From positions 1,495,001 through 1,559,000 of the forward strand of contig NZ_CP045696.1 in assembly GCF_009676955.1 (NCBI RefSeq): a stretch of 64,000 nucleotides of DNA, in the 5' to 3' direction. The notes under the pieces were generated by a model that made no database searches, had not been told where the DNA came from, and saw nothing but the letters and a program-made list of their open reading frames with translations. Each line of letters begins with the position of its first letter. The stretch's first letter is position 1. The translations under genes and the position numbers were made by a program. This document shows positions 1-64,000 of the stretch, one piece after another. The DNA is from Sodaliphilus pleomorphus. GTDB taxonomy: Bacteria > Bacteroidota > Bacteroidia > Bacteroidales > Muribaculaceae.

Positions 1-830
<830 letters not shown>

Positions 831-1352
831 TTCCTTTTCGCCTTCAGAACCGGGACCCGCTTGCCTGCGTTTGTGCAGGGCGCTGCGGGCCTCCTCTGTA
901 GTTGTCGCTCGATTCTCGCTCTTTGCTTCCAGCGCGGATTATGAAATCCGCGGTGAAATCGCTTGATCTTGCTTCAAGTTTAGCGTTTCCAGCATGTCAA
1001 TGATCTCTTTTTCTTTTTCTTCAGTAGTCCCAGGCAGACTTGAACTGCCGACCTCTACATTATCAGTGTAGCGCTCTAACCAACTGAGCTATAGGACTGC
1101 TTGTCTCAAGCCGCACAGGGTGCCTGCTGAGTATATCGTTTGCGGTAGACATCGTAGCGACCGGCTTGCATGAGAGCTTTTTAAAAAGGACCAATCTCTC
1201 CTCGTGTTCATCTCTCGCCTCCATTGCTGAAGGACGGCTCGTAAAACAGCGCCCGGAGGAAGCTGCTTTTTAAAAGGCTTCTCTCCATTTTTCTATTGCG
1301 TCGTCGCCCGGCGCCTCTTGCAGCGCCTGGCCGGCCATTAGGGAACGGCTCC
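831..1352 (-). other. 16S-23S internal transcribed spacer
   Basis: This is the spacer between 16S and 23S. It holds one tRNA gene (tRNA-Ile). I searched both sides of it for the usual tRNA-Ala and saw none. The rest has no coding sense and should form the processing stems flanking the two rRNAs. Confidence 0.8.
1025..1098 (-). tRNA. tRNA-Ile (GAT)
   Basis: The complement folds as a cloverleaf. The acceptor arm AGTCCTA pairs with TGGGACT, the D-arm is GCTCAGTTGGTTAGAGC, the anticodon loop is CTGATAA with anticodon GAT, and the T-arm is GGCAGTTCAAGTCTGCC. The discriminator is A and the CCA end is not encoded. Its place in the 16S-23S spacer is the classic one for tRNA-Ile. Confidence 0.96.
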
Positions 1353-2884
<1,532 letters not shown>

Positions 2885-3210
2885 TGTTGTTATCTTGTTG
2901 TCTCTCTTCTTTCAAAAAGAATCGTTGTTGTTAGGACTCCGTCCCTCTGTTTCACGACCCGCCTGCCCTGTGCGAGCAGGCAGCGACAACGACGCTCGAA
3001 GTGTCGCCCAGCCCCTCCGGACTATCGCTGATTTACTGTATCTTTTAACCTGTCGTTCAGAATCTTGACGAGAGCACTCGGTTCCTTGTTCCTTGTCTCT
3101 CTTGCTTTGTCAATCTCTGTCTATCGCAAATATTTCAAAGATCTCCCCAGTCGAAACTGGTGTCAAAAAAATCGCTCACATCATTTTTGGAGTGTGAGGC
3201 GAAAGTGTTG

Positions 3211-3242
3211 CAAAGGTAAGCCGAATATTTGACTTGTGCAAA
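3211..3242 (-). promoter_or_regulatory. rRNA operon promoter, proximal
   Basis: On the minus strand, TTTG (3242-3239) is followed after 20 bases by TACCTTTG (3218-3211). This matches the Bacteroidetes sigma-ABfr consensus TTTG-N19/20-TAnnTTTG. It lies about 330 bases upstream of 16S. Confidence 0.85.
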
Positions 3243-3327
3243 TTTTTCTTCGGTTTTTTTCGCCCGGCCCCGCTCTCGCGCCCGCTGGCGCTCGCGGCGC
3301 GGTCGGCCGTTTTCCCGTTTGCGGTTG

Positions 3328-3358
3328 CAAAGGTACTGCTAATTCTGATACTGCCAAA
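3328..3358 (-). promoter_or_regulatory. rRNA operon promoter, distal
   Basis: On the minus strand, TTTG (3358-3355) is followed after 19 bases by TACCTTTG (3335-3328). The -7 octamer is identical to the proximal promoter, so the operon has tandem promoters about 117 bases apart. Confidence 0.82.
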
Positions 3359-3580
3359 ACTTTTTGCAACTTTTTTTCAACGCGCAAACCGTCGCAACCG
3401 CGCAACACACTGAACAACAGCCACAAAAACCACTAAAAAAATTTTCAACATTTCCCCCTCGCCACAAGCCAAACTTCACCAAAAGGCCTTATAGCCCCCA
3501 TGGGAGGCAATCAGGCCGACGAGGCAAAAAAAAACACACACATGAGGCGGCCAGTCGTTGTGCATGTCGCAGATTATGCC

Positions 3581-3588
3581 TAAATTTG
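3581..3588 (+). promoter_or_regulatory. Probable -7 box of the ATP-grasp gene
   Basis: TAAATTTG matches TAnnTTTG exactly and ends 23 bases before the ATG at 3612. The matching -33 element is weak (TTGTG near 3558). If it is used, transcription starts near 3594, which rules out the upstream alternative starts at 3558 and 3576. Confidence 0.5.
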
Positions 3589-3611
3589 TTAAATTAAAAC
3601 CAACAGCCATC

Positions 3612-6584
3612 ATGAACGAGGAGTTTTTAAGCCAGCTATATCTCAAAGACACCGCCTTTCAAGACCTGATGCAGCAGCGCATATATAATGTGTTGCTCAT
3701 TGCCTCCAACTACGACGCCTTCATGATGGAGGAAGACGGACGCGTGGAGGAGCAGATATACAGCGAGTACATGTCGCTCAACCTGAGCTCGCCGCCCCGG
3801 GTGCTGCGCGTGAGCAACTACGAGGAGGCCTTCACCATCATGCGGGTCAAGAGCTTCGACCTCATCATTGCCATGCCAGGTGTCGACGTCACCGAGACCT
3901 TCGACAAGGCCAAGGACATCAAGCGGCTATATCCTCACGTGCCCTTTGTGGTGCTCACGCCCTTCTCCCGCGAGGTGTCGCTGCGGCTGCAGAACGAGGA
4001 CTTCGCCGGGGTCGACTATGTGTTCTCGTGGCTGGGCAACGTCGACCTGCTGGTGGCCATCATCAAGCTCATCGAGGACAAGATGAACGCCGAGCACGAC
4101 ATCTCGCAGGTGGGCATACAGATGATACTGCTCGTCGAGGACTCGGTGCGCTTCTACTCGTCGATACTGCCCACGCTCTACAAGTTCATCCTGCGGCAGT
4201 CGCAGTCGTTCTCGACCGAGGCACTCAACGGGCACGAGGCCATGCTGCGCATGAGAGGGCGCCCCAAGGTGATGCTGGCGCGCGACTACGAGGAAGCCGT
4301 GAGGCTCTACAAGAAGTTTCACAACAACGTGCTGGGGGTGATAAGCGATGTCTCCTTCAAGCACCACGGGGGCAAGGACATGCATGCCGGCCTGCAGCTG
4401 GCCCGATGGATAAAGGAGCACGACCCCTACCTGCCCATCATCATCGAGTCGAGCGACAGCGAAAACCGCGAGCAGGCCAGCCAGCTGCACTGCACCTTCC
4501 TCGACAAGAACTCCAAGGCGCTGCCCGTCGACCTGGGCAAGGCGGTGATGAACGACTTCGGCTTTGGCGACTTCATCTTCCGCGACCCCGCCACGGGCGA
4601 GCAAATCATGACCATACACGACCTGAAAGGGCTGCAATACAACATCTTCAAGATACCGGCCGAGTCGCTCTACTACCACGCCAGCCGCAACGACATATCG
4701 CGCTGGCTCTACTCGCGGGCCCTCTTCCCCATAGCCCAGGTGGTGAAAATGCACCGCTTCGGCAACATCGACGAGGCTCCGGCCGTGAGGCAGCTCTTCT
4801 TTGACCTGATCGTGAAGTACCGCAAGATGAAGAACCGCGGTGTGGTGGCCGAGTTCAAGCGTGACCGCTTCGACCAGTACAGCAACTTTGCCCGCATAGG
4901 CAAGGGCAGCCTCGGGGGCAAGGGCCGCGGCCTGGCCTTTATCGACTCGATCATCAAGAGCAACCCCGTGTGCGACAACTTTGAGGGCATCAGCATCAAG
5001 ATACCCCACACCGTGGTGCTGTGCACCGACATCTTCGACGAGTTTATGGAGACCAACAACCTGTATCCGTTGGCCCTGTCCAACATCCCCGACGAAGACA
5101 TACTCAAGGCCTTTCTCGCCGCCCGCCTGCCCGAGTGGCTCGACGACGACCTCATGGCCATCTACGACGTGATCGACACGCCGCTGGCCGTGCGCAGCTC
5201 GAGCCTGCTCGAAGACAGCCACTACCAGCCCTTTGCCGGCGTCTACAGCACCTACATGGTGCCCCACCTGAGCGACCGCAAGCGCTCGCTCAAGCTCCTG
5301 TGCGATGCCGTGAAGGGCGTGTATGCCTCGGTGTTCTATGCCGACAGCAAGGCCTACATGGTGGCCACGAGCAATGTCATCGACCAGGAGAAGATGGCCG
5401 TGATTGTGCAGGAGGTGGCAGGCAGCCAGAAGGGGGGCTACTACTACCCGTCGCTGGCTGGCGTGGGCCGCTCGCTCAACTACTACCCCACGGGAGACGA
5501 GCAGCCGGCCGACGGCGTGGTCGAGCTGGCCGCCGGTCTGGGCAAGTATATCGTCGACGGCGGCATGAGCCTCAGGTTCTCGCCACGCCACCCTGGCCGG
5601 GTGTTGCAGACGAGCACGCTCGACCTGGCCCTGCACCAGACACAGACCCGCTTCTACGCCCTCGACACCAACGGCTGCAACGAGCAGTTTGGCATCGACG
5701 AGGGCTTCGATATTGCGCAGCTGCAGGTGAACGACGCCGCCCGCGAGGGCTACATGAAATACATCGTGTCGACCTACGACTTCCACAACGACATGCTCGT
5801 CGACAACGACCTGGGCCCGGGGCGCAAGGTGGTGACCTTTGCCAACATCCTGCAGCACGGCGTGTTCCCGCTGCCGCAAGCCTTAGACTTCATGCTCTCG
5901 ACCGGGCAGCAGCAGATGGGGCGCCCCGTCGAGATAGAGTTTGCCGGCGAGCTGGCCTCGCCCCAGGAAATGAGCAAGGGCAACAAGGGGCAGCTCTACT
6001 GGCTGCAAATAAGGCCCATGGTCGACCGCAAGGAGATGCTCGACGAGAAGATCGTCGACACCGACCCCGCCCGCTTGCTCATCGCCAGCAGCAACGCCCT
6101 GGGGCACGGTTTGATGGACAACATCACCAGCGTGGTGCTTGTGAAGCCCGAGAGCTTCTCGATGGACAACAATGTGGCCATTGCCGCCGAAATCGAGAAA
6201 ATCAACCGCGGCTTTGCCGAGCGCGGCGAGAACTACATCCTGATAGGCATGGGGCGCTGGGGCTCGTCCGATCCCGCCCTGGGCGTGCCCGTGAAGTGGC
6301 CGCACATCAGCGAGGCACGCCTCATAGTAGAGATGTCGGTGCCCGGCAAGCGCATCGAGCCCAGCCAAGGCACCCATTTCTTCCAGAACCTCACCTCGTT
6401 CGGCGTGGGCTACTTCACCGTGGGCCTGCCGGGCGACGAGGGCATGATCGACAGCGACTACCTCGAGGGTTGCAAGGCCTGCTACGAGAGTGCGCACGTG
6501 CGCATCGTGCGCTACGACAGCCCGCTCACCGTGGCCATCAACGGCCTCAAGGGCAAAGGCGTGGTGCTCAAGCCGCAACAATGA
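3612..6584 (+). CDS. Receiver-domain / PPDK-type ATP-grasp fusion protein
   Basis: A protein of 990 residues. Residues about 25-150 look like a degenerate receiver domain. Residues 171-320 are a true receiver-like domain with LLVEDS at about 173, a candidate phospho-acceptor Asp246 in GVISDVSF and Lys299 in FLDKNSK. The rest matches the nucleotide-binding half of pyruvate phosphate dikinase or PEP synthase, with LAVRSSSLLEDS (Arg528) and a GQLYWLQIRPM end-strand. The swivelling phosphohistidine domain and the PEP-binding barrel of those enzymes are missing, so it cannot run the full PPDK reaction alone. Related proteins are usually called PEP/pyruvate-binding domain proteins. My inference is a signalling phosphotransferase or kinase with an unknown acceptor. 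Start 3612 is chosen because of the promoter at 3581. The coiled-coil gene follows 56 bases later, probably in the same operon. Confidence 0.85.
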   Translation: MNEEFLSQLYLKDTAFQDLMQQRIYNVLLIASNYDAFMMEEDGRVEEQIYSEYMSLNLSSPPRVLRVSNYEEAFTIMRVKSFDLIIAMPGVDVTETFDKAKDIKRLYPHVPFVVLTPFSREVSLRLQNEDFAGVDYVFSWLGNVDLLVAIIKLIEDKMNAEHDISQVGIQMILLVEDSVRFYSSILPTLYKFILRQSQSFSTEALNGHEAMLRMRGRPKVMLARDYEEAVRLYKKFHNNVLGVISDVSFKHHGGKDMHAGLQLARWIKEHDPYLPIIIESSDSENREQASQLHCTFLDKNSKALPVDLGKAVMNDFGFGDFIFRDPATGEQIMTIHDLKGLQYNIFKIPAESLYYHASRNDISRWLYSRALFPIAQVVKMHRFGNIDEAPAVRQLFFDLIVKYRKMKNRGVVAEFKRDRFDQYSNFARIGKGSLGGKGRGLAFIDSIIKSNPVCDNFEGISIKIPHTVVLCTDIFDEFMETNNLYPLALSNIPDEDILKAFLAARLPEWLDDDLMAIYDVIDTPLAVRSSSLLEDSHYQPFAGVYSTYMVPHLSDRKRSLKLLCDAVKGVYASVFYADSKAYMVATSNVIDQEKMAVIVQEVAGSQKGGYYYPSLAGVGRSLNYYPTGDEQPADGVVELAAGLGKYIVDGGMSLRFSPRHPGRVLQTSTLDLALHQTQTRFYALDTNGCNEQFGIDEGFDIAQLQVNDAAREGYMKYIVSTYDFHNDMLVDNDLGPGRKVVTFANILQHGVFPLPQALDFMLSTGQQQMGRPVEIEFAGELASPQEMSKGNKGQLYWLQIRPMVDRKEMLDEKIVDTDPARLLIASSNALGHGLMDNITSVVLVKPESFSMDNNVAIAAEIEKINRGFAERGENYILIGMGRWGSSDPALGVPVKWPHISEARLIVEMSVPGKRIEPSQGTHFFQNLTSFGVGYFTVGLPGDEGMIDSDYLEGCKACYESAHVRIVRYDSPLTVAINGLKGKGVVLKPQQ

Positions 6585-6640
6585 CGATCCCCCATCAACA
6601 CCGAAGATACATAAACACAACAACAACAACTCACCAACAC

Positions 6641-8158
6641 ATGGCATTTTTCAGCGCTCTAAAACGCACATTGGGCTTAACGCCGCCCCCTGGCAGCAAG
6701 CTGCAAGAGCATGAGGCCGAAGGCGAGAGCCAGGCAGCAACAAGCCAGCCCGACAGCCAAGCCGCAACGCCGACGGCCAGCCCCCGGCAGGCCGTGCCCC
6801 AGTCGCTCATCGACGAGATTGCCGGCCTCATAGGCCAGTATATCGACTCGACTGGCAGTGGCGGCAACATCGAGATTGTCGACAACCTGCGCAACCAGCT
6901 CAAGCTGAGCCAGGCACAGGCCGCCGAGCAAGAGCGACACGCCGCCGCGCTCCTCGACCAGGTAGCCAAGCTACAAAACGCTAACGAGCAACTCGCGCTC
7001 GAGAAAAAAAACCTCGACAACAAGCTGCGCGTGATGCAAGTGAAAGCCAACGGGCAAAATCCCGCCGAGGCCGTCGACCAGCTCACCAGCGAGTACAAGC
7101 AGAAGATGGAAATCACCAACCAGCTGCTCAACGACCTGCGCGCCGATGCCGCCCGCAAGACCAAAGAACTCGAGCGGCTCAAGGCCCAAATCGCCCAGGG
7201 CAACCCGCATGCCGCTCAGCTCAAAGACAAAGACGACGAGATCGCGCGCCTCAGGCAGCAGCTCGACAATACCCGCCAAAAACTCGACGAGGCCAACGAA
7301 AACCTGAAAATCGCATCTGAAATCGAAGAGAAAATAAAGGAAGTCGACGCTTTCAAGGCCAAGAAAAACAAGGAAATCGCCGACATGAAGACCGACATTG
7401 AAAACCAGCGCGCCATCAATGCCAAGACCATCAACGACCAACGCGACCAGCTGCTCAAGACCCAGGCCGAACGCGACGACCTGCTCAAGCGCCTCGACCG
7501 CATGCAGCAAGAGGCCACCGAGACCAAGGCCAAGCACAAGCGCCGCGACGTGGAGCTGGCCAACCGCATCGACGACCTGAAGCGGCAAGTCAACATCGCC
7601 GCCAAGAAAATCGACAGCAACGACCACCTGGTAGCCAACCTCAACAAGACCATAAGCGACCAGCTGAAAACGATACAAGACCTCACCATTGCACGCGACG
7701 AGCTCAAGCTCAAGGCAGGCGACACGCTCACCATGCTGAACCGCGCCCAAGACGAGGCCAAAAACAAAGGCAGCCAGCTGCAGCAGCTCAGGGCCGCGCA
7801 AGAAGCCAGTCTCGACACCGCCCGACAGCTGCGCAGCCAGCTCGACGCGGCCCGGCGACAGCTCGACGAGCGAGACCGTGCCCTGGCCGAGACCCGCGAC
7901 CAGCTCAAGCACAGCGAGACCCAGGTGCAGAAGATGGCCGCACTGGCGCTCAAGCAGGAGCCCAAAGTCAACGCCGAGAGCGAGACGGCCATCGACACCG
8001 ACCTGCAAGAGGCCGTTGCCCACGTCTTCAACGGGCAGCAGGGCCAGCCCCGCGGCGAGGAGCCACCACAGCCCGAGCCCGAGCCACAACCACAGCCCGA
8101 GCCGCCGCGCGCAGCCCAGCACCCACACGACGAAAGCCGCCAGATGTCGCTATTCTAA
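6641..8158 (+). CDS. Large coiled-coil protein with C-terminal clamp-like motif QMSLF
   Basis: A protein of 505 residues that I cannot assign to a named family. An N-terminal stretch (about 1-60) is rich in Ala, Gln and Pro. Residues about 85-440 are almost continuous heptad-like helix rich in Lys, Glu, Gln and Asp, typical of a long coiled coil. A Pro/Glu/Gln linker (PEPEPQPQPEP) follows, and the chain ends in RQMSLF. The last five residues match the bacterial sliding-clamp binding pattern QLxLF or Qxx(L/M)xF and sit at the extreme C-terminus after a flexible linker, as in many clamp clients. No signal peptide or membrane segment is seen, so it is cytoplasmic. It lies just downstream of the receiver/ATP-grasp gene, which may act with it. 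Confidence 0.8.
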   Translation: MAFFSALKRTLGLTPPPGSKLQEHEAEGESQAATSQPDSQAATPTASPRQAVPQSLIDEIAGLIGQYIDSTGSGGNIEIVDNLRNQLKLSQAQAAEQERHAAALLDQVAKLQNANEQLALEKKNLDNKLRVMQVKANGQNPAEAVDQLTSEYKQKMEITNQLLNDLRADAARKTKELERLKAQIAQGNPHAAQLKDKDDEIARLRQQLDNTRQKLDEANENLKIASEIEEKIKEVDAFKAKKNKEIADMKTDIENQRAINAKTINDQRDQLLKTQAERDDLLKRLDRMQQEATETKAKHKRRDVELANRIDDLKRQVNIAAKKIDSNDHLVANLNKTISDQLKTIQDLTIARDELKLKAGDTLTMLNRAQDEAKNKGSQLQQLRAAQEASLDTARQLRSQLDAARRQLDERDRALAETRDQLKHSETQVQKMAALALKQEPKVNAESETAIDTDLQEAVAHVFNGQQGQPRGEEPPQPEPEPQPQPEPPRAAQHPHDESRQMSLF

Positions 8159-8209
8159 AAAAAACTGCAACTTTCAAGCATAATCACTCACAACACCATA
8201 ATTTCAACA

Positions 8210-10381
8210 ATGAACAACAAAGCACTGCGAGTGCTCACACTACTTGCACTCATCACACTATCAACAACCCTCATGGCACAAAAGCAATTCACTCTCGAAG
8301 ACCTGAACTTCGGCGGCACCAACTATAAAAACATGACGCCAGGCGACCGCACCCTCCTGTGGTGGGGCGACCGGCTCGTGCACGTCGAGGCCAGCGCCTG
8401 CTACACCGTGAACCCGAGCAACGGCAAGGAGAGCCTCTTGCTCACCGCTGCCGACCTCAACCGCAGTATCGAGGCAGCCGGCGGCGACGAGACCGCAACG
8501 CTGCAAGGCGCAGTATCGTTTCCCTACCCCGACCAGCCGCTGGTCCTGGTGACCGGCACCAAGGCCTACACCCTCTACAACTTCAAGACCCGCCGCGTGG
8601 AGTGCCGCATCGCCAAAACCGGCAATGAGCAGGCCGCCTCTTGGAACGCCAAGAGCCGCATCTTGGCCTGCGTGACGGGCGACAACCTCTATGTGGGCGG
8701 CAAGCAGCTCACCACCGACGGCAGCCGCGACATCGTGTACGGGCAAAGCGTGCACCGCAACGAGTGGGGCATCGACGGCGGCCTCTTCTGGAGCCCCGAC
8801 GGCAAGCTGCTGGTCTACTACCGCATGGACCAAAGCATGGTCACCGACTATCCCGAGGTCAACATTCCCGAGGTCGACGACAGCACCCACCGCATCGCCA
8901 CCCCGGCCCCCGAGAAATACCCCATGGCAGGCCAGGCCTCGCACAAAGTCACCATCCTGGTCTACAACACAGCAAGCGGCCGCAGCGTGCAGCTGCAGGC
9001 CGGCGACCCCACCGACCGCTACTTCACCAACGTGGCTTGGAGCCCCGACAGCAAGACCATCTACGTCTTTGAGCTCAACCGCGACCAGAACGATTGCAGG
9101 CTCGTGAGCTACGATGCCACCACCGGGGGCAAAATCGCCGAACTTTACCGTGAGACCGACCCGAAATATGTAGAACCGTTGCATCCCATCGTGTTCCTGC
9201 CCTGGAATGCCGACCAGTTTATCCTGCAAAGCCAGAAGGACGGCTACAACCACCTCTACCTCATGGACAAGAGCGGCCACGAAATCAAGCAACTCACCAG
9301 CGGCAAGTGGGTGGTTGAGCAACTTGTGGGTTTCAACCCCCAGCATCAAAGCGTGATCATCGCAAGCAACGAGCTCAACCCCCTGCAGCGCAACCTCTTT
9401 GCAGTCGACCTCAACACAGGCCGGCGCACACTGCTGGGCAGCGACACCGGCTGGCACACACCTGCGCTGAGTGCAAGCGGCCGCTACCTGGTCGACAAGT
9501 ACCAGGCCCCCGACGTGCCTCGCCACATCGACATCGTCAACGTCGACAACGGCCGCAAGCTCGCCTACTACGACGCCCCCGACCCGTGGGCTGGCTACAC
9601 CGTGCCCACCTATGAGTGCGGCACCATCAAGGCGGCCGACGGCGTCACCCCGCTCTACTACCGCATGGTGAAGCCCGCCCACTTCGACCCCGCCAAGAAA
9701 TACCCCACGGTGGTCTATGTGTACGGCGGTCCCCACGCCCACAACGTCGACGCCGGCTGGCACTGGCGCAGCCGCAGCTGGGAGACCTACATGGCGCAAC
9801 GGGGCTACGTGCTCTTCATTCTCGACAACCGCGGCAGCGAGAACCGTGGCCGCGACTTTGAGCAGGCCACCTACCGCCAGCTGGGCCAGGAAGAGATGAA
9901 AGACCAAATGAAGGGAGTGGAGTTCCTGCGCACGCTGCCCTATGTCGACACCACCCGCCTGGGTGTGCACGGCTGGAGCTTCGGCGGCTTCATGACCATC
10001 AGCCTCATGACCAACTATCCCGATGTGTTCAAGGTGGGTGTGGCCGGCGGCCCTGTCATCGACTGGAAATGGTACGAGGTGATGTACGGTGAGCGCTACA
10101 TGGACACGCCCCAGTCCAACCCCGAGGGCTATGCCAAGACCAGCCTGCTGCCCAAAGCCAAGGACCTGAAAGGCAAGTTGCAAATCATCATAGGCTACAA
10201 CGACCCCACTGTGGTGCCACAGCACGCCCTCACCTTTCTCAAGGCCTGCATCGAGGCCGGCACACAACCCGACTTCTTCACCTATCCTGGCCAGGGGCAC
10301 AACATGCGCGGCCACCAAAGCGTGCACCTGCACGAGCGCATCACGCAGTACTTCGACGACTATCTCAAGCCTTTGAAATAG
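8210..10381 (+). CDS. Dipeptidyl peptidase IV (S9B family), exported
   Basis: A serine peptidase that removes X-Pro or X-Ala dipeptides from peptide N-termini, probably in the periplasm. The 723-residue protein starts with a signal peptide (LRVLTLLALITLSTTLMAQ). An eight-bladed beta-propeller domain runs to about residue 480, then an alpha/beta hydrolase domain. The catalytic triad is visible as Ser590 in GWSFGG, Asp665 in GYNDPTVV and His697 in GQGHNM. The spacings (75 and 32 residues) are close to those of known DPP IV. The propeller carries the usual substrate amino-terminus region around LLVYYRMDQ. It ends at a bidirectional terminator shared with the convergent gene. Confidence 0.95.
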   Translation: MNNKALRVLTLLALITLSTTLMAQKQFTLEDLNFGGTNYKNMTPGDRTLLWWGDRLVHVEASACYTVNPSNGKESLLLTAADLNRSIEAAGGDETATLQGAVSFPYPDQPLVLVTGTKAYTLYNFKTRRVECRIAKTGNEQAASWNAKSRILACVTGDNLYVGGKQLTTDGSRDIVYGQSVHRNEWGIDGGLFWSPDGKLLVYYRMDQSMVTDYPEVNIPEVDDSTHRIATPAPEKYPMAGQASHKVTILVYNTASGRSVQLQAGDPTDRYFTNVAWSPDSKTIYVFELNRDQNDCRLVSYDATTGGKIAELYRETDPKYVEPLHPIVFLPWNADQFILQSQKDGYNHLYLMDKSGHEIKQLTSGKWVVEQLVGFNPQHQSVIIASNELNPLQRNLFAVDLNTGRRTLLGSDTGWHTPALSASGRYLVDKYQAPDVPRHIDIVNVDNGRKLAYYDAPDPWAGYTVPTYECGTIKAADGVTPLYYRMVKPAHFDPAKKYPTVVYVYGGPHAHNVDAGWHWRSRSWETYMAQRGYVLFILDNRGSENRGRDFEQATYRQLGQEEMKDQMKGVEFLRTLPYVDTTRLGVHGWSFGGFMTISLMTNYPDVFKVGVAGGPVIDWKWYEVMYGERYMDTPQSNPEGYAKTSLLPKAKDLKGKLQIIIGYNDPTVVPQHALTFLKACIEAGTQPDFFTYPGQGHNMRGHQSVHLHERITQYFDDYLKPLK

Positions 10382-10431
10382 CATCTGCCGGGGGTGCCAC
10401 CATGCCCATTGCTATATTATATATAAACACA

Positions 10432-10463
10432 CGATGCGCCCGCCAGTAGTGGCGGGCGCATCG
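10432..10463. terminator. Bidirectional terminator hairpin
   Basis: CGATGCGCCCGCCA (10432-10445) pairs perfectly with TGGCGGGCGCATCG (10450-10463) around a 4-base loop. It lies between two convergent stop codons (10381 and 10492), so it probably ends both transcripts. Confidence 0.8.
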
Positions 10464-10491
10464 GCATGGGTTGTATTGTGATTGTCGCGCG

Positions 10492-13400
10492 TTACTTCAC
10501 AATGAGTTTCTCTACGGTCTTGCGGCCGCCCACATAGGTGGTGACCTTGATGTTCACACCGGCAAAGGGCGTGTTGCTCACCAGGCCTGTGGTGCTGTAG
10601 TACACCACGCTCTGCACCTGGCTCGAGGCGTCGACACTGGTCACGCTCGTCACCACGTTGCTGCCCACCACGGGCACCTTGAGCTGAGCCTCGGCCACAT
10701 AGTAGGGTGTGGCAGTGGCATCGGCGCTCGCCACGGCAGCCTTGGCGGCCGTGGTGGTGGTGGCAGGCACGCAGTAGATGCGCACATAATAGGTCACGTC
10801 GAAGTTGGCGAAGCCGTCGTTTTCCTTCACGCTGCGGGCGCCGAAGTAGTCGGCAATGGGTATCCACACCTTTTCCTGGCCGTCTTGGGTCTCGTCGACG
10901 GTCGTCTGAAGGGTCTCGCCCTCGTTGCTGGCGTCGAAGCTCATGTTGCCGTCATCGTCGACGTTGACCGTGAGCGGGTGGTCCTTTTGATCAAGACGCT
11001 TCTTGTAGGCTGCCACATCGGTTCCCTCCATGGCCACGCCGTCGGGCGTGGAGCGCCAAATGCGGTATTTCACCGGGCGCAGCGTTGAGGGCACCAGCGC
11101 CTGCAAGCTCAGCGGCACCTTGTAGTAGCGGCCCGTGACGCCGTTGTGGTTGAAGGCGAAGTTGCTCGTCTCGACGCTGCTGCCGTCGGCAAGCTTCACC
11201 GTCACGCCCACACGGTGCACCGTCTCGATGGGGGCGCCATAGGTATTCTGGGCCGTGGCGTCGAGCGTGCCATCGAGGCTGTAGCGGTTGGTCCATATCA
11301 CGGGCACCATGCGGCGGGCATAGGTGCTCGCATCGCTCGCTTGCATGGCGGTCTCGTCGGCAATCTTGGCACCGTCGGCCGTGTTCACCGTGTTGAGGAA
11401 GTTGCCATTCTGGAACACGTCGTAGCGGTCGCTTGCGCCCACGTTGGCATAGCCCGCCTCGTCCTGCTCGCGCTGGGCCTCGGTGCTGGGATAGGTATTG
11501 CTGTCGAGGCCCACACGATACACCTTGTAGTAGTTGATGTCCTGGTTGCTCGTCAGGCTCAGGGTCACGGCAGGCTTGGAGCTGTCGATGGTGGCACGGT
11601 CGATGGTGTTGAGCGTGTGGTCGGCCTCGACCTGCTCGGCGGTGAAGGTCTGGTTGTTGTTGCCCGTCGTTGTCTTGTACACATCGACAGGCACGGCCGA
11701 GCTATAGAAGTAGTCGACCCCTGCGTCGGTCTTGATGCCGTCCCACAGGTAGCGCACGTCGTAGGTGTAGCGGCTGGGGTGCAGGTTCTGGCTCGTGGAG
11801 GCCGAGAACTGGTCCCATATCTCCAGCTTGCCAAAGTCGATCTTGCCGTCGGTGCTGCCCGTGGCCACCACAAAGTGGGTGCTGTTGTCGCTGGGGTCAA
11901 ACACATCGGCAGTCATCGGGTGGTCCTGGTTGTAGTGCTCCACCTTGTAGGTATAGCCCTTGTCGCCGTCCTGGGCAAACGTGCCAATGGTGGCGATGCG
12001 CACCTCCTGGGGATTGCCATCGGCGTCGGTCCAGTGGCGGTAGAGCTCCATGCGGGCGTTGGGCTTAGTCAGGTAGTCCCGGGTGATGTATACATCGGCG
12101 CTGTTTGACACGTTCAGGTGGTTGCGATACACATTGAGCTCCTCGGCCAGGTTGTAGTTGCTCTCGGGGCTCACGTTGAGGCCCAGCTGCAGGCGCTGGT
12201 TGGGGTCGAGACCCGGCACCTCCACCAGGTCGCGGTTGGAGGTAACGGGCGAGAACTCGCCCTCAAGCGGGGTGCCCTCGACCACGTAGCGAATGTGGCG
12301 AGCCTCAGTCTCCCGGTCGACGGTATAGGTGTAGTGGTAGTTGCCCTGGGCGTCGGGAGCATCGGTGAAGTCCTGCTTGAGCAGAGTGCGGTTGCCGGCA
12401 TCGTCGACGGTGTAGAGGTTGAACTTCTGCGGAATCACATTGCCCGTCATCGCGTTCAGGTTCGACGACCAGGTGAGGGTGATGTCCCACTTCTTGCCAT
12501 CGCTGGCGTTTTTGGCGCCCGTGGCCTTGAGCGGGATATAGAGCATGGCAATGGCCGGGGCATAGGCCGGCTTGTAGTTGGTGAAAGTGGAGTTTAAGTT
12601 AGCCGGGTCTCTATTGTCCCAGTACTCCAGTCGCCTGTCGGGGATAAAGAAGACCATGTTGTCGATCGAGTGGCTCTCCTCCCTGTCGGCCATGTTGAAC
12701 TGGTGCTTCAAAATGATAACGCTGCCACAGTCGTGCTGCACCTTGTAGTCGTTTCCGTTTTTCATCTTCACCCAAACATCGGTGGTCTGGGTCGAGCTGT
12801 TTACGATCTCGGGGCTATACTCCTCGTAGAGGCCGAAGAAAGGCGCAAACGACCAGGTTCGGCCACTACCATTGAGCGTATTTCTGCGAGCCTTACCCTT
12901 GGAGATAAAGAAGAAACTCGAGGCCGTGCCGCTGGTTTTGTACAAGGCACCCGTCTTAACGATGCCGTCGCCCTTGGCATAGTATTTTCCCTGGGTGAGC
13001 AAGACGACTTCTTCGATATTGGCTGCTATTGCGTCGTAAAGTTGTTGCTGGGTAGTAACCGAGCCAATTTTTACATCATGCTTCGTCTTGACCAGGAGCG
13101 TGGTATAGCCCTCATCTTCGGGCATGTAGTCGGAGTAATAACCCCTTCCATCTATTTGATACCAATTCTTCCAAATATCTTGTTCTGTCTCGGTGAGGAT
13201 ATTGTAACAATCGCGAGCAAACTTGTTCTTGTCGTTTCTTTCGGTGAGGGGATAACCTTCCCATGATTTTTCATCAAGATAATCATCGGTAATCACATAG
13301 TTTACTTTCCCACTATCGGGCGTTGTGACATCGGCGCTGCTGTAGCCCACCTTCTTGATGCCAGGCACCTTCCGGTTGATGTAGATCTCGCGCAGCAGAG

Positions 13401-13644
13401 CCACGATGTGGCGCGGGTCGGTGGCCGGGTCGGCAATGCTGTTGGTGTGCTGCACGCCCTGGGCATCGGTCCAGGTGAAGGTGATGGCCTGGGCCTCGGC
13501 AAGCGTGAGGATCTTCATGTTGGAATTGGTAGCCTCGGCCCGGGCAGGCGCCTGCGAGCGAGGCCTTGAGGTAACAGCTTGTGCCGACGATGTACCAACG
13601 ACCATCATGAGCACAAGCGATGCAATGATTGTAAATTTTTTCAT
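10492..13644 (-). CDS. Large secreted protein with T9SS type A sorting tail
   Basis: A protein of 1050 residues with an N-terminal signal peptide (FTIIASLVLMMVVGTSSAQA). The body shows repeated beta-rich, fibronectin-like stretches (for example TLTWSSNLNAMTGN and KYRIWRSTPDGV) and no catalytic motif that I recognise. The last 45 residues (VYYSTTGLVSNTPFAGVNI ... GRKTVEKLIVK) have the form of a type A C-terminal sorting domain of type IX secretion. The protein should therefore reach the outer surface or medium and lose this tail. Start 13644 is the ATG preceding KKFTII; a TTG lies one codon upstream. A clear promoter lies at 13777-13807. The gene stands alone between the DPP IV terminator and an IS30 element. 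Confidence 0.85.
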   Translation of the reverse strand: MKKFTIIASLVLMMVVGTSSAQAVTSRPRSQAPARAEATNSNMKILTLAEAQAITFTWTDAQGVQHTNSIADPATDPRHIVALLREIYINRKVPGIKKVGYSSADVTTPDSGKVNYVITDDYLDEKSWEGYPLTERNDKNKFARDCYNILTETEQDIWKNWYQIDGRGYYSDYMPEDEGYTTLLVKTKHDVKIGSVTTQQQLYDAIAANIEEVVLLTQGKYYAKGDGIVKTGALYKTSGTASSFFFISKGKARRNTLNGSGRTWSFAPFFGLYEEYSPEIVNSSTQTTDVWVKMKNGNDYKVQHDCGSVIILKHQFNMADREESHSIDNMVFFIPDRRLEYWDNRDPANLNSTFTNYKPAYAPAIAMLYIPLKATGAKNASDGKKWDITLTWSSNLNAMTGNVIPQKFNLYTVDDAGNRTLLKQDFTDAPDAQGNYHYTYTVDRETEARHIRYVVEGTPLEGEFSPVTSNRDLVEVPGLDPNQRLQLGLNVSPESNYNLAEELNVYRNHLNVSNSADVYITRDYLTKPNARMELYRHWTDADGNPQEVRIATIGTFAQDGDKGYTYKVEHYNQDHPMTADVFDPSDNSTHFVVATGSTDGKIDFGKLEIWDQFSASTSQNLHPSRYTYDVRYLWDGIKTDAGVDYFYSSAVPVDVYKTTTGNNNQTFTAEQVEADHTLNTIDRATIDSSKPAVTLSLTSNQDINYYKVYRVGLDSNTYPSTEAQREQDEAGYANVGASDRYDVFQNGNFLNTVNTADGAKIADETAMQASDASTYARRMVPVIWTNRYSLDGTLDATAQNTYGAPIETVHRVGVTVKLADGSSVETSNFAFNHNGVTGRYYKVPLSLQALVPSTLRPVKYRIWRSTPDGVAMEGTDVAAYKKRLDQKDHPLTVNVDDDGNMSFDASNEGETLQTTVDETQDGQEKVWIPIADYFGARSVKENDGFANFDVTYYVRIYCVPATTTTAAKAAVASADATATPYYVAEAQLKVPVVGSNVVTSVTSVDASSQVQSVVYYSTTGLVSNTPFAGVNIKVTTYVGGRKTVEKLIVK

Positions 13645-13776
13645 CAAACGATTTCTAAAAATAATATATGTGAATGTATCAAATCAAATAATAATATCCC
13701 TGAGCAGCCGCCCGCGTGCAGGGTGACTGCACACAACCATGGGCGGATTTAACTCACACTCTTCAAAATCAAGATG

Positions 13777-13807
13777 CAAAATTAGACCCAATTATTTAAA
13801 CTGCAAA
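13777..13807 (-). promoter_or_regulatory. Promoter of the secreted T9SS protein
   Basis: On the minus strand, TTTG (13807-13804) is followed after 19 bases by TAATTTTG (13784-13777). The -33 element lies in a perfect hairpin, AACTGCAAAA-aca-TTTTGCAGTT (13799-13821), which may be an operator or the terminator of the neighbouring transposase transcript. Confidence 0.8.
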
Positions 13808-13841
13808 AACATTTTGCAGTTTTTAACAAGCTGTGCCAGCG

Positions 13842-14897
13842 GGCGGATTCCAGAAGCAAGTGCAAAGTTACGCTATTTTTCTTTAATCATGTCTTTGGGC
13901 TTTCGAAATCCGTTTTTCTTTCTTGGCCTGTTGTTTAATTTTTCGATGATGCTCTTGACATATAGCCTTGAAATTCCCCTAAAGTCCGTCTTCTTCGGAA
14001 TATATTGCCTGATGAGCCCGTTCATGTTCTCGATAGCTCCCTTCTCCCACGAGCAGTACGGATGTGCGAAGTAAACTTTCGTGTTAAGTTCCCTCGCAAT
14101 GATTTCGTGTGCGGCAAACTCCGGCCCGTTGTCTGTCGTTATCGACCTTACAGGCAACCCGCTCTCCCGTATGAGTCTCACCACGGCATATGCCAGTGGA
14201 ACGGCCTGCTTTCCCGTATCGAGTTTCTCCATGAGCATAAAGCAGCTCCTCCTCTCAACCAGAGTAACGATGGCACCTTTGCCTTCCTTTCCTACGATGG
14301 TGTCCATCTCCCAGTCTCCTATGGTCTGTCCATAGTCCGTTTCCGGTCTTTCGTCAATGGAGAGGCGGTTGGGAATATGCGCCTTGGTGGTAAGCAAGGA
14401 CTTTTGCCTTGGTCTGCCTCCATGCCTGAGGTGCTTTCGGATGTTGTCCCCGTAATGTGGGGAAAGGGCCGCTATCCAGTTGTATATGGTTGACTTGGAC
14501 ACCGTGATGCCCTCTTTCTTGCCAAGCCATCCGGCGACTTCCTCCGGCGACCACTGCTCCTTACGGATAAGTTCAAAAACACGGCTGCGTACATAGGGAG
14601 CGATACGGCGATTGCCAGGTGTCCTGGCCTTGCGTCGTTTGACTTTCAATACGGCCGTACGTGCGTCATAAACGCCTTTAGCATTAGAATTACGCCTTCG
14701 CTCACGAGAAACCGTGCTTACTGACACACCAATAGTCTCGGCTATGAAACTAAGTGAGAATTTCGTTTGGAGTAGCACACTTATTGTGTATCTTTGCTCC
14801 GAGGTTAATTGTTTATACATCACAATACAAAATTAATTAATCTTAGGGAGGGGAACGAAAGATCTCCTCTTTTTTTGTATTGCTTAAGTTATCCGCC
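13842..14897 (-). mobile_element. IS30-family insertion sequence
   Basis: The element is about 1.06 kb and carries one complete IS30-type transposase. Imperfect terminal inverted repeats were found by eye: GGCGGATtcCagAAGCAA on the left (13842-13859) and its inverse GGCGGATaaCttAAGCAA on the right (14897-14880), matching at 14 of 18 positions. Outer edges and the short target duplication could not be fixed. The heptamer GGGCGGATT also occurs at 13741, 100 bases from the left end. The element is less GC-rich than its neighbours. Confidence 0.8.
13873..14820 (-). CDS. IS30-family transposase
   Basis: A DDE transposase of 315 residues, the normal size. The N-terminal helix-turn-helix (LTSEQRYTISVLLQ ... 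FIAETIGVSVSTVSRE) is typical of IS30, binding the terminal repeats. The catalytic core shows the first Asp in IGDWEMDTIVG, the second in ITTDNGPEF, and the Glu in CSWEKGAIENMNGLIRQY. No frameshift or stop interrupts it, so it looks active. The ATG at 14820 is preferred; a GTG lies one codon upstream. A -7-like TAATTTTG (14835-14828) sits just upstream. Confidence 0.95.
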   Translation of the reverse strand: MYKQLTSEQRYTISVLLQTKFSLSFIAETIGVSVSTVSRERRRNSNAKGVYDARTAVLKVKRRKARTPGNRRIAPYVRSRVFELIRKEQWSPEEVAGWLGKKEGITVSKSTIYNWIAALSPHYGDNIRKHLRHGGRPRQKSLLTTKAHIPNRLSIDERPETDYGQTIGDWEMDTIVGKEGKGAIVTLVERRSCFMLMEKLDTGKQAVPLAYAVVRLIRESGLPVRSITTDNGPEFAAHEIIARELNTKVYFAHPYCSWEKGAIENMNGLIRQYIPKKTDFRGISRLYVKSIIEKLNNRPRKKNGFRKPKDMIKEK

Positions 14898-15053
14898 AAT
14901 GCTCTTTGGGGGCTTCGCGCCCCCAGCCGCAAGGCAAACCTCCGCGGTGTTTTTCATGTTTTAATGCACCGCAGAGTTTTGCACTTCTAATTGGAATTAG
15001 CAGCGGCCCCGCGGCCAACCGCAGGGCGCAGATGCACCGGGGCTGAACCACGG
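14898..15053. other. Intergenic region with GC-rich hairpins
   Basis: No gene is seen. A strong stem (GGGGGC-ttcg-CGCCCCC type, near 14910-14926) and a weaker CTCCGCGGTG/CACCGCAGAG pair are present. They may end the minus-strand transcript of the downstream hydrolase. Confidence 0.5.
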
Positions 15054-15857
15054 CTACAGGTCGATGACCTCGAGATCACAGGGCACCCACACCTTGCCGC
15101 TGTAGACGCTTGCCGCCTCGGCGGTATAGTCCTGCTTGCGGGTAGCGAGGTGGGTGTCCTCGGTGTGGTAGAGCAGCAGGTTGTGCACACCCAGCTCCTG
15201 GGCCAGGCGGCCGGCATCGAGAGCGGTGCTGTGGTGCTTCTCGTAGGGGCGGAAGGCGGCACGATCCTTGTAGAGGCAGAAGGCCTCGCACAGCAGCCAG
15301 TCGGCTCCCCGGGCATAGCTCGCGTTGCGCGCGTTGTAGGGCTCGTCGCCCAGGCACACCACGTGCTTGCCGCTGGGCAGGAGCGCGTCGCAGCCAAACT
15401 GTTTCATCTTGGTCGACCCGATGTCGAAAAACGTGACCTGCATGTCGTCGACCTGGCACTGCTGGCCGTCGGTCACCTCCTTGATAATGATATCCTCGCC
15501 CACGGCCTTGAAGATCTTGGCCGGCAGCACGATGCGGCACATTGTCAAGAGCGCGTCTTTCACCTCGTTGTGGCAGTAGATGGTGAATGTGCCGTGGTAG
15601 AAGCCGCGATGCAGCAGCGGCGATATCTTGCGTATCAACCATATCACGCCCAGGATGTGGTCGGTGTGGCAATGCGTCACAAAGAGGTGATGTATTTGCT
15701 CAAAGGCGATGTGGGCCCGGTGCAGCTGCCTGAAGATGCCGTTGCCGCCGCCGGCGTCGACCATCATTCCGCCTGCGGGGGTGCTCAGGTAGAAGCACGT
15801 GTTGTAACAGCGGGTACTCATGGCGTTGCCCGTGCCAAGCATGATGAGTTGTTCCAT
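15054..15857 (-). CDS. Metallo-beta-lactamase-fold hydrolase (RNase Z-like)
   Basis: A protein of 267 residues. The zinc-binding motif of the superfamily is intact as THCHTDH (His62, His64, Asp66, His67), with a further glycine-rich MMVDAGGGNG strand before it and likely ligands in CLGDEP (Asp) and LLYHTED (His). The fold is closest to RNase Z or arylsulfatase-type members acting on phosphodiester bonds. The exosite arm of true tRNase Z is not evident, so substrate is unknown. It is cytoplasmic, with no signal peptide. It follows the histidine kinase gene by 81 bases on the same strand and may be co-transcribed. Confidence 0.85.
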   Translation of the reverse strand: MEQLIMLGTGNAMSTRCYNTCFYLSTPAGGMMVDAGGGNGIFRQLHRAHIAFEQIHHLFVTHCHTDHILGVIWLIRKISPLLHRGFYHGTFTIYCHNEVKDALLTMCRIVLPAKIFKAVGEDIIIKEVTDGQQCQVDDMQVTFFDIGSTKMKQFGCDALLPSGKHVVCLGDEPYNARNASYARGADWLLCEAFCLYKDRAAFRPYEKHHSTALDAGRLAQELGVHNLLLYHTEDTHLATRKQDYTAEAASVYSGKVWVPCDLEVIDL

Positions 15858-15938
15858 TGTAGCGTTGTGATGAGTTTGGTTGTCGTGATGCGATGTTGCT
15901 CGTTATATAATATTGTTTTGTTAAGGCTTTGTCGTGGA

Positions 15939-17156
15939 TCAGCTGTCGGCTACTCGCGGCAGCGTGATGCAGAAGGTGGTGCCCTTGCCCAGCTCTGAGT
16001 CCTTGACATAGATGCGGCCGCCGTGATACTCCTCGACGATGCGCTTCACCAGCGTGAGCCCCAGCCCCCAGCCTCGCTTCTTGGTGGTGTAGCCCGGATT
16101 GAACACCGTCTTGAAGTTTTTGCGCGGTATGCCCTTGCCCGTGTCTTTGACCAGGATGACGGCCTGGTCGCCCCTGGTGTCGACGGTGATGTCGATGCTG
16201 CCCTGGCCGCTCATGGCATCGACGGCATTCTTGGTGAGGTTTTCCATCACCCACTCAAAGAGGGGCGGGCTCAGCATCACACCGCAATTGCGGGCCTGGT
16301 CGAGATGCAGGTCGAGGCTCACGCGCTTGGGAATGCGGCTGCGCATGTATTCCAGGCTCGAGACCACAGCCTCGTTGATAAACTCGAGCTCCTTCTCGGG
16401 CATCGAGCCTATCTTGGAGAAGCGGTCGGCAATCTTCGACAGGCGCTGCACGTCTTTGTTCATGTCGGCCACGATGCTCTTGTCCACGCCCATCGTGTCG
16501 AGCAGCTCGGTCCAGGCCATGAGCGACGAGATGGGCGTGCCCAGCTGGTGGGCCGTCTCCTTCGACAGGCCCACCCACACCTTGTTTTGCTCGGCTTTTT
16601 TCACGCTGATGAGGGCGAAATAGGCCACACCCAGAAACAGGAGCAGCACGGCCAGTTGAATGTAGGGGTAGTAGGCCAGGCGGCGCAGCACGGTAGAGTC
16701 CTCGTAGTACAGGTATTGCCGCGTCGACTTGTCGATATTGATCACGATCTTGTTGGGCGAGTGCTTGAGGCGCTGCAGCTTGCCTTGCAGGTAGTGCTTG
16801 TTGCGGGCCGAGAGCTGCATGGGGTTGAGGCTGTCGACCTTCTCGGGCAGGCGGAAGTTGCGGTATTGCAAGATGTTGTCGTGGTCGTCGACCAGCAGCA
16901 CCGGTATGTTGTGGTTGCCCTCGATGATGCGAAACACAAAGTCGACATCGGTGGGCATGGCACCGGGCTCGCTGCTCATCGAGGCCAGCTCCTTGGTGGC
17001 ATCGGCCCATATCTCCATGCGCTCACGCTCCTGCTTGGCCAGGTCCTTGACCAGGTGGTTGGAGATGAGCAGAAACATGCCCATGAGCAGCAGGGAGACG
17101 GTGATGAGACCTATCTTCCAGATGCGTCGCGAGTCGTATATGTTGCGTAGATTCAT
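15939..17156 (-). CDS. Membrane sensor histidine kinase
   Basis: A 405-residue two-component kinase. It has membrane segments at about 13-31 and 163-184 enclosing a periplasmic sensor of about 130 residues. The H-box SKETAHQLGTPISSL carries His203. It is followed by the N-box ENLTKNAVDAM and the G-boxes DTGKGIP and KRGWGLGLTLVKRIVEE. The AHQLGTP form of the H-box is common in Bacteroidetes kinases. No response regulator gene is adjacent. The start at 17156 is set by the promoter at 17169-17199, whose start point would lie only a few bases upstream; a longer frame to 17198 would begin inside that promoter. Confidence 0.92.
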   Translation of the reverse strand: MNLRNIYDSRRIWKIGLITVSLLLMGMFLLISNHLVKDLAKQERERMEIWADATKELASMSSEPGAMPTDVDFVFRIIEGNHNIPVLLVDDHDNILQYRNFRLPEKVDSLNPMQLSARNKHYLQGKLQRLKHSPNKIVINIDKSTRQYLYYEDSTVLRRLAYYPYIQLAVLLLFLGVAYFALISVKKAEQNKVWVGLSKETAHQLGTPISSLMAWTELLDTMGVDKSIVADMNKDVQRLSKIADRFSKIGSMPEKELEFINEAVVSSLEYMRSRIPKRVSLDLHLDQARNCGVMLSPPLFEWVMENLTKNAVDAMSGQGSIDITVDTRGDQAVILVKDTGKGIPRKNFKTVFNPGYTTKKRGWGLGLTLVKRIVEEYHGGRIYVKDSELGKGTTFCITLPRVADS

Positions 17157-17168
17157 GCCTTGTGATTG

Positions 17169-17199
17169 CAAAGATAGTGCACACTGGGCGCAATTCAAA
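17169..17199 (-). promoter_or_regulatory. Promoter of the histidine kinase gene
   Basis: On the minus strand, TTTG (17199-17196), a 19-base spacer and TATCTTTG (17176-17169) match the Bacteroidetes consensus. The -7 box ends 12 bases before the ATG, so the message should be nearly leaderless. Confidence 0.85.
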
Positions 17200-17305
17200 A
17201 TGAAAAATCGAGGGATTGAGTCGCCTCAGTCCCCCGATTGTGTCATCGTGATGCCCACAGCTGTGCCGTGATGCCGCGAGCACACTGCTGCGAGGCAGCG
17301 ACGCC

Positions 17306-19696
<2,391 letters not shown>

Positions 19697-20073
19697 AAAT
19701 CTTAAACCTCTTTTTATCTTGCCCCCTGCCAGCACACCGTGCAGAAAAAAAGGGGGCTTTTTTCAAAATCGGGTGCAAAATTAGGCAAAAATTCTTTACT
19801 TTCTATAATAATGTGTGTTTTTTTGATTTCAGCCCGCACTTTCACGGCTTCCCGCCCGCCCCCGCCGCTCGTAGGTGTCGCCCATGGTGAACCCGAACAC
19901 GGCGTTGTGCTGCACCAGCTGGGGGTGCCTGCGCTCAAACTGCCGGGAAACGGGCGAGCAGAGCCACGGCGGCGATGCACACGCACCGCCACAACACTTG
20001 TGCCACAATATGCTTGCTACAGCTTTTCATGCATTTTCTTTGCTTTATACTCGGTGAGAGAGTGTGTGGGTGA
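19697..20073. other. Intergenic region between topA and pdxB
   Basis: No intact gene. 19776-19783 looks like the topA -7 box on the minus strand. At 19829-19955 (minus) a short frame reads RQFERRHPQLVQHNAVFGFTMGDTYE, which resembles real protein more than noise. A hydrophobic stretch lies just upstream in another frame. It may be a decayed gene. Confidence 0.4.
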
Positions 20074-21075
20074 CTACATCACTTCGGGACGCAGGTCGTA
20101 GTTGTTGCGCAGGCGCTCAAAGTCGTGGGGGCAGGCCTTGAGCCGTGCCGTGTCGAGCATGGGGTCGTAGCTGCGCATGATGCGCTCCAGGGTCACCTGG
20201 CTCGCGCCCGAGGCGGGTGCCTGGGCCTGCACGGGGCGGGCGTCGAAGCCGAAGTGGCGGTTGAGCGCCTCGACCACCATGGCCGTGCCGCGGTGCTTGC
20301 CGTCGCTGCTGTAGCCGGCAATGTGGGGCGTGGCCACAAGGGCCTTGGCCAGCAGCTGGCGGTCGATGGCCGGCTCGTGCTCCCAGCAGTCGATAGCCAC
20401 GTCGCCCGCCCAGCCGGCAAGCGCACTGTTGTCGCACACGGCGCCACGGGCGGCATTCATCACGAGCCTCAGGTGCGGTGCCTGGGCCAGAAACTGCGCA
20501 TCGCACATGTGAAACGTGGGCCACTGGCCCTCGCGCGTGAGCGGCGTGTGAAAGGTGACGACATCGCTCTGGGCCTTCACCTGGTCGAGCGTGACAAAGC
20601 CCTCGCTGCCCTCGGCGGCAGCACGCGGCGGGTCGCACTGCAGCACGCGGTAGCCCAGCTCACGGCCCCACCGGGCCACAATGCTGCCCACGTGGCCCAC
20701 GCCCACCACTCCCAGGGTGAGGGGCCCGTGCACTGGCACTGGCATCTGCCCGAGCCAGCAGCCCAGGGCGGCATGCACCCACTGGGCCACTGCCGGGGCG
20801 TTGCACCCCGGGGCATTGACCACCTCGATGCCGCGCTCGCGGCAATAGTCGAGGTCGATGTGGTCGGTACCGATGGTGGCCGTGCCGATGAAACGCACAC
20901 GGCTGCCCTCGAGCAGGCTGGCATCGCAGCGCGTGCGGGTGCGCACCAGCAGCGCGTCGGCATCGCGCACCGCTGCCGCGGTGATGTCGCAGGTGTCGAG
21001 ATACTCGACTCGGGCCATGGGCTCGAGCAGCCCCTTGATGTAGGGGATGTGGCTTTCTACTATAATCCTTATCAT
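20074..21075 (-). CDS. pdxB: Erythronate-4-phosphate dehydrogenase
   Basis: An NAD-dependent oxidoreductase of the D-2-hydroxyacid dehydrogenase family, second step of the DXP-independent pyridoxal phosphate pathway. The 333-residue protein shows the Rossmann motif GVVGVGHVGS, the catalytic region MNAARGAVCDN (Arg) and the catalytic His in ATPHIAGYSSDGKHRGT; this GYSxDGKxRGT form is typical of PdxB. It is shorter than the E. coli enzyme (378). The start at 21075 matches the conserved N-terminus IRIIVESHIPYIKG. It begins 2 bases after the stop codon of the upstream membrane-protein gene, so the two are co-transcribed. Confidence 0.93.
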   Translation of the reverse strand: MIRIIVESHIPYIKGLLEPMARVEYLDTCDITAAAVRDADALLVRTRTRCDASLLEGSRVRFIGTATIGTDHIDLDYCRERGIEVVNAPGCNAPAVAQWVHAALGCWLGQMPVPVHGPLTLGVVGVGHVGSIVARWGRELGYRVLQCDPPRAAAEGSEGFVTLDQVKAQSDVVTFHTPLTREGQWPTFHMCDAQFLAQAPHLRLVMNAARGAVCDNSALAGWAGDVAIDCWEHEPAIDRQLLAKALVATPHIAGYSSDGKHRGTAMVVEALNRHFGFDARPVQAQAPASGASQVTLERIMRSYDPMLDTARLKACPHDFERLRNNYDLRPEVM

Positions 21076-21077
21076 GG

Positions 21078-22073
21078 TTATGAAATGATGTGGGCCACAT
21101 ATATGGCCCAGGCTCCTGCAATGAGCAGCAGCACAGGTATATATCGACGCGTCAACGTGTTGTTGATTGTGAAGGCGTGGGCCACCTGGATGGCCAGGCA
21201 CCAGTTGAGCAGCGGCACATAGATCATCATGTTGCGGTAGTCGATGCACATCATGCCTATGGCCACTACCGTGAGCACAAGAAAGAAGCTGTTGTACACG
21301 CGTATCTGCAGCCTGTAGTTGAGTATGGTGAACATATTGGCAATCATGAGCACCACGGCAAGCACCGCCACAACAGCTGTCGAGGCTATGACAAGCTGCA
21401 TCTGGTTGCCTTGCAGCTGCTTCCATATAGTCTCAATCTCGGGCAACATGGCCGTGTGCACGTCGACCAGCCCCAGCCCCAGCCCTATCCAGAACGGTGT
21501 GGCCAGACCCAGCAACATGGCAATAATGCCGCGGAAGTCGATGCCCCGCATCATGAGCAGGCCCACCACAAAGGTGACCACCAGCACGATGAAAGCATAC
21601 TGAAACATGCAGCACAGCGAGAGCAGGGCAAAGATGATGTACACGCTGCGCTGCGAGGTACCCTTGCGCTGATAGGTCGAAAACATGACAAACATCGAGA
21701 CCACAGCCACCAGCAGCAGCACCGTGCCCGCATTGAGCTGCGTGCACACAAAGGGGTTGGCCATCATGAGCAACAAGAATACCGAGGCCCCTATAAACGT
21801 GACCGAGCGCACAAAGTTGTACACCTTGTTGAGCACTATCGTGGAAAAAGCTATGGCCAGCAATGCCGCCATGTTGACGACCAGCGACACCCGCGCATCG
21901 GGTATCAAGTAATTGGCCGCAAGGCTGAAAAACACGCCGTTGCCCGTGTCGAAGCTCTCAAAGCGGCCGCTGGCATAGGCCAGCAACGAGCACGCCACCA
22001 GCGCCACTGCTTGCAGCGTCATGAAGGCACGCCCGTTGAGAAACTCGTTTATTCTGTCTTCGTAGTAGCTCAT
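21078..22073 (-). CDS. Polytopic membrane protein of unknown function
   Basis: A 331-residue integral membrane protein with about nine to ten hydrophobic segments spread over its whole length, for example VALVACSLLAYASG and FVVGLLMMRG. I recognise no catalytic motif or named family with certainty. The start at 22073 (MSYYEDRINEF) is preferred to a longer alternative. It sits between purD and pdxB on the same strand with a 2-base gap to pdxB. That suggests a shared transcript rather than a shared pathway. Confidence 0.8.
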   Translation of the reverse strand: MSYYEDRINEFLNGRAFMTLQAVALVACSLLAYASGRFESFDTGNGVFFSLAANYLIPDARVSLVVNMAALLAIAFSTIVLNKVYNFVRSVTFIGASVFLLLMMANPFVCTQLNAGTVLLLVAVVSMFVMFSTYQRKGTSQRSVYIIFALLSLCCMFQYAFIVLVVTFVVGLLMMRGIDFRGIIAMLLGLATPFWIGLGLGLVDVHTAMLPEIETIWKQLQGNQMQLVIASTAVVAVLAVVLMIANMFTILNYRLQIRVYNSFFLVLTVVAIGMMCIDYRNMMIYVPLLNWCLAIQVAHAFTINNTLTRRYIPVLLLIAGAWAIYVAHIIS

Positions 22074-22119
22074 TATTTCACTCCTCGCCACGCACGCAGC
22101 TGCCAGGCAGCCACGCCGG

Positions 22120-23403
22120 TCACTTCAAGTCGAAGCCTATGTCGCGGCGGTAATATTTCTTGTCGAAGTCGATGATGTGCACATTGTCGTAGGACTGCTG
22201 CAGGGCCTCTTGCTTGGTGGCGCCATAGCTGGTCACGGCCAGCACGCGGCCGCCGCTGGTGAGCAGCTCGCCCTCGGGGCTGCGCTTGGTGCCCGCGTGA
22301 AACACGATGCTGTGCTGCACCTTGTCGAGCCCGGTGATGACCTTGCCCTTCTCGTAGGCCTGCGGGTAACCGCCCGACACCATCATCACCGTCACGGCAT
22401 AGCGCGGGTCGATCTCGACCGTGGTTGTCGAGAGCTGGCCACGGGCTGCAGCCAGCAGCAGGGCCACCAGGTCGCTCTTGAGACGCGGCATCACCACCTC
22501 GGTCTCGGGGTCGCCCATGCGGCAGTTGTACTCAATCACATAGGGGTCGCCCTCCACATTGATGAGGCCGAAGAAGATGAAGCCCGTGTAGGGCAGTTTC
22601 TCCTGGGCCAGGCCTGCGATGGTGGGCTCGATGATGCGTGCCTTCACCTTGGCCATGAAGGCCTCGTCGGCAAAGCTCACGGGCGACACGCTGCCCATGC
22701 CGCCGGTGTTGAGCCCCTTGTCGTGCTCACCCACCCGCTTGTAGTCCTTGGCCACAGGCAGCAGGCGATAGTCCTTGCCGTCGGTCACCACAAAGACCGA
22801 GCACTCGATGCCCTTGAGAAACTGCTCGATCACCACCGTGGCGCTCGACTTGCCGAAGAGGCCGCCCAGCATCTCCCTGAGCTCCACCTTGGCCTGCTCA
22901 AGCGTGGGCACAATGAGCACGCCCTTGCCGGCAGCCAGGCCGTCGGCCTTGAGCACATAGGGCGCACGCTGCTTCTCGAGAAAGTCGTAGCCCTGCTCAA
23001 GCGTGGCTGCCGTCACGCTCAGGTATTGGGCCGTGGGTATACCGTGGCGCTGCATGAAGCCCTTGGCAAAGTCCTTGCTGCCCTCGAGCTGCGCGCCCAG
23101 CCGCGAGGGGCCTATCACCATCACGTGGCTCAGCTCCTTGCGGGTCTTGAAGTAGTCGGCAATGCCGGCCACCAGCGGGTCCTCGTTGCCCACCACCAGC
23201 ATGTCGATGCCCTTGTCGAGGGCTGCCTTGCCCACGGCGTCAAAGTCGACGGGCGACAGCGCCAGGTTCTCGCCATACTGTGCCGTGCCTGCATTGCCAG
23301 GGGCAATATACAGCTTGTCGAGCAACTCACTTTGACTCAATTTCCACGCAATAGCGCACTCACGGCCGCCTGAGCCCAGCAGCAATATTTTCACCTTGTC
23401 CAT
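22120..23403 (-). CDS. purD: Phosphoribosylamine-glycine ligase
   Basis: Catalyses the second step of purine synthesis, joining glycine to phosphoribosylamine with ATP. The 427-residue protein has the standard layout: an N-terminal domain opening with [17 protein letters not shown], an ATP-grasp domain with [13 protein letters not shown] and [13 protein letters not shown], the PurD signature [13 protein letters not shown], and a C-terminal domain containing VMMVSGGYP. Length is normal. The start at 23403 matches the conserved N-terminus; a longer frame to 23490 has no family support. A TACTTTTG -7-like box lies at 23453-23446. Confidence 0.97.
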
Positions 23404-23611
23404 TGTTAAAATTACTGTTTTACTACCGCATTTCCCGGTTGTGTGCAAAAGTATAAAATTTATCGCACATTGAGAAGTGTAGACCTCCAAAATGAGCGCC
23501 TCGCCCGCCCTGCTCGTGCCCGGCAGGCTCGGCTGCTCTCCCCAAAGATGCCAAAACGAGGGCCCGCGACCCCAGTCGCAGGCCCCCGCTCTGTTTCATT
23601 GTCCAAGCTCG

Positions 23612-25339
23612 CTACTGGTCGCCGGCAGTAGACGAGTTGCCGTTCTCATTGCTGCCGTCGTTGCGTTTCCAGCTCTTGCGGCGGCCGCGCACGATGGGCA
23701 CCTCGGCATCCTTGCCCAACGTGGGCTCGCGGTGCTGCAGCACTTGCCGGGCAAACTTCTCGCTGTGGAAGAAGGCATCGCGGTCGAGCAGACTCTCGTG
23801 GCGCTCGTGGCGCTCCTCGCGGCGTTGCTCGCGGCGGCGGTCACGCTCGTCGCGGTTGCGGTCGAAGCGGCGTGGCTTGCGCGGTTGCTCGTCGTCGCGG
23901 TCAACACGGCCTTTCTTGTCGCGGTCGAAGCGGCGCGGCTTGCGCGGCTGCTCGTCGTCGCGGTCGACACGGTCGACACGGCCTTTCTTATCGCGGTCGA
24001 AGCGGCGCGGCTTGCCGCCGTCACGCTCGCCACGGCCCTTCTTGTCGCGGTCGAAGCGGCGGCGCGGCTTGCCGCCATCGTCATGCGACTCGGCATCGCC
24101 GTCGCCGCCGTAGGTCTCCTTGAAGGGCCTGCGCGCACCGCGGTCCTTGTCGCTGGCACGGAAGCCCTCGTTGCGCAGGGTGCCGCCGGCACGCTTCATG
24201 TCCTTGTAGGACCCGTCGAAAATCACATACTCGCGCAGCTCGCACTCCAGGTCGCCGTTGAGCAGCGGGTAGGTCACCGAGGGGTGCAGCCCGATGAGGC
24301 TGGTGAGCTCCTTGTCGTAGGTGATGAGCCAGGCCTGATAGCCGCGAAACACCTTCTTGAGCTTTTGCCCTATGCTCTCGTAGAGGCCTGCGATGTCGTC
24401 GGGCCTGAGCCGCTCGCCATAGGGCGGGTTGGTGATCACATAGCCCTTCTCGGGAGCCTCCTCCAGCTCGCGCAGGTCTTGCTGCCTCACCTCGATCATC
24501 TTGCCCAGGCCGGCGCTCTTCACGTTGGCCTCGGCTATGGCCACAGCCTGCACAGCGATGTCGCTGCCATATATCTTGTAGCCAAACTCCCGCTCGCCCG
24601 AGTCGTCGTTGTAGATTTTGCTGTACAGCTCGGGGTCGTAGTCGCTCCAGCGCTGAAACGCAAAGTCGTTGCGGTACACGCCGGGGTTGATGTTGGCAGC
24701 AATCAGGGCTGCCTCGATCAGGAAGGTGCCCGAGCCGCACATGGGGTCGACCAGGTTGCACTGGCCGTGCCACCCGCTGAGCTTGATGATGCCGGCGGCC
24801 AGCACCTCGTTGATGGGGGCATCGGTCTGCGCCACGCGCCAGCCGCGCTTGTAGAGCGGCTCGCCCGACGAGTCGAGCGAAAGCGTGACCTCGTCGCCCG
24901 AGATGTGCACGTCGAGACGCAAGTCGGGCGCGTTGAGCCTTATCGAGGGCCTGCTCCCCTCGGCCTCCATAAAGTAGTCGGCAATGGCGTCTTTCACACG
25001 ATAGGTGACAAATCGCGAGTGGCGGAAGCTCTCGCTGTATACCGTAGAGTCGATGGCAAACGTGTCGGTAGCCTGCATGATCGTGCTCCAGTCGAAGCGC
25101 TTCACTTTTTCATAGAGGTCGTCGGCATCGGCCGAGCGGAACTTGTAGATGGGCTTGAGCACGCGCAGTGCCGTGTGCAGGCAGAAGTTGGCGCGATACA
25201 TCATCTCTTTGTCGCCAGTGAAGGAGACCATGCGCTTGCCTTGCTGCACATCTTGGGCGCCCAGCTCCTTCAGCTCGTCGCTCAATACGCCCTCCAGACC
25301 CTGGAAGGTCTTGGCCACCATTTCAAAATTTTCACTCAT
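23612..25339 (-). CDS. THUMP-domain RNA guanine-N2 methyltransferase with charged repeat tail
   Basis: A 575-residue methyltransferase of the RlmL/TrmN group, probably acting on 23S rRNA. The N-terminal THUMP region (about 1-160) is followed by the methyltransferase fold with motif I LVDPMCGSGTFLIEAAL (about residue 200) and catalytic motif NPPYGERL (about 305). It ends where RlmK would begin in the E. coli RlmKL fusion, so it is the single-domain form. After about residue 390 comes a very basic and acidic low-complexity tail with three copies of RRFDRDKKGR plus variants, then Arg/Glu-rich runs such as RRREQRREERHERHE. Such tails often bind RNA. The tail is encoded by near-identical DNA repeats and may vary in length. 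Confidence 0.9.
   Translation of the reverse strand: MSENFEMVAKTFQGLEGVLSDELKELGAQDVQQGKRMVSFTGDKEMMYRANFCLHTALRVLKPIYKFRSADADDLYEKVKRFDWSTIMQATDTFAIDSTVYSESFRHSRFVTYRVKDAIADYFMEAEGSRPSIRLNAPDLRLDVHISGDEVTLSLDSSGEPLYKRGWRVAQTDAPINEVLAAGIIKLSGWHGQCNLVDPMCGSGTFLIEAALIAANINPGVYRNDFAFQRWSDYDPELYSKIYNDDSGEREFGYKIYGSDIAVQAVAIAEANVKSAGLGKMIEVRQQDLRELEEAPEKGYVITNPPYGERLRPDDIAGLYESIGQKLKKVFRGYQAWLITYDKELTSLIGLHPSVTYPLLNGDLECELREYVIFDGSYKDMKRAGGTLRNEGFRASDKDRGARRPFKETYGGDGDAESHDDGGKPRRRFDRDKKGRGERDGGKPRRFDRDKKGRVDRVDRDDEQPRKPRRFDRDKKGRVDRDDEQPRKPRRFDRNRDERDRRREQRREERHERHESLLDRDAFFHSEKFARQVLQHREPTLGKDAEVPIVRGRRKSWKRNDGSNENGNSSTAGDQ
23845..24075. repeat. Tandem coding repeats in the methyltransferase tail
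   Basis: The block holds several near-identical units containing CTTGTCGCGGTCGAAGCGGC (for example starting near 23914, 23988 with one change, and 24043), interleaved with repeated GGTTGCTCGTCGTCGCGGTC-like segments. They encode the RRFDRDKKGR motifs on the minus strand and are prone to length change. Confidence 0.75.
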
Positions 25340-25436
25340 CGTGTTGATTTATTTTTATTTAGGTAAAATATCAAGTAGAAAAATGTTGCGGGTGCAAAGT
25401 TACGGCAACTCGTGCTAAGAGAAAAGAGAAGCCCCC

Positions 25437-26357
25437 CTATTTTTTTTGTGCCGCCACATTGCTGGGCTTTGCCTGCACGCGGTGCTCGCCAGGGGCCACA
25501 TCGGTGGTGACCCAGATGTTGCCGCCCACCACGGCATTGTCGCCCACATGGATGCGGCCCAGTATGGTGGCATTGCTGTAGATGATCACGTTGTTGCCTA
25601 TGATGGGGTGCCGTGGCACGCCCTTCACGGGATTGCCGCTCTCGTCGAGGGCAAAGCTGCGGGCACCCAGCGTCACGCCCTGGTACAACTTCACATTGTC
25701 GCCTATGATGGTGGTGGCGCCTATCACCACGCCCGTGCCGTGGTCGATGGCAAAGTGGCGCCCTATGCTGGCACCCGGGTGGATGTCGATGCCCGTCTCG
25801 TTGTGGGCCAGCTCGGTCATCATGCGCGGTATGATGGGCACCCCGGCAGCCATAAACTCATGGGCCAGCCGGTAGTTGGTGATGGCCTTGACCGACGGGT
25901 AGCAGTATATCACCTCCTCGTAGCTCGTGGCCGCCGGGTCGCCGTTGTAGATGGCCTCGACGTCGTCGTGCAGCACACTGCGCAACTCGGGCAGGCTGTT
26001 GATGAAGCGGCGGGTGATGGCCTCGGCCCGCGCAAAGATGTCGCCCAGGTCGGTCTTGTCGCAGGGCCGGTCAAAGCACAGGCCTGCTGCCACCTGCGAC
26101 TCGAGCATGGCCTTGAGCCGCTCGCACTGCAGCCCTATCACATACTCCAGGTTGTAGCTGTTCACATTGTCGCAGCCGAAAAAACCGGGGAAAAGCAACT
26201 CGCGACACACGGCGACAATCTGCTTTATCATGTCTTGACTGGGCAGCGGCTCGCTGCCGAAACGCATGTGGCACATGCGCTGTGTGGTGGAGACGTTGGC
26301 CAGCTTGTGCACTGTGGCCTTGAGCTCGGCCTCGTTGATATAAGTATTGTCACCCAT
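25437..26357 (-). CDS. cysE: Serine O-acetyltransferase (EpsC type)
   Basis: Makes O-acetylserine from serine and acetyl-CoA, the precursor of cysteine. The 306-residue protein has an extended N-terminal helical domain (about 1-170), as in EpsC-type enzymes, then a left-handed beta-helix of hexapeptide repeats (GIDIHPGASIGRHFAIDHG, GATTIIGDNVKLYQGVTLG). The catalytic His and Asp lie in IDHGTGVV and IDIHPGA. The C-terminus ends after IWVTTDVAPGEHRV. It is transcribed away from the DUF4254 operon, and the two promoters share the 26358-26457 gap (candidate -7 TAACTTTG at 26394-26387). Confidence 0.92.
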   Translation of the reverse strand: MGDNTYINEAELKATVHKLANVSTTQRMCHMRFGSEPLPSQDMIKQIVAVCRELLFPGFFGCDNVNSYNLEYVIGLQCERLKAMLESQVAAGLCFDRPCDKTDLGDIFARAEAITRRFINSLPELRSVLHDDVEAIYNGDPAATSYEEVIYCYPSVKAITNYRLAHEFMAAGVPIIPRMMTELAHNETGIDIHPGASIGRHFAIDHGTGVVIGATTIIGDNVKLYQGVTLGARSFALDESGNPVKGVPRHPIIGNNVIIYSNATILGRIHVGDNAVVGGNIWVTTDVAPGEHRVQAKPSNVAAQKK

Positions 26358-26402
26358 AACTGTGTATCGTAACTTTAAGAACGATGCAAAGTTAATGCTT
26401 TT

Positions 26403-26434
26403 TTTGATATTGCGGGCAATTTAATGTACCTTTG
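26403..26434 (+). promoter_or_regulatory. Promoter of the DUF4254-glycosyltransferase operon
   Basis: TTTG (26403-26406), a 20-base spacer and TACCTTTG (26427-26434) match the consensus well. The ATG at 26458 lies 23 bases downstream. Confidence 0.85.
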
Positions 26435-26457
26435 CACCACACCCAAACGATGAAATC

Positions 26458-27063
26458 ATGACACTTGTAGACACTTGCAACAAGATATTCAACGACACGG
26501 TAGCACGCTATCACGTCACCGACGACGTCGACGCCCCGCTCCACAACCCCTATGCGCAGGGCACTATCGAGCACGACCTGTGTGCCAAGGCCTGGATCGA
26601 CGCCGTGCAGTGGCATCTGGAGGACATCATACGCGACCCCGACATCGACCCCGTGGCTGCCCTGGCCCTGAAGCGCCGCATCGACAAGAGCAACCAAGAC
26701 CGCACCGACCTGGTCGAGAAAATCGACACCTACTTGCGCACGCGCTATGCCGGCGTCGAGCCGCTGCCGCAAGCCACCATCAACACCGAGAGCCCGGCCT
26801 GGGCCATCGACCGCCTGTCGATACTGGCACTCAAAATCTATCACATGCAGGAGCAGGCCACGCGCCCCGACGCCACCCCCGACCACCGCGCACGCTGCAA
26901 GGCCAAGCTCGACGTGCTGCTTGAGCAGCGTGCCGACCTCTCGACAGCCATCACCCAGCTGCTCGACGACATCGCCGCCGGTCGCAAGTACATGAAAGTG
27001 TACCGCCAAATGAAGATGTACAACGACCCGGCCACCAACCCTGTACTCTATGGCAAGAAATAG
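26458..27063 (+). CDS. DUF4254 family protein
   Basis: A 201-residue soluble protein matching the DUF4254 family, common in Bacteroidetes and usually next to a family 9 glycosyltransferase, as here. Conserved features include the N-terminal HNPY segment, the acidic HDLCAKAWIDAVQWHLEDIIRDP stretch, here seen around residues 40-60, and IDKSNQDRTDLVEKID. The chain is mostly helical with no signal peptide or catalytic motif. Its function is unknown. The downstream glycosyltransferase start overlaps its 3' end by 14 bases, which implies translational coupling and a joint role in glycan assembly. Confidence 0.9.
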   Translation: MTLVDTCNKIFNDTVARYHVTDDVDAPLHNPYAQGTIEHDLCAKAWIDAVQWHLEDIIRDPDIDPVAALALKRRIDKSNQDRTDLVEKIDTYLRTRYAGVEPLPQATINTESPAWAIDRLSILALKIYHMQEQATRPDATPDHRARCKAKLDVLLEQRADLSTAITQLLDDIAAGRKYMKVYRQMKMYNDPATNPVLYGKK

Positions 27064-28090
27064 CCACAACGACTTGCCCCGCAACGTGCTGGTGATACGC
27101 TTCTCGGCGCTGGGCGACGTGGCCATAGCCATACCGGTGCTCTACTCGATGTGCCGGGCCTACCCCCACACACGCTTTGTCATGCTCACCCGCCCCTGGC
27201 CGGCCGGCATGCTCATCGAGCGCCCGGCCAACCTGGTGGTTGTCGACGCCGAGGTCACGACCGACTACAAGGGCGCCGCCGGCATGCTCAGGCTCGCTGC
27301 CGAGTTGCGCAAGCACTACCACATCGACGCCGTGGCCGACCTGCACGACGTGCTGCGCTCTTGGCTCATCGATGCCTCGATGCGCCTGCACGGCATTGCC
27401 GTGGCGCGCATCGACAAGGGCCGCCGCGAGAAGCGCGCCCTGTGCAAGGGCAGGCTGCACCGCCAGCTCGCCAGCTCGCACGACCGCTATGTGGCCGTGT
27501 TTGAGCGCCTGGGCTTCGACTACAGCGAGACCTTCGAAGGGTTCTCCCACATCAGTAGCCCGAAATTGCCGGCCCGCGACACCGGCGAGCGCTGGATAGC
27601 CATTGCCCCCTTCTCGCAACACAAGGGCAAGGTCTACCCCATGCCCCTGCTCGAGCAAGTGATAGGGCAGGTGGCTGCCTGGCCCCGGGTGCGCATCTTC
27701 CTCTTCGGCGGCGGCAGCCAGGAGAAGCAGGAGCTGCACCGCCTGGCCGTCAAGTACCCCCACACCCTGTCGATGGCCGAGCTCAAGCACAACTTTGTCG
27801 ACGAGTTTGCACTCATGGCAGCCTGCGACGTGATGGTGACTATGGACTCGGCCAACATGCACATGGCCTCGCTCGCAGGCACCCCCGTGGTATCGATATG
27901 GGGCGCCACCCACCCCTACTGCGGCTTCATGGGCTGGCGGCAGCCCCCCGAGAGCGCCGTGCAGCTCGAGCTCGACTGCAGGCCGTGCTCGGTATTCGGG
28001 CAGCGCCCGTGCAAGTATGGCGACTACCGCTGCATGACGGGCATCAAGCCCGAAACCATTGTAGAAAAGATAAAACAAACTATTGCATAG
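27050..28090 (+). CDS. Glycosyltransferase family 9 (heptosyltransferase-like)
   Basis: A 346-residue inverting GT-B glycosyltransferase resembling ADP-heptose:LPS heptosyltransferases. The N-terminal domain starts with VLVIRFSALGDVAIAIPVL, the hallmark of the family. The C-terminal nucleotide-sugar site has DVMVTMDSANMHMASLAG and TPVVSIWGATHPYCGF. It probably adds a core sugar to lipopolysaccharide at the inner membrane. The sugar is not predictable. It overlaps the DUF4254 gene and is followed 4 bases later by a sugar-nucleotide epimerase gene. Confidence 0.92.
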   Translation: MARNSHNDLPRNVLVIRFSALGDVAIAIPVLYSMCRAYPHTRFVMLTRPWPAGMLIERPANLVVVDAEVTTDYKGAAGMLRLAAELRKHYHIDAVADLHDVLRSWLIDASMRLHGIAVARIDKGRREKRALCKGRLHRQLASSHDRYVAVFERLGFDYSETFEGFSHISSPKLPARDTGERWIAIAPFSQHKGKVYPMPLLEQVIGQVAAWPRVRIFLFGGGSQEKQELHRLAVKYPHTLSMAELKHNFVDEFALMAACDVMVTMDSANMHMASLAGTPVVSIWGATHPYCGFMGWRQPPESAVQLELDCRPCSVFGQRPCKYGDYRCMTGIKPETIVEKIKQTIA

Positions 28091-28094
28091 CATC

Positions 28095-29111
28095 ATGGCA
28101 AAGAGAATACTGGTGACCGGCGCCGGCGGCTTCATAGGCGGCTTCATCGTGGCCGAGGCGCTCAGGCACGGCTACGAGACCTGGGCGGCAGTGCGCCACT
28201 CCACAAGTCGCGAGTTCCTGCGCGACGAGCGCATCCACTTCATCGAGCTCGACTTTGGCCACCCCGGGCAGGTCGAGACAGCACTGCAGGCCGCCATCGA
28301 CGAGATGGGCGGCAAGTGGCACTATGTGGTGCACAACCTGGGTGCCACCAAGGCCCCCAACTACCAGGCCTTTGAGCGAGTGAACTACGGCTACCTGAAA
28401 ATCATGGTCGACACCCTCAAGCGGCTCAAGGCCGAGCCCGAGACCTTCCTGCTCATGAGCAGCCTGAGCGTGATGGGGGCCGGCGACGAGAAAAACTACA
28501 CCCCCTTCAAGACGAGCGACGACCCGGTGCCCAACACCCAATACGGCCTGTCGAAGGCCAAGGCCGAGAACTACCTCACCACCTTCAACCCCGACTTCCC
28601 CTACACCATATTCCGCTGCACAGGCGTCTACGGCCCCCACGAGCGCGACTACTACTTGATGATGAAGACCATAAAGCACGGCTTCGACTTCAGTGTGGGC
28701 TTCAAGAAGCAGATGCTCACCTTCATCTATGTCAAGGACCTGGCTGCAGCCGTGATCAAGGCACTCGAGGCCGGCCCCAAGCGTCGCGCCTACTTCCTGA
28801 GCGAGGACCGTGCCTACAGCCAGCAGCAATTTCGCCGCATCGTGCTGCGCGAGCTGCACAAGAAGCTGGTCATCCCCATCACCTGCCCGCTGTGGCTGCT
28901 GCGCGTCGTCTGCTTCGCCGGCAGCCTCTACACCCAGCTCACCGGCAAGGGCACGCCGCTCAACAACGACAAGTACAACATCTTGAAGCAGCGCAACTGG
29001 ATGTGCGACACCACCCTCACCAAGCGCGAGCTGGGCTTCACCCCGCAATACGACCTCGAGCGAGGCCTGCACGAGACCATCGCCTGGTACAGGCAGGCCG
29101 GCTGGCTATAG
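28095..29111 (+). CDS. NAD-dependent epimerase/dehydratase
   Basis: A 338-residue extended short-chain dehydrogenase. The Rossmann motif is TGAGGFIGGF near residue 8. The catalytic triad is visible as Ser in LMSSLSVMG and the Tyr-xxx-Lys pair in QYGLSKAKAE. The C-terminal half (MLTFIYVKDLAAAVIKAL) binds the sugar nucleotide or an analogous substrate. The exact substrate is unknown; sugar nucleotides are likely from the operon. The ATG at 28095 is chosen over a TTG at 28083. It is the last gene of the 26458-29111 operon and faces aroK, whose stop lies 5 bases away on the other strand. Confidence 0.9.
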   Translation: MAKRILVTGAGGFIGGFIVAEALRHGYETWAAVRHSTSREFLRDERIHFIELDFGHPGQVETALQAAIDEMGGKWHYVVHNLGATKAPNYQAFERVNYGYLKIMVDTLKRLKAEPETFLLMSSLSVMGAGDEKNYTPFKTSDDPVPNTQYGLSKAKAENYLTTFNPDFPYTIFRCTGVYGPHERDYYLMMKTIKHGFDFSVGFKKQMLTFIYVKDLAAAVIKALEAGPKRRAYFLSEDRAYSQQQFRRIVLRELHKKLVIPITCPLWLLRVVCFAGSLYTQLTGKGTPLNNDKYNILKQRNWMCDTTLTKRELGFTPQYDLERGLHETIAWYRQAGWL

Positions 29112-29116
29112 GCCGG

Positions 29117-29659
29117 CTACAGCACAGTGCGCAGCAGGGTGGCCAGCTCGCGTGCCGTGGCCACCGTCTCGCGCGCCGTCTCGATGCGGGTGGAGTCAAA
29201 CCGCAGCTGTGCCTGGCTGTAGCAGGGCTCGCGGCGCGCCTGGTTCTCCTTCACATAGCGCAGAATTTCGCTATCCTGCATCGCGGCTATGAGCGGGCGC
29301 TTGGCCTTCTGCTCGGGCAGGGCCAGGCGGGCGGCAATGCGCTCGGGGCTGGTCGTGAGCCATATCGTGAGGCCCGCGCCGTTCATGAGCTCCATGTTGC
29401 CAGGCCAGGTAGGGGTGCCGCCGCCGCAGGCCACGACACTGCCCGTCGCCGAGGCCGCCACCTCGACAAGCGCACGGCGCTCGATCTCGCGGAAGCCTCG
29501 CTCGCCGCGTTGCTTGAAAATGAGCGATATCGGGGCCTCGCACCGCTCCTCGATGTAGTCGTCGAGGTCGACAAAGGGCACGCCCAGCTCGGCAGCCAGC
29601 GCAGCCCCGAGCGTGGTCTTGCCACAACCCATGTATCCGATAAGAAATATTGTAGTCAT
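29117..29659 (-). CDS. aroK: Shikimate kinase
   Basis: Phosphorylates shikimate in the aromatic amino acid pathway. The 180-residue protein has the Walker A loop GYMGCGKTT at about residues 8-16, the shikimate-binding DLDDYIEE, GERGFREIE and CGGGTP motifs, and the lid region PLIA. Length is normal. A long upstream extension of the frame to 30442 runs antisense to the RNase H gene and is not real; the ATG at 29659 is the natural start. It is convergent with the epimerase gene and divergent from the RNase H gene. Confidence 0.95.
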   Translation of the reverse strand: MTTIFLIGYMGCGKTTLGAALAAELGVPFVDLDDYIEERCEAPISLIFKQRGERGFREIERRALVEVAASATGSVVACGGGTPTWPGNMELMNGAGLTIWLTTSPERIAARLALPEQKAKRPLIAAMQDSEILRYVKENQARREPCYSQAQLRFDSTRIETARETVATARELATLLRTVL

Positions 29660-29682
29660 CCAGTTTTTTCGCTTGCAGGCAG

Positions 29683-29710
29683 CAAATGTAAGCAAAAAAT
29701 CGTAACTTTG
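29683..29710. promoter_or_regulatory. Divergent -7 boxes of aroK and the RNase H gene
   Basis: TACATTTG on the minus strand (29690-29683) points to aroK. TAACTTTG on the plus strand (29703-29710) points to the RNase H gene. Matching -33 elements are weak. The two promoters overlap back to back. Confidence 0.55.
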
Positions 29711-29743
29711 TAAAATTACTAACCGAAATCGACACAAAGCATT

Positions 29744-30388
29744 ATGGGCAAACGCAAGTGGTACGTCGTGTGGGAAGGCACCGAGCCAGGCATATGCGAG
29801 ACGTGGGAGGAGTGCCGGCAGCGCGTGGAGCACGTGCCCCACGCCCGCTACAAGTCGTTCAACACCCGTGAAGAGGCCATCGTGGCCTTCCGCAACAACG
29901 GCGACGACGATGCAGCCCTCATCAGGGCCATCGCCAACGCCCCCACCACTACTGTCGTGAACTATGCCGCCATACCCGAGATCTACCCCGGCAGCGTGGC
30001 CGTCGACGGCGCCTGCAGCGGCAACCCGGGGCTCATGGAGTATCGCGGCGTCGACATCTTCTCGGGCAAAGAGCTCTTTCGCCAGGGCCCCTATCCCGAC
30101 GGCACCAACAACGTGGCCGAGTTCCTGGCCATCGTGCACGCCCTGGCCTGGCTCAACAACCAGGGCAAGACCATGACCGCCGTGTACACCGACAGCCGCA
30201 ACGCCCTGCTGTGGGTGAAAAAAAAGCACTGCAACACCAAGTTGGCCCGCACCGGCCGCAACGAGAAGCTCTTTGAGATCATCGCACGCGCCGAGCGCTG
30301 GCTGGCAACCCACGACTACAAGAACTTTGTGATCAAGTGGCAAACTGACAAGTGGGGCGAGTGCCCTGCCGATTTTGGCCGCAAGTGA
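29744..30388 (+). CDS. Ribonuclease H with N-terminal viroplasmin-like domain
   Basis: A 214-residue RNase H. Residues 1-50 form the small RNA/DNA-hybrid binding domain of viroplasmin type (KWYVVWEGTEPGICETWEEC, YKSFNTREEA). The RNase H fold follows, with the carboxylates Asp in VAVDGACSGNPG, Glu in TNNVAEFLAI and Asp in VYTDSRNA, and a final acidic region after TDKWGECPAD. This matches the usual Bacteroidetes RNase H and removes RNA from RNA-DNA hybrids. It is transcribed divergently from aroK. Confidence 0.92.
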   Translation: MGKRKWYVVWEGTEPGICETWEECRQRVEHVPHARYKSFNTREEAIVAFRNNGDDDAALIRAIANAPTTTVVNYAAIPEIYPGSVAVDGACSGNPGLMEYRGVDIFSGKELFRQGPYPDGTNNVAEFLAIVHALAWLNNQGKTMTAVYTDSRNALLWVKKKHCNTKLARTGRNEKLFEIIARAERWLATHDYKNFVIKWQTDKWGECPADFGRK

Positions 30389-30447
30389 CAGGCAGGCACA
30401 GTTTTTGCCCCTCGAGTAAACTATATTTTTATGTTGAAACAATAAAG

Positions 30448-30963
30448 ATGAGATATCGAAACGAAGACGATAAATGCTACGGAGTGGCGGGCATGACCAT
30501 TGGGCTGTCGATATTTGACGCCTCCGACTTGTACACCGGCGTCACGCTCGATGCCGACGGGCTCGACTGCATCCAGTTCACTCCCGAGTTTTTCTTCAGC
30601 GGCAACCCCCGCATCAATGCCAAGCAGTCGTGGCAGTGCATCTACTCCCACTATCAAATATCGATGGGCCTCATCATTGCCGACACCGTGTGCCGCAAGA
30701 TGCTGCTCGACCACGGCACGATCGACCGCAAGAGCAAAAAAGCCCTGCTCGACGCCATGGCCGAGGAAGGCAAGGAACTGTGCCAGCTCGAACGCGACGA
30801 GGTGGAACCCATCTTTGACAAGTACTTCTCCCACCTGGTGAAGGTGTTTTCCAACGCCGACATACGCAAGGCCATCGACGAGATGGTGGCCCTGCTCAAG
30901 GAGCACCGCAGCTTCAGCCGCAGCGAGATCAACGACATCCTGCACCAGCTCTCAATACTGTGA
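30448..30963 (+). CDS. Conserved hypothetical protein
   Basis: A 171-residue soluble protein that I do not recognise. The N-terminal half is mixed (GVAGMTIGLSIFDASDLYTG). The C-terminal half is helical and acidic (LDAMAEEGKELCQLERDEVE, then VALLKEHRSFSRSEINDIL). No signal peptide or metal motif is seen. It lies 6 bases before a glycosyltransferase gene on the same strand and is probably co-transcribed with it. Confidence 0.75.
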   Translation: MRYRNEDDKCYGVAGMTIGLSIFDASDLYTGVTLDADGLDCIQFTPEFFFSGNPRINAKQSWQCIYSHYQISMGLIIADTVCRKMLLDHGTIDRKSKKALLDAMAEEGKELCQLERDEVEPIFDKYFSHLVKVFSNADIRKAIDEMVALLKEHRSFSRSEINDILHQLSIL

Positions 30964-30969
30964 GTTCTC

Positions 30970-32244
30970 ATGAACGTGGTCATCATCAATCACAGCGACA
31001 CGGCAGGCGGGGCCGCAGTGGTCTCGCTCAGGCTGGTGCACGCCCTGCGCCAGGAGGGCGTCGATGCCCGCATGCTGGTCGTCGACCGCCAGGGCATCGA
31101 CGTTTATGCCCAGCCCATGGGCGACGCCCTTAACAACAAGAAGAATTTCCTGCTCGAGCGCCTGGGCATCTACCTGCACAACGGCTTCGACCGCAGCACG
31201 CTCTTTCAAGTCGACACCTGCACCCACGGCGTCGACGCCAGCCAGCACCCCTGGGTGCGCGAGGCCGACGTGGTGGTGCTGGCCTGGGTGAACCAGGGCA
31301 CCCTCTCGCTCAAGGGCATCGAGCGCATCCACAAGCTGGGCAAGCCCATCGTGTGGGTCATGCACGACATGTGGAACGCCACCGGCGTGTGCCACCATGC
31401 CTACGACTGCCGCAAGTATCAGCACACCTGCCAGGCTTGCCCCCTGCTGGGCACCAAGGGCCGCGACCTGTCGACCCGCACCCAGCGCCGCAAGGCCGCG
31501 CTCTACAGCCGCGTGCCCATCCACTTTGTGGCCGTGAGCCACTGGCTCGAGGACACCTGCCGCCACAGCTCGCTCATGGCCAGCAGCCAGGTGAGCGTGA
31601 TACCCAATGCCTTCCCCGTGTCCGACTTCGACTATCATCGCCTGCCCTGCGACGGCTACCTCGACCTGCCGGCCGGCCGTAGCGTGGTCATCATGGGGGC
31701 GAGGCGCCTCGACGAGGGGGTGAAGGGCTTCGACCAGCTCATCGCCGCCACGCAGCACATCGCCAGCCACAAGCCCGCGCTGGCCAGCCGGCTGCACCTG
31801 CTGCTCTACGGCGACATCGCCCGCGAGGAGCTGCTCGGGCAGCTCGCCCTGCCCTACACCTATGTGGGGACAGTGGCATCGCGCGACGTGCTGAGCCAGC
31901 TCTACCGCCACAGCGACATCGTGCTCTCGACCTCGCTCTACGAGACCCTGCCCGGCACCCTGATCGAGGGCCAGGCCAGCGGCTGCATTCCCGTCACCTA
32001 CGGCAAGGGCGGGCAGGCCGACATCGTCGACCACCTCAAGAGTGGCTACATCGCCGCCTACAAGAGCCCCCAGAGCCTGGCCCAGGGCCTGGAGTGGGCT
32101 GCCGGCCAGCCCGTGAGCCGCGAGGCGCTGCACCGCGAGGTAGAGCGCAAGTTTGCCGCCCAGGCCGTGGCCCGGCAGTATATCGACCTCTTCGAGCGCC
32201 TGCTCCACGGCAGGCAGCAAGAGCTGCACTCATCCACAATATAA
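30970..32244 (+). CDS. Glycosyltransferase, GT4-like
   Basis: A 424-residue GT-B glycosyltransferase. The N-terminal acceptor domain begins MNVVIINHSDTAGGAAVVS, a glycine-rich loop typical of GT4. The C-terminal donor-binding part has VVIMGARRLDEGVKGFDQLI and the retaining-enzyme signature LYETLPGTLIEGQASGCIPV. A Cys-containing insertion (YDCRKYQHTCQACPLLG) near residues 140-157 is common in Bacteroidetes members of this group. It likely adds a sugar to a surface polysaccharide or LPS. No membrane segments are seen. Confidence 0.9.
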   Translation: MNVVIINHSDTAGGAAVVSLRLVHALRQEGVDARMLVVDRQGIDVYAQPMGDALNNKKNFLLERLGIYLHNGFDRSTLFQVDTCTHGVDASQHPWVREADVVVLAWVNQGTLSLKGIERIHKLGKPIVWVMHDMWNATGVCHHAYDCRKYQHTCQACPLLGTKGRDLSTRTQRRKAALYSRVPIHFVAVSHWLEDTCRHSSLMASSQVSVIPNAFPVSDFDYHRLPCDGYLDLPAGRSVVIMGARRLDEGVKGFDQLIAATQHIASHKPALASRLHLLLYGDIAREELLGQLALPYTYVGTVASRDVLSQLYRHSDIVLSTSLYETLPGTLIEGQASGCIPVTYGKGGQADIVDHLKSGYIAAYKSPQSLAQGLEWAAGQPVSREALHREVERKFAAQAVARQYIDLFERLLHGRQQELHSSTI

Positions 32245-32284
32245 CAGAACAACAACAACACTTTTTTTTCAATTCTAAATCATC

Positions 32285-33064
32285 ATGCAAACGGTATTAT
32301 TCCACAGCACTGTATATGGGCCCATCCACAGCCGCCGGCTGGGCATCTCCCTGGGTATCAACCTCATGCCCAACGACGGCAAGATATGCTCGTTCGACTG
32401 CGTGTATTGCGAGGCCGGCTGGAACGCCCAGGGCCAGGGCCGCGACGGCGTGCCCAGCCGCGCCGCAGTGAAACGGGCCTTGAAAAAGAAGCTCAACGAG
32501 ATGAAGGAAGCCGGCAGCGGCCTCGACGTCATCACCTTCAGCGGCAACGGCGAGCCCACACTGCACCCCGACTTCAAGGGCATCATTCACGACACCCTGC
32601 TGCTGCGCAACCAGTATTATCCCGAGGCCAAGGTGAGCGTGCTCAGCAACGCCACCATGGCCGGCAAGCCTGCAGTGAAAGAAGCCCTGCTCACGGTCGA
32701 CAACAACATCCTCAAGCTCGACTCGGCCATCGCCCACACCATGCGCACCATCAACCAGCCGCTCAATCCAGGCTGCCTGCCCGAGGGCGTGATCGACGAC
32801 CTCAAGGACTACAACGGTCAGTGCATCGTGCAGACGTGCCTGCTGCGCGGCGAGCACAACGGGGTGAAAATCGACAACACCACCAGCGCCGAGATCGACG
32901 CCCTCATCGAGGCCTACAAGCTCATCAATCCCCGCGAGGTGATGATCTATGCCATCGACCGCGCCACTCCCGAGAAAAACCTCGAGAAGGTGACCCCACA
33001 AGAGCTCGACGCCATCAAGGCCCGCATCGAGGCTGCCGGCATCAAGGTACAAGCCAACGGCTAA
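32285..33064 (+). CDS. Radical SAM protein
   Basis: A 259-residue radical SAM enzyme. The iron-sulfur motif CSFDCVYC (Cys35, Cys39, Cys42) is the CX3CX2C form, followed by the SAM-binding motif TFSGNGEPTLHPDF. There is no C-terminal SPASM or TRAM domain and the protein is close to the minimum size. The exact reaction is unknown. It lies 40 bases after the glycosyltransferase on the same strand and is the last gene before the convergent SusD gene. Confidence 0.9.
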   Translation: MQTVLFHSTVYGPIHSRRLGISLGINLMPNDGKICSFDCVYCEAGWNAQGQGRDGVPSRAAVKRALKKKLNEMKEAGSGLDVITFSGNGEPTLHPDFKGIIHDTLLLRNQYYPEAKVSVLSNATMAGKPAVKEALLTVDNNILKLDSAIAHTMRTINQPLNPGCLPEGVIDDLKDYNGQCIVQTCLLRGEHNGVKIDNTTSAEIDALIEAYKLINPREVMIYAIDRATPEKNLEKVTPQELDAIKARIEAAGIKVQANG

Positions 33065-33240
33065 GCACGTGACCGCAAGGGCTCGGGCAGGGGCTCGGGC
33101 ACCGATGTCGTTCAGTTCAACATAAGCCCTCGAGAGGCGGTCATCTGGTGGACGCTGTGTCATTGGGCCAGCACTATTTAAATGACATCCTCCAGCATTG
33201 TGGGGACGACACTTTTTTTTGACTGTGTGAGGAAACAACA

Positions 33241-33278
33241 AGCCGCCGAAACCCAAGAAAGGTTTCGGCGGCTCTTGC
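33241..33278. terminator. Terminator hairpin after the radical SAM gene
   Basis: AGCCGCCGAAACC (33241-33253) pairs with GGTTTCGGCGGCT (33261-33273), followed by a T-rich stretch on the plus strand. It may serve both convergent transcripts. Confidence 0.8.
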
Positions 33279-33303
33279 TGTTTTTATCATTGCCAGTGCA
33301 GCA

Positions 33304-33328
33304 CCTCATGCGCGCCGGGCGCATGAGG
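33304..33328 (-). terminator. Hairpin just after the SusD gene
   Basis: CCTCATGCGC and GCGCATGAGG form a perfect 10-bp stem with a 5-base loop, 22 bases beyond the SusD stop on the minus strand. Confidence 0.6.
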
Positions 33329-33349
33329 CCTCACTGTGTGCATGCAGTT

Positions 33350-35053
33350 TTACTTCCAGCCAGGGTTCTGCGTGGTCTTGCTGTTAAGCGTGATCTGCGT
33401 TTGCGGCACGGGGAAGAAGTAGTTGCGGCTGTCCCACGTGCGGGTAGCATTGGTAGCCACGGCATAGCCGTTGTCGACCTTCACACTCACATTGGCCACA
33501 TTGCTCAGGTTGGCACCCAGGTTGATGTTGGGATACTTGCCACTGTCGAGCTTGTCGAGCTGGTGCCAACGCACGAGGTCCCAATAGCGGTACCAGTTGT
33601 CGGTCATGAGCTCGCAACGGCGCACGCGGCGTATTTCCCACAGCAGGTTGCTCACGCCCTGGTTGTTGGCCGGGTCGGCTGCCGGGTTGAGCGTCATGTC
33701 GGGCAGGCCGGCACGTGCTTGCAGCTTGTTGATCGTGGCATCGAGGTCGCTCTGAGTGATGGTGCCCAGCTCGGCCTTGGCCTCGGCATCGTTCAGATAG
33801 ATTACAGCCAGCCAGTAGATGGGAGCGTCGGTGTAGCCCGTGCCTATACCGTTGCGGTAGAGCGTGGGGTTGTCGGCACCCATCTCGAGGTTGTCATACT
33901 TGTGCACGGTGTAGCCCGTCGACGAGGTCATCTCGGCCAGGCCTGGCGTGCGAGCCCAACCATGGTCCTTGAAGCACACCACCGAGTCGATGATCACGCC
34001 CAGGCGCTTGTCGCGGTTGGCGAGCATCTTGGTCACCACATAGTTGCCATTGGCATTGAGGGTGGCCTTGTCGTCGGTGTCGAGCGTGGTGGTAGCCAGC
34101 GGCTTGCCATCGCGGAAGAGGAAGGCGTCGACAGCATCCTTGGTGATGCCGCGCTGGGCCGTCGAGCCCGTGGTGTAGTCGACGGTGCTGTGGCCCTGCA
34201 CATCCTTGGCATAGTTGCGCCAGAAGATGACTTCGCTGTTCTGGCTCAAGTCGAGGCTGTTGTACACGTCGCCATAGTTGGCGCTCAGCGTGTAGCGGCC
34301 GCTGGTCATGAGCTGCTCACTGGCATCGACGCACTGGCGCAGGTAGTTGGCAGCGCGGTTCAGGTCGGGAGCCTTGCCGTTCTCGGCCTCGGTGCGGTAC
34401 TTGCAATAGGTGCCTTCATAGAGGCACACGTCGCTCTTCATGGCCAGGGCCATGTCCTTGCTCCACGAGTTGGCGCCGCGCTGGGCGGTGAGGTTGGCGA
34501 TCGCATAGTCGAGGTCGGCCACCACGCTGTCGATCACCACATCGCGGTCGGTGCGCTCACCCTGTACAGTGGGATCGGCAGGGTCGATCACTGCATAGTT
34601 TTCCCACTGCACATCGCCATACTCGCGCACGAGCTGATAGTACTGCCAGGCGCGGTTGAGGCGGGCAATGGCCATGAAGTTGTTGCGCGTTGCAGCGGGC
34701 AGCGACGACGAGGCCAGGCCCACGATCATGTAGTTGCAACGGCGCACCTCGGCGAAGCCGTCGCTCCAGTAACTCGACGTGTTGGGCACCGAGGTGAAGG
34801 TCCAGTTGTCGAAGTCGGGGTTGGCCTGGTCGTCGCTCAGGCTCTTGAAGTAGAACCATCCGCCATTGCCGCCATAGCCGTAGCCCGAGTAGTTCTCATA
34901 CATTGTGTTGCTGTAGGTGAGCACCGAGTTCTCGTTGCTCCAGAACGCCGGATTGTTGACAAACTGCGAGCGAGGCTGCTTATCGAGCATGTCGTCGCAG
35001 CTTGCAAGCACCAGCGTCGATGCAGCCAGCATATATAAAATCGTTTTTTTCAT
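33350..35053 (-). CDS. SusD/RagB-family glycan-binding lipoprotein
   Basis: A 567-residue outer-membrane lipoprotein that binds glycan at the cell surface and closes over the partner SusC pore. The signal peptide has a lipobox (LVLASC, Cys about residue 18). The SusD fold is shown by tetratricopeptide-like helices and typical motifs such as LNRAWQYYQLVREYGDVQW, LRQCVDASEQLM and the C-terminal EIRRVRRCELMTDNWYRYWDLVRW. Start 35053 gives the signal peptide. It lies 45 bases downstream of SusC. No glycoside hydrolase is adjacent, so the substrate cannot be predicted. Confidence 0.95.
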   Translation of the reverse strand: MKKTILYMLAASTLVLASCDDMLDKQPRSQFVNNPAFWSNENSVLTYSNTMYENYSGYGYGGNGGWFYFKSLSDDQANPDFDNWTFTSVPNTSSYWSDGFAEVRRCNYMIVGLASSSLPAATRNNFMAIARLNRAWQYYQLVREYGDVQWENYAVIDPADPTVQGERTDRDVVIDSVVADLDYAIANLTAQRGANSWSKDMALAMKSDVCLYEGTYCKYRTEAENGKAPDLNRAANYLRQCVDASEQLMTSGRYTLSANYGDVYNSLDLSQNSEVIFWRNYAKDVQGHSTVDYTTGSTAQRGITKDAVDAFLFRDGKPLATTTLDTDDKATLNANGNYVVTKMLANRDKRLGVIIDSVVCFKDHGWARTPGLAEMTSSTGYTVHKYDNLEMGADNPTLYRNGIGTGYTDAPIYWLAVIYLNDAEAKAELGTITQSDLDATINKLQARAGLPDMTLNPAADPANNQGVSNLLWEIRRVRRCELMTDNWYRYWDLVRWHQLDKLDSGKYPNINLGANLSNVANVSVKVDNGYAVATNATRTWDSRNYFFPVPQTQITLNSKTTQNPGWK

Positions 35054-35098
35054 ATTGCGTTGTGTTGAAAATAATGCCAAAAATAGAAAATAAGTGAG

Positions 35099-38000
35099 TT
35101 AGAATGTGACTTGCAAGCCAAACGACCAGCTGCGGGTGATGGGGTAGGTACGTCCCCAGCCGCCATAGGCAGCACCTTGGCCGGTGTTGATTTCAGGATC
35201 GATGGGCAGGTCGCCCGAGCCCTTGTGCAGCAGGCACAGGTTGTTGACGCTGGCATACACACGCAGCTTCTGGATGAAGGCCTTCTTGGTGAGCATTGCG
35301 GGCAGCGTGTAGCCCAGGGTCACGTTCTTGAGGCGCAGGTAGCTCATGTCGATGAGGTACTTGCTCTGCGGGTAGAAGTTGTGGCAGCCGCCCTCGCTTG
35401 CCAGAGCTGGAACGCTGCCCTTGCCGTCGTTGCCGGGATAGAGCACCGGGAAGTCGTTGCTCTCGCTTATCTCCACGATACCCTCCTCGGGCAGGTAGCG
35501 GTTGTAGCTGGTCTGGTGGGCATAGATGGCCAGGTCGCTCACGCGCATCTCGGGCGACATGAAGGCCGAAGTAGTCCACTGCGAACGCTTGCCCACGCCC
35601 TGGAAGAAGAGGTCGAGGTCGAAGCCGCGGTAGTTGCCGCCAATGTGGAAGCTGTACTCATAACGTGGCAGGCAGTTGCCTATCACCTTGAGGTCGCCGT
35701 GGTCGTCGGCTGTGCCCTTGCCGCCGTCGATCACACCGCTGCCGTCGAGGTCCTTAAACTTGATGTCGCCGGGACCGTACACAAACTGGTCGTTCTGCAG
35801 GCCGGTCTGGTCGGCCACGCCGTCGGCATAGATCCAGCGGCCTTTGGCATCCTTGCCCGTGAAGTCGCTCTCGGTGAAGTAGCGGTCGGTCTCAAAGCCC
35901 CAAATGTCGCCCCAGGTCTCACCCTTGTAGGCAAACTTGGTGCTGAGCGGGTGACCGATGTTCTTGTCGTTTTTCCACTCGGTAATCTTGCTCTTGCTGT
36001 CGGCAATGTTGAAGGTCACATAGGCGCCCAGGTCCTTGTTGAATTGCTTGCGCCAGCTCAGGTTCAACTCCCAGCCGCGGGTGCGCAGCTTGCCGCTGTT
36101 GTCGAGAGGAGCGTCGGCACCCACCGATGGCGGCAAGGCGCTACCCTGTGCAAGCATGTCGTTGGTGGTGCGCTGGTACCAGTCGAAGCCCAGGGTCACC
36201 ATGTCGTTGAGGATGCCCAGGTCAAGACCCACGTCGATGGTCTTGATGCGCTCCCAGGTGAGGCTCGACGACACCCAGAGCGGCATTTCGAACTCGTTGA
36301 CCTTGGCGCCGCTGGCGTCGAGCCAGTGCACATAGCTCTCATCGATAACATCGATGGTGGAAATGTAAGGCCAGCTCGAGCCCACGTCCTCGTTGCCGAT
36401 CTCGCCATAAGAGAAGCGCAGCTTGCCGTTGCTCACCTTGTCGCGCAGGCTCTCCCAGAAGGCTTCCTGGCTGAAGCGCCAGCCCATGGAGAAGCTGGGG
36501 AAGAAGGCCCACTTGTCGCCGCTGGGGAAGCGCGACGAACCGTCGTAGCGACCGTTGAGCTCCAGCAGGTAGATGCCCTTGTAGTCGTAGTTGATACGAC
36601 CGAAGTAGCCAGCCGACGAGCGGTCGTTGGTATCGCTTGAGATTCCCCACTTGGTGCGGGGACCGTAGGTGAGGCCCAAGTCCTCATAGTCCTGGTTGTA
36701 GAGCTGCGGACGCAGGGCTTTGAAGTAGTCCATGCTCATGTTTTCACCGTTGACACCTGCCATCACGCTCAGGTTGTGGGCATCGTTCCACGACTTCTGA
36801 TAGGTGAGGTAGGCATTGGCCGACCAGTCGTCGCGGGTGACGTTGTCGCGCCAGGTGTCGGTGTTGCTCTGTCCCACAATCCATTGGGGCGTCACACCGC
36901 TCCAGTTGTAGCCATACACCGTGAAGTCGCTGCTGTGGCTGTTCATGTTCTTGATGGTGTAGGTGAAGTCGGCGTTGAGGGTGAGGTTCTTGGTGATGTT
37001 GGCACGCAGCCAGCCGTTGAGGCGGGTGTTGTCGCGAGTCACCATTTGGCGGGCAGCCTGCTTCTGCATGGCGACGAAGCGGGTGTCGAGGCCGTCGATG
37101 GTGCCGCTGGGCACGAAGAACGAGCCCCAGCGCCATAGGTACTGGTAGATGTTGCTATAGGAGTCGGAACGGCTGAAGTGACGGCGCGTGAAGTTGACGC
37201 GGGCACCCACGGTGAGCCAGTCGGTGAGGTCGGTCTGCAGGTTGAGCGTGGCATTGTAGCGCTTGAGCTTGGCCGGGTTAAACTTCATGAGGTCCTGCCT
37301 CGAGTTGTAGCCGAAGGCTGCATAGAAGGTGGTGCGGCCGCTCGAACCGCTTATCGACACATCGTGCGAGTTGCTGGGCGCATGGTTGCTGTACCATATA
37401 TCCTGGATGTCGTAGTCGGCATAGTACATGGGCTGGTTGCCGTTGAAGTAGTAGTCGCCCACGGCGTCCATGCTCTGGTAGGCGGTCATGGGGCCGTAGC
37501 CCTTCTTGCCGCCATACTGCTTCTGCCAGGCCTCGGCATAGGGCAGCAGCTTGTCGAAGTACATACCGAAGAGCTCAACCGAGCCACTGCCGGCGCGGGC
37601 CTTCGACTCGAGGGCTGCCTTGAGCTGGGTGGGCACGTCGGGGTAGTCGGGCAGATAAGTAGCCTGGTCCCAGGCGAAGTTGTTGCTGTAGTTCACAGTC
37701 ACACGGTCGCCCTTCTTGCCTTGCTTGGTGGTGATGAGAATCACACCGAAGGCTGCACGGGTACCGTAGATCGAGGTCGATGCTGCATCCTTGAGCACCG
37801 TTACCGAGGCGATGTCCTCGCCGTTGATCATGGCCAGGTCCTCGACGGGCACGCCGTCGACCACGATCAGGGGTGCGCCTGTGCCGTTGAGAGAGCCCAC
37901 ACCGCGTATCTGTATCGTGGGCTCGCTGTTGATGTCGCCGCTCGAGTTGAGGATGGTGAGGCCGGGCACTGCACCCTGCAGGGCCTTGGTCACATCCTTC

Positions 38001-38440
38001 TCGGGGCGAGAGGTGAGGGTCTTATCGAGGTCGACATTGGTCACAGCGCCGGTGAGGTTCACCTTCTTCTGCTGGCCGTAGCCCACCACCACCACCTCGT
38101 CGAGCAAGGCGTTGTCGTTGGCAAGCTTGATCTTGAGGTTGTCGCTGGCCTTGCGGGTCACGGTCTTGTAACCGATAAACGACACCTGAATGTTGGCATT
38201 GCTGCTGACTTTGAGTGAGAAGTTACCGTTGATGTCGGTCGAGGTGCCGCGGGTAGTGCCAGGTTCTACAACGCTGGCGCCCACCACGGGCTCGCCGTTC
38301 TCGTCAACTACGGTGCCTTTCACAATGACTGTGCCGGCATTGGTCGACACAACCTGGGGAGCCGGATCGGCGGCATGCACAGAACCCACGGTTCCGCATG
38401 CGAGCATCAACGCTCCCAAAAGAGCTAGTTGTCTTTTCAT
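35099..38440 (-). CDS. SusC/RagA TonB-linked outer membrane transporter
   Basis: A 1113-residue TonB-dependent transporter. It has a signal peptide (about 1-23), an N-terminal carboxypeptidase-like regulatory domain (VKGTVVDENGEPVVGASVVE), a TonB-box-like VVVGYGQQKK, and a plug domain with TVLKDAASTSIYGTRAAFGV. A large barrel follows, ending in an aromatic terminal strand (SWSFGLQVTF). It pairs with the downstream SusD protein for glycan uptake. The upstream 600 bases hold no sigma or anti-sigma gene, so control is not visible. A TAATTTTG -7-like box lies at 38780-38773, about 330 bases upstream. Confidence 0.96.
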   Translation of the reverse strand: MKRQLALLGALMLACGTVGSVHAADPAPQVVSTNAGTVIVKGTVVDENGEPVVGASVVEPGTTRGTSTDINGNFSLKVSSNANIQVSFIGYKTVTRKASDNLKIKLANDNALLDEVVVVGYGQQKKVNLTGAVTNVDLDKTLTSRPEKDVTKALQGAVPGLTILNSSGDINSEPTIQIRGVGSLNGTGAPLIVVDGVPVEDLAMINGEDIASVTVLKDAASTSIYGTRAAFGVILITTKQGKKGDRVTVNYSNNFAWDQATYLPDYPDVPTQLKAALESKARAGSGSVELFGMYFDKLLPYAEAWQKQYGGKKGYGPMTAYQSMDAVGDYYFNGNQPMYYADYDIQDIWYSNHAPSNSHDVSISGSSGRTTFYAAFGYNSRQDLMKFNPAKLKRYNATLNLQTDLTDWLTVGARVNFTRRHFSRSDSYSNIYQYLWRWGSFFVPSGTIDGLDTRFVAMQKQAARQMVTRDNTRLNGWLRANITKNLTLNADFTYTIKNMNSHSSDFTVYGYNWSGVTPQWIVGQSNTDTWRDNVTRDDWSANAYLTYQKSWNDAHNLSVMAGVNGENMSMDYFKALRPQLYNQDYEDLGLTYGPRTKWGISSDTNDRSSAGYFGRINYDYKGIYLLELNGRYDGSSRFPSGDKWAFFPSFSMGWRFSQEAFWESLRDKVSNGKLRFSYGEIGNEDVGSSWPYISTIDVIDESYVHWLDASGAKVNEFEMPLWVSSSLTWERIKTIDVGLDLGILNDMVTLGFDWYQRTTNDMLAQGSALPPSVGADAPLDNSGKLRTRGWELNLSWRKQFNKDLGAYVTFNIADSKSKITEWKNDKNIGHPLSTKFAYKGETWGDIWGFETDRYFTESDFTGKDAKGRWIYADGVADQTGLQNDQFVYGPGDIKFKDLDGSGVIDGGKGTADDHGDLKVIGNCLPRYEYSFHIGGNYRGFDLDLFFQGVGKRSQWTTSAFMSPEMRVSDLAIYAHQTSYNRYLPEEGIVEISESNDFPVLYPGNDGKGSVPALASEGGCHNFYPQSKYLIDMSYLRLKNVTLGYTLPAMLTKKAFIQKLRVYASVNNLCLLHKGSGDLPIDPEINTGQGAAYGGWGRTYPITRSWSFGLQVTF

Positions 38441-39046
38441 AAGCGCGCTAAGTTTTAGTTAGTTAGTTAAACATTATATATTATTTTACTGTCTGTCTCA
38501 GTGTTCTCGGCAATGTCTCAACAAGAAGTGTCAACACCGCTTGGGCACATTGCCTGCACCCCGCGTGTGCCACGCGCTGGCACTGGCGCACTGGCGATGC
38601 ATGTTGGGTAATCAGAAGGTAATGTTGGCATTCATCATTTATTTTCAGAGCTGAGCAATTCTTTCAATCCAATCACTCCAGCTTCTCGTTTCCTGTTTAT
38701 ATTGCCCCGTGACAACATGCGCTGTCGCCACACAATGAACCTCGCGTCCAGCAGCTACTCGACACGACAAAGCAAAATTAAGCATAAAAATCGACAATCG
38801 ACAATCTTTTTCCTATTTTTTTAAGGCTGCCCCCACACAATAGCCGGCTCCACATTAATAATATATATGGTCTCCAGGCAAGCAGGGCAGGTTTCTTGAC
38901 CTCGTCGAGCGCGCAGCACAAGCCTTTTAACGCTTTTTAACTGAAAAAAATTGCAAAAAGTCTTGCCCGTTAATTGTAATCGTTGTAATTTTGTAACGAT
39001 TTCAAAAACGAACTTATTTCAAACAATAATTCAGATTTAAAAAAAA
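38441..39046. other. Intergenic region between SusC and the PerR-like gene
   Basis: About 600 bases with no gene. It holds the long leader and probable promoter of the SusC transcript (minus, -7-like 38780-38773) and the promoter of the PerR-like gene (plus, 38962-38993). The rest is AT-rich with no feature I can name. Confidence 0.6.
38962..38993 (+). promoter_or_regulatory. Promoter of the PerR-like operon
   Basis: CTTG (38962-38965), a 20-base spacer and TAATTTTG (38986-38993) fit the consensus with one change at -33. The imperfect repeats TAATTGTAATCGTTGTAATT around 38971-38990 overlap the spacer and -7 box, so the regulator may bind here itself. Confidence 0.65.
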
Positions 39047-39472
39047 GTGGAAACGGCAGTACAACATCTCATCAATCACGGCATACGTCCCTCGGTGCAA
39101 CGGGTAGCCATCATGCACTACCTGATGGAGCATTTCACCCACCCCACCGTCGACACCATATACCGCGACCTGCTGCCCGAGATACCCACGCTGTCGCGCA
39201 CCACCGTGTACAACACCCTGCAGCTGCTGCAAGAGCACAACGCCGTGTGGGCCCTGAGCATCGACAAGCGCAACGTGCACTACGACGGCAACCTGAAGCC
39301 CCACGCCCACTTCCTGTGCCGCGAGTGCGGGCAGGTGTTTGACATCGAGATCGACGACCACTTGAAATCGCACCTGCACTCCTACCCGGGGTTCAAGGTG
39401 GAAAAAGTAGAGCTCAACTACTTCGGCCTGTGCCCCAATTGCAAGGCCAAGCAGGTTGAGAGCCAAAACTGA
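39047..39472 (+). CDS. Fur-family regulator, PerR-like
   Basis: A 141-residue Fur-family repressor. It has a winged helix (residues about 1-80; TLSRTTVYNTLQLLQ is the recognition helix), then a metal-binding dimer domain with HAHFLCRECGQVFDI and a second CxxC in FGLCPNCKAKQ, which would hold the structural zinc. The regulatory-site His and Asp residues (HFLC region, DDHLKSH) are present. Two rubrerythrin genes follow directly, so peroxide control (PerR) is more likely than iron control (Fur). The start is a GTG at 39047. Confidence 0.88.
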   Translation: METAVQHLINHGIRPSVQRVAIMHYLMEHFTHPTVDTIYRDLLPEIPTLSRTTVYNTLQLLQEHNAVWALSIDKRNVHYDGNLKPHAHFLCRECGQVFDIEIDDHLKSHLHSYPGFKVEKVELNYFGLCPNCKAKQVESQN

Positions 39473-39580
39473 AAAAAAAACAACGATTCGCAACCTGGCC
39501 CCGGCTTGCCGGCCAGCCAGCGCCGAACAACGATAACAACTTAAATTATATTCACATTCACATTTAAAACTATTAGAATT

Positions 39581-40132
39581 ATGGCAAAGAAATGGATTTG
39601 CACAGTGTGCGGTTATGTTTACGAAGGTGAAACTCCCCCCGAGTTCTGCCCCCAATGCAAGCAACCTGCATCCAAGTTTAAGGAACTCAAAGAAGACGAA
39701 GGCCTACAATTTGTAGCCGAGCACGTCGTGGGCGTGGCCAAGGGCGCTCCCCAAGAGATTCTCGACGGCCTCAAGGCTCACTTCGAGGGCGAGTGCAGCG
39801 AGGTGGGCATGTACCTGGCCATGAGCCGCCAGGCCGACCGCGAGGGCTATCCCGAAATCGCCGAGGCTTTCAAGCGCTATGCTTGGGAAGAGGCCGAGCA
39901 CGCCTCCAAGTTTGCCGAGCTCCTGGGCGAAGTGGTGTGGGACACCAAGACCAATCTCGAGAAGCGCATGATGGCCGAGGCCGGCGCTTGCGAGGACAAG
40001 AACCGCATCGCCAAGCTGGCTAAGCAGGCCAACCTCGACGCCATCCACGACACCGTGCACGAGATGGCACGCGACGAGGCTCGCCACGGCAAGGGCTTCG
40101 AGGGCCTGTACAACCGCTACTTCAAGAAATAA
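39581..40132 (+). CDS. Reverse rubrerythrin (N-terminal rubredoxin domain)
   Basis: A 183-residue peroxide-reducing di-iron protein. A rubredoxin domain comes first ([12 protein letters not shown] and [10 protein letters not shown], residues about 4-30), then a ferritin-like four-helix domain with Glu-rich di-iron motifs ([41 protein letters not shown]). This domain order is the reverse of classical rubrerythrin. It takes electrons from NAD(P)H-linked carriers to reduce hydrogen peroxide to water. It lies 108 bases after the PerR-like gene. Confidence 0.92.
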
Positions 40133-40180
40133 ATCATAATACGCAATTATTCAATTTAAACGAAAAAACACGTTCTCGTC

Positions 40181-40213
40181 AAGGCGCCGTTGGCCGTGAG
40201 CGGCTGGCGCCTT
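40181..40213. terminator. Hairpin between the two rubrerythrin genes
   Basis: AAGGCGCC pairs with GGCGCCTT, with an inner GCC/CGGC stem. No T-tract follows on the plus strand, so it may be an attenuator or processing element rather than a full terminator. Confidence 0.6.
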
Positions 40214-40249
40214 GATTAAAACAAACAAACAAAAAAAAATTTTAGCACA

Positions 40250-40792
40250 ATGAAAGATTTGAAAGGAACAAAGACCGAAAAGAACCTGCAAGAGGCATTT
40301 GCAGGCGAGTCGATGGCACGCAACAAGTATACTTACTACGCAAGCAAGGCCCGCAAAGACGGCTACGAGCAGATTGCAGCCCTCTTTGAGGAAACTGCCA
40401 ACAACGAGAAAGAGCACGCCAAGCTCTGGTTCAAGTACCTGCAGGGCGGTGCCATCAAGGACACCGTGAGCAACCTCAAGGACGCTGCAGCAGGCGAGAA
40501 CTATGAGTGGACCGACATGTACGACCGCATGGCCAAGGAGGCTCACGAAGAAGGCTTCGAGGAGCTGGCCAAGCTCTTTGAGGGTGTGGGCGCCATCGAG
40601 AAGCATCACGAGGAGCGCTACCGCAAGCTCGTCGGCAACATCGAGCAGGGCGTGGTGTTCTCGCGCGAGGGCGACCGCATATGGGTGTGCCGCAACTGTG
40701 GCCACATCTCCATTGGCCCCAACGCTCCCAAGGTGTGCCCCGTGTGCAAGCACCCGCAGAGCTACATGGAGCTCAAGGCCGAGAACTACTAA
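40250..40792 (+). CDS. Rubrerythrin (classical)
   Basis: A 180-residue rubrerythrin in the usual order. The ferritin-like domain is residues about 1-140, with di-iron ligands in [30 protein letters not shown] and EKHHEERYR. The C-terminal rubredoxin domain has [10 protein letters not shown] and CPVCKHP. It reduces hydrogen peroxide in the cytoplasm of this anaerobe. It follows the reverse rubrerythrin by 117 bases on the same strand. Confidence 0.96.
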
Positions 40793-41078
40793 CCCCCGGC
40801 ACTGCAAGCACAGCCAGGCGACAAGAACGAAACGTGAAATCTGTGTGATAAATTAAAACTGTTGTTATGCTCTCCTCTCTTTTACAACCACGGTGCTCTG
40901 TGCAGCACCGCAACCGCCTGGCTACAGAATAACACTGACTGAAAAATTATATAGAAACAAAAGAGGATATAGCAAATCTTGCATTTGCTAAGGGAAACGT
41001 CCTGGTCGTGATGACCCGGGCGTTTTTCTGTCATGCCTCGGTCATTGTGTCAACCCAGCAAGAGAGCGAGAAACCAGC
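40793..41078 (+). other. Hairpin-rich region after rubrerythrin, possible small RNA
   Basis: No protein gene. CGGTGCT/AGCACCG (40891-40910) forms the first hairpin after rbr. Further on, AGCAAAT/ATTTGCT (about 40974-40990) is followed at once by a terminator-like stem. Two ordered hairpins ending in a T-run could be a small RNA, but I see no good promoter for it. Confidence 0.35.
40998..41027 (+). terminator. Rho-independent terminator
   Basis: CGTCCTGGTC pairs with GACCCGGGCG (one mismatch, one G-T pair) around GTGAT, followed by TTTTT at 41023-41027. Confidence 0.75.
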
Positions 41079-41121
41079 GAGGCTGCACCGTGTAGTTACT
41101 TCATTCACACGGTGCAGCCTC
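41079..41121 (-). terminator. Terminator of the decayed gene tail
   Basis: GAGGCTGCACCGTGT (41079-41093) pairs perfectly with ACACGGTGCAGCCTC (41107-41121). It lies 28 bases beyond a minus-strand stop codon at 41149-41151, where a terminator would be expected. Confidence 0.7.
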
Positions 41122-41148
41122 GCCATTGTTCGGGTGCCGGCACTTGCA

Positions 41149-41298
41149 CTATTTCATCACCTTGGCGGCCTGGGTGGTGCCGTCGGTGTAGCTCTGCACG
41201 TCGCCCTCGTTGTAATACAAGTAGGCGAGATAGCCGCCGTCGAAGTCCTCGCGGTTGCTGGTGGCATCTTTTGCAGGCACATGGAAGGCCTGCCTGCT
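41149..41298 (-). pseudogene. Gene remnant: C-terminal fragment without a start
   Basis: On the minus strand one frame reads VWDASRQAFHVPAKD, then FDGGYLAYLYYNEGDVQSYT, and ends in QAAKVMK and a stop. Its composition is protein-like, and a strong terminator follows. No start codon or promoter precedes it; the upstream sequence is now the promoter region of the acyltransferase gene on the other strand. The frame that does have an ATG (41383) is cysteine-rich nonsense in a different phase. I take it as the tail of a gene cut by deletion or frameshift. The family is unknown. Confidence 0.5.
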
Positions 41299-41370
41299 TG
41301 CATCCCACACAGCCACAGCGCATTTTAACCAAAAAAAACATTAACTTTGCATCCATATAACAGGAAACAC

Positions 41371-42369
41371 ATGAGCACGACAAGCCGCACTTTCAACTCG
41401 ATCGACATAGCCAAGCTGGTAGCCTCGCTGCTGGTGGTGGCCATCCACACGGGCCCCGTCACAGGACTGGGCTACACGCTGCTCATCGACTGGCTGGCCC
41501 GCATGGCGGTGCCTTTCTTCTTTGTGGTGAGCGCCTTTTTCTTCTTCGGCAAAGACGTGGGCACACACAAGCTGCTGCACTACGAGCGGCGCATGGCCCT
41601 GCTCTACATCTTCTGGCTGGTGGTGGAACTGCCCATGGTAGTCGAGCGCTCGTTCACCCGGCACCCTGGCGACATAGGGTGGGACATGGCCATCTTCATG
41701 CGCAACCTGGTGCTCAACAGCACCTTCCGGGGCTCGTGGTTTATCATGGCGCTCATGATAGGCGTGGCGGCCGTCTTCTACCTGTCGCGCTACCTGCGCA
41801 CCTGGGTCATCCTGCTGCTGGGCCTTGTGGTCTACATCCCCATCACCACGTGCACCAACTATTACTACTATTTCCCGCAGCAGGTGCAGCAGGCCATCGA
41901 CTGGCACTTGCAAGCCTTCGGGTGGCTGCACAACAGCTTCCTGCCGGCTTTCATCTTCATCGCCCTGGGCAAGCTCATTGCCAACCACCAGCGCGAAATC
42001 ATGGCCTGGCGCAAGCTCGAGGTAAACCTCGCGCTCGTGGCCTGCCTCGCGGCCTCGGCCATCGAGGTGCTGAGCCACGACCACTACTTCAGCGACCTGT
42101 ATTTCCTGCTTGTGCCCACCTCGGCCGTGTGGCTGGTGTGGATACTGCACCACGAGGCCACCTGGCACCTCAACTACAGGCTGCTGCGCAACCTGAGCAC
42201 CATCATCTACTTTTCCCACTTCATCTTCGACTACCTGCTGCGCCACTGCACCACGCTGCGGCACCTGCCGCTCTACCTGGCCGTGCTGGCCCTGAGCGTG
42301 GCGCTGTGCCTGGTCATGCGCGCCCTGAGCCGGTGCAAGCCCCTGGCCTGGCTGCGCTATGCCTATTGA
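41371..42369 (+). CDS. Membrane acyltransferase (acyltransferase 3 family)
   Basis: A 332-residue integral membrane acyltransferase with about ten hydrophobic helices. The N-terminal signature is FNSIDIAKLVASLLVVAIHT, with the His of the family in helix 1, followed by the RMAVPFFFVVSAFFFFGK motif. Such enzymes O-acetylate surface sugars. A TAACTTTG -7 box lies at 41342-41349, 22 bases before the ATG at 41371. The stop codon overlaps that of wbqC on the other strand by 7 bases. Confidence 0.9.
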   Translation: MSTTSRTFNSIDIAKLVASLLVVAIHTGPVTGLGYTLLIDWLARMAVPFFFVVSAFFFFGKDVGTHKLLHYERRMALLYIFWLVVELPMVVERSFTRHPGDIGWDMAIFMRNLVLNSTFRGSWFIMALMIGVAAVFYLSRYLRTWVILLLGLVVYIPITTCTNYYYYFPQQVQQAIDWHLQAFGWLHNSFLPAFIFIALGKLIANHQREIMAWRKLEVNLALVACLAASAIEVLSHDHYFSDLYFLLVPTSAVWLVWILHHEATWHLNYRLLRNLSTIIYFSHFIFDYLLRHCTTLRHLPLYLAVLALSVALCLVMRALSRCKPLAWLRYAY

Positions 42370-43031
42370 GCCGACGCCCCCTGCTGCTGCACCATGTCGC
42401 GCAGGGTGTAGACGGCCTCGCGGCCGCAATTCATGAGCAGGTCGAGAATGCTCAAGCCGGGCTGGAAGCCAAACCGCGTGGCCCACAACTGGTAGTAGGG
42501 CACGTTGGCTATGGGCAGGCCGTCGGGCTTCTTGCCGCCCAGGCGACCGCGCAGGTCGGTGCTCTGGGCCAGTATCGCCGGCGTGATGGGTGTGGTGACG
42601 ATGTGGATGGGCAGGTCGAGAAAATCGATGATGAGCTGTTGCAGCTGGGTGTTGAACTCGAGCAGGCTGCGCTGGCCGCCGTCGATCACGGCCTTGAGCT
42701 CGGGGGCAATGTAGTCGAAATAGGGGCTCTTGCCGTAGGCCGAGTACAGGGCGCCCCAGTGCAGGTGGCGCCAGTTGCCATGCTCCGATATGGTCACCTC
42801 CTGCATGGGCACGGGCATGGCATTGGTGCCGGCAGTGAGGGCCACGGTGAGCTTCTGCACGCCGTTGGGGCCCTCTACCAGGTAGCGGTGATGGCTGTGG
42901 CGCAGGGGCAGGTGCCGTTCAAGGGGGTCGATGTAGACACGCCCGGCGGCCAGCATGGCTGCATAGCAGCGCACACTGCCCGCCGTGGTGCTGCCCATCA
43001 CGATGGGCTTGTGCAGGAGTAGCCGGGTCAT
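42363..43031 (-). CDS. WbqC family protein
   Basis: A 222-residue protein of the WbqC family, found near polysaccharide genes in some bacteria and next to lepB in Bacteroidales. Family features include an N-terminal conserved strand, the RVYIDPLERHLPLRHSHHRY region, KLTVAL, and the NWRHLHWGALYSAYGKSPYF segment (residues about 85-105). The activity is not established. It starts immediately after the LepB stop codon, with no gap, so the two are translationally linked. Confidence 0.88.
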   Translation of the reverse strand: MTRLLLHKPIVMGSTTAGSVRCYAAMLAAGRVYIDPLERHLPLRHSHHRYLVEGPNGVQKLTVALTAGTNAMPVPMQEVTISEHGNWRHLHWGALYSAYGKSPYFDYIAPELKAVIDGGQRSLLEFNTQLQQLIIDFLDLPIHIVTTPITPAILAQSTDLRGRLGGKKPDGLPIANVPYYQLWATRFGFQPGLSILDLLMNCGREAVYTLRDMVQQQGASAQ

Positions 43032-44495
43032 TTACTTGTCGGGGTTGGCATCGATGAAGAGGCGGTTCCAGCGTATGTTGCCCGGGAACGCCTTGTCCTT
43101 GTCGAAGGAGATGATGACAAACATGGGAGTGCCTATGATGTGGTCCTCGGGCACAAAGCCCCAGTAGCGCGAGTCGCTCGAGTTGTCGCGGTTGTCGCCC
43201 ATCATCCAGTAGTAGTCCATCTTGAAGGTGTAGCTGCGGGCCGGCTTGCCGTTGATGTAGATGGTGGAGCTTTTCACGGCCACCGTGTTGCCCTCGTAGG
43301 TGCGTATCACCCTTATGTAGTAGGGCAGGTTGGCCGTGGTGAGCTTGAGCGTGGCGCCCTTCTTGGGTATCCACAGCGGGCCGTAGTTGTTGTGGGTCCA
43401 GGTCTTGCGCACACCCACGGGATAGGTCATCATGTTGTCTTCGTCGGCCATGTCGGCATCGGCCATCACCTGCACTTGTTTCACATAGGGCTGCGCCTTG
43501 AGCGTGGCCACCATCTTGCGGGTGAGGGGCAGCACATAGAGCAGCGAGCCGTCGGGCATCTTCTTGCCCATCGAGCCGTCTTCCATCTGGCTCATCGACT
43601 GGCCCTCGCGGCTCACGCCCATGTTGTCGAAGAGGCTCTCGGCGATCGCGGTGCCATCGGTGAGCACCACATAGTTGCGCTGCATGTGCATGGGTTCGGG
43701 CAGCGCCTTGCCGTTGATGTAGACGGTGCCGTTCACCAGCCTCACGGTCTCGCCCGGCAGGCCTATGCATCGCTTCACATAGGCGTCGCGGCGGTCGACC
43801 GGGCGCCACACCACCTTGCCGTAGGTGGCCGGGTCGCTATAGATGGCATCGGCGCCGTAGAGGGCCACCAGGTGGTAGAAGTCGGGGTTGTTGACCTTGG
43901 TGGTCACCGTGTCGCCGCAGGGGAAGTTGAAGACCACAATGTCGCCGCGCTGCACCTTGCGCACGCCCTTGAGGCGGTGGTAGCGCCACTGCGGCCACTC
44001 GATGTAGCTCTTGATGCCGCCAGGCAGCGTGTTTTGCGCCAGGGGGAAGTGCAGCGGCGTCTGCGGCACGCGCGGCCCGTAAACCATCTTGTTGACCCAC
44101 AGGTAGTCGCCCGTGAGCAGTGTCTTCTCAAGCGACGACGACGGTATCTGGTAGTTCTGCCCCACAAAGAGAAAGAGGAAGTAGACCAGCACCAGGGCAT
44201 ACACGATGGCATCGACCCAGCTCATGACGGTGCGCACTGCCTGGCTCTTGCTGTATTTCCACCAGTCCCACGGCACATACTGGGTGAGGTAGATGTCGGC
44301 CAGCAAGGGCCAGAACACCACTACCCACCAGCTGCCCAGCCAGGCCACCCAGGCCAGAAAGATGACCGACACAATGGCAAAACGCGCCCACCGCGTGGGC
44401 TTCACCCGGGCCAGGCGCTCGCGCAGGCTGCCCGATTGCCGCTCCCGGCACGCTTGCTCTGCTTTATCTTGACTGTGATTTTTGTTCTCTTCCAT
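43032..44495 (-). CDS. lepB: Signal peptidase I
   Basis: Cleaves signal peptides of exported proteins at the periplasmic face. The 487-residue protein has hydrophobic segments at about 38-66 and 93-112. The catalytic Ser121 lies in IPSSSLEKTLLTGDYLWVNK, and the catalytic Lys is in DAYVKRCIGLPGETV, followed by the conserved GDNRDNSSDSRYWGFVP box. A leucine replaces the usual Met after the catalytic Ser. Bacteroidetes LepB is longer than the E. coli enzyme; the extra length lies between the Lys and GDNRDNS boxes. The start at 44495 is an ATG. Confidence 0.95.
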   Translation of the reverse strand: MEENKNHSQDKAEQACRERQSGSLRERLARVKPTRWARFAIVSVIFLAWVAWLGSWWVVVFWPLLADIYLTQYVPWDWWKYSKSQAVRTVMSWVDAIVYALVLVYFLFLFVGQNYQIPSSSLEKTLLTGDYLWVNKMVYGPRVPQTPLHFPLAQNTLPGGIKSYIEWPQWRYHRLKGVRKVQRGDIVVFNFPCGDTVTTKVNNPDFYHLVALYGADAIYSDPATYGKVVWRPVDRRDAYVKRCIGLPGETVRLVNGTVYINGKALPEPMHMQRNYVVLTDGTAIAESLFDNMGVSREGQSMSQMEDGSMGKKMPDGSLLYVLPLTRKMVATLKAQPYVKQVQVMADADMADEDNMMTYPVGVRKTWTHNNYGPLWIPKKGATLKLTTANLPYYIRVIRTYEGNTVAVKSSTIYINGKPARSYTFKMDYYWMMGDNRDNSSDSRYWGFVPEDHIIGTPMFVIISFDKDKAFPGNIRWNRLFIDANPDK

Positions 44496-44692
44496 AATAT
44501 GTTATCGCCTATTCCTATTAATTATAGAGTGCGAATTTACTCAATTTTCATGAAACAACAGCAATTTTCATGCCCCGGGCGCTCGTTTTTTTCAGGTCAA
44601 CGCCGCCACCTATCCTCATTGCCCGCCGCCGGGCCGCCTGTCTACCTTTGACCCACAATCGTCTACACACACACCCAACACACACCGCAATT

Positions 44693-45268
44693 ATGGAAAA
44701 CTACGACTTGCTCATGAGCTGCTCGACCAGCGAGATGCTCGACCTGTGGAAAACCGTGATGCGCCTCACCCCGGTGCGGCGCGAGTGCACCATCGAGCGC
44801 GACGACGGCATCGACCTCGACGCCCTGCTCACGCTGCACATCAGGCAATGGTATGCCCACCTGCTCGCCACTGCCCCGCCCCTGTGGCTGCCCGTCGACG
44901 ACCTCAAGGACCACATCACCCTCACGGCCCGCGCCGGCGGCGTGGTCGAGGCTGCCCTGCCGCCCCAGTGCGTGAGGCCCGTGGAGTGGCGCCTGAGCAA
45001 CTGGAGCCACAGCGTGAGCCACTTTCTCGACCCTGCCAGCCCCCAGGCCCAGGCCCAGTACAGCGAGTGGACCCGCGGCAGCAGCCAGCAGCCGGCCATC
45101 GTAGACCACGGCCGTCACCTCACCCTCTACTCGGGCCTTGCAGGCACCGCGCCGCAGCTCGAGATGGCCCGCTGCGTGACACGCCCCGAGCAGGGCGCCT
45201 ACGTCTTTCACCAGGCCGCACTCTCGACCATTCCAGCCTGGGAGCAAAACGGCCCTCAATTGTTGTAA
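44693..45268 (+). CDS. Hypothetical protein
   Basis: A 191-residue soluble protein with no family I recognise. The N-terminal half has ordinary composition (SEMLDLWKTVMRLTPVRREC, LHIRQWYAHLL). The C-terminal half contains short turns and a GLAGTAPQLEMARC stretch. No signal peptide, membrane segment or metal motif is seen. A -7 box TACCTTTG at 44643-44650 supports expression; the ATG at 44693 is 42 bases downstream. It is divergent from lepB. Confidence 0.7.
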   Translation: MENYDLLMSCSTSEMLDLWKTVMRLTPVRRECTIERDDGIDLDALLTLHIRQWYAHLLATAPPLWLPVDDLKDHITLTARAGGVVEAALPPQCVRPVEWRLSNWSHSVSHFLDPASPQAQAQYSEWTRGSSQQPAIVDHGRHLTLYSGLAGTAPQLEMARCVTRPEQGAYVFHQAALSTIPAWEQNGPQLL

Positions 45269-45459
45269 ATGATGCAGTCAAAATGCAACAAAAAGGCAAT
45301 TAAATTTTTCTAATTTACACAATTGCGATAAAAAAAGTTTGAAATTATTTTGAAACTACCAAAATTGTGAGTATCTTGCCACTCCCAAAGTGGTAGACTA
45401 AACTTTAGCATGCTTGCACCTCAAGCGAGAAAAAAAACTATTAAATTTCAAACGATACA
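45269..45459. other. AT-rich intergenic region
   Basis: No gene. The AT-rich stretch includes a small CCACT/AGTGG hairpin near 45378-45394. It probably carries the promoter of the 45460 gene, though no clear -33/-7 pair is visible. Confidence 0.5.
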
Positions 45460-45837
45460 ATGACAAGCAATCTCTCTCCCCTCGCCAAGCGGGATGAAAC
45501 CGACATCGCCAATAGCGAGCTGCGCGACCTCGACATTTCCATTGCCCGCTACGTGCTTCCCCGTCTCAAGGAGTTCAGGAAGCAAACCGACCGTGTGCCC
45601 AACAACTGCCTCACCATGAAGGAATGGACCGACATTCTCGACAAGATGATCTATGCCATCGACCGCGTGGCCAACGGCACCGAGGAAGACACGCCCGAGT
45701 ACAAGACCTATGTGAAAGCCGTGTGGAACAACGAGCAAGACATCGCCTACGAGCTCGAGCGCGCCCACGAGTCGCTGCGCCCCATGCAGGAAGGTCTCGA
45801 CCTGTTTCACAAATATTACCGCAACTTGTGGTGGTAG
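45460..45837 (+). CDS. Small helical hypothetical protein
   Basis: A 125-residue acidic, mainly helical cytoplasmic protein. I do not recognise the family. The sequence contains DISIARYVLPRLKEFRKQTD and a C-terminal AHESLRPMQEGLDLFHKYYR, ending in two Trp. It precedes the carbamoyltransferase gene by 81 bases on the same strand. Confidence 0.75.
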   Translation: MTSNLSPLAKRDETDIANSELRDLDISIARYVLPRLKEFRKQTDRVPNNCLTMKEWTDILDKMIYAIDRVANGTEEDTPEYKTYVKAVWNNEQDIAYELERAHESLRPMQEGLDLFHKYYRNLWW

Positions 45838-45918
45838 TGTCGGGAAAAATCGCTAACTTGCGCCTCACAATTACATGTTGAACGGCACTTGTGCCCGAAA
45901 AAAGAAAAAAGTGACAAG

Positions 45919-46872
45919 ATGAAATGTTTTCAACACGTCGCCGACATAGGCGACCTGAAAGCAGCTCTCGACGAGGCGCTCGAGGTCAAGAAAAATCGGT
46001 TCGCCTATCAGCACCTGGGCAAGAACAAAACCTTGCTCATGGTGTTTTTCAACTCCAGCCTGCGCACCAGGCTGAGCACGCAGAAAGCTGCTATGAACCT
46101 GGGAATGAACGTAATCGTGCTCGATGTGAACCAGGGCGCCTGGAAGCTCGAGACCGAGCGTGGCGTGGTCATGGACGGCGACAAGAGCGAGCACCTGCTC
46201 GAAGCCATCCCCGTGATGGGATGCTACTGCGACCTGATAGGGGTGCGCTCCTTTGCCCGCTTCAACGACAAGCAGGAAGACTACGAGGAACGCATCTTTG
46301 AGCAGTTCAAGCAATACAGCGGCCGCCCCGTCTTTGCCATGGAGACGGCCACCGTGCACCCCCTGCAGGCCTTTGCCGACCTCATCACCATCGAGGAGCA
46401 CAAAACCTGCCCGCGGCCCAAGGTGGTGATGACCTGGGCCCCCCACTGCAAGCCCCTGCCACAGGCCGTGCCCAACTCCTTCAGCGAGTGGATGTGCGCC
46501 ACCGGCTACGATTTTGTCATCGCCTGCCCCGAGGGCATGGAGCTCGACGAGCGCTTCACCCACGGTGCCACCATCACCCACAACCAAGACGAGGCTCTGC
46601 AAGGGGCCGACTTTGTCTATGCCAAGAACTGGAGCGCCTACCGCGACCCCAACTACGGCAAAATCATCAACCGCGACATGAGCTGGACCGTGAGCGCCCA
46701 GAAAATGGCCCTCACCCGCAACGCCCACTTCATGCACTGCCTGCCCGTGCGCCGCAACCTGGTGGTGACCGACGACGTGATCGAGAGCCCGCGCTCGCTC
46801 GTCATTCCCGAGGCCGCCAACCGCGAGATAAGCGCCGAGGTCGTCATCAAGCGCATGCTCGAAAGCATGTGA
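45919..46872 (+). CDS. N-succinylornithine (or N-acetylornithine) carbamoyltransferase
   Basis: Transfers a carbamoyl group to acylated ornithine in the Bacteroidetes arginine pathway. The 317-residue protein has the ArgF' form of the carbamoyl phosphate loop (FFNSSLRTRLSTQKAA) instead of the usual STRTR, the WKLETERG loop and the C-terminal HCLPVRRN motif. From memory, residue 90 decides specificity: Pro in the Bacteroides fragilis succinylornithine enzyme, Glu in the Xanthomonas acetylornithine enzyme. Here the matching residue is Ser90 (GDKSEHLL), and a Ser there was reported to favour succinylornithine. I therefore lean to the succinyl form. No other arg genes are adjacent. Confidence 0.9.
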   Translation: MKCFQHVADIGDLKAALDEALEVKKNRFAYQHLGKNKTLLMVFFNSSLRTRLSTQKAAMNLGMNVIVLDVNQGAWKLETERGVVMDGDKSEHLLEAIPVMGCYCDLIGVRSFARFNDKQEDYEERIFEQFKQYSGRPVFAMETATVHPLQAFADLITIEEHKTCPRPKVVMTWAPHCKPLPQAVPNSFSEWMCATGYDFVIACPEGMELDERFTHGATITHNQDEALQGADFVYAKNWSAYRDPNYGKIINRDMSWTVSAQKMALTRNAHFMHCLPVRRNLVVTDDVIESPRSLVIPEAANREISAEVVIKRMLESM

Positions 46873-46939
46873 CACCCCCCTCTCTCTCTCTGACCAAGAG
46901 CAACCACACAATCGCTATTACAAAAAAAAGAAGAAACGT

Positions 46940-47734
46940 ATGAATCACCTTATCCATCACCTTGCCGCCGCCCTGCTGGCCATCCTGCCTGTGCTCGCCA
47001 CGGCACAGACGGGCTATGCAAGCCTCGACGGCAACGCCGGCCAGAAGCCCGCCAGCCAGAAGAGTACCCCCGCCGACGCCATCCTGGTATCGAGCGACTA
47101 CGACTATGGCATCTACCTGGGCGCAGGCGGCGTGTTTCCCACCAGCCGCACTGCCGACTACTTCAAGGGCTGCGCTGTGTTCCAGATAGGACTCACCGGC
47201 AGCTACGACAACTTCCGCCTCAAGACCGACGTCCACTTCGGCCAGCCCTCGTTCAAGCAAAGCAACATGTGGGACGTGAAAGACGCACAAGGGCACGACC
47301 TGCTGCACAACAGCAATGCCGATGCCAGCTACCTGGGCTGGAGCGCCCAGGTGGGCTACACCGTGTGGCAGGGCAACCGCGTGGCCGTGACCCCCAACGT
47401 GGGCTGCTACTACAGCAAGTACAGCTGGGACGTCGACAGCCTCAAGTGGGGCGTCGACGAGCAGGGCAAGGAGTTTTACCAGAAAGGCAAGACCTGGAAA
47501 GAGAAGAAACACAGCTGGGGCTTCATCGCCTCGATCGACATCGACATCCAGCTCAGCTCCACCGTCACCGCCACCCCCTTCATGGGCAACGGCGACAAGC
47601 GCTTCACCTCAAGTCTGCGCATCTCACCCTTCATCACCTATGCCAACTACAGCAAGCACACGCCCGTGATGAAAGGCTGCACCGTGGGCTTCACCGTGAG
47701 CTACCTGGGACTGCTGCGCAGCCTCAGCATGTGA
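46940..47734 (+). CDS. Exported protein, probable outer-membrane beta-barrel
   Basis: A 264-residue protein with a signal peptide (LIHHLAAALLAILPVLATAQ). The mature part has alternating hydrophobic strands with Gly and Tyr (DYGIYLGAGGVFPTS, LGWSAQVGYTVWQG, VTPNVGCYYSKYSW), typical of a small outer-membrane beta-barrel of PorT or OmpW style. The C-terminal strands are FTVSYLGLL. I cannot name the family. It is followed by a strong terminator at 47761. Confidence 0.75.
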   Translation: MNHLIHHLAAALLAILPVLATAQTGYASLDGNAGQKPASQKSTPADAILVSSDYDYGIYLGAGGVFPTSRTADYFKGCAVFQIGLTGSYDNFRLKTDVHFGQPSFKQSNMWDVKDAQGHDLLHNSNADASYLGWSAQVGYTVWQGNRVAVTPNVGCYYSKYSWDVDSLKWGVDEQGKEFYQKGKTWKEKKHSWGFIASIDIDIQLSSTVTATPFMGNGDKRFTSSLRISPFITYANYSKHTPVMKGCTVGFTVSYLGLLRSLSM

Positions 47735-47760
47735 GGCCAGGGGCCAGGCACACCACAACA

Positions 47761-47799
47761 AAGCGCGGCATTGCGATGCCGCGCTTCTTTGTTTTTTTT
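47761..47799 (+). terminator. Rho-independent terminator
   Basis: AAGCGCGGCAT pairs with ATGCCGCGCTT around TGCG, followed by CTTTG and eight T. It ends the transcript of the gene at 46940-47734. Confidence 0.9.
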
Positions 47800-47822
47800 G
47801 CGTCCCGTGTGTCACAAGGGGA

Positions 47823-47854
47823 CAAAAAAAATCCCGGATATCACTATCTGGGAT
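47823..47854 (-). terminator. Minus-strand terminator
   Basis: Read on the minus strand, ATCCCAGATA pairs with TATCCGGGAT (one G-T pair), followed by a run of T. It may be a second stop for the GH97 transcript. Confidence 0.6.
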
Positions 47855-48080
47855 TGCTTAACTAATTAACCTTCTAATACCATTAACATAAACCTTAAAC
47901 AAAACGAAATAAAAACCGTCTCACGACGCCAGGTATCTCGTAACTTTAAAAACTAATACCATGAAAAACCAATGCAAAAGTAAGCCATATATGTTTTACA
48001 ACATAATTTTTCGACATAAATCTTGCACTGTTTAAACTTAATTAACATTTCATGCCCACAAAACGGGCATGTTGCTAAAG

Positions 48081-48128
48081 AAAAAAAGCCAAGGCAGGGC
48101 AGCACGCCGCAGGCGAGCATGACTGCCC
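48081..48128 (-). terminator. Terminator of the GH97 gene
   Basis: On the minus strand, GGGCAG pairs with CTGCCC with an inner GCC/GGC stem, followed downstream by GGCTTTTTTT. It lies just beyond the GH97 stop codon. Confidence 0.7.
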
Positions 48129-48138
48129 CGCCACGGCC

Positions 48139-50160
48139 TCAATGGTTGGTAACAGGCTTCACGGGCACAATCATGATGGCCGCACCGCCGCTGGGAGCCA
48201 GATGCACCTTGATCACGTCGCCGCGCTTCACAGCCTGGGTGGTGAAGGTCACGGGGTAGGGATTGGTGCGGTAGTCGGCACCGGGACCGTCGGTGTAGAT
48301 GCGAGCCGTATAGGACTTGCCCTGGTCCAGGAAGTCGAGCTTCAGGTCCAGGTCGCGTGCCGTCTCGTCGGTGGCACTGCCCACACACCAGTTGTCGCTG
48401 TCGCGGTCCTTGCGGGCTATGGTCAGGTAGTTGCCTATCTTGGCGTTGAGCACAACGGTGCGCTCAAAGTTGGTGGGCACGTCCTCGATAAACTGGAAGG
48501 CGGGCTGGCCCTCATAGTTTTCAATCTCGTCGGCAGCCATCTGCCAGGGCGTGTAGAGCAGCACATACTCGGCCAGTTGCTTGGCCAGGGTGGTCTGCGG
48601 GTGAGTGCCCGGCATGGCCTTGTTGGCAAAGTTGAAGATGCCCGGCGTGAAGTCCATCGAGCCTGCCAGGCCGCGGGTGAAGGGCAGCACCGTCACGTGG
48701 TAGGGCGGATTGCCGCCGTCGGCGCTCCAGGCATTCCACTCCTGCCCGCGGAAGCCCTCGCCCGAAATCAGATTGGGATAGGTGCGGCACAGGCCCGAGG
48801 GCATGGCCGGCTCGTGGTTCACCACCATGATGTGGTGGCGCGCCGCAGCCTCTATCACCTTCAGGTAGTGGCGTATGCCGTATTGCGAGTGCTGGTCTTC
48901 TTTCTCGTCCATGAGCGGGTGCACATAGCCCGTCTTCACCGCGTGTATGCCCATGCGCTCATAGAGCGAGAAGGCGGCCTCGAGCTGGTCTTCATAGGTC
49001 TTGGCAAAGCCGCCCGTCTCGTTGTGGGCAATCAGGCTCACGCCGCGCGACAGGGCATAGCGCTGCAGGCCCTCGAAGTCGTAGTCGGGATAGGGCTTGG
49101 TGTAGTCAAACTTGTTGTCGCGGGCCCAGTCGCCGTCCCAGCCATAGTTCCAGCCCTCCACGAGCACGCCCTTCATGCCGTGGGCGGCGGCAAAGTCGAT
49201 GTAGCGCTTGGTATTGGCCGTGGTAGCCCCGTGCTTGGGGCCCTGGCTCCAGGTGTAGTCCTTCATGTGCATGCCCCACCATATACCCACATACTTGCCA
49301 CAGGTGATCCAGCTCGTGTCGGCAATCTTGCACGGCTCGTTGAGGTTGAGCATGAGCCGCGAGGTGATGAGCTCGCCGGGCGTGCGGGCAATGATGCACG
49401 TGCGCCAGGGCGTGGCCATCGGGGCGTGGCCGTACACCTTCACACCGTTTTTCCAGGGCGTGAGCGAGGCCACAAGCGTCACTGCCGCGCCCGGCAGGTG
49501 CCGCGGCGTGTAGTTGAGGCTGGCATAGTCTACAAGCGCGGCGTCGTGCAGCACCATGTAGAGCGAGTCGCTCACCTCGATGGTCACGGGCGTGCTCACC
49601 TCGGGCTTCTGGCTGAGCGGCGCCTTGGTCCACAAGGCCTCATAGTAGGTGGTGCCCTGCGTGGGTATGGTCCAGGCCTGGGCATCGACTGGCATGGCCA
49701 CCTGCGTGAGCTCGTCGAGTATCTGGAACTCGCCCAGCCCCGCCTGCTTGGGAAACTCGTAGCGCAGCCCTAAGCCGTCGTCAAACACGCGCAGCACCAC
49801 ATCCAGCCGCAGCTTAGCGCCACGCCGCTGCCGCAGGCACAGGCGCAGCTCGTTGTAGTGGTTGACCACGTCTTTGTCCTCGCCCCACACCTGCGTCCAC
49901 GTCTCGCACTTGGTGTCGCGCTTGCTCGCTATCACCTCAAAGCCGTCTTTGAGCGAGCCCTTGTCGAGCTCAAAGCCCAGGTAGGAGGGGTTGATGACCG
50001 CGCGGCCGTCGCGCGCCACACTGTAGAAGGGCTTGCCGCCCTTGAGCCCGGCAGTAACCTTGATGTGGCCGTCGGGCGAGCTCACAACCTCGTGGGCCAG
50101 GGCAAGCGGCATGGCCACTACGGCAGCCGCCAGCACAACTATCAATTTCATTGTAGTCAT
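48139..50160 (-). CDS. Glycoside hydrolase family 97 (alpha-glucosidase type)
   Basis: A 673-residue periplasmic enzyme with a signal peptide (LIVVLAAAVVAMPLALA). The GH97 layout is visible: an N-terminal beta-sandwich, the (beta/alpha)8 barrel with VLVEGWNYGWDGDW, and a C-terminal sheet. The barrel has VKTGYVHP where retaining GH97 members have a catalytic Asp, and VNHEPAMPSGLCRTYPN, which fits the inverting SusB-like group with glutamates as calcium and catalytic ligands. It probably removes glucose from alpha-glucans. A TAACTTTG -7-like box lies at 50257-50250. No SusC/SusD is adjacent. Confidence 0.93.
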   Translation of the reverse strand: MTTMKLIVVLAAAVVAMPLALAHEVVSSPDGHIKVTAGLKGGKPFYSVARDGRAVINPSYLGFELDKGSLKDGFEVIASKRDTKCETWTQVWGEDKDVVNHYNELRLCLRQRRGAKLRLDVVLRVFDDGLGLRYEFPKQAGLGEFQILDELTQVAMPVDAQAWTIPTQGTTYYEALWTKAPLSQKPEVSTPVTIEVSDSLYMVLHDAALVDYASLNYTPRHLPGAAVTLVASLTPWKNGVKVYGHAPMATPWRTCIIARTPGELITSRLMLNLNEPCKIADTSWITCGKYVGIWWGMHMKDYTWSQGPKHGATTANTKRYIDFAAAHGMKGVLVEGWNYGWDGDWARDNKFDYTKPYPDYDFEGLQRYALSRGVSLIAHNETGGFAKTYEDQLEAAFSLYERMGIHAVKTGYVHPLMDEKEDQHSQYGIRHYLKVIEAAARHHIMVVNHEPAMPSGLCRTYPNLISGEGFRGQEWNAWSADGGNPPYHVTVLPFTRGLAGSMDFTPGIFNFANKAMPGTHPQTTLAKQLAEYVLLYTPWQMAADEIENYEGQPAFQFIEDVPTNFERTVVLNAKIGNYLTIARKDRDSDNWCVGSATDETARDLDLKLDFLDQGKSYTARIYTDGPGADYRTNPYPVTFTTQAVKRGDVIKVHLAPSGGAAIMIVPVKPVTNH

Positions 50161-50370
50161 AGCTATATATATATTGAATTTAGTTTATGAATTTTCCATC
50201 GCGTCGAGCTCCTGCATCAGCAAGGCGGGTACAGAGCGCCCGACCAAGGCAAAGTTAAAAAAATTATGCCAACTGGCACAGCTTTTCTCAACACTTTTTT
50301 AACCACCAGCAGCCCAGGTTGCACTATCTTTGCACTCGAGAAATCAACAGTAAAACTGCATAAAAAAAAC

Positions 50371-50922
50371 ATGGAAAAAAGTTACGTTCTTCTGGCCGAT
50401 GGCTTTGAAACCATCGAGGCCTTGACCCCGGTCGACATCTTCCACCGCCTGGGGCTCGACATCGTGCAAGTGTCTACCACGGGCAGCCTGCAAGTGGCGT
50501 CGTCTCACCTGGTGCACGTCACGGCCGACTGCACCCTCGACCAGGCCGACATGAGCCAGGCCGCGCTCATCTACCTGCCAGGCGGCTACCCCGGCTATGT
50601 GAACCTGTGCAACAACGAGCAGGTGGTTGACCTGGCCCGCCGCCAGTACCAGAGCGGCAGGCTGCTGGCCGCCATATGCGGTGCACCCATGGTGCTCCAG
50701 GCGGGCGGCATCGCCACTGGCAGCAACATCACCTGCCACCACAGCGTGAAAGACAAAATCAACGACTACAACATCGTCCCCGACCGCGTCGTGGTCGACC
50801 GCAACCTGGTCACCGGCGCCGGCGCCGGCCTCTCGCTACAGCTCTCAGTCACCCTGGCCGCCATGCTCCTGGGCGACGACGAGCGCATCGATCACCTCTA
50901 CCACTCCCTCGAGCTCAAGTAG
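50371..50922 (+). CDS. DJ-1/PfpI family protein
   Basis: A 183-residue protein of the DJ-1 clade. The nucleophile elbow is AAICGAPM with Cys103, and the partner Glu14 lies in DGFETIEAL. The LPGGYPG strand is also present. Members act as protein or nucleotide deglycases, chaperones or oxidative-stress sensors; the role here is not predictable. A -7 box TATCTTTG at 50325-50332 precedes the ATG at 50371. Confidence 0.93.
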   Translation: MEKSYVLLADGFETIEALTPVDIFHRLGLDIVQVSTTGSLQVASSHLVHVTADCTLDQADMSQAALIYLPGGYPGYVNLCNNEQVVDLARRQYQSGRLLAAICGAPMVLQAGGIATGSNITCHHSVKDKINDYNIVPDRVVVDRNLVTGAGAGLSLQLSVTLAAMLLGDDERIDHLYHSLELK

Positions 50923-50980
50923 AGCACCCCAGGGGCGGGGCAGATGCTCTGAATCGGGAAAACATGAGAAAAAAAAAGAA

Positions 50981-51022
50981 ATGAAGGCTTTCATTTGCAT
51001 TAATGCATTTGGAAGCCTTCAT
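50981..51022 (+). terminator. Terminator hairpin after the DJ-1-like gene
   Basis: ATGAAGGCTT (50981-50990) pairs with AAGCCTTCAT (51013-51022), with an inner TGCATTAATGCA palindrome. Confidence 0.7.
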
Positions 51023-51384
51023 CTGCCGTTTCCTTTCGATCTTCACATTCACATGCTACGTCTCAAGACCACGGCGTAGGGAAATTTAGACTAAATGATT
51101 TGTAAATAATGCAACGCGTCAGTTGAGCGGTGCATTATAAAAGAGTTCACACGCTTTTCTGGTTACAAATATAGTGATTCTCGGCATATAGTGGCAAACA
51201 AATTCACCTTTTTTTTTACCTAATCTCTTAAAAAATTGCAATTTATGCTCTACAACATAGTTGCACGACACATTTCTACCCCTCTCGGTAGGGACCACTC
51301 TCCGCCACCCCTGCCACATGCCGCCACACAGCTGCCCGCAAAAACCGAGGCTGGAAGAAAAAAACGGGCAGTGAATTTTTTTTT
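51023..51384. other. AT-rich intergenic region
   Basis: No gene supported. A 107-codon minus-strand frame (51119-51442) crosses the tRNA promoter and has no family character. The right end leads into the tRNA-Met promoter. Confidence 0.6.
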
Positions 51385-51416
51385 TTTGCATTGTAAAAGA
51401 ATTTGTACTACCTTTG
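51385..51416 (+). promoter_or_regulatory. Promoter of tRNA-Met
   Basis: TTTG (51385-51388), 20 bases and TACCTTTG (51409-51416) match the consensus. The tRNA begins 34 bases downstream. Confidence 0.88.
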
Positions 51417-51449
51417 CAACGCTTTCGGCGGCACAACAACACCGATAGC

Positions 51450-51523
51450 GGTCCCTTAGCTCAGTTGGTTAGAGCAACTGACTCATAATCAGTGGGTCGT
51501 CGGTTCAAGCCCGCCAGGGACCA
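51450..51523 (+). tRNA. tRNA with CAT anticodon (probably elongator tRNA-Met)
   Basis: A full cloverleaf: acceptor GGTCCCT/AGGGACC, D-arm GCTCAGTTGGTTAGAGC, anticodon stem-loop CTGACTCATAATCAG with anticodon CAT, T-arm GTCGGTTCAAGCCCGCC, discriminator A. It lacks initiator features (C1:A72 mismatch, GGG/CCC anticodon stem). A tRNA-Ile2 with a modified C cannot be fully excluded by sequence. Confidence 0.92.
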
Positions 51524-51533
51524 CACAAAAAGT

Positions 51534-51576
51534 ATTGCCAAGCAACTGTCATCCAGCTGTTTGGCAATTTCTTTTT
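51534..51576 (+). terminator. Terminator of tRNA-Met
   Basis: ATTGCCAA (51534-51541) pairs with TTGGCAAT (51561-51568) with an inner CAG/CTG stem, followed by TTCTTTTT. Confidence 0.85.
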
Positions 51577-51634
51577 CAGGACCATGCCACTCAAGAAACA
51601 AGCACCTCTGGGGCACTAATTGCAGGCGCGCACG

Positions 51635-53863
51635 CTACTCGACGGCAAAGTCGGCACGCAGAGGGGTGTGGTCGGCAGCATCGCCCACCAGCAGGGTGCG
51701 CCGGCCGTGCGACACTTGCCAGCCGCCGCCCGCTTCGTCCCAGTACTGGAAGTCGTGGCCGCCCAGCACCACACTCACCTCGCGGCTCTCGCCTGGCTGC
51801 AGCTCAACGCGGGCAAAGCCGCGCAGCTCCTTGACCGGCATGTCGACCGTGGTGCTGTGGTCGCTCACATAGAACTGCACCACCTGGGCACCTGCACGGC
51901 GGCCGGTGTTGGTGACCGTGACGGTGGCCGTGATGCTGTCGGGGGCGGCCACACGGCGCTTGTCGAGCCGCAAGCCACTCATGGCAAAGGTGGTGTAGCT
52001 CAACCCGTGCCCGAAGGCAAACAGAGGCTTCACGCGGTGCTTGTCGGCCCAGCGGTAGCCCACATAGATGCCCTCCTTGTACTGCTCGTCGATGATGTTG
52101 TGACCCGGGCGCCAGGTGCCCGGATAGGCACCCAGGGCGTGAGCGCCCACGTCGGCCAGGCGACGGGGCCACGTGAAGGGCAGGCGGCCCGAGGGGTTGA
52201 CATCGCCAGCAAGCACGGCGGCAAGGGCCGTGCCGGTCTCGCTGCCCAGGTACCAAGCCTGCACGATGGCAGCCACCTTGTCGCTCCAGGGCATGGCCAC
52301 CGCATTGCCCGAGATGTTGACAAACACCACATTGCTGTTGACCCGTGCCAGGGCTTCGACCAGCGAGTCCTGGCCGTAGGGCAGGCCGTAGTCGAGGCGG
52401 TCGTGATCCTCGCAGTCCTGGTGCTTGCTCTTGTTGAGGCCGCCCACAACGATCACATAGTCGGCTCCCCGGGCCTTGTCGACGGCCTCGGCCACAAGCT
52501 GGGCCGCGCTGCGCGTCTCGGCAAGCGACTGCCTGGCCGTGACGCCGTTGTAGCTGCCTGTGGTGTCGCCCACATAGCCGCGGGCATAGTCGACCTGCAC
52601 AGCACTGCCCAGGCGGGCCTTGAGCCCGTCGAGAGGCAATATCTCGCGTTGCGCCTTGAGCGAGCTGCTGCCGCCGCCCACAGTCATCATCTTGATGGCG
52701 TTTTCCCCCACCACAAGCAGGCGCCGGGTGCCGGCCTTCAAGGGCAGCACGCCGCGCTTGTTCTGCAAGAGCACGATACCCTGCTCGGCAATCGTGCGGG
52801 CAGCATCGTAGTGGGCCTCGCTGCACAAGAAGCCGTGGCCGCTCTTGCGGGCCATGGTGGTGCGGTAGTACAGGCGCAGCACGCGACGCACCTTGTCGTC
52901 GAGCTCGCGGGTGGTGTACTTGCCGCTCACGATGCCGGCGCGGTAGGCCATGGCCATGTAATACATGTCGTAGGCGTTCTTGGCCCCGGCGCTCAAGCCG
53001 TTGGTCCACGTGCCAAACTCCATGTCGAGGCCGTTTTTCACAGCCTGGTCGGTATCGTGAGTGCCGCCCCAGTCGCTCACCACCACGCCGTCGTAGTTCC
53101 ACTCGCCCTTGAGCAGGTCGACGAGCAGGTAGCGGTTGTGGCAGTTGTGCTGATCGCGGTAGAGGTTGTAGGCGCCCATCAGGCCCCAAGTGTGACCGCG
53201 CTTGACTGCGGCCTCAAAGGCCGGCAGGTAGATCTCGCGCAGGGCGCGGTCGCTCACGGTCACGTTCACCTTGAAGCGGTTTTCCTCGTCGTTGTTCAGG
53301 GCGAAGTGCTTCACGCAGGCAGCCACGCCGTTGCTCTGCAGCCCCTGAATGTAGGGCACCACCATGGCCGAGGCCAGGCAGGGATCCTCGCCCATGTACT
53401 CAAAGTTGCGGCCGCCCAGCGGCGTGCGGCACATGTTCACGCCAGGGCCCAGTATCATGTTCTTGCCGCGGTACAGGGCCTCCTCGCCCAGGCTGCGGCC
53501 ATAGAGCCTGGCCATCGACGGGTTCCACGTGGCGGCCAGGCAGGTGAGGGCCGGGAAGGCCACACACGAGTCGTTGGTGTGGCCAGCTTGTTGCCACTCG
53601 TCCCACAGCACGTCGGGGCGCACCCCGTGAGGGCCGTCGTCGGTCCAGAAGTCGGGCAGGCCCAGGCGCTTCACCCCAGGGGCCGAAAACTTGCTCTGCG
53701 CGTGTATCACGGCAATCTTCTCGTCGAGGGTCATGCGGCTCAGGGCATCGTCGATGCGCTTTTCCACAGGCTGCCGCTCGTCGAGGTACACAGGTAGTTG
53801 CTCGCCTGCGGCAGGCGCGAGGACTGTCGCAAGCAAGAGGCATAATGTAATGATTTTTTTCAT
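51635..53863 (-). CDS. Glycoside hydrolase family 3 (beta-glucosidase-like)
   Basis: A 742-residue exported enzyme with a signal peptide (about 1-20). The N-terminal barrel carries the nucleophile Asp264 in GVVVSDWGGTHD and the KHFALNNDEENR motif near residue 186. The alpha/beta sandwich (about 390-600) follows. A C-terminal fibronectin-like domain is marked by GVKRL earlier and by VTVTNTGRRAGAQVVQFYVSD near the end. Members hydrolyse beta-linked glucosides or xylosides from oligosaccharides in the periplasm. Exact specificity is unknown. The gene is single, between tRNA-Met and a HAD phosphatase gene. A TAAATTTG -7-like box is at 53923-53916. Confidence 0.94.
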   Translation of the reverse strand: MKKIITLCLLLATVLAPAAGEQLPVYLDERQPVEKRIDDALSRMTLDEKIAVIHAQSKFSAPGVKRLGLPDFWTDDGPHGVRPDVLWDEWQQAGHTNDSCVAFPALTCLAATWNPSMARLYGRSLGEEALYRGKNMILGPGVNMCRTPLGGRNFEYMGEDPCLASAMVVPYIQGLQSNGVAACVKHFALNNDEENRFKVNVTVSDRALREIYLPAFEAAVKRGHTWGLMGAYNLYRDQHNCHNRYLLVDLLKGEWNYDGVVVSDWGGTHDTDQAVKNGLDMEFGTWTNGLSAGAKNAYDMYYMAMAYRAGIVSGKYTTRELDDKVRRVLRLYYRTTMARKSGHGFLCSEAHYDAARTIAEQGIVLLQNKRGVLPLKAGTRRLLVVGENAIKMMTVGGGSSSLKAQREILPLDGLKARLGSAVQVDYARGYVGDTTGSYNGVTARQSLAETRSAAQLVAEAVDKARGADYVIVVGGLNKSKHQDCEDHDRLDYGLPYGQDSLVEALARVNSNVVFVNISGNAVAMPWSDKVAAIVQAWYLGSETGTALAAVLAGDVNPSGRLPFTWPRRLADVGAHALGAYPGTWRPGHNIIDEQYKEGIYVGYRWADKHRVKPLFAFGHGLSYTTFAMSGLRLDKRRVAAPDSITATVTVTNTGRRAGAQVVQFYVSDHSTTVDMPVKELRGFARVELQPGESREVSVVLGGHDFQYWDEAGGGWQVSHGRRTLLVGDAADHTPLRADFAVE

Positions 53864-53990
53864 GAGTTTATACTGTTGTTGTGTTGATGTTGCAGGTTAA
53901 TCGAGCACGGTGGCGCAAATTTAAGCACAACGGGCTCACTTTTCCAAGCCCCAGGGCGCCTGAACACAAGCAAGCAGCTACTACAAAAAC

Positions 53991-54848
53991 TCACTTTTGT
54001 GCAATAATGTATTTTGGCACAGCGTCTTGCACATTGGTGCCTATCACCTCGCTGGCTATGGCCTTCACCTCGGGGAAGGCATTGCCCACGGCCACGCTCC
54101 ACGAGGCCGCCCGCATCATGGGCATGTCGTTGCGGTTGTCGCCAAACACAACCACACGTGTAGCCTGCGTCGTGGCGGCCACACGCTCGATGGCCGCAGC
54201 CTTGCTCACGCCGGGCGCATAGATCTCGAGTATGCCCGACCGGGGGTCGAAGATGTCGTGATAGAGCACCGCCGTACACTCGGCCTGGGCCTTGACCTCG
54301 TCGCACACGGGGCGCAGCAACTCGTAGTCCTGCATCGAGAAGATGAGCATGGCCTCGCCGGCGGCACTGCTGCCCTCGCCGCACGGGTCGCAGTCGAGAA
54401 AGAAGCGCTTGAGCTCAAGCCCCGTGCGCTCGGCCACAAACTGGCGCTCCTGCCCCGAGAGGGGGCTGCCGTCGTGGCAGGCGTGTATCATGCGGCCGTG
54501 GCGGCGGTACACAAAGGGGGCGAGGCCGTGGCGGCGGTACACCCCCACGACGCGCCGCACCGTGGCCTCGTCGATGACCTCGACGTGGGCATAGTCGCCG
54601 CGGCAGTTGTCCCACAGGGCTGCGCCGTTGAGGCAGATGTAGGGCAGACGCGTGTCGACACCGCTCATGAGCGGCACCACGGTGGCCGGCGTGCGCGCAG
54701 TGGCCACCGTGAAGAGCACACCGCCGGCAATGGCGCGGTTCAACATGAGTGCCGACGCTGCCGAGAGGCGCGAGTCGCTGCCCAGCAGCGTGCCGTCCAT
54801 GTCGCTCACATAGAGGGTGGAGGGCTTGATATTGTCGTTGTGCATCAT
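53991..54848 (-). CDS. Cof-type HAD-IIB phosphatase
   Basis: A 285-residue HAD phosphatase. Motif I is YVSDMDGTLLGSDS (nucleophile and acid-base Asp). The cap is of type IIB. Motif IV is VVFGDNRNDMPMMRAA. Members dephosphorylate sugar phosphates, FMN-type cofactors or similar small molecules. The start at 54848 (or the ATG one codon later) is set by the promoter at 54858-54887, whose -7 box ends 10 bases upstream; an earlier start at 54869 would lie in that promoter. It is the last GC-rich gene before the AT-rich restriction island. Confidence 0.92.
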   Translation of the reverse strand: MMHNDNIKPSTLYVSDMDGTLLGSDSRLSAASALMLNRAIAGGVLFTVATARTPATVVPLMSGVDTRLPYICLNGAALWDNCRGDYAHVEVIDEATVRRVVGVYRRHGLAPFVYRRHGRMIHACHDGSPLSGQERQFVAERTGLELKRFFLDCDPCGEGSSAAGEAMLIFSMQDYELLRPVCDEVKAQAECTAVLYHDIFDPRSGILEIYAPGVSKAAAIERVAATTQATRVVVFGDNRNDMPMMRAASWSVAVGNAFPEVKAIASEVIGTNVQDAVPKYIIAQK

Positions 54849-54857
54849 TTCAGTGTG

Positions 54858-54887
54858 CAAAGATAGCACTATTTTTTATTTTGCAAA
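54858..54887 (-). promoter_or_regulatory. Promoter of the HAD phosphatase gene
   Basis: On the minus strand, TTTG (54887-54884), 18 bases and TATCTTTG (54865-54858). The spacer is one base shorter than the norm. The message should be nearly leaderless. Confidence 0.7.
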
Positions 54888-55068
54888 ACGATATTAAAAT
54901 AGGAATATATTAGAAATAAGCGACTTATGAGTTTTTCTCAAAGAGAGAGGTAATGACTTGGCAACAATCGCAAATTCTGTGATTTGCGATGTATTTCTGT
55001 CAAACAACTCTTATTTTATTAATTAGTACTTTCTTTTGAGAAGCAAGCTATATACCAAATAAAATTTT

Positions 55069-55080
55069 GTACCTTTGTAC
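55069..55080 (+). promoter_or_regulatory. Candidate promoter and operator of the restriction island
   Basis: TACCTTTG (55070-55077) is a -7 match 27 bases before the XRE gene. It is embedded in the inverted repeat GTAC-CTTT-GTAC. A repressor or controller protein binding here would cover the promoter. No -33 match at the right distance is visible. Confidence 0.45.
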
Positions 55081-55103
55081 CCGTCAGACAAAAGAATGCG
55101 AAT

Positions 55104-55331
55104 ATGAACCGAATAAGAGAGGTATTGGATGCTAAAGGCATTAGCCAAACAGAATTAGCAAATAGGCTTGGAAAGACTTTCAACATGGTCAATATGTATG
55201 CCTCGAATAAAGTACAGCCTCCTATTCCTGTTTTGTATCGGATTGCAGATATTCTGAATGTAGATGTCAGAGAGTTGCTTATATCAAATCTAATCAACAA
55301 GGGTTGTGCCAATGGCGAAAAAAGAGATTAA
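55104..55331 (+). CDS. XRE-family regulator of the restriction-modification island
   Basis: A 75-residue DNA-binding protein, almost only a helix-turn-helix of the XRE/Cro type (IREVLDAKGISQTELANRLG ... YASNKVQPPIPVLYRIADIL). It resembles controller proteins of restriction systems, which time nuclease expression after entry into a new host. Its 3' end overlaps the methyltransferase-nuclease start by 20 bases, so the two are coupled. The DNA from here to about 58826 is visibly AT-rich, unlike the genes on both sides, suggesting acquisition by transfer. Confidence 0.88.
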   Translation: MNRIREVLDAKGISQTELANRLGKTFNMVNMYASNKVQPPIPVLYRIADILNVDVRELLISNLINKGCANGEKRD

Positions 55332-57234
55332 AACAGACTTTTGGGTGCATGGGTTACTGCAAGAAGCAGGCTTAAACTTGACACCGCAAGGTTGCGACAT
55401 AAAAGAAGTCGATGAAGCATTGAGAACTGCTTCAAAAGCACAAACTGGAAATGCTGGCTATCCTGAATACTGTGGGGTGGTAAAAGATTTCTTGCTTGTA
55501 ATCGAAGATAAGGCATCACTTGACAAGCATCTTGCTAAAACGGAAAAAGGATTGATAGCACAAGATGTCAAAAGTGTAAAGGACTATGCAGTTAATGGGG
55601 CATTGTTTTATGGCTTGCATTTGGCGGCAAATACGTCCTATCATAAGGTATTGGCGTTTGGTGTGTCTGGCAATGAGAAAAGACATCGTATAACTCCTGT
55701 GTTTATAAACGAGAGGGGTGACTATCATGAATTATCCGATGTGGAAACCTTTATTTCTTTTAGTGAAAATAACATAGATGAATTTTATTTGAAAGAAATT
55801 TTGAAGGAAGAAACCGATGTTGAAAAGACAACCGCTGAAATACTCAAAGATGCCGAGAAACTGCACAACGACCTAAGAAATTACGGCAATCTGACAACGG
55901 AACAGAAACCTTTGATTGTTTCAGGTATTATGCTTGCTTTGAGAGAAATCGAGTATAAAACCTTTTCCATTGATTCGCTTGTTGGAGATACTGTAAAAAC
56001 TGACGGTCAGAAGATTTACGAAGCCATCCGAAGCAATTTGCAACGTGCGAATGTAACGCCTGACACGAAACGCGATAAACTTTTGAGCCAATTTGCTGTT
56101 ATAAAGGACACGACCAAAATCAACGAGAAAGACGAAACTTTAGGCAAAACCCCATTAAAACATTACACGGAGTTTCTTTATAACAGCATCTACAAGAACA
56201 TACGTTACCAAAACTCGGCAGAAGATTATTTGGGCCGTTTCTATGGGGAATTCATGTCATACTCAGGTGGTGACGGACAAACATTAGGCATTGTTCTTAC
56301 CCCTAAGCATATAACTGAATTGTTTTGCGAACTGGCAGATTTGAAAGTTGATGACAAAGTGCTTGACCCTTGTTGTGGTACAGCAGGTTTCCTGATTGCC
56401 GCCATGCATAAGATGGTCAAGCAGACCAACGATGAGGCGCAAAGAAGACATATTAAACGTGACCAATTATTTGGAATTGAATTGCAGCCTTATATGTTTA
56501 CCATTGCTACAACAAATATGATACTTCGTGGCGATGGGAAGAGCAACTTGCACAATTGGGATTTTTTGAAACATAATCCAAGCCAATTACAGTTGAAAGG
56601 ATGCACCGTTGGTATGATGAACCCACCTTATTCACAAGGCTCAAAAAGTAATCCAGACTTGTATGAAATCAGCTTTACGGAACATTTGCTTGATTCTTTG
56701 GTAGAGGGAGCAAGGGCTATTGTTATTATTCCACAATCTTCGGTAACGGGAAAAAGCAAGGAAGAACAGAATATCAAAAATAACATACTCAAACATCATA
56801 CTTTGGAAGGAGTTATTACACTTAATAAAAACACGTTCTATGGTGTGGGAACAAACCCATGCATTGCCGTGTTTACGGCTGGCATACCTCATGACAAAGG
56901 TCATAAATGCAAGTTTATCAATTTCGAGGATGATGGCTTTGTGGTAAGCAAGCACATCGGTTTGGAAGAAACCGCAAGTGCCAAAGATAAACGACAACAT
57001 TTACTTGATGTATGGTTCGGACGCATAGAAGCAGAAACAAAATTTTGTGTAGAGACAACCATAGAGGCAGAGGATGAGTGGCTACATGCTTTCTACTACT
57101 TCAACGATGAAATCCCTACGGAGAAAGACTTTGAAAATACAATGGCTGATTACCTGACATTTGAATTTAACATGATTACTCATGGTAGAGGTTATTTGTT
57201 TGAAGAAGAAAGAAAGGAGGAACAACATGAGTAA
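55312..57234 (+). CDS. BcgI-like restriction-modification subunit (nuclease + N6-adenine methyltransferase)
   Basis: A 640-residue fusion. The N-terminal part has a PD-(D/E)xK-type nuclease pattern, GYPEYCGVVKDFLLVIEDKAS (Asp59, Glu65, Lys67), followed by a strand and helix in the order seen in BcgI A-type subunits. The methyltransferase part has motif I VLDPCCGTAGFL (about 350) and catalytic motif IV NPPYS (about 440). BcgI A is, as I recall, of nearly the same length, and works with a separate specificity subunit. No separate hsdR translocase is present, so type IIB-like or related is more likely than type I. The start at 55312 overlaps the regulator gene. The stop overlaps the next gene start (ATGA type). 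An AAAGGAGG sequence lies 6 bases before that start. Confidence 0.88.
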   Translation: MAKKEIKTDFWVHGLLQEAGLNLTPQGCDIKEVDEALRTASKAQTGNAGYPEYCGVVKDFLLVIEDKASLDKHLAKTEKGLIAQDVKSVKDYAVNGALFYGLHLAANTSYHKVLAFGVSGNEKRHRITPVFINERGDYHELSDVETFISFSENNIDEFYLKEILKEETDVEKTTAEILKDAEKLHNDLRNYGNLTTEQKPLIVSGIMLALREIEYKTFSIDSLVGDTVKTDGQKIYEAIRSNLQRANVTPDTKRDKLLSQFAVIKDTTKINEKDETLGKTPLKHYTEFLYNSIYKNIRYQNSAEDYLGRFYGEFMSYSGGDGQTLGIVLTPKHITELFCELADLKVDDKVLDPCCGTAGFLIAAMHKMVKQTNDEAQRRHIKRDQLFGIELQPYMFTIATTNMILRGDGKSNLHNWDFLKHNPSQLQLKGCTVGMMNPPYSQGSKSNPDLYEISFTEHLLDSLVEGARAIVIIPQSSVTGKSKEEQNIKNNILKHHTLEGVITLNKNTFYGVGTNPCIAVFTAGIPHDKGHKCKFINFEDDGFVVSKHIGLEETASAKDKRQHLLDVWFGRIEAETKFCVETTIEAEDEWLHAFYYFNDEIPTEKDFENTMADYLTFEFNMITHGRGYLFEEERKEEQHE

Positions 57235-57784
57235 CATAAGCGAAAAGTTGTGGAAAGACTTTCTTCTAACAGACTTTTTCGTTCTCGAAAAAGGAAATCA
57301 AAATAATATGGCGTCTTTGAAACTTGGGAATATACCTTTGGTTTCTGCAAAGAAATGTGATAATGGATATAAAGATTTTGTTGCTCCTAATAAGAAGAAA
57401 CTTTATAAAGGCGGCATTATCACTTTGAATAACGACGGAGATGGCGGCGCGGGTATAGCCTATTATCAACCATATACAATGGCTTTGGATAGCCATGTGA
57501 CAGCACTCATTCCTAAATTGCTGATGAACAGGCATCACCTTCTTTTCGTCGCAATGTGTATAACTAAACAACGGAATAGGTTCGGTCATGGTTATTCTCT
57601 GAATAGTAATAGATTACGGTCTTTTAGGTTTATGTTGCCCGTTGACAAGCAAGGCATATATCCTGATTGGCAATTCATGGAAGATTACATGAAAACCAAA
57701 GAACAACAAATTTTGAAACCCACAATAGAAAAGTTATGCAAACATTTGATAATCAACAACATAATAATGGGGGGGGGGGGGTAA
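57227..57784 (+). CDS. Specificity subunit, module 1 (current phase stops here)
   Basis: A 185-residue protein in the present phase. It is one target-recognition module: a divergent DNA-binding part starting ISEKLWKDFLLTDFFVLEKG, and a conserved helical end (LPVDKQGIYPDWQFMEDYMK ... EQQILKPTIEKL) that should bind the methyltransferase subunit or a second module. After ATG at 57767 come 12 more G and then TAA, so the chain ends in MGGGG. Losing one G (12 in all) would read on into module 2. As translated now, it would be a half-size specificity subunit, perhaps acting as a dimer. The start overlaps the previous stop by 8 bases. Confidence 0.85.
   Translation: MSNISEKLWKDFLLTDFFVLEKGNQNNMASLKLGNIPLVSAKKCDNGYKDFVAPNKKKLYKGGIITLNNDGDGGAGIAYYQPYTMALDSHVTALIPKLLMNRHHLLFVAMCITKQRNRFGHGYSLNSNRLRSFRFMLPVDKQGIYPDWQFMEDYMKTKEQQILKPTIEKLCKHLIINNIIMGGGG
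57769..57781 (+). repeat. Phase-variable poly-G tract, 13 G (junction 1)
   Basis: Thirteen G in a row inside the specificity gene, followed directly by TAAATTATCC. 13 G: stop right after the tract. 12 or 15 G: read-through into modules 2 and 3. 14 G: a third frame with about 57 foreign residues. Long G-tracts slip often in replication. Confidence 0.9.
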
Positions 57785-58826
57785 ATTATCCCAGACTCAT
57801 TGGAAAGCATTTAATTTCACAGAAGTATTTACAGAGATACAACGAGGTAAGCGGCTTAAAAAAGCCGACCATTCAGAAGGTACAACACCATACATATCAG
57901 CTACAGCACTCAATAATGGAGTGGACGGATTTGTTGGAAATAAAAGTGGCGTAAGAAAGTTTTCAGATTGCTTGACTATTGCCAATAGTGGCAGCGTTGG
58001 GAGCGCATTTTTTCATCAATATGAATTTGTGGCAAGTGACCATGTTACTCAACTAAAAAGAGACGGATTAGACAAATATGCATATCTTTTTATGATACCC
58101 CTTATCAATCGTTTATCAGAGAAATATAGCTTTAATAGAGAAATAAATGACAATAGGATAAGAAGAGAGAAATTGATTTTACCTACGACAGATGAAGGTG
58201 AAATAGACTTTACGTTTATGTCGTCTTTTATGAAAGGGGTTGAACAAGACATCCTCCGAACAACGCTCAAATTCTTTAATGATAGACAAATTGTTAAAAA
58301 TTCTAAAATGGGGGGGGTAAAATGGAAACACTTCCTCATTCGTGACATGTTTCCTATCCTCGTGCCTGGCAAATCAAAAGGTCTCAACCACATTGAAAAA
58401 GTTGAAAATGGCATTAGTTATCTTGGGGCGACTAATCAGAACAATGGAGTGCTTTGTTTTGTTACCGTCGACAAGAATTTGGTGCAAAAGGGCAATTGTA
58501 TTGCCTTTATCCGTAATGGAGAAGGGTCTATGGGATATTCCGTTTATAAAGCAGAAGATTTTATTGCAACATCAGACATGACATTGGGGTACAATGAACA
58601 TCTTAACAAATATATTGGTACATTCATCACAACAGTTGCAGACAGAATAAGGGGAAAATACAATTTTGGATACAAAAGAAGTGCCACTCGATTGGCAAAA
58701 GAAGTTCTTACTCTTCCTGCGGATGAAAATGGCAATCCTGATTGGGAATATATGGATAGTTATATGCGGAATATTGAAAACGAACATATATTAAGCTATT
58801 TCAAGACATTAGGGTTAGCCAAATAA
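57783..58826 (+). CDS. Specificity subunit, modules 2 and 3 (out of phase with module 1)
   Basis: About 347 codons in the frame entered when junction 1 has 12 G. Module 2 starts KLSQTHWKAFNFTEVFTEIQ and ends with LPTTDEGEIDFTFMSSFMKG and EQDILRTTLKFF. Module 3 starts VKWKHFLIRDMFPI and ends with LPADENGNPDWEYMDSYM and HILSYFKTLGLAK. The shared module ends align with module 1, so the full gene would carry three recognition modules rather than the usual two. There is no ATG before 57921 (only a GTG) in this frame, so in the present 13-G phase these modules are probably not made except by slippage. The stop is at 58824-58826. Confidence 0.8.
   Translation, partial: KLSQTHWKAFNFTEVFTEIQRGKRLKKADHSEGTTPYISATALNNGVDGFVGNKSGVRKFSDCLTIANSGSVGSAFFHQYEFVASDHVTQLKRDGLDKYAYLFMIPLINRLSEKYSFNREINDNRIRREKLILPTTDEGEIDFTFMSSFMKGVEQDILRTTLKFFNDRQIVKNSKMGGVKWKHFLIRDMFPILVPGKSKGLNHIEKVENGISYLGATNQNNGVLCFVTVDKNLVQKGNCIAFIRNGEGSMGYSVYKAEDFIATSDMTLGYNEHLNKYIGTFITTVADRIRGKYNFGYKRSATRLAKEVLTLPADENGNPDWEYMDSYMRNIENEHILSYFKTLGLAK
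58310..58317 (+). repeat. Second poly-G tract, 8 G (junction 2)
   Basis: Eight G between modules 2 and 3, again followed by TAAA. With 8 G the frame reads through as KMGGVKWKH. With 7 G it would stop at TAA right after the tract. With 9 G it would stop after a few codons. The layout repeats that of junction 1. Confidence 0.8.
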
Positions 58827-59208
58827 ACGACCAAGGGGAGGATAGCAAGCGGTTTTGGGCAGACCAAAAGGGGTAGTCAACTCAACTGTGTCAGGGGCGT
58901 TTTCCCGTTAGGCATTAACCTCGGTCGGCGGGACGCGATTTTCAATCGCGGTTCGACGACGAGGAGCCCGCGGCAACGCAAAGTTAACGCTTTCCATTGA
59001 ATCTACACTAATGTAGCCTCCTCAATGTTGCACTTCGTTTTGGAATCTACACACGCGAGCCGCACGGCTGCACAGGTCCACGGCACCATACATATGTAAC
59101 AGAGCAAGCCCCGATGCCGCACTGGGCCTCGGGGCTTGTCTTAGTTATGGTTGCTTAGAAAATAATTCGCAATCCGAATTATCAGTGTGTCGCTATCGGC
59201 GGGCTGTA
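58827..59208. other. Right flank of the restriction island
   Basis: No gene seen. It includes GCGATTTTCAATCGC (a small hairpin), a minus-strand TAACTTTG (58985-58978) with no gene behind it, the 10-mer GAATCTACAC twice (about 59000 and 59043), and the gapA terminator. The stranded promoter box and repeats may mark the right edge of the insertion. Confidence 0.5.
59105..59138 (-). terminator. Terminator after gapA
   Basis: CAAGCCCCGA (59105-59114) pairs with TCGGGGCTTG (59129-59138). It lies about 70 bases beyond the gapA stop codon. Confidence 0.75.
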
Positions 59209-60285
59209 TTATTTGAGCTCGGCGAAGTACTTGATGGTGCGCACCATTTGAGAAGTGTAAGAGTTCTCATTGTCGTACCACGAAACAACCTGCACCTCAT
59301 AGGTGTCGTCGTCGATCTTCACCACCATAGTCTGAGTAGCGTCGAAGAGCGAGCCGTAGCGCATGCCCAGGATATCGCTCGAAACGATTTCCTCGTCGTT
59401 GTAGCCGAAGCTCTCGTTGGCAGCGGCCTTCATAGCCTCGTTGATCTTCTCAACAGTCACATCCTTGCCCTTGACAACGGCATAGAGCAGAGTAGTAGAG
59501 CCATCGGGCACAGGCACGCGCTGTGCAGCGCCGATGAGCTTGCCGTTGAGCTCAGGCAGAACCAGGCCGATAGCCTTGGCAGCGCCCGACGAAGCAGGAG
59601 TGATGTTGCAAGCACCGGCACGGCTGCGACGCAGGTTGCCCTTGCGCTGAGGACCGTCGAGGATCATCTGGTCGCCTGTGTAGGCGTGGATGGTCTGCAT
59701 GATACCGGTCTGGATAGGATACACGTTGTTCAGAGCCTGAGCCATAGGTGCGAGGCAGTTGGTGGTGCAAGATGCTGCGCTGATGATCTTGTCGTCGGCG
59801 GTGAGCGTCTTGTGGTTCACGTTGAAGACGATTGTCTTCAGGTCGTTGCCGGCAGGAGCCGAGATCACAACCTTCTTGGCGCCAGCCTTCAGGTGAGCCT
59901 CCGACTTGGCCTTAGATGTATAGAAACCAGTGCACTCGAGAACAACGTCGACATCGAGTTCTCCCCAAGGCAGTTCAGCTGCGTTAGGCTTAGCATAGAT
60001 GGTGATCTCCTTGCCGTCGACAGTGATAGAGCCAGGAACAGTGACCGTGCGGCCGTCCTCAGCATACTGAGCGTCCTTGTACTCTACGGTGTGCTTCTTC
60101 TCGCCACCGATGATGCCCTGATAACCACCGTGAGTGGTATCATACTTCAAGAGCTGAGCCAGCATCTTGGGGCTGGTCAAGTCGTTGATAGCAACAACAT
60201 CATAGCCAGGAGCTGCGAACATCTGGCGGAATGCGAGACGGCCGATGCGACCGAAACCATTGATAGCTACTTTAACATTTGCCAT
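59209..60285 (-). CDS. gapA: Glyceraldehyde-3-phosphate dehydrogenase
   Basis: A glycolytic enzyme that oxidises glyceraldehyde-3-phosphate with phosphate and NAD. The 358-residue protein has the Rossmann start [14 protein letters not shown]-type AINDL (Asp35), and the catalytic Cys173 in [12 protein letters not shown]. It is somewhat longer than the E. coli enzyme. Codon use is less GC-rich than neighbouring genes, as is common for highly expressed genes. The leader is long (about 150 bases) with a -7-like TAATTTTG at 60452-60445. Confidence 0.97.
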
Positions 60286-60587
60286 GATCTAAAAAATATT
60301 TTGTAAATATAAATAAGTTGTTTAAAACAATTCCAATATTGTTTTTGTTTTTTATGTATCTTTGCGCTGGCCTTGTGTGTGTGTGGCCTGCGCCCCCAAC
60401 CAGGTGCGTTGATTGTTAATCTCCGTTTCCCTTGTTTTCGGCTGCAAAATTAATACATTTTTTGGTAATGTGCTTGTGCCAAAGACAAAAAAGTGGCAAA
60501 TTTTCTTTCAATTAAGATAGTTTAATATTTGCCTGTACAGGCAGATTTTTTCATAGATAATGACCAAATAATTAAACAATTGAAACA
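60286..60587. other. Divergent intergenic region between gapA and mscL
   Basis: About 300 AT-rich bases with no gene. A TATCTTTG (60357-60364, plus) and a TAATTTTG (60452-60445, minus) are the likeliest -7 boxes, each without a good -33 partner. Confidence 0.5.
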
Positions 60588-60983
60588 ATGAGTAAATTTT
60601 TAACTGAATTTAAAGAGTTTGCCATGAAGGGCAACGTCATCGACATGGCCGTGGGCGTGATCATAGGCGGTGCCTTTGGCAAGATTGTGTCGTCGCTGGT
60701 CGACAACGTGCTCATGCCTGTGCTGGGCATGATCACCGGCGGCCTCGACTTCTCGAGCCTCGACGTGAAAGTGGGCGACGCCACCCTCAAGTATGGCATC
60801 TTCCTGCAAAACGTGATCGACTTTCTCATCATCGCCTTCTGCATCTTCCTCATGATCAAGGGCATCAACAAGCTCATGCACAAGAAGAAACAGGAGGAAG
60901 CCCCCGCCCCCGCCGAGCCCAGCGCTCAGGAGAAACTCCTGGCCGAGATACGCGACCTCTTGAAGCAGCAGCAGCAGAAGTGA
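60588..60983 (+). CDS. mscL: Large-conductance mechanosensitive channel
   Basis: A 131-residue pentameric channel that opens under membrane tension to release solutes during osmotic downshock. The N-terminal [30 protein letters not shown] is diagnostic (first helix with the glycine gate, residues about 8-37). The second helix is [20 protein letters not shown] cytoplasmic bundle of charged and Gln-rich residues ends the protein. Confidence 0.97.
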
Positions 60984-61097
60984 GCCGCAGGGCCGCCACA
61001 TTAAACCTTGGGGCCGCCGCAGGTGTCTAATCACAAAAAAACGACGGGCACGACTCTTGCCGCGCTCACCCATATTTTTCTTTAAAACGTTGAAACG

Positions 61098-61682
61098 ATG
61101 AGAAAGAGACTACTACAATTGACGATGCTGGCCATAGTGGCCACACTGGGCCTGGCTCTCACCAGCTGCGAGGACGAGGATATCGCCTACACGCTCGAGG
61201 GCACGTGGGAAGGCAATACCTACATGTATTCCTACTACAACGATGCCTATTACCAGTCGACCTACAGCTATGTCGACTTCTCTCGCGACCCCTTCACCTA
61301 CACCTCGGGCACCGGGCACTGGATCGACTACTACAGCAATGCCCCCTGGGACTACGTGGCCAACCACATCTACTGGCAGGTCGACAACGGGGTGATCAGC
61401 ATCCACTTCGAGGAAGACAACTACACCATCTCTATCGAGCGCTACCACCTCAACGACAACCACTTCACGGGCACGATATACTGGAACCGCGACAACGACC
61501 GCAACTTCGACCTGGTGCACACGAGCTCGCCCAACTGGAACAGCTATACCTGGGGCACCGGCTGGAACTACTACTATGCCCCGGCCGCCAAGGGCGACAA
61601 AGCCAAGGCTCGCGGCAACGCCGAGCGACCGCAGCGCGTGTTCAACCCGCAGAACATCGACCCGGCCCGGGTGGTGAAATAG
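61098..61682 (+). CDS. Tyrosine-rich lipoprotein
   Basis: A 194-residue lipoprotein of unknown function. The signal peptide ends in a lipobox (LGLALTSC, Cys about residue 25). The mature part is very rich in Tyr, Asp, Asn and Trp (GNTYMYSYYNDAYYQSTYSY, HWIDYYSNAPWDYV), with strand-like spacing suggesting a small lipocalin-like or beta-sandwich fold. Similar short lipoproteins are common in Bacteroidales, without known function. It is followed by a strong terminator. Confidence 0.82.
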   Translation: MRKRLLQLTMLAIVATLGLALTSCEDEDIAYTLEGTWEGNTYMYSYYNDAYYQSTYSYVDFSRDPFTYTSGTGHWIDYYSNAPWDYVANHIYWQVDNGVISIHFEEDNYTISIERYHLNDNHFTGTIYWNRDNDRNFDLVHTSSPNWNSYTWGTGWNYYYAPAAKGDKAKARGNAERPQRVFNPQNIDPARVVK

Positions 61683-61712
61683 CGGCGCCACAGCCCGCAC
61701 CCATCACTACCA

Positions 61713-61760
61713 CAACGGGAGGACAGCCTCACAGCAAGGCTGCCTCCCGTTGTTTTTTTT
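61713..61760 (+). terminator. Strong rho-independent terminator
   Basis: CAACGGGAGG (61713-61722) pairs with CCTCCCGTTG (61743-61752), with an inner CAGCCT/AGGCTG stem, followed by eight T. Confidence 0.95.
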
Positions 61761-61851
61761 GCCCCTGCGCCATGAGAAACGATTTCCTCTACGCTATATA
61801 ATGTACTGAACCACGGCGGGGCTCGCCTAAACATGGTGGCGGGCACGGCAA

Positions 61852-61892
61852 GGGGGGCTGCGTCGTAATTGATGCTTACGACGCAGCCCCCC
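61852..61892 (-). terminator. Terminator hairpin fused to the end of the CRISPR array
   Basis: GGGGGGCTGCGTCGTAA (61852-61868) pairs perfectly over 17 bases with TTACGACGCAGCCCCCC (61876-61892) around a 7-base loop. It overlaps the first five bases of the terminal repeat. On the minus strand it lies just after the last repeat, so it should stop the array transcript. No long T-run follows. Confidence 0.75.
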
Positions 61893-62726
61893 AATCCTTG
61901 TTGTAGTGGAATATGGTCTCTGACTGGCTTCACAATGCTGGTATAAGATTAAAATGGCTGTCTTAATCCTTGTTGTAGTGGAATATGGTCTCTGACAGTA
62001 AAGAAACTGGTGAGATTGTAACTGGGATCCTGTCTTAATCCTTGTTGTAGTGGAATATGGTCTCTGACACAGAGAAATTCAATGAGACATTAAAAGTTCT
62101 TCAGTCTTAATCCTTGTTGTAGTGGAATATGGTCTCTGACAACTTCGCCATTGTGGAGGCTGACGGTACTCGCACCAGTCTTAATCCTTGTTGTAGTGGA
62201 ATATGGTCTCTGACCTACAAGTGGTGAAACCCGTGAAGCCAACTACATGGAGTCTTAATCCTTGTTGTAATGGAATATGGTCTCTGACACTGCCAAGGGA
62301 GAAACAATCTACAATTTTGCAATTGGTCTTAATCCTTGTTGTAATGGAATATGGTCTCTGACAAAATGACGAAATATGCTCTAAAAAATCATGTTTGTGT
62401 CTTAATCCTTGTTGTAATGGAATATGGTCTCTGACCTATGACTATACAGTTACCTTAAAAGAGCTAATACAGTCTTAATCCTTGTTGTAGTGGAATATGG
62501 TCTCTGACATCACAAGTGTTGAAAGCAAGAGCAATGACTGGTAGTCTTAATCCTTGTTGTAGTGGAATATGGTCTCTGACATCACTGTTATGCAGTGAAT
62601 CACCCAAACCTGAAAGGGTCTTAATCCTTGTTGTAGTGGAATATGGTCTCTGACCTATAAAAAATCATTGGTATGCAATAACTACAACTGTCTTAATCCT
62701 TGTTGTAGTGGAATATGGTCTCTGAC
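61888..62726 (-). CRISPR. CRISPR array, 12 repeats and 11 spacers
   Basis: Repeats are 37 bases, beginning GTCTTAATCC and ending GGTCTCTGAC on the plus strand. Eleven are complete, starting at 61960, 62032, 62104, 62178, 62252, 62326, 62399, 62472, 62544, 62618 and 62690. A twelfth, at 61888, has lost its first five bases. Spacers are 35-37 bases. Repeats 62252, 62326 and 62399 share a G-to-A change (TTGTAATGG for TTGTAGTGG). The complement ends in GGATTAAGAC, resembling the ATTGAAAC-type 5' handle of class 1 systems. The worn repeat at the left and the promoter on the right both indicate minus-strand transcription with the leader at the right. No cas gene is in the window. Confidence 0.95.
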
Positions 62727-63055
62727 CGTTAAAAATGAAATGCACTGTTTTCCAAGCCTTAACGCTACTCAAAAAGCTGTTGCACCTTCAAAATTAACAA
62801 AAATTAGCGCTCTTTTAAGCGAGTGCAAAATTAAACATTCGTGGCAAAATTTCAAAGAGCGATAATATTAAATTCCTATAAAACTCAACTATTGCTAAAC
62901 ACTGCTCACTGCGTTCCACATTATAGTGCTGGCAATCAACAGTATCCCGCAATCGTCACGCATCTCTCCACAGGTTGCCAACGCTGCAACTGCGGCACTA
63001 TTGTGCACACTCAGGCTTGCTCACTGCAGTGCCACGGCAGGGCGTGGCTGGTGCA
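62727..63055. other. CRISPR leader and gap to polA
   Basis: The AT-rich left part (62727-62900) is the probable CRISPR leader. It carries the array promoter at 62826-62856. The rest up to the polA stop codon holds no gene that I can support. Confidence 0.7.
62826..62856 (-). promoter_or_regulatory. CRISPR array promoter
   Basis: On the minus strand, TTTG (62856-62853), 19 bases and TAATTTTG (62833-62826) match the Bacteroidetes consensus exactly. Transcription would start near 62820, about 95 bases before the first repeat, and run through the whole array. Confidence 0.85.
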
Positions 63056-64000
63056 TCAATGCGCGTCGAGCCAGTTGCCGGCCACACCGTGGCTGGCCGT
63101 GAGGCGCACATCGCCATGATAGGCATTTTCCATCTCATCGACCACGATGCGCTGCACCGTCTCGAGCTCGCCGGGCACGACGTCGAAGTTCAACTCGTCG
63201 TGCACCTGCAATATCATCTTCGACTTCAGGCCCTCGAGCTTGAAGCGGCGGTAGATGGCCACCATGGCAATCTTGATGACGTCGGCCGCAGTGCCCTGTA
63301 TGGGCGCGTTCACGGCGTTGCGCTCGCTGAACTGGCGCACCACGGCGTTGCGCGAGTTGATGTCGGGCAACATGCGCCGCCGGCCGTAGAGCGTGGTCAC
63401 ATAGCCCTTTTCCTTGGCCTGGGCCACCGTGCGATCGATGTAGGCCCGCACCTGGGGGAAGGTGGCATAGTAGCCGTCGATGAGCTCCTTGGCCTCGCTG
63501 CGCGGTATGTCGAGGCGCTGGGCCAGCCCGAAGGCCGAGATGCCGTAGAGAATGCCGAAGTTGGCCGTCTTGGCCTTGCGGCGCTGCTCGGGGGTGACGC
63601 TCTCGAGCGGCTCGTGGTAGATCTTGGAGGCCGTGATGGCGTGGATGTCCTGCCCGTGCTTGAAGGCATCGAGCATGGTGGCGTCGTGGCTGAAGTCGGC
63701 CACCAGGCGCAGCTCGATTTGCGAGTAGTCGGCACTGAAAAACACGTTGCCGTCGCTGGGGATAAACGCCTTGCGTATTTCCTTGCCCTCGTCGGTGCGC
63801 ACGGGTATATTCTGCAAGTTGGGGTTGGTCGACGAGAGCCGGCCCGTGGCGGTCACCGTCTGGTTGTAGGTGGTGTGGATGCGGCCCGTGCGGGGGTTGA
63901 TGAGCTCGGGCAGGGCGTTGACGTAGGTCGAGAGCAGCTTCCTGATGCCGCGCAGCTCCAGTATCTTCGACACCAGCGGGTGCCTGTCGCGCAGGCGCAC
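63056..64000 (-). CDS. polA: DNA polymerase I, C-terminal part (runs off the window)
   Basis: The last 314 or so residues of DNA polymerase I, which fills gaps and removes primers. The polymerase domain is seen from the thumb onwards: RLSSTNPNLQNIPVRT, motif A SADYSQIELR, the O-helix RRKAKTANFGILYG (motif B) and motif C QVHDELNF. The 5' part lies beyond base 64000, so exonuclease domains cannot be judged. It is transcribed in the same direction as the CRISPR array, whose promoter lies about 200 bases past its stop codon. Confidence 0.97.
   Translation of the reverse strand: MRLRDRHPLVSKILELRGIRKLLSTYVNALPELINPRTGRIHTTYNQTVTATGRLSSTNPNLQNIPVRTDEGKEIRKAFIPSDGNVFFSADYSQIELRLVADFSHDATMLDAFKHGQDIHAITASKIYHEPLESVTPEQRRKAKTANFGILYGISAFGLAQRLDIPRSEAKELIDGYYATFPQVRAYIDRTVAQAKEKGYVTTLYGRRRMLPDINSRNAVVRQFSERNAVNAPIQGTAADVIKIAMVAIYRRFKLEGLKSKMILQVHDELNFDVVPGELETVQRIVVDEMENAYHGDVRLTASHGVAGNWLDAH

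Follow-up and report, generated by a model that had tools for sequence, protein, structure and literature searches.

A BcgI-like R-M locus with three recognition modules and a probable repeat-driven change in recognition domain number

We found that the window (the whole 64-kb stretch of DNA analysed here) carries an R-M locus whose specificity gene (S) contains three recognition modules in a row, joined by two G-tracts. The locus is predicted from its sequence to be a BcgI-like system (Type IIB, or Type IIG with a separate S), and its S subunit probably changes its number of recognition domains (TRDs) by slipped-strand mispairing. The frame-changing repeats, runs of 13 and 8 G, lie inside the S coding region. 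The modules, tracts and frames can be read directly from the DNA:

55104..55331, + strand: small regulator of the XRE/Cro-C1 type (HTH_3, E = 2.4e-12 on 55104-55325), overlapping the RM start
55312..57234, + strand: RM subunit, nuclease-like part plus N6-adenine methylase (N6_Mtase, E = 2.1e-33; PADLOC)
57227..57784 including stop, + strand: S module 1, TRD plus helix, 185 aa (PF01420, E = 1.3e-12)
57769..57781, + strand: G-tract of junction 1 (13 G), out of frame as assembled
57786..58307, + strand: S module 2, TRD plus helix (PF01420, E = 3.9e-18; fold model)
58310..58317, + strand: G-tract of junction 2 (8 G), which as assembled keeps the module-2 frame
58308..58826, + strand: S module 3, TRD plus helix, continuing the frame of module 2 (PF01420, E = 1.3e-7)

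System class and the three modules of the window

The RM protein has an N-terminal nuclease-like part with IEDK, which we take to be a nuclease motif, fused to an N6-adenine methylase with CGTAGFL and NPPY, which we take to be methylase motifs. The Type IIG REase_MTase profile of PADLOC spans RM residues 5-632 (E = 7e-168), and the nuclease part is predicted from this profile together with IEDK. The Specificity_II profile of PADLOC matches the S region. The features of a BcgI-like system are therefore in place, namely nuclease and adenine methylase in one protein and an adjacent, separate S gene with TRD modules. A Type I R-M system was rejected: the best Type I methylase profile of PADLOC reached E = 7e-39 on the window RM, versus 7e-168 for Type IIG, and the ORF list showed no ORF longer than 742 aa overlapping 50-64 kb of the window. 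An invertible (shufflon) hsdS was also rejected, as all module matches listed within 4.5 kb downstream of RM (127 loci, including 3 duplicates) lie on the RM strand. The XRE/Cro-C1-type regulator is possibly a control gene, outside the core of the system; sequence related to it was found upstream of 12 of the 120 loci searched, window included. The window RM is 48% identical to a protein of phage phi-42 (Sau42I system), and Sau42I and BsaXI (Type IIB) share the two-gene plan of the window. A title in the references of PMC3077401 describes Sau42I as BcgI-like. BsaXI differs from the window in its two TRDs and (RM)2S complex (PMC11997821, in excerpt).

Each module alone scores above the Pfam Methylase_S cut-off of 22 bits (48.7, 66.7 and 32.4 bits for modules 1, 2 and 3), and blastp aligns every pair of modules (27-29% identity, E = 3e-17 to 3e-21), so that none of the three modules is non-homologous. 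An earlier note on this DNA had placed a three-module array at 57227 to 58826; both coordinates and array were correct, with PF01420 in all three modules. It had named two findings that would speak against its reading, a module unrelated to the others and a start of their own for modules 2-3, as a second gene. The pairwise alignments answer the first, and the reading frames answer the second. Modules 2 and 3 share one open frame from 57786 to 58826, and the module-2 frame has no ATG, GTG or TTG from the upstream stop until GTG 57921, which already lies inside module 2; since no usable start precedes it, modules 2-3 are not a separate gene. An independent two-TRD gene was thus rejected for want of a start, and relatives fuse modules 1-2 instead.

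The S start (module 1) overlaps the RM stop. Module 1 is coded by 57227-57781 and followed by TAA at 57782-57784, directly after the first G run; from the S start, the current assembly reads module 1 only, i.e. the one-TRD form. Two TRDs per S may be one of three possible states at this locus, which is assembled in the one-TRD state. The AlphaFold model of the three-TRD S has a mean pLDDT of 83.9 and a pTM of 0.47, so that the relative placement of the three TRDs in it is not to be trusted. Both fold models are matched by the S chain of BsaXI. When the S protein sequences were searched against solved structures, there were 0 matches.

Apart from the two tracts, the window contains no G or C run of at least 7. 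The organism's own genome (3.34 Mb, one contig) contains three G runs and no C run of at least 10. A nine-G pattern has 5 overlapping matches in the window versus 0.61 expected from shuffles; a chance origin of the tracts was rejected on this excess and on the confinement of such runs to junctions among relatives.

Junction repeats and reading frames among relatives

We surveyed a non-random sample made of the best 80, by similarity, of at least 395 confirmed RM relatives, to which we added 18 loci from the window's own family and 28 contigs of viral origin. The counted set (n = 80) comprised loci with an RM at least 60% identical and at least 1.7 kb of downstream DNA, window included, with 3 duplicate contigs dropped. 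Among these listed loci, four have one module, 40 have two, 35 have three and one has four. A simple repeat stands at junction 2 in all 35 three-module loci among the matches listed (17 AT, 10 G, 6 C and 2 AGCCG) and a G repeat at junction 1 in 15 of them, and therefore the arrangement is not due to chance. A junction-1 repeat is also present in 10 of the 40 two-module loci listed. Across the listed loci, G/C runs of at least 7 number 44 in the junctions (6,351 bp) and 0 both in the modules (109,869 bp) and in RM (174,792 bp). Eight two-module viral loci (L116-L118, L120, L121, L124-L126; RM 45-48% identical) have no junction repeat. Judged by record titles, the three-module layout is present in Bacteroidales, in Streptococcus and further Firmicutes, and in Moraxella and Avibacterium, which together span several phyla. 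Poly-C at junction 2 could have meant that module 3 is inverted, but this was rejected, module 3 being on the + strand in all six such loci. The RM tree was a quick tree with flagged long branches (L106-L108), and S arrays may move independently of RM.

All three modules lie in one open frame in 8 of the 35 three-module loci listed. The search for homologues with three modules and tracts that the earlier note had suggested gave 35 three-module loci among the matches listed, the window counted in, and its proposal of products with one, two or three modules is well supported by the repeat found at every junction 2 and by the eight fully open loci. Of the 35 loci listed, 13 have an in-frame junction 2, about the random-phase expectation, and the module-3 frame is open for 163-200 codons at all 36 repeat-bearing junctions 2 (the 35 loci plus L111). 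Modules 1-2 form one ORF in all 20 listed three-module relatives without a junction-1 repeat. Where tracts occur at both junctions, three modules are in frame in none of 15 loci and junction 1 in 2 of 15, a weak hint against longer forms in this group. Off-frame tails are at most 10 codons long in 100 of 130 cases versus a 65% background, a modest effect for short tails as a design feature.

Tract length varies between identical or nearly identical arrays of different assemblies (different cultures). The arrays of L025 and L026, from two species, have 0 mismatches in 1,560 aligned columns and a single gap, the tract itself (8 vs 9 G); L024 differs from both by one gap, with 0 mismatches in 804. 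L103 and L128 carry AT16 and AT12, with 2 mismatches. Homopolymers are error-prone in assemblies, AT repeats less so. The tract lengths given here were read from assemblies, in which homopolymer lengths can be wrong. It is conceivable, but highly improbable, that the tract lengths are assembly errors and that the gene is really an invariant fusion of three or two TRDs: many relatives are MAGs, yet AT repeats too show mixed frames (6 of 17 in frame at junction 2 among the matches listed), and tracts occur in isolate genomes (L025, L026, L028).

The array could also represent a decaying S gene without function, made of a two-domain gene and a fragment in which frameshifts accumulated. The window as assembled does encode one module, module 3 of L007 is broken, and 2 of 65 repeat junctions join uncleanly (L059 and L074, each at junction 1 of a two-module array), the joined frame running into a stop within 14 codons (L059) or immediately (L074). 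However, the window modules are open, dN/dS in relatives is mostly well below 1, G/C runs occur in junctions and never within modules, and tract length is the sole difference between the arrays of three taxa. We rejected decay, which is very unlikely, on the open modules, the dN/dS values and the confinement of the runs.

Proposed switch and comparison with known systems

Slipped-strand mispairing in both G-tracts, which we infer to take place in living cells, would shift the reading frame at each junction, so that S would end after TRD1, end after TRD1-TRD2 or span TRD1-TRD2-TRD3. The subunit assembly is putative, and the DNA target would presumably change with the frame. In the one-TRD form, S would act as a pair of chains, and the predicted target is a palindromic bipartite site; TRD1-TRD2 would read a non-palindromic site, and the three-TRD S might have altered or double specificity. 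That a different module number brings a different specificity has been shown elsewhere, for HpyUM032XIII and JHP1422, and would hold here by analogy.

The S subunit of NgoAV (N. gonorrhoeae, Type I) has two TRDs. A G-tract in its gene switches between full-length and truncated S with different motifs; NgoAV differs from the window in being Type I and in having one G-tract (excerpts of PMC6789123 and PMC7394358). In HpyUM032XIII (H. pylori UM032, BcgI-like), a one-to-two TRD switch across a G-tract was shown experimentally: S1 alone reads a palindrome, CYAN7TRG, and fused S1-S2 another site, CYAN7TTC (PMC4450513, in excerpt). Compared by description, HpyUM032XIII resembles the window in its RM fusion and in an S gene split between TRDs by a tract (12-G in HpyUM032XIII), whereas it has two TRDs and one tract and the window has three TRDs and a tract per junction. 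The S of JHP1422/JHP1423, M.Hpy99XV (H. pylori J99, Type I), has three consecutive TRDs and two motifs; TRD3 alone is active and TRD1 alone inactive, and therefore a one-TRD state can be silent. Unlike the window, it is Type I with TRD2 = TRD3, its natural alleles differ by domain content, and the available part of PMC3936762 mentions no junction repeat. According to the same paper, Hpy99XXII and HP1471/HP1472 (H. pylori, BcgI-like) share with the window an S-gene tract (13-14 G) that can break the frame, but have a single S gene with no third TRD described there, and the unmodified systems are inactive.

The frames could alternatively reflect separate translation of modules 2-3, or of module 3, from internal starts, the half-S or two-TRD proteins pairing with module 1. 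Of the 35 three-module loci, 15 have an in-frame ATG close to where the downstream module begins at junction 2, and 18 have one at junction 1; a Staphylococcus xylosus Type I system needs both short and long HsdS (excerpt of PMC10030836). Some of these ATGs sit inside an already fused ORF. Such starts are not conserved, however: 20 of 35 loci have no ATG at junction 2, and the window module-2 frame lacks a start before GTG 57921, although module 3 has an ATG at its tract. In HpyUM032XIII, S2 is dispensable, and inactive without S1 (PMC4450513, in excerpt). We consider internal starts unlikely.

Beyond slippage at this locus, we tentatively suggest, at slightly short of even probability, that TRD3 is a dedicated switchable add-on, a widespread design whose repeats differ by lineage (G, C, AT, AGCCG) and by which BcgI-like enzymes toggle between the canonical two-TRD S, or a one-TRD S in Bacteroidales, and an S with three TRDs. 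The last would form a novel Type IIB assembly. Such an S might pair its TRDs alternatively and thereby read two sites at once, or it might hold three RM subunits. We found no description in the literature of a three-TRD S assembly for Type IIB enzymes.

The earlier note had called the three-module S protein possibly novel. A 2020 study by Atack (FASEB J) may describe three-TRD phase-variable Type I HsdS. Three-TRD HsdS is credited to Atack 2020 by PMC12429846, and three-TRD S proteins are already known from JHP1422 (Type I) and Mycoplasma agalactiae (PMC3077401, in excerpt), which removes that claim. What is new is that a third domain which can be switched recurs as a design in several phyla, any role of the three-domain form being putative. 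Since the design recurs across taxa with unlike repeats, the switch itself appears to be selected. If slippage operates as proposed, one small commensal R-M locus would keep at least three DNA specificities per population, and random slippage would change phage defence and genome-wide methylation. The locus offers a clear test case for recognition by an S subunit with three recognition domains.

Selection and exchange of TRDs

We estimated dN/dS of module 3 in 16 hand-picked pairs of relatives with members shared between pairs, and it was 0.05-0.40 in 13 of them. Two pairs were saturated, and L043/L044 gave 0.79 from four changes. In three pairs (0.28-0.40), the third TRDs differ in type.

TRD types were clustered at 70% and 80% identity, 50% being too loose (one cluster held 113 of 232 modules). 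The same type occurs at different array positions in 9 of 38 clusters at 70% and 4 of 33 at 80%. In addition, TRD1 differs between the window and L022 within otherwise similar DNA, the late RM DNA being 97% identical, and domain movement is known (PMC3077401, in excerpt). These observations are consistent with module 3, and an out-of-frame module 2, being silent donor cassettes for TRD exchange by recombination, with the repeats mattering little. Yet a reservoir needs no repeat, and all 35 listed third modules stand behind one, of four unit types; eight loci are moreover open through three modules. We judge this explanation improbable as a replacement for slippage, and exchange and slippage can both operate at one array. 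RM matches were also found in 19 plasmid and 8 phage records among the matches listed.

Layout and reading frames of the locus

The locus lies in a genome of 3.34 Mb assembled as a single contig. It comprises a fused nuclease-methylase gene (RM) and a downstream BcgI-like specificity gene (S array), in which each module is a target recognition domain (TRD, PF01420) followed by a helix. Junctions 1 and 2 separate modules 1-2 and 2-3, respectively.

Features of the locus
55104-55331: XRE-type regulator, overlapping the RM start
55312-57234: RM gene, fused nuclease-methylase (N6_Mtase, E 2.1e-33; PADLOC profile)
57227: start of the S array, within the 3' end of RM
57227-57781: module 1, closing with MGGGG-stop after 13 G
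ending at 58826: modules 2 and 3 in a single open frame, with 8 G between them

The top PADLOC profile for RM was Type IIG REase_MTase (E 7e-168, residues 5-632). The earlier note described three homologous modules joined by G-tracts, and its motifs and positions proved right when module coordinates, frames and tracts were re-read from the sequence. The homology was also borne out: each module, taken singly, passed the PF01420 cut-off and matched the other two (identity to module 2: 31% for module 1 and 28% for module 3). Apart from the junction tracts (13 G and 8 G), the 64-kb window has no G or C run of at least 7 nt.

In the assembly, only module 1 can be translated from the S start. The frame of module 2 contains a stop just upstream of the tract and its first ATG, GTG or TTG is at 57921, within module 2, so that joining modules 2-3 to module 1 needs a tract change or, alternatively, slippage during expression. 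AlphaFold models of modules 2-3 of the window (mean pLDDT 89.1, pTM 0.69) and of an in-frame three-TRD protein from the Streptococcus locus L047 (mean pLDDT 83.9, pTM 0.47; mutual placement of the TRDs unreliable) both show a series of TRD-helix repeats, and the structural matches of each included Type I S subunits and BsaXI S. The L047 model has the helix that follows TRD2 continuing through the AT-encoded IYIYI stretch, a region of low confidence.

Three-module arrays and their repeats among relatives

RM matches were found in 19 of 397 genomes of the window's family (E <=1e-40) and in 4 of 393 genomes of the order sample (E <=1e-150), its own genome included in both. We compiled 127 loci with an RM relative and downstream DNA (L-numbers): the best 80 of 395 confirmed genome-contig loci, 28 viral-contig loci, 18 family loci and the window. 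Three duplicate contigs were removed and a minimum RM identity of 60% was applied, which left 92 loci; in 80 of these the downstream DNA extended for 1.7 kb or more. Among the matches listed, these 80 loci carried one (4), two (40), three (35) or four modules (1, L108). Single-TRD forms were also observed as fixed genes, either as RM-TRD fusions (L065, L095 and L099) or as a separate single module (L039). All 35 three-module loci among the matches listed possess a simple repeat at junction 2, and the junctions of the four-module locus carry no repeat.

Junction-2 repeats in the 35 three-module loci among the matches listed
AT: 17/35, 8-18 units
G tract: 10/35, length 7-11
C tract: 6/35, length 7-10
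AGCCG: 2/35, 4 and 16 units

Within the same listed matches, 15 of the 35 also present G at junction 1, all Bacteroidales by record or kinship, and in the remaining 20 modules 1 and 2 are fused with no repeat between them; a junction-1 repeat was found in 10 of the 40 listed two-module loci, that of L061 being five AT units only. The 35 three-module loci overstate independence, since some are near-copies (L025/L026 and L103/L128). Four IMG/VR contigs called viral (L102, L103, L111 and L128), possibly prophages, also bear arrays of three TRDs, with AT or G as the repeat. Another viral contig, L107, carries a two-module array whose junction 1 has a fifth kind of repeat, (GA)10. In the Streptococcus loci L042-L044 and L047-L049, the RM gene and the S array are about 1.07 kb apart.

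Repeat placement was compared across loci that had at least two modules and an RM identity of 43% or more. The junctions (6,351 bp in total) contained 44 G/C runs of at least 7 nt; the modules (109,869 bp) and RM genes (174,792 bp) contained none. Larger-unit repeats were found in junctions (12) and modules (19, some at module ends), and none in RM genes. A or T runs were not junction-specific (2 of 58 junction repeats vs 89 of 108 module repeats). On a quick RM tree used to count minimum changes, module 3 had to appear or disappear at least 11 times, 8 of these changes being forced by well-supported branches; the type of repeat at junction 2 required at least 12 changes (AT 5, 3 forced; G 3, 3 forced; C 3, 2 forced; AGCCG 1). 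These counts indicate that gain or loss of the layout, or replacement of its repeat by another type, happened several times; gains are not distinguishable from losses.

Tract states and sequence change between arrays

Modules 1-2 share one frame in the close relative L023 (12 + 11 G), and module 1 alone is readable in L022 and L025 (8 + 8 G) and in L026 (8 + 9 G). Of the 35 three-module loci among the matches listed, 13 have junction 2 in frame, near the third expected from random phase; in the 15 listed double-tract loci, junction 1 is in frame in two and both junctions in none. One open frame of 524-566 aa spans three modules in L047, L049, L052, L062, L068, L081, L085 and L102. Two of these, L081 and L085 (Moraxella), have TRD2 and TRD3 joined across in-frame AGCCG repeats of 16 and 4 units, with ORF lengths of 564 and 524 aa, respectively. 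At all 36 repeat-bearing junctions 2 (L111 included), module 3 can be read for 163-200 codons without a stop, and joining is clean at 63 of 65 repeat junctions, the exceptions being L059 and L074. At junction 1 of L074, a Moraxella MAG, the 8-G run is followed by TAA in the module-2 frame, so that modules 1-2 are unjoinable at any tract length. Of 130 off-frame products, 100 terminated after no more than 10 codons, a share modestly above the 64.8% of 16,880 background reads that did so.

The arrays of L025 (Bacteroides mediterraneensis) and L026 (Mediterranea massiliensis) showed 0 mismatches over 1,560 columns, the sole gap being the tract (8 vs 9 G). L024, assigned to a Candidatus Onthomorpha MAG by a label that depends on binning, showed 0 mismatches to both over 804 columns and one gap, at junction 1 (9 vs 8 G). 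RM proteins are identical in the three loci, as are the arrays save for tract length, which suggests recent horizontal transfer among these taxa. L103 and L128 differ by AT16 vs AT12 plus 2 mismatches. These alignments suggest that tract length is almost the sole change between near-identical arrays.

For module 3, 16 hand-picked pairs were compared; two were saturated, and dN/dS was 0.05-0.40 in 13, among them window-L022 0.18, window-L023 0.22, window-L025 0.06, L022-L023 0.36, L042-L043 0.05, L043-L049 0.06 and L047-L048 0.16. However, the counter-case L043-L044 gave 0.79 with four changes. The third module of L007 is broken. Clusters of TRDs mixing array positions amounted to 9 of 38 at 70% identity and 4 of 33 at 80%. 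The window and L022 are 97% identical at the DNA level in late RM; identity falls to 45-47% in TRD1 and is 84-97% beyond roughly the first 480 bp of the array. This drop limited to TRD1 indicates a TRD swap.

Proposed mechanism, precedents and other runs in the genome

Tract slippage would determine the end point of S translation. The first step, one vs two TRDs across a G-tract, has been demonstrated for BcgI-like HpyUM032XIII, in which S1 alone methylates CYAN7TRG and the fusion CYAN7TTC (PMC4450513). A three-TRD Type I S protein, JHP1422, was shown to give two motifs; TRD1 + TRD3, TRD2 + TRD3 and TRD3 alone are active, TRD1 alone is inactive (PMC3936762). The one-TRD form encoded in the window may therefore be either active or silent, according to whether its helix is able to pair with itself. 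We would expect altered or double specificity for the three-TRD state.

A BcgI-like S split by a G-tract and three-TRD S in Type I are already known, as is TRD movement (PMC3077401). Simple repeats are stated to occur in 7.9% of Type I hsdS genes (PMC7394358), and three-TRD HsdS are credited to Atack 2020 (PMC12429846). The literature searched, which covered few subscription papers, yielded no account of a BcgI-like system in which repeats control a third TRD, and none of a three-module repeat layout in Bacteroidales. The recurrence of the three-TRD design makes the role of the third TRD testable.

The genome of the window contains three G runs of at least 10 nt, among them the 13-G run of junction 1. 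An 11-G run at G000:C1:1289757 (L130:2258) separates two apparent genes, which we take to encode a Gly-rich TPM-like protein and a SecD-like protein. On the complement at G000:C1:2977718 (L131:2219), a 10-C run (coding strand) coincides with a frame change within a presumably UbiA-prenyltransferase-like gene, a candidate second phase-variable gene of this genome.
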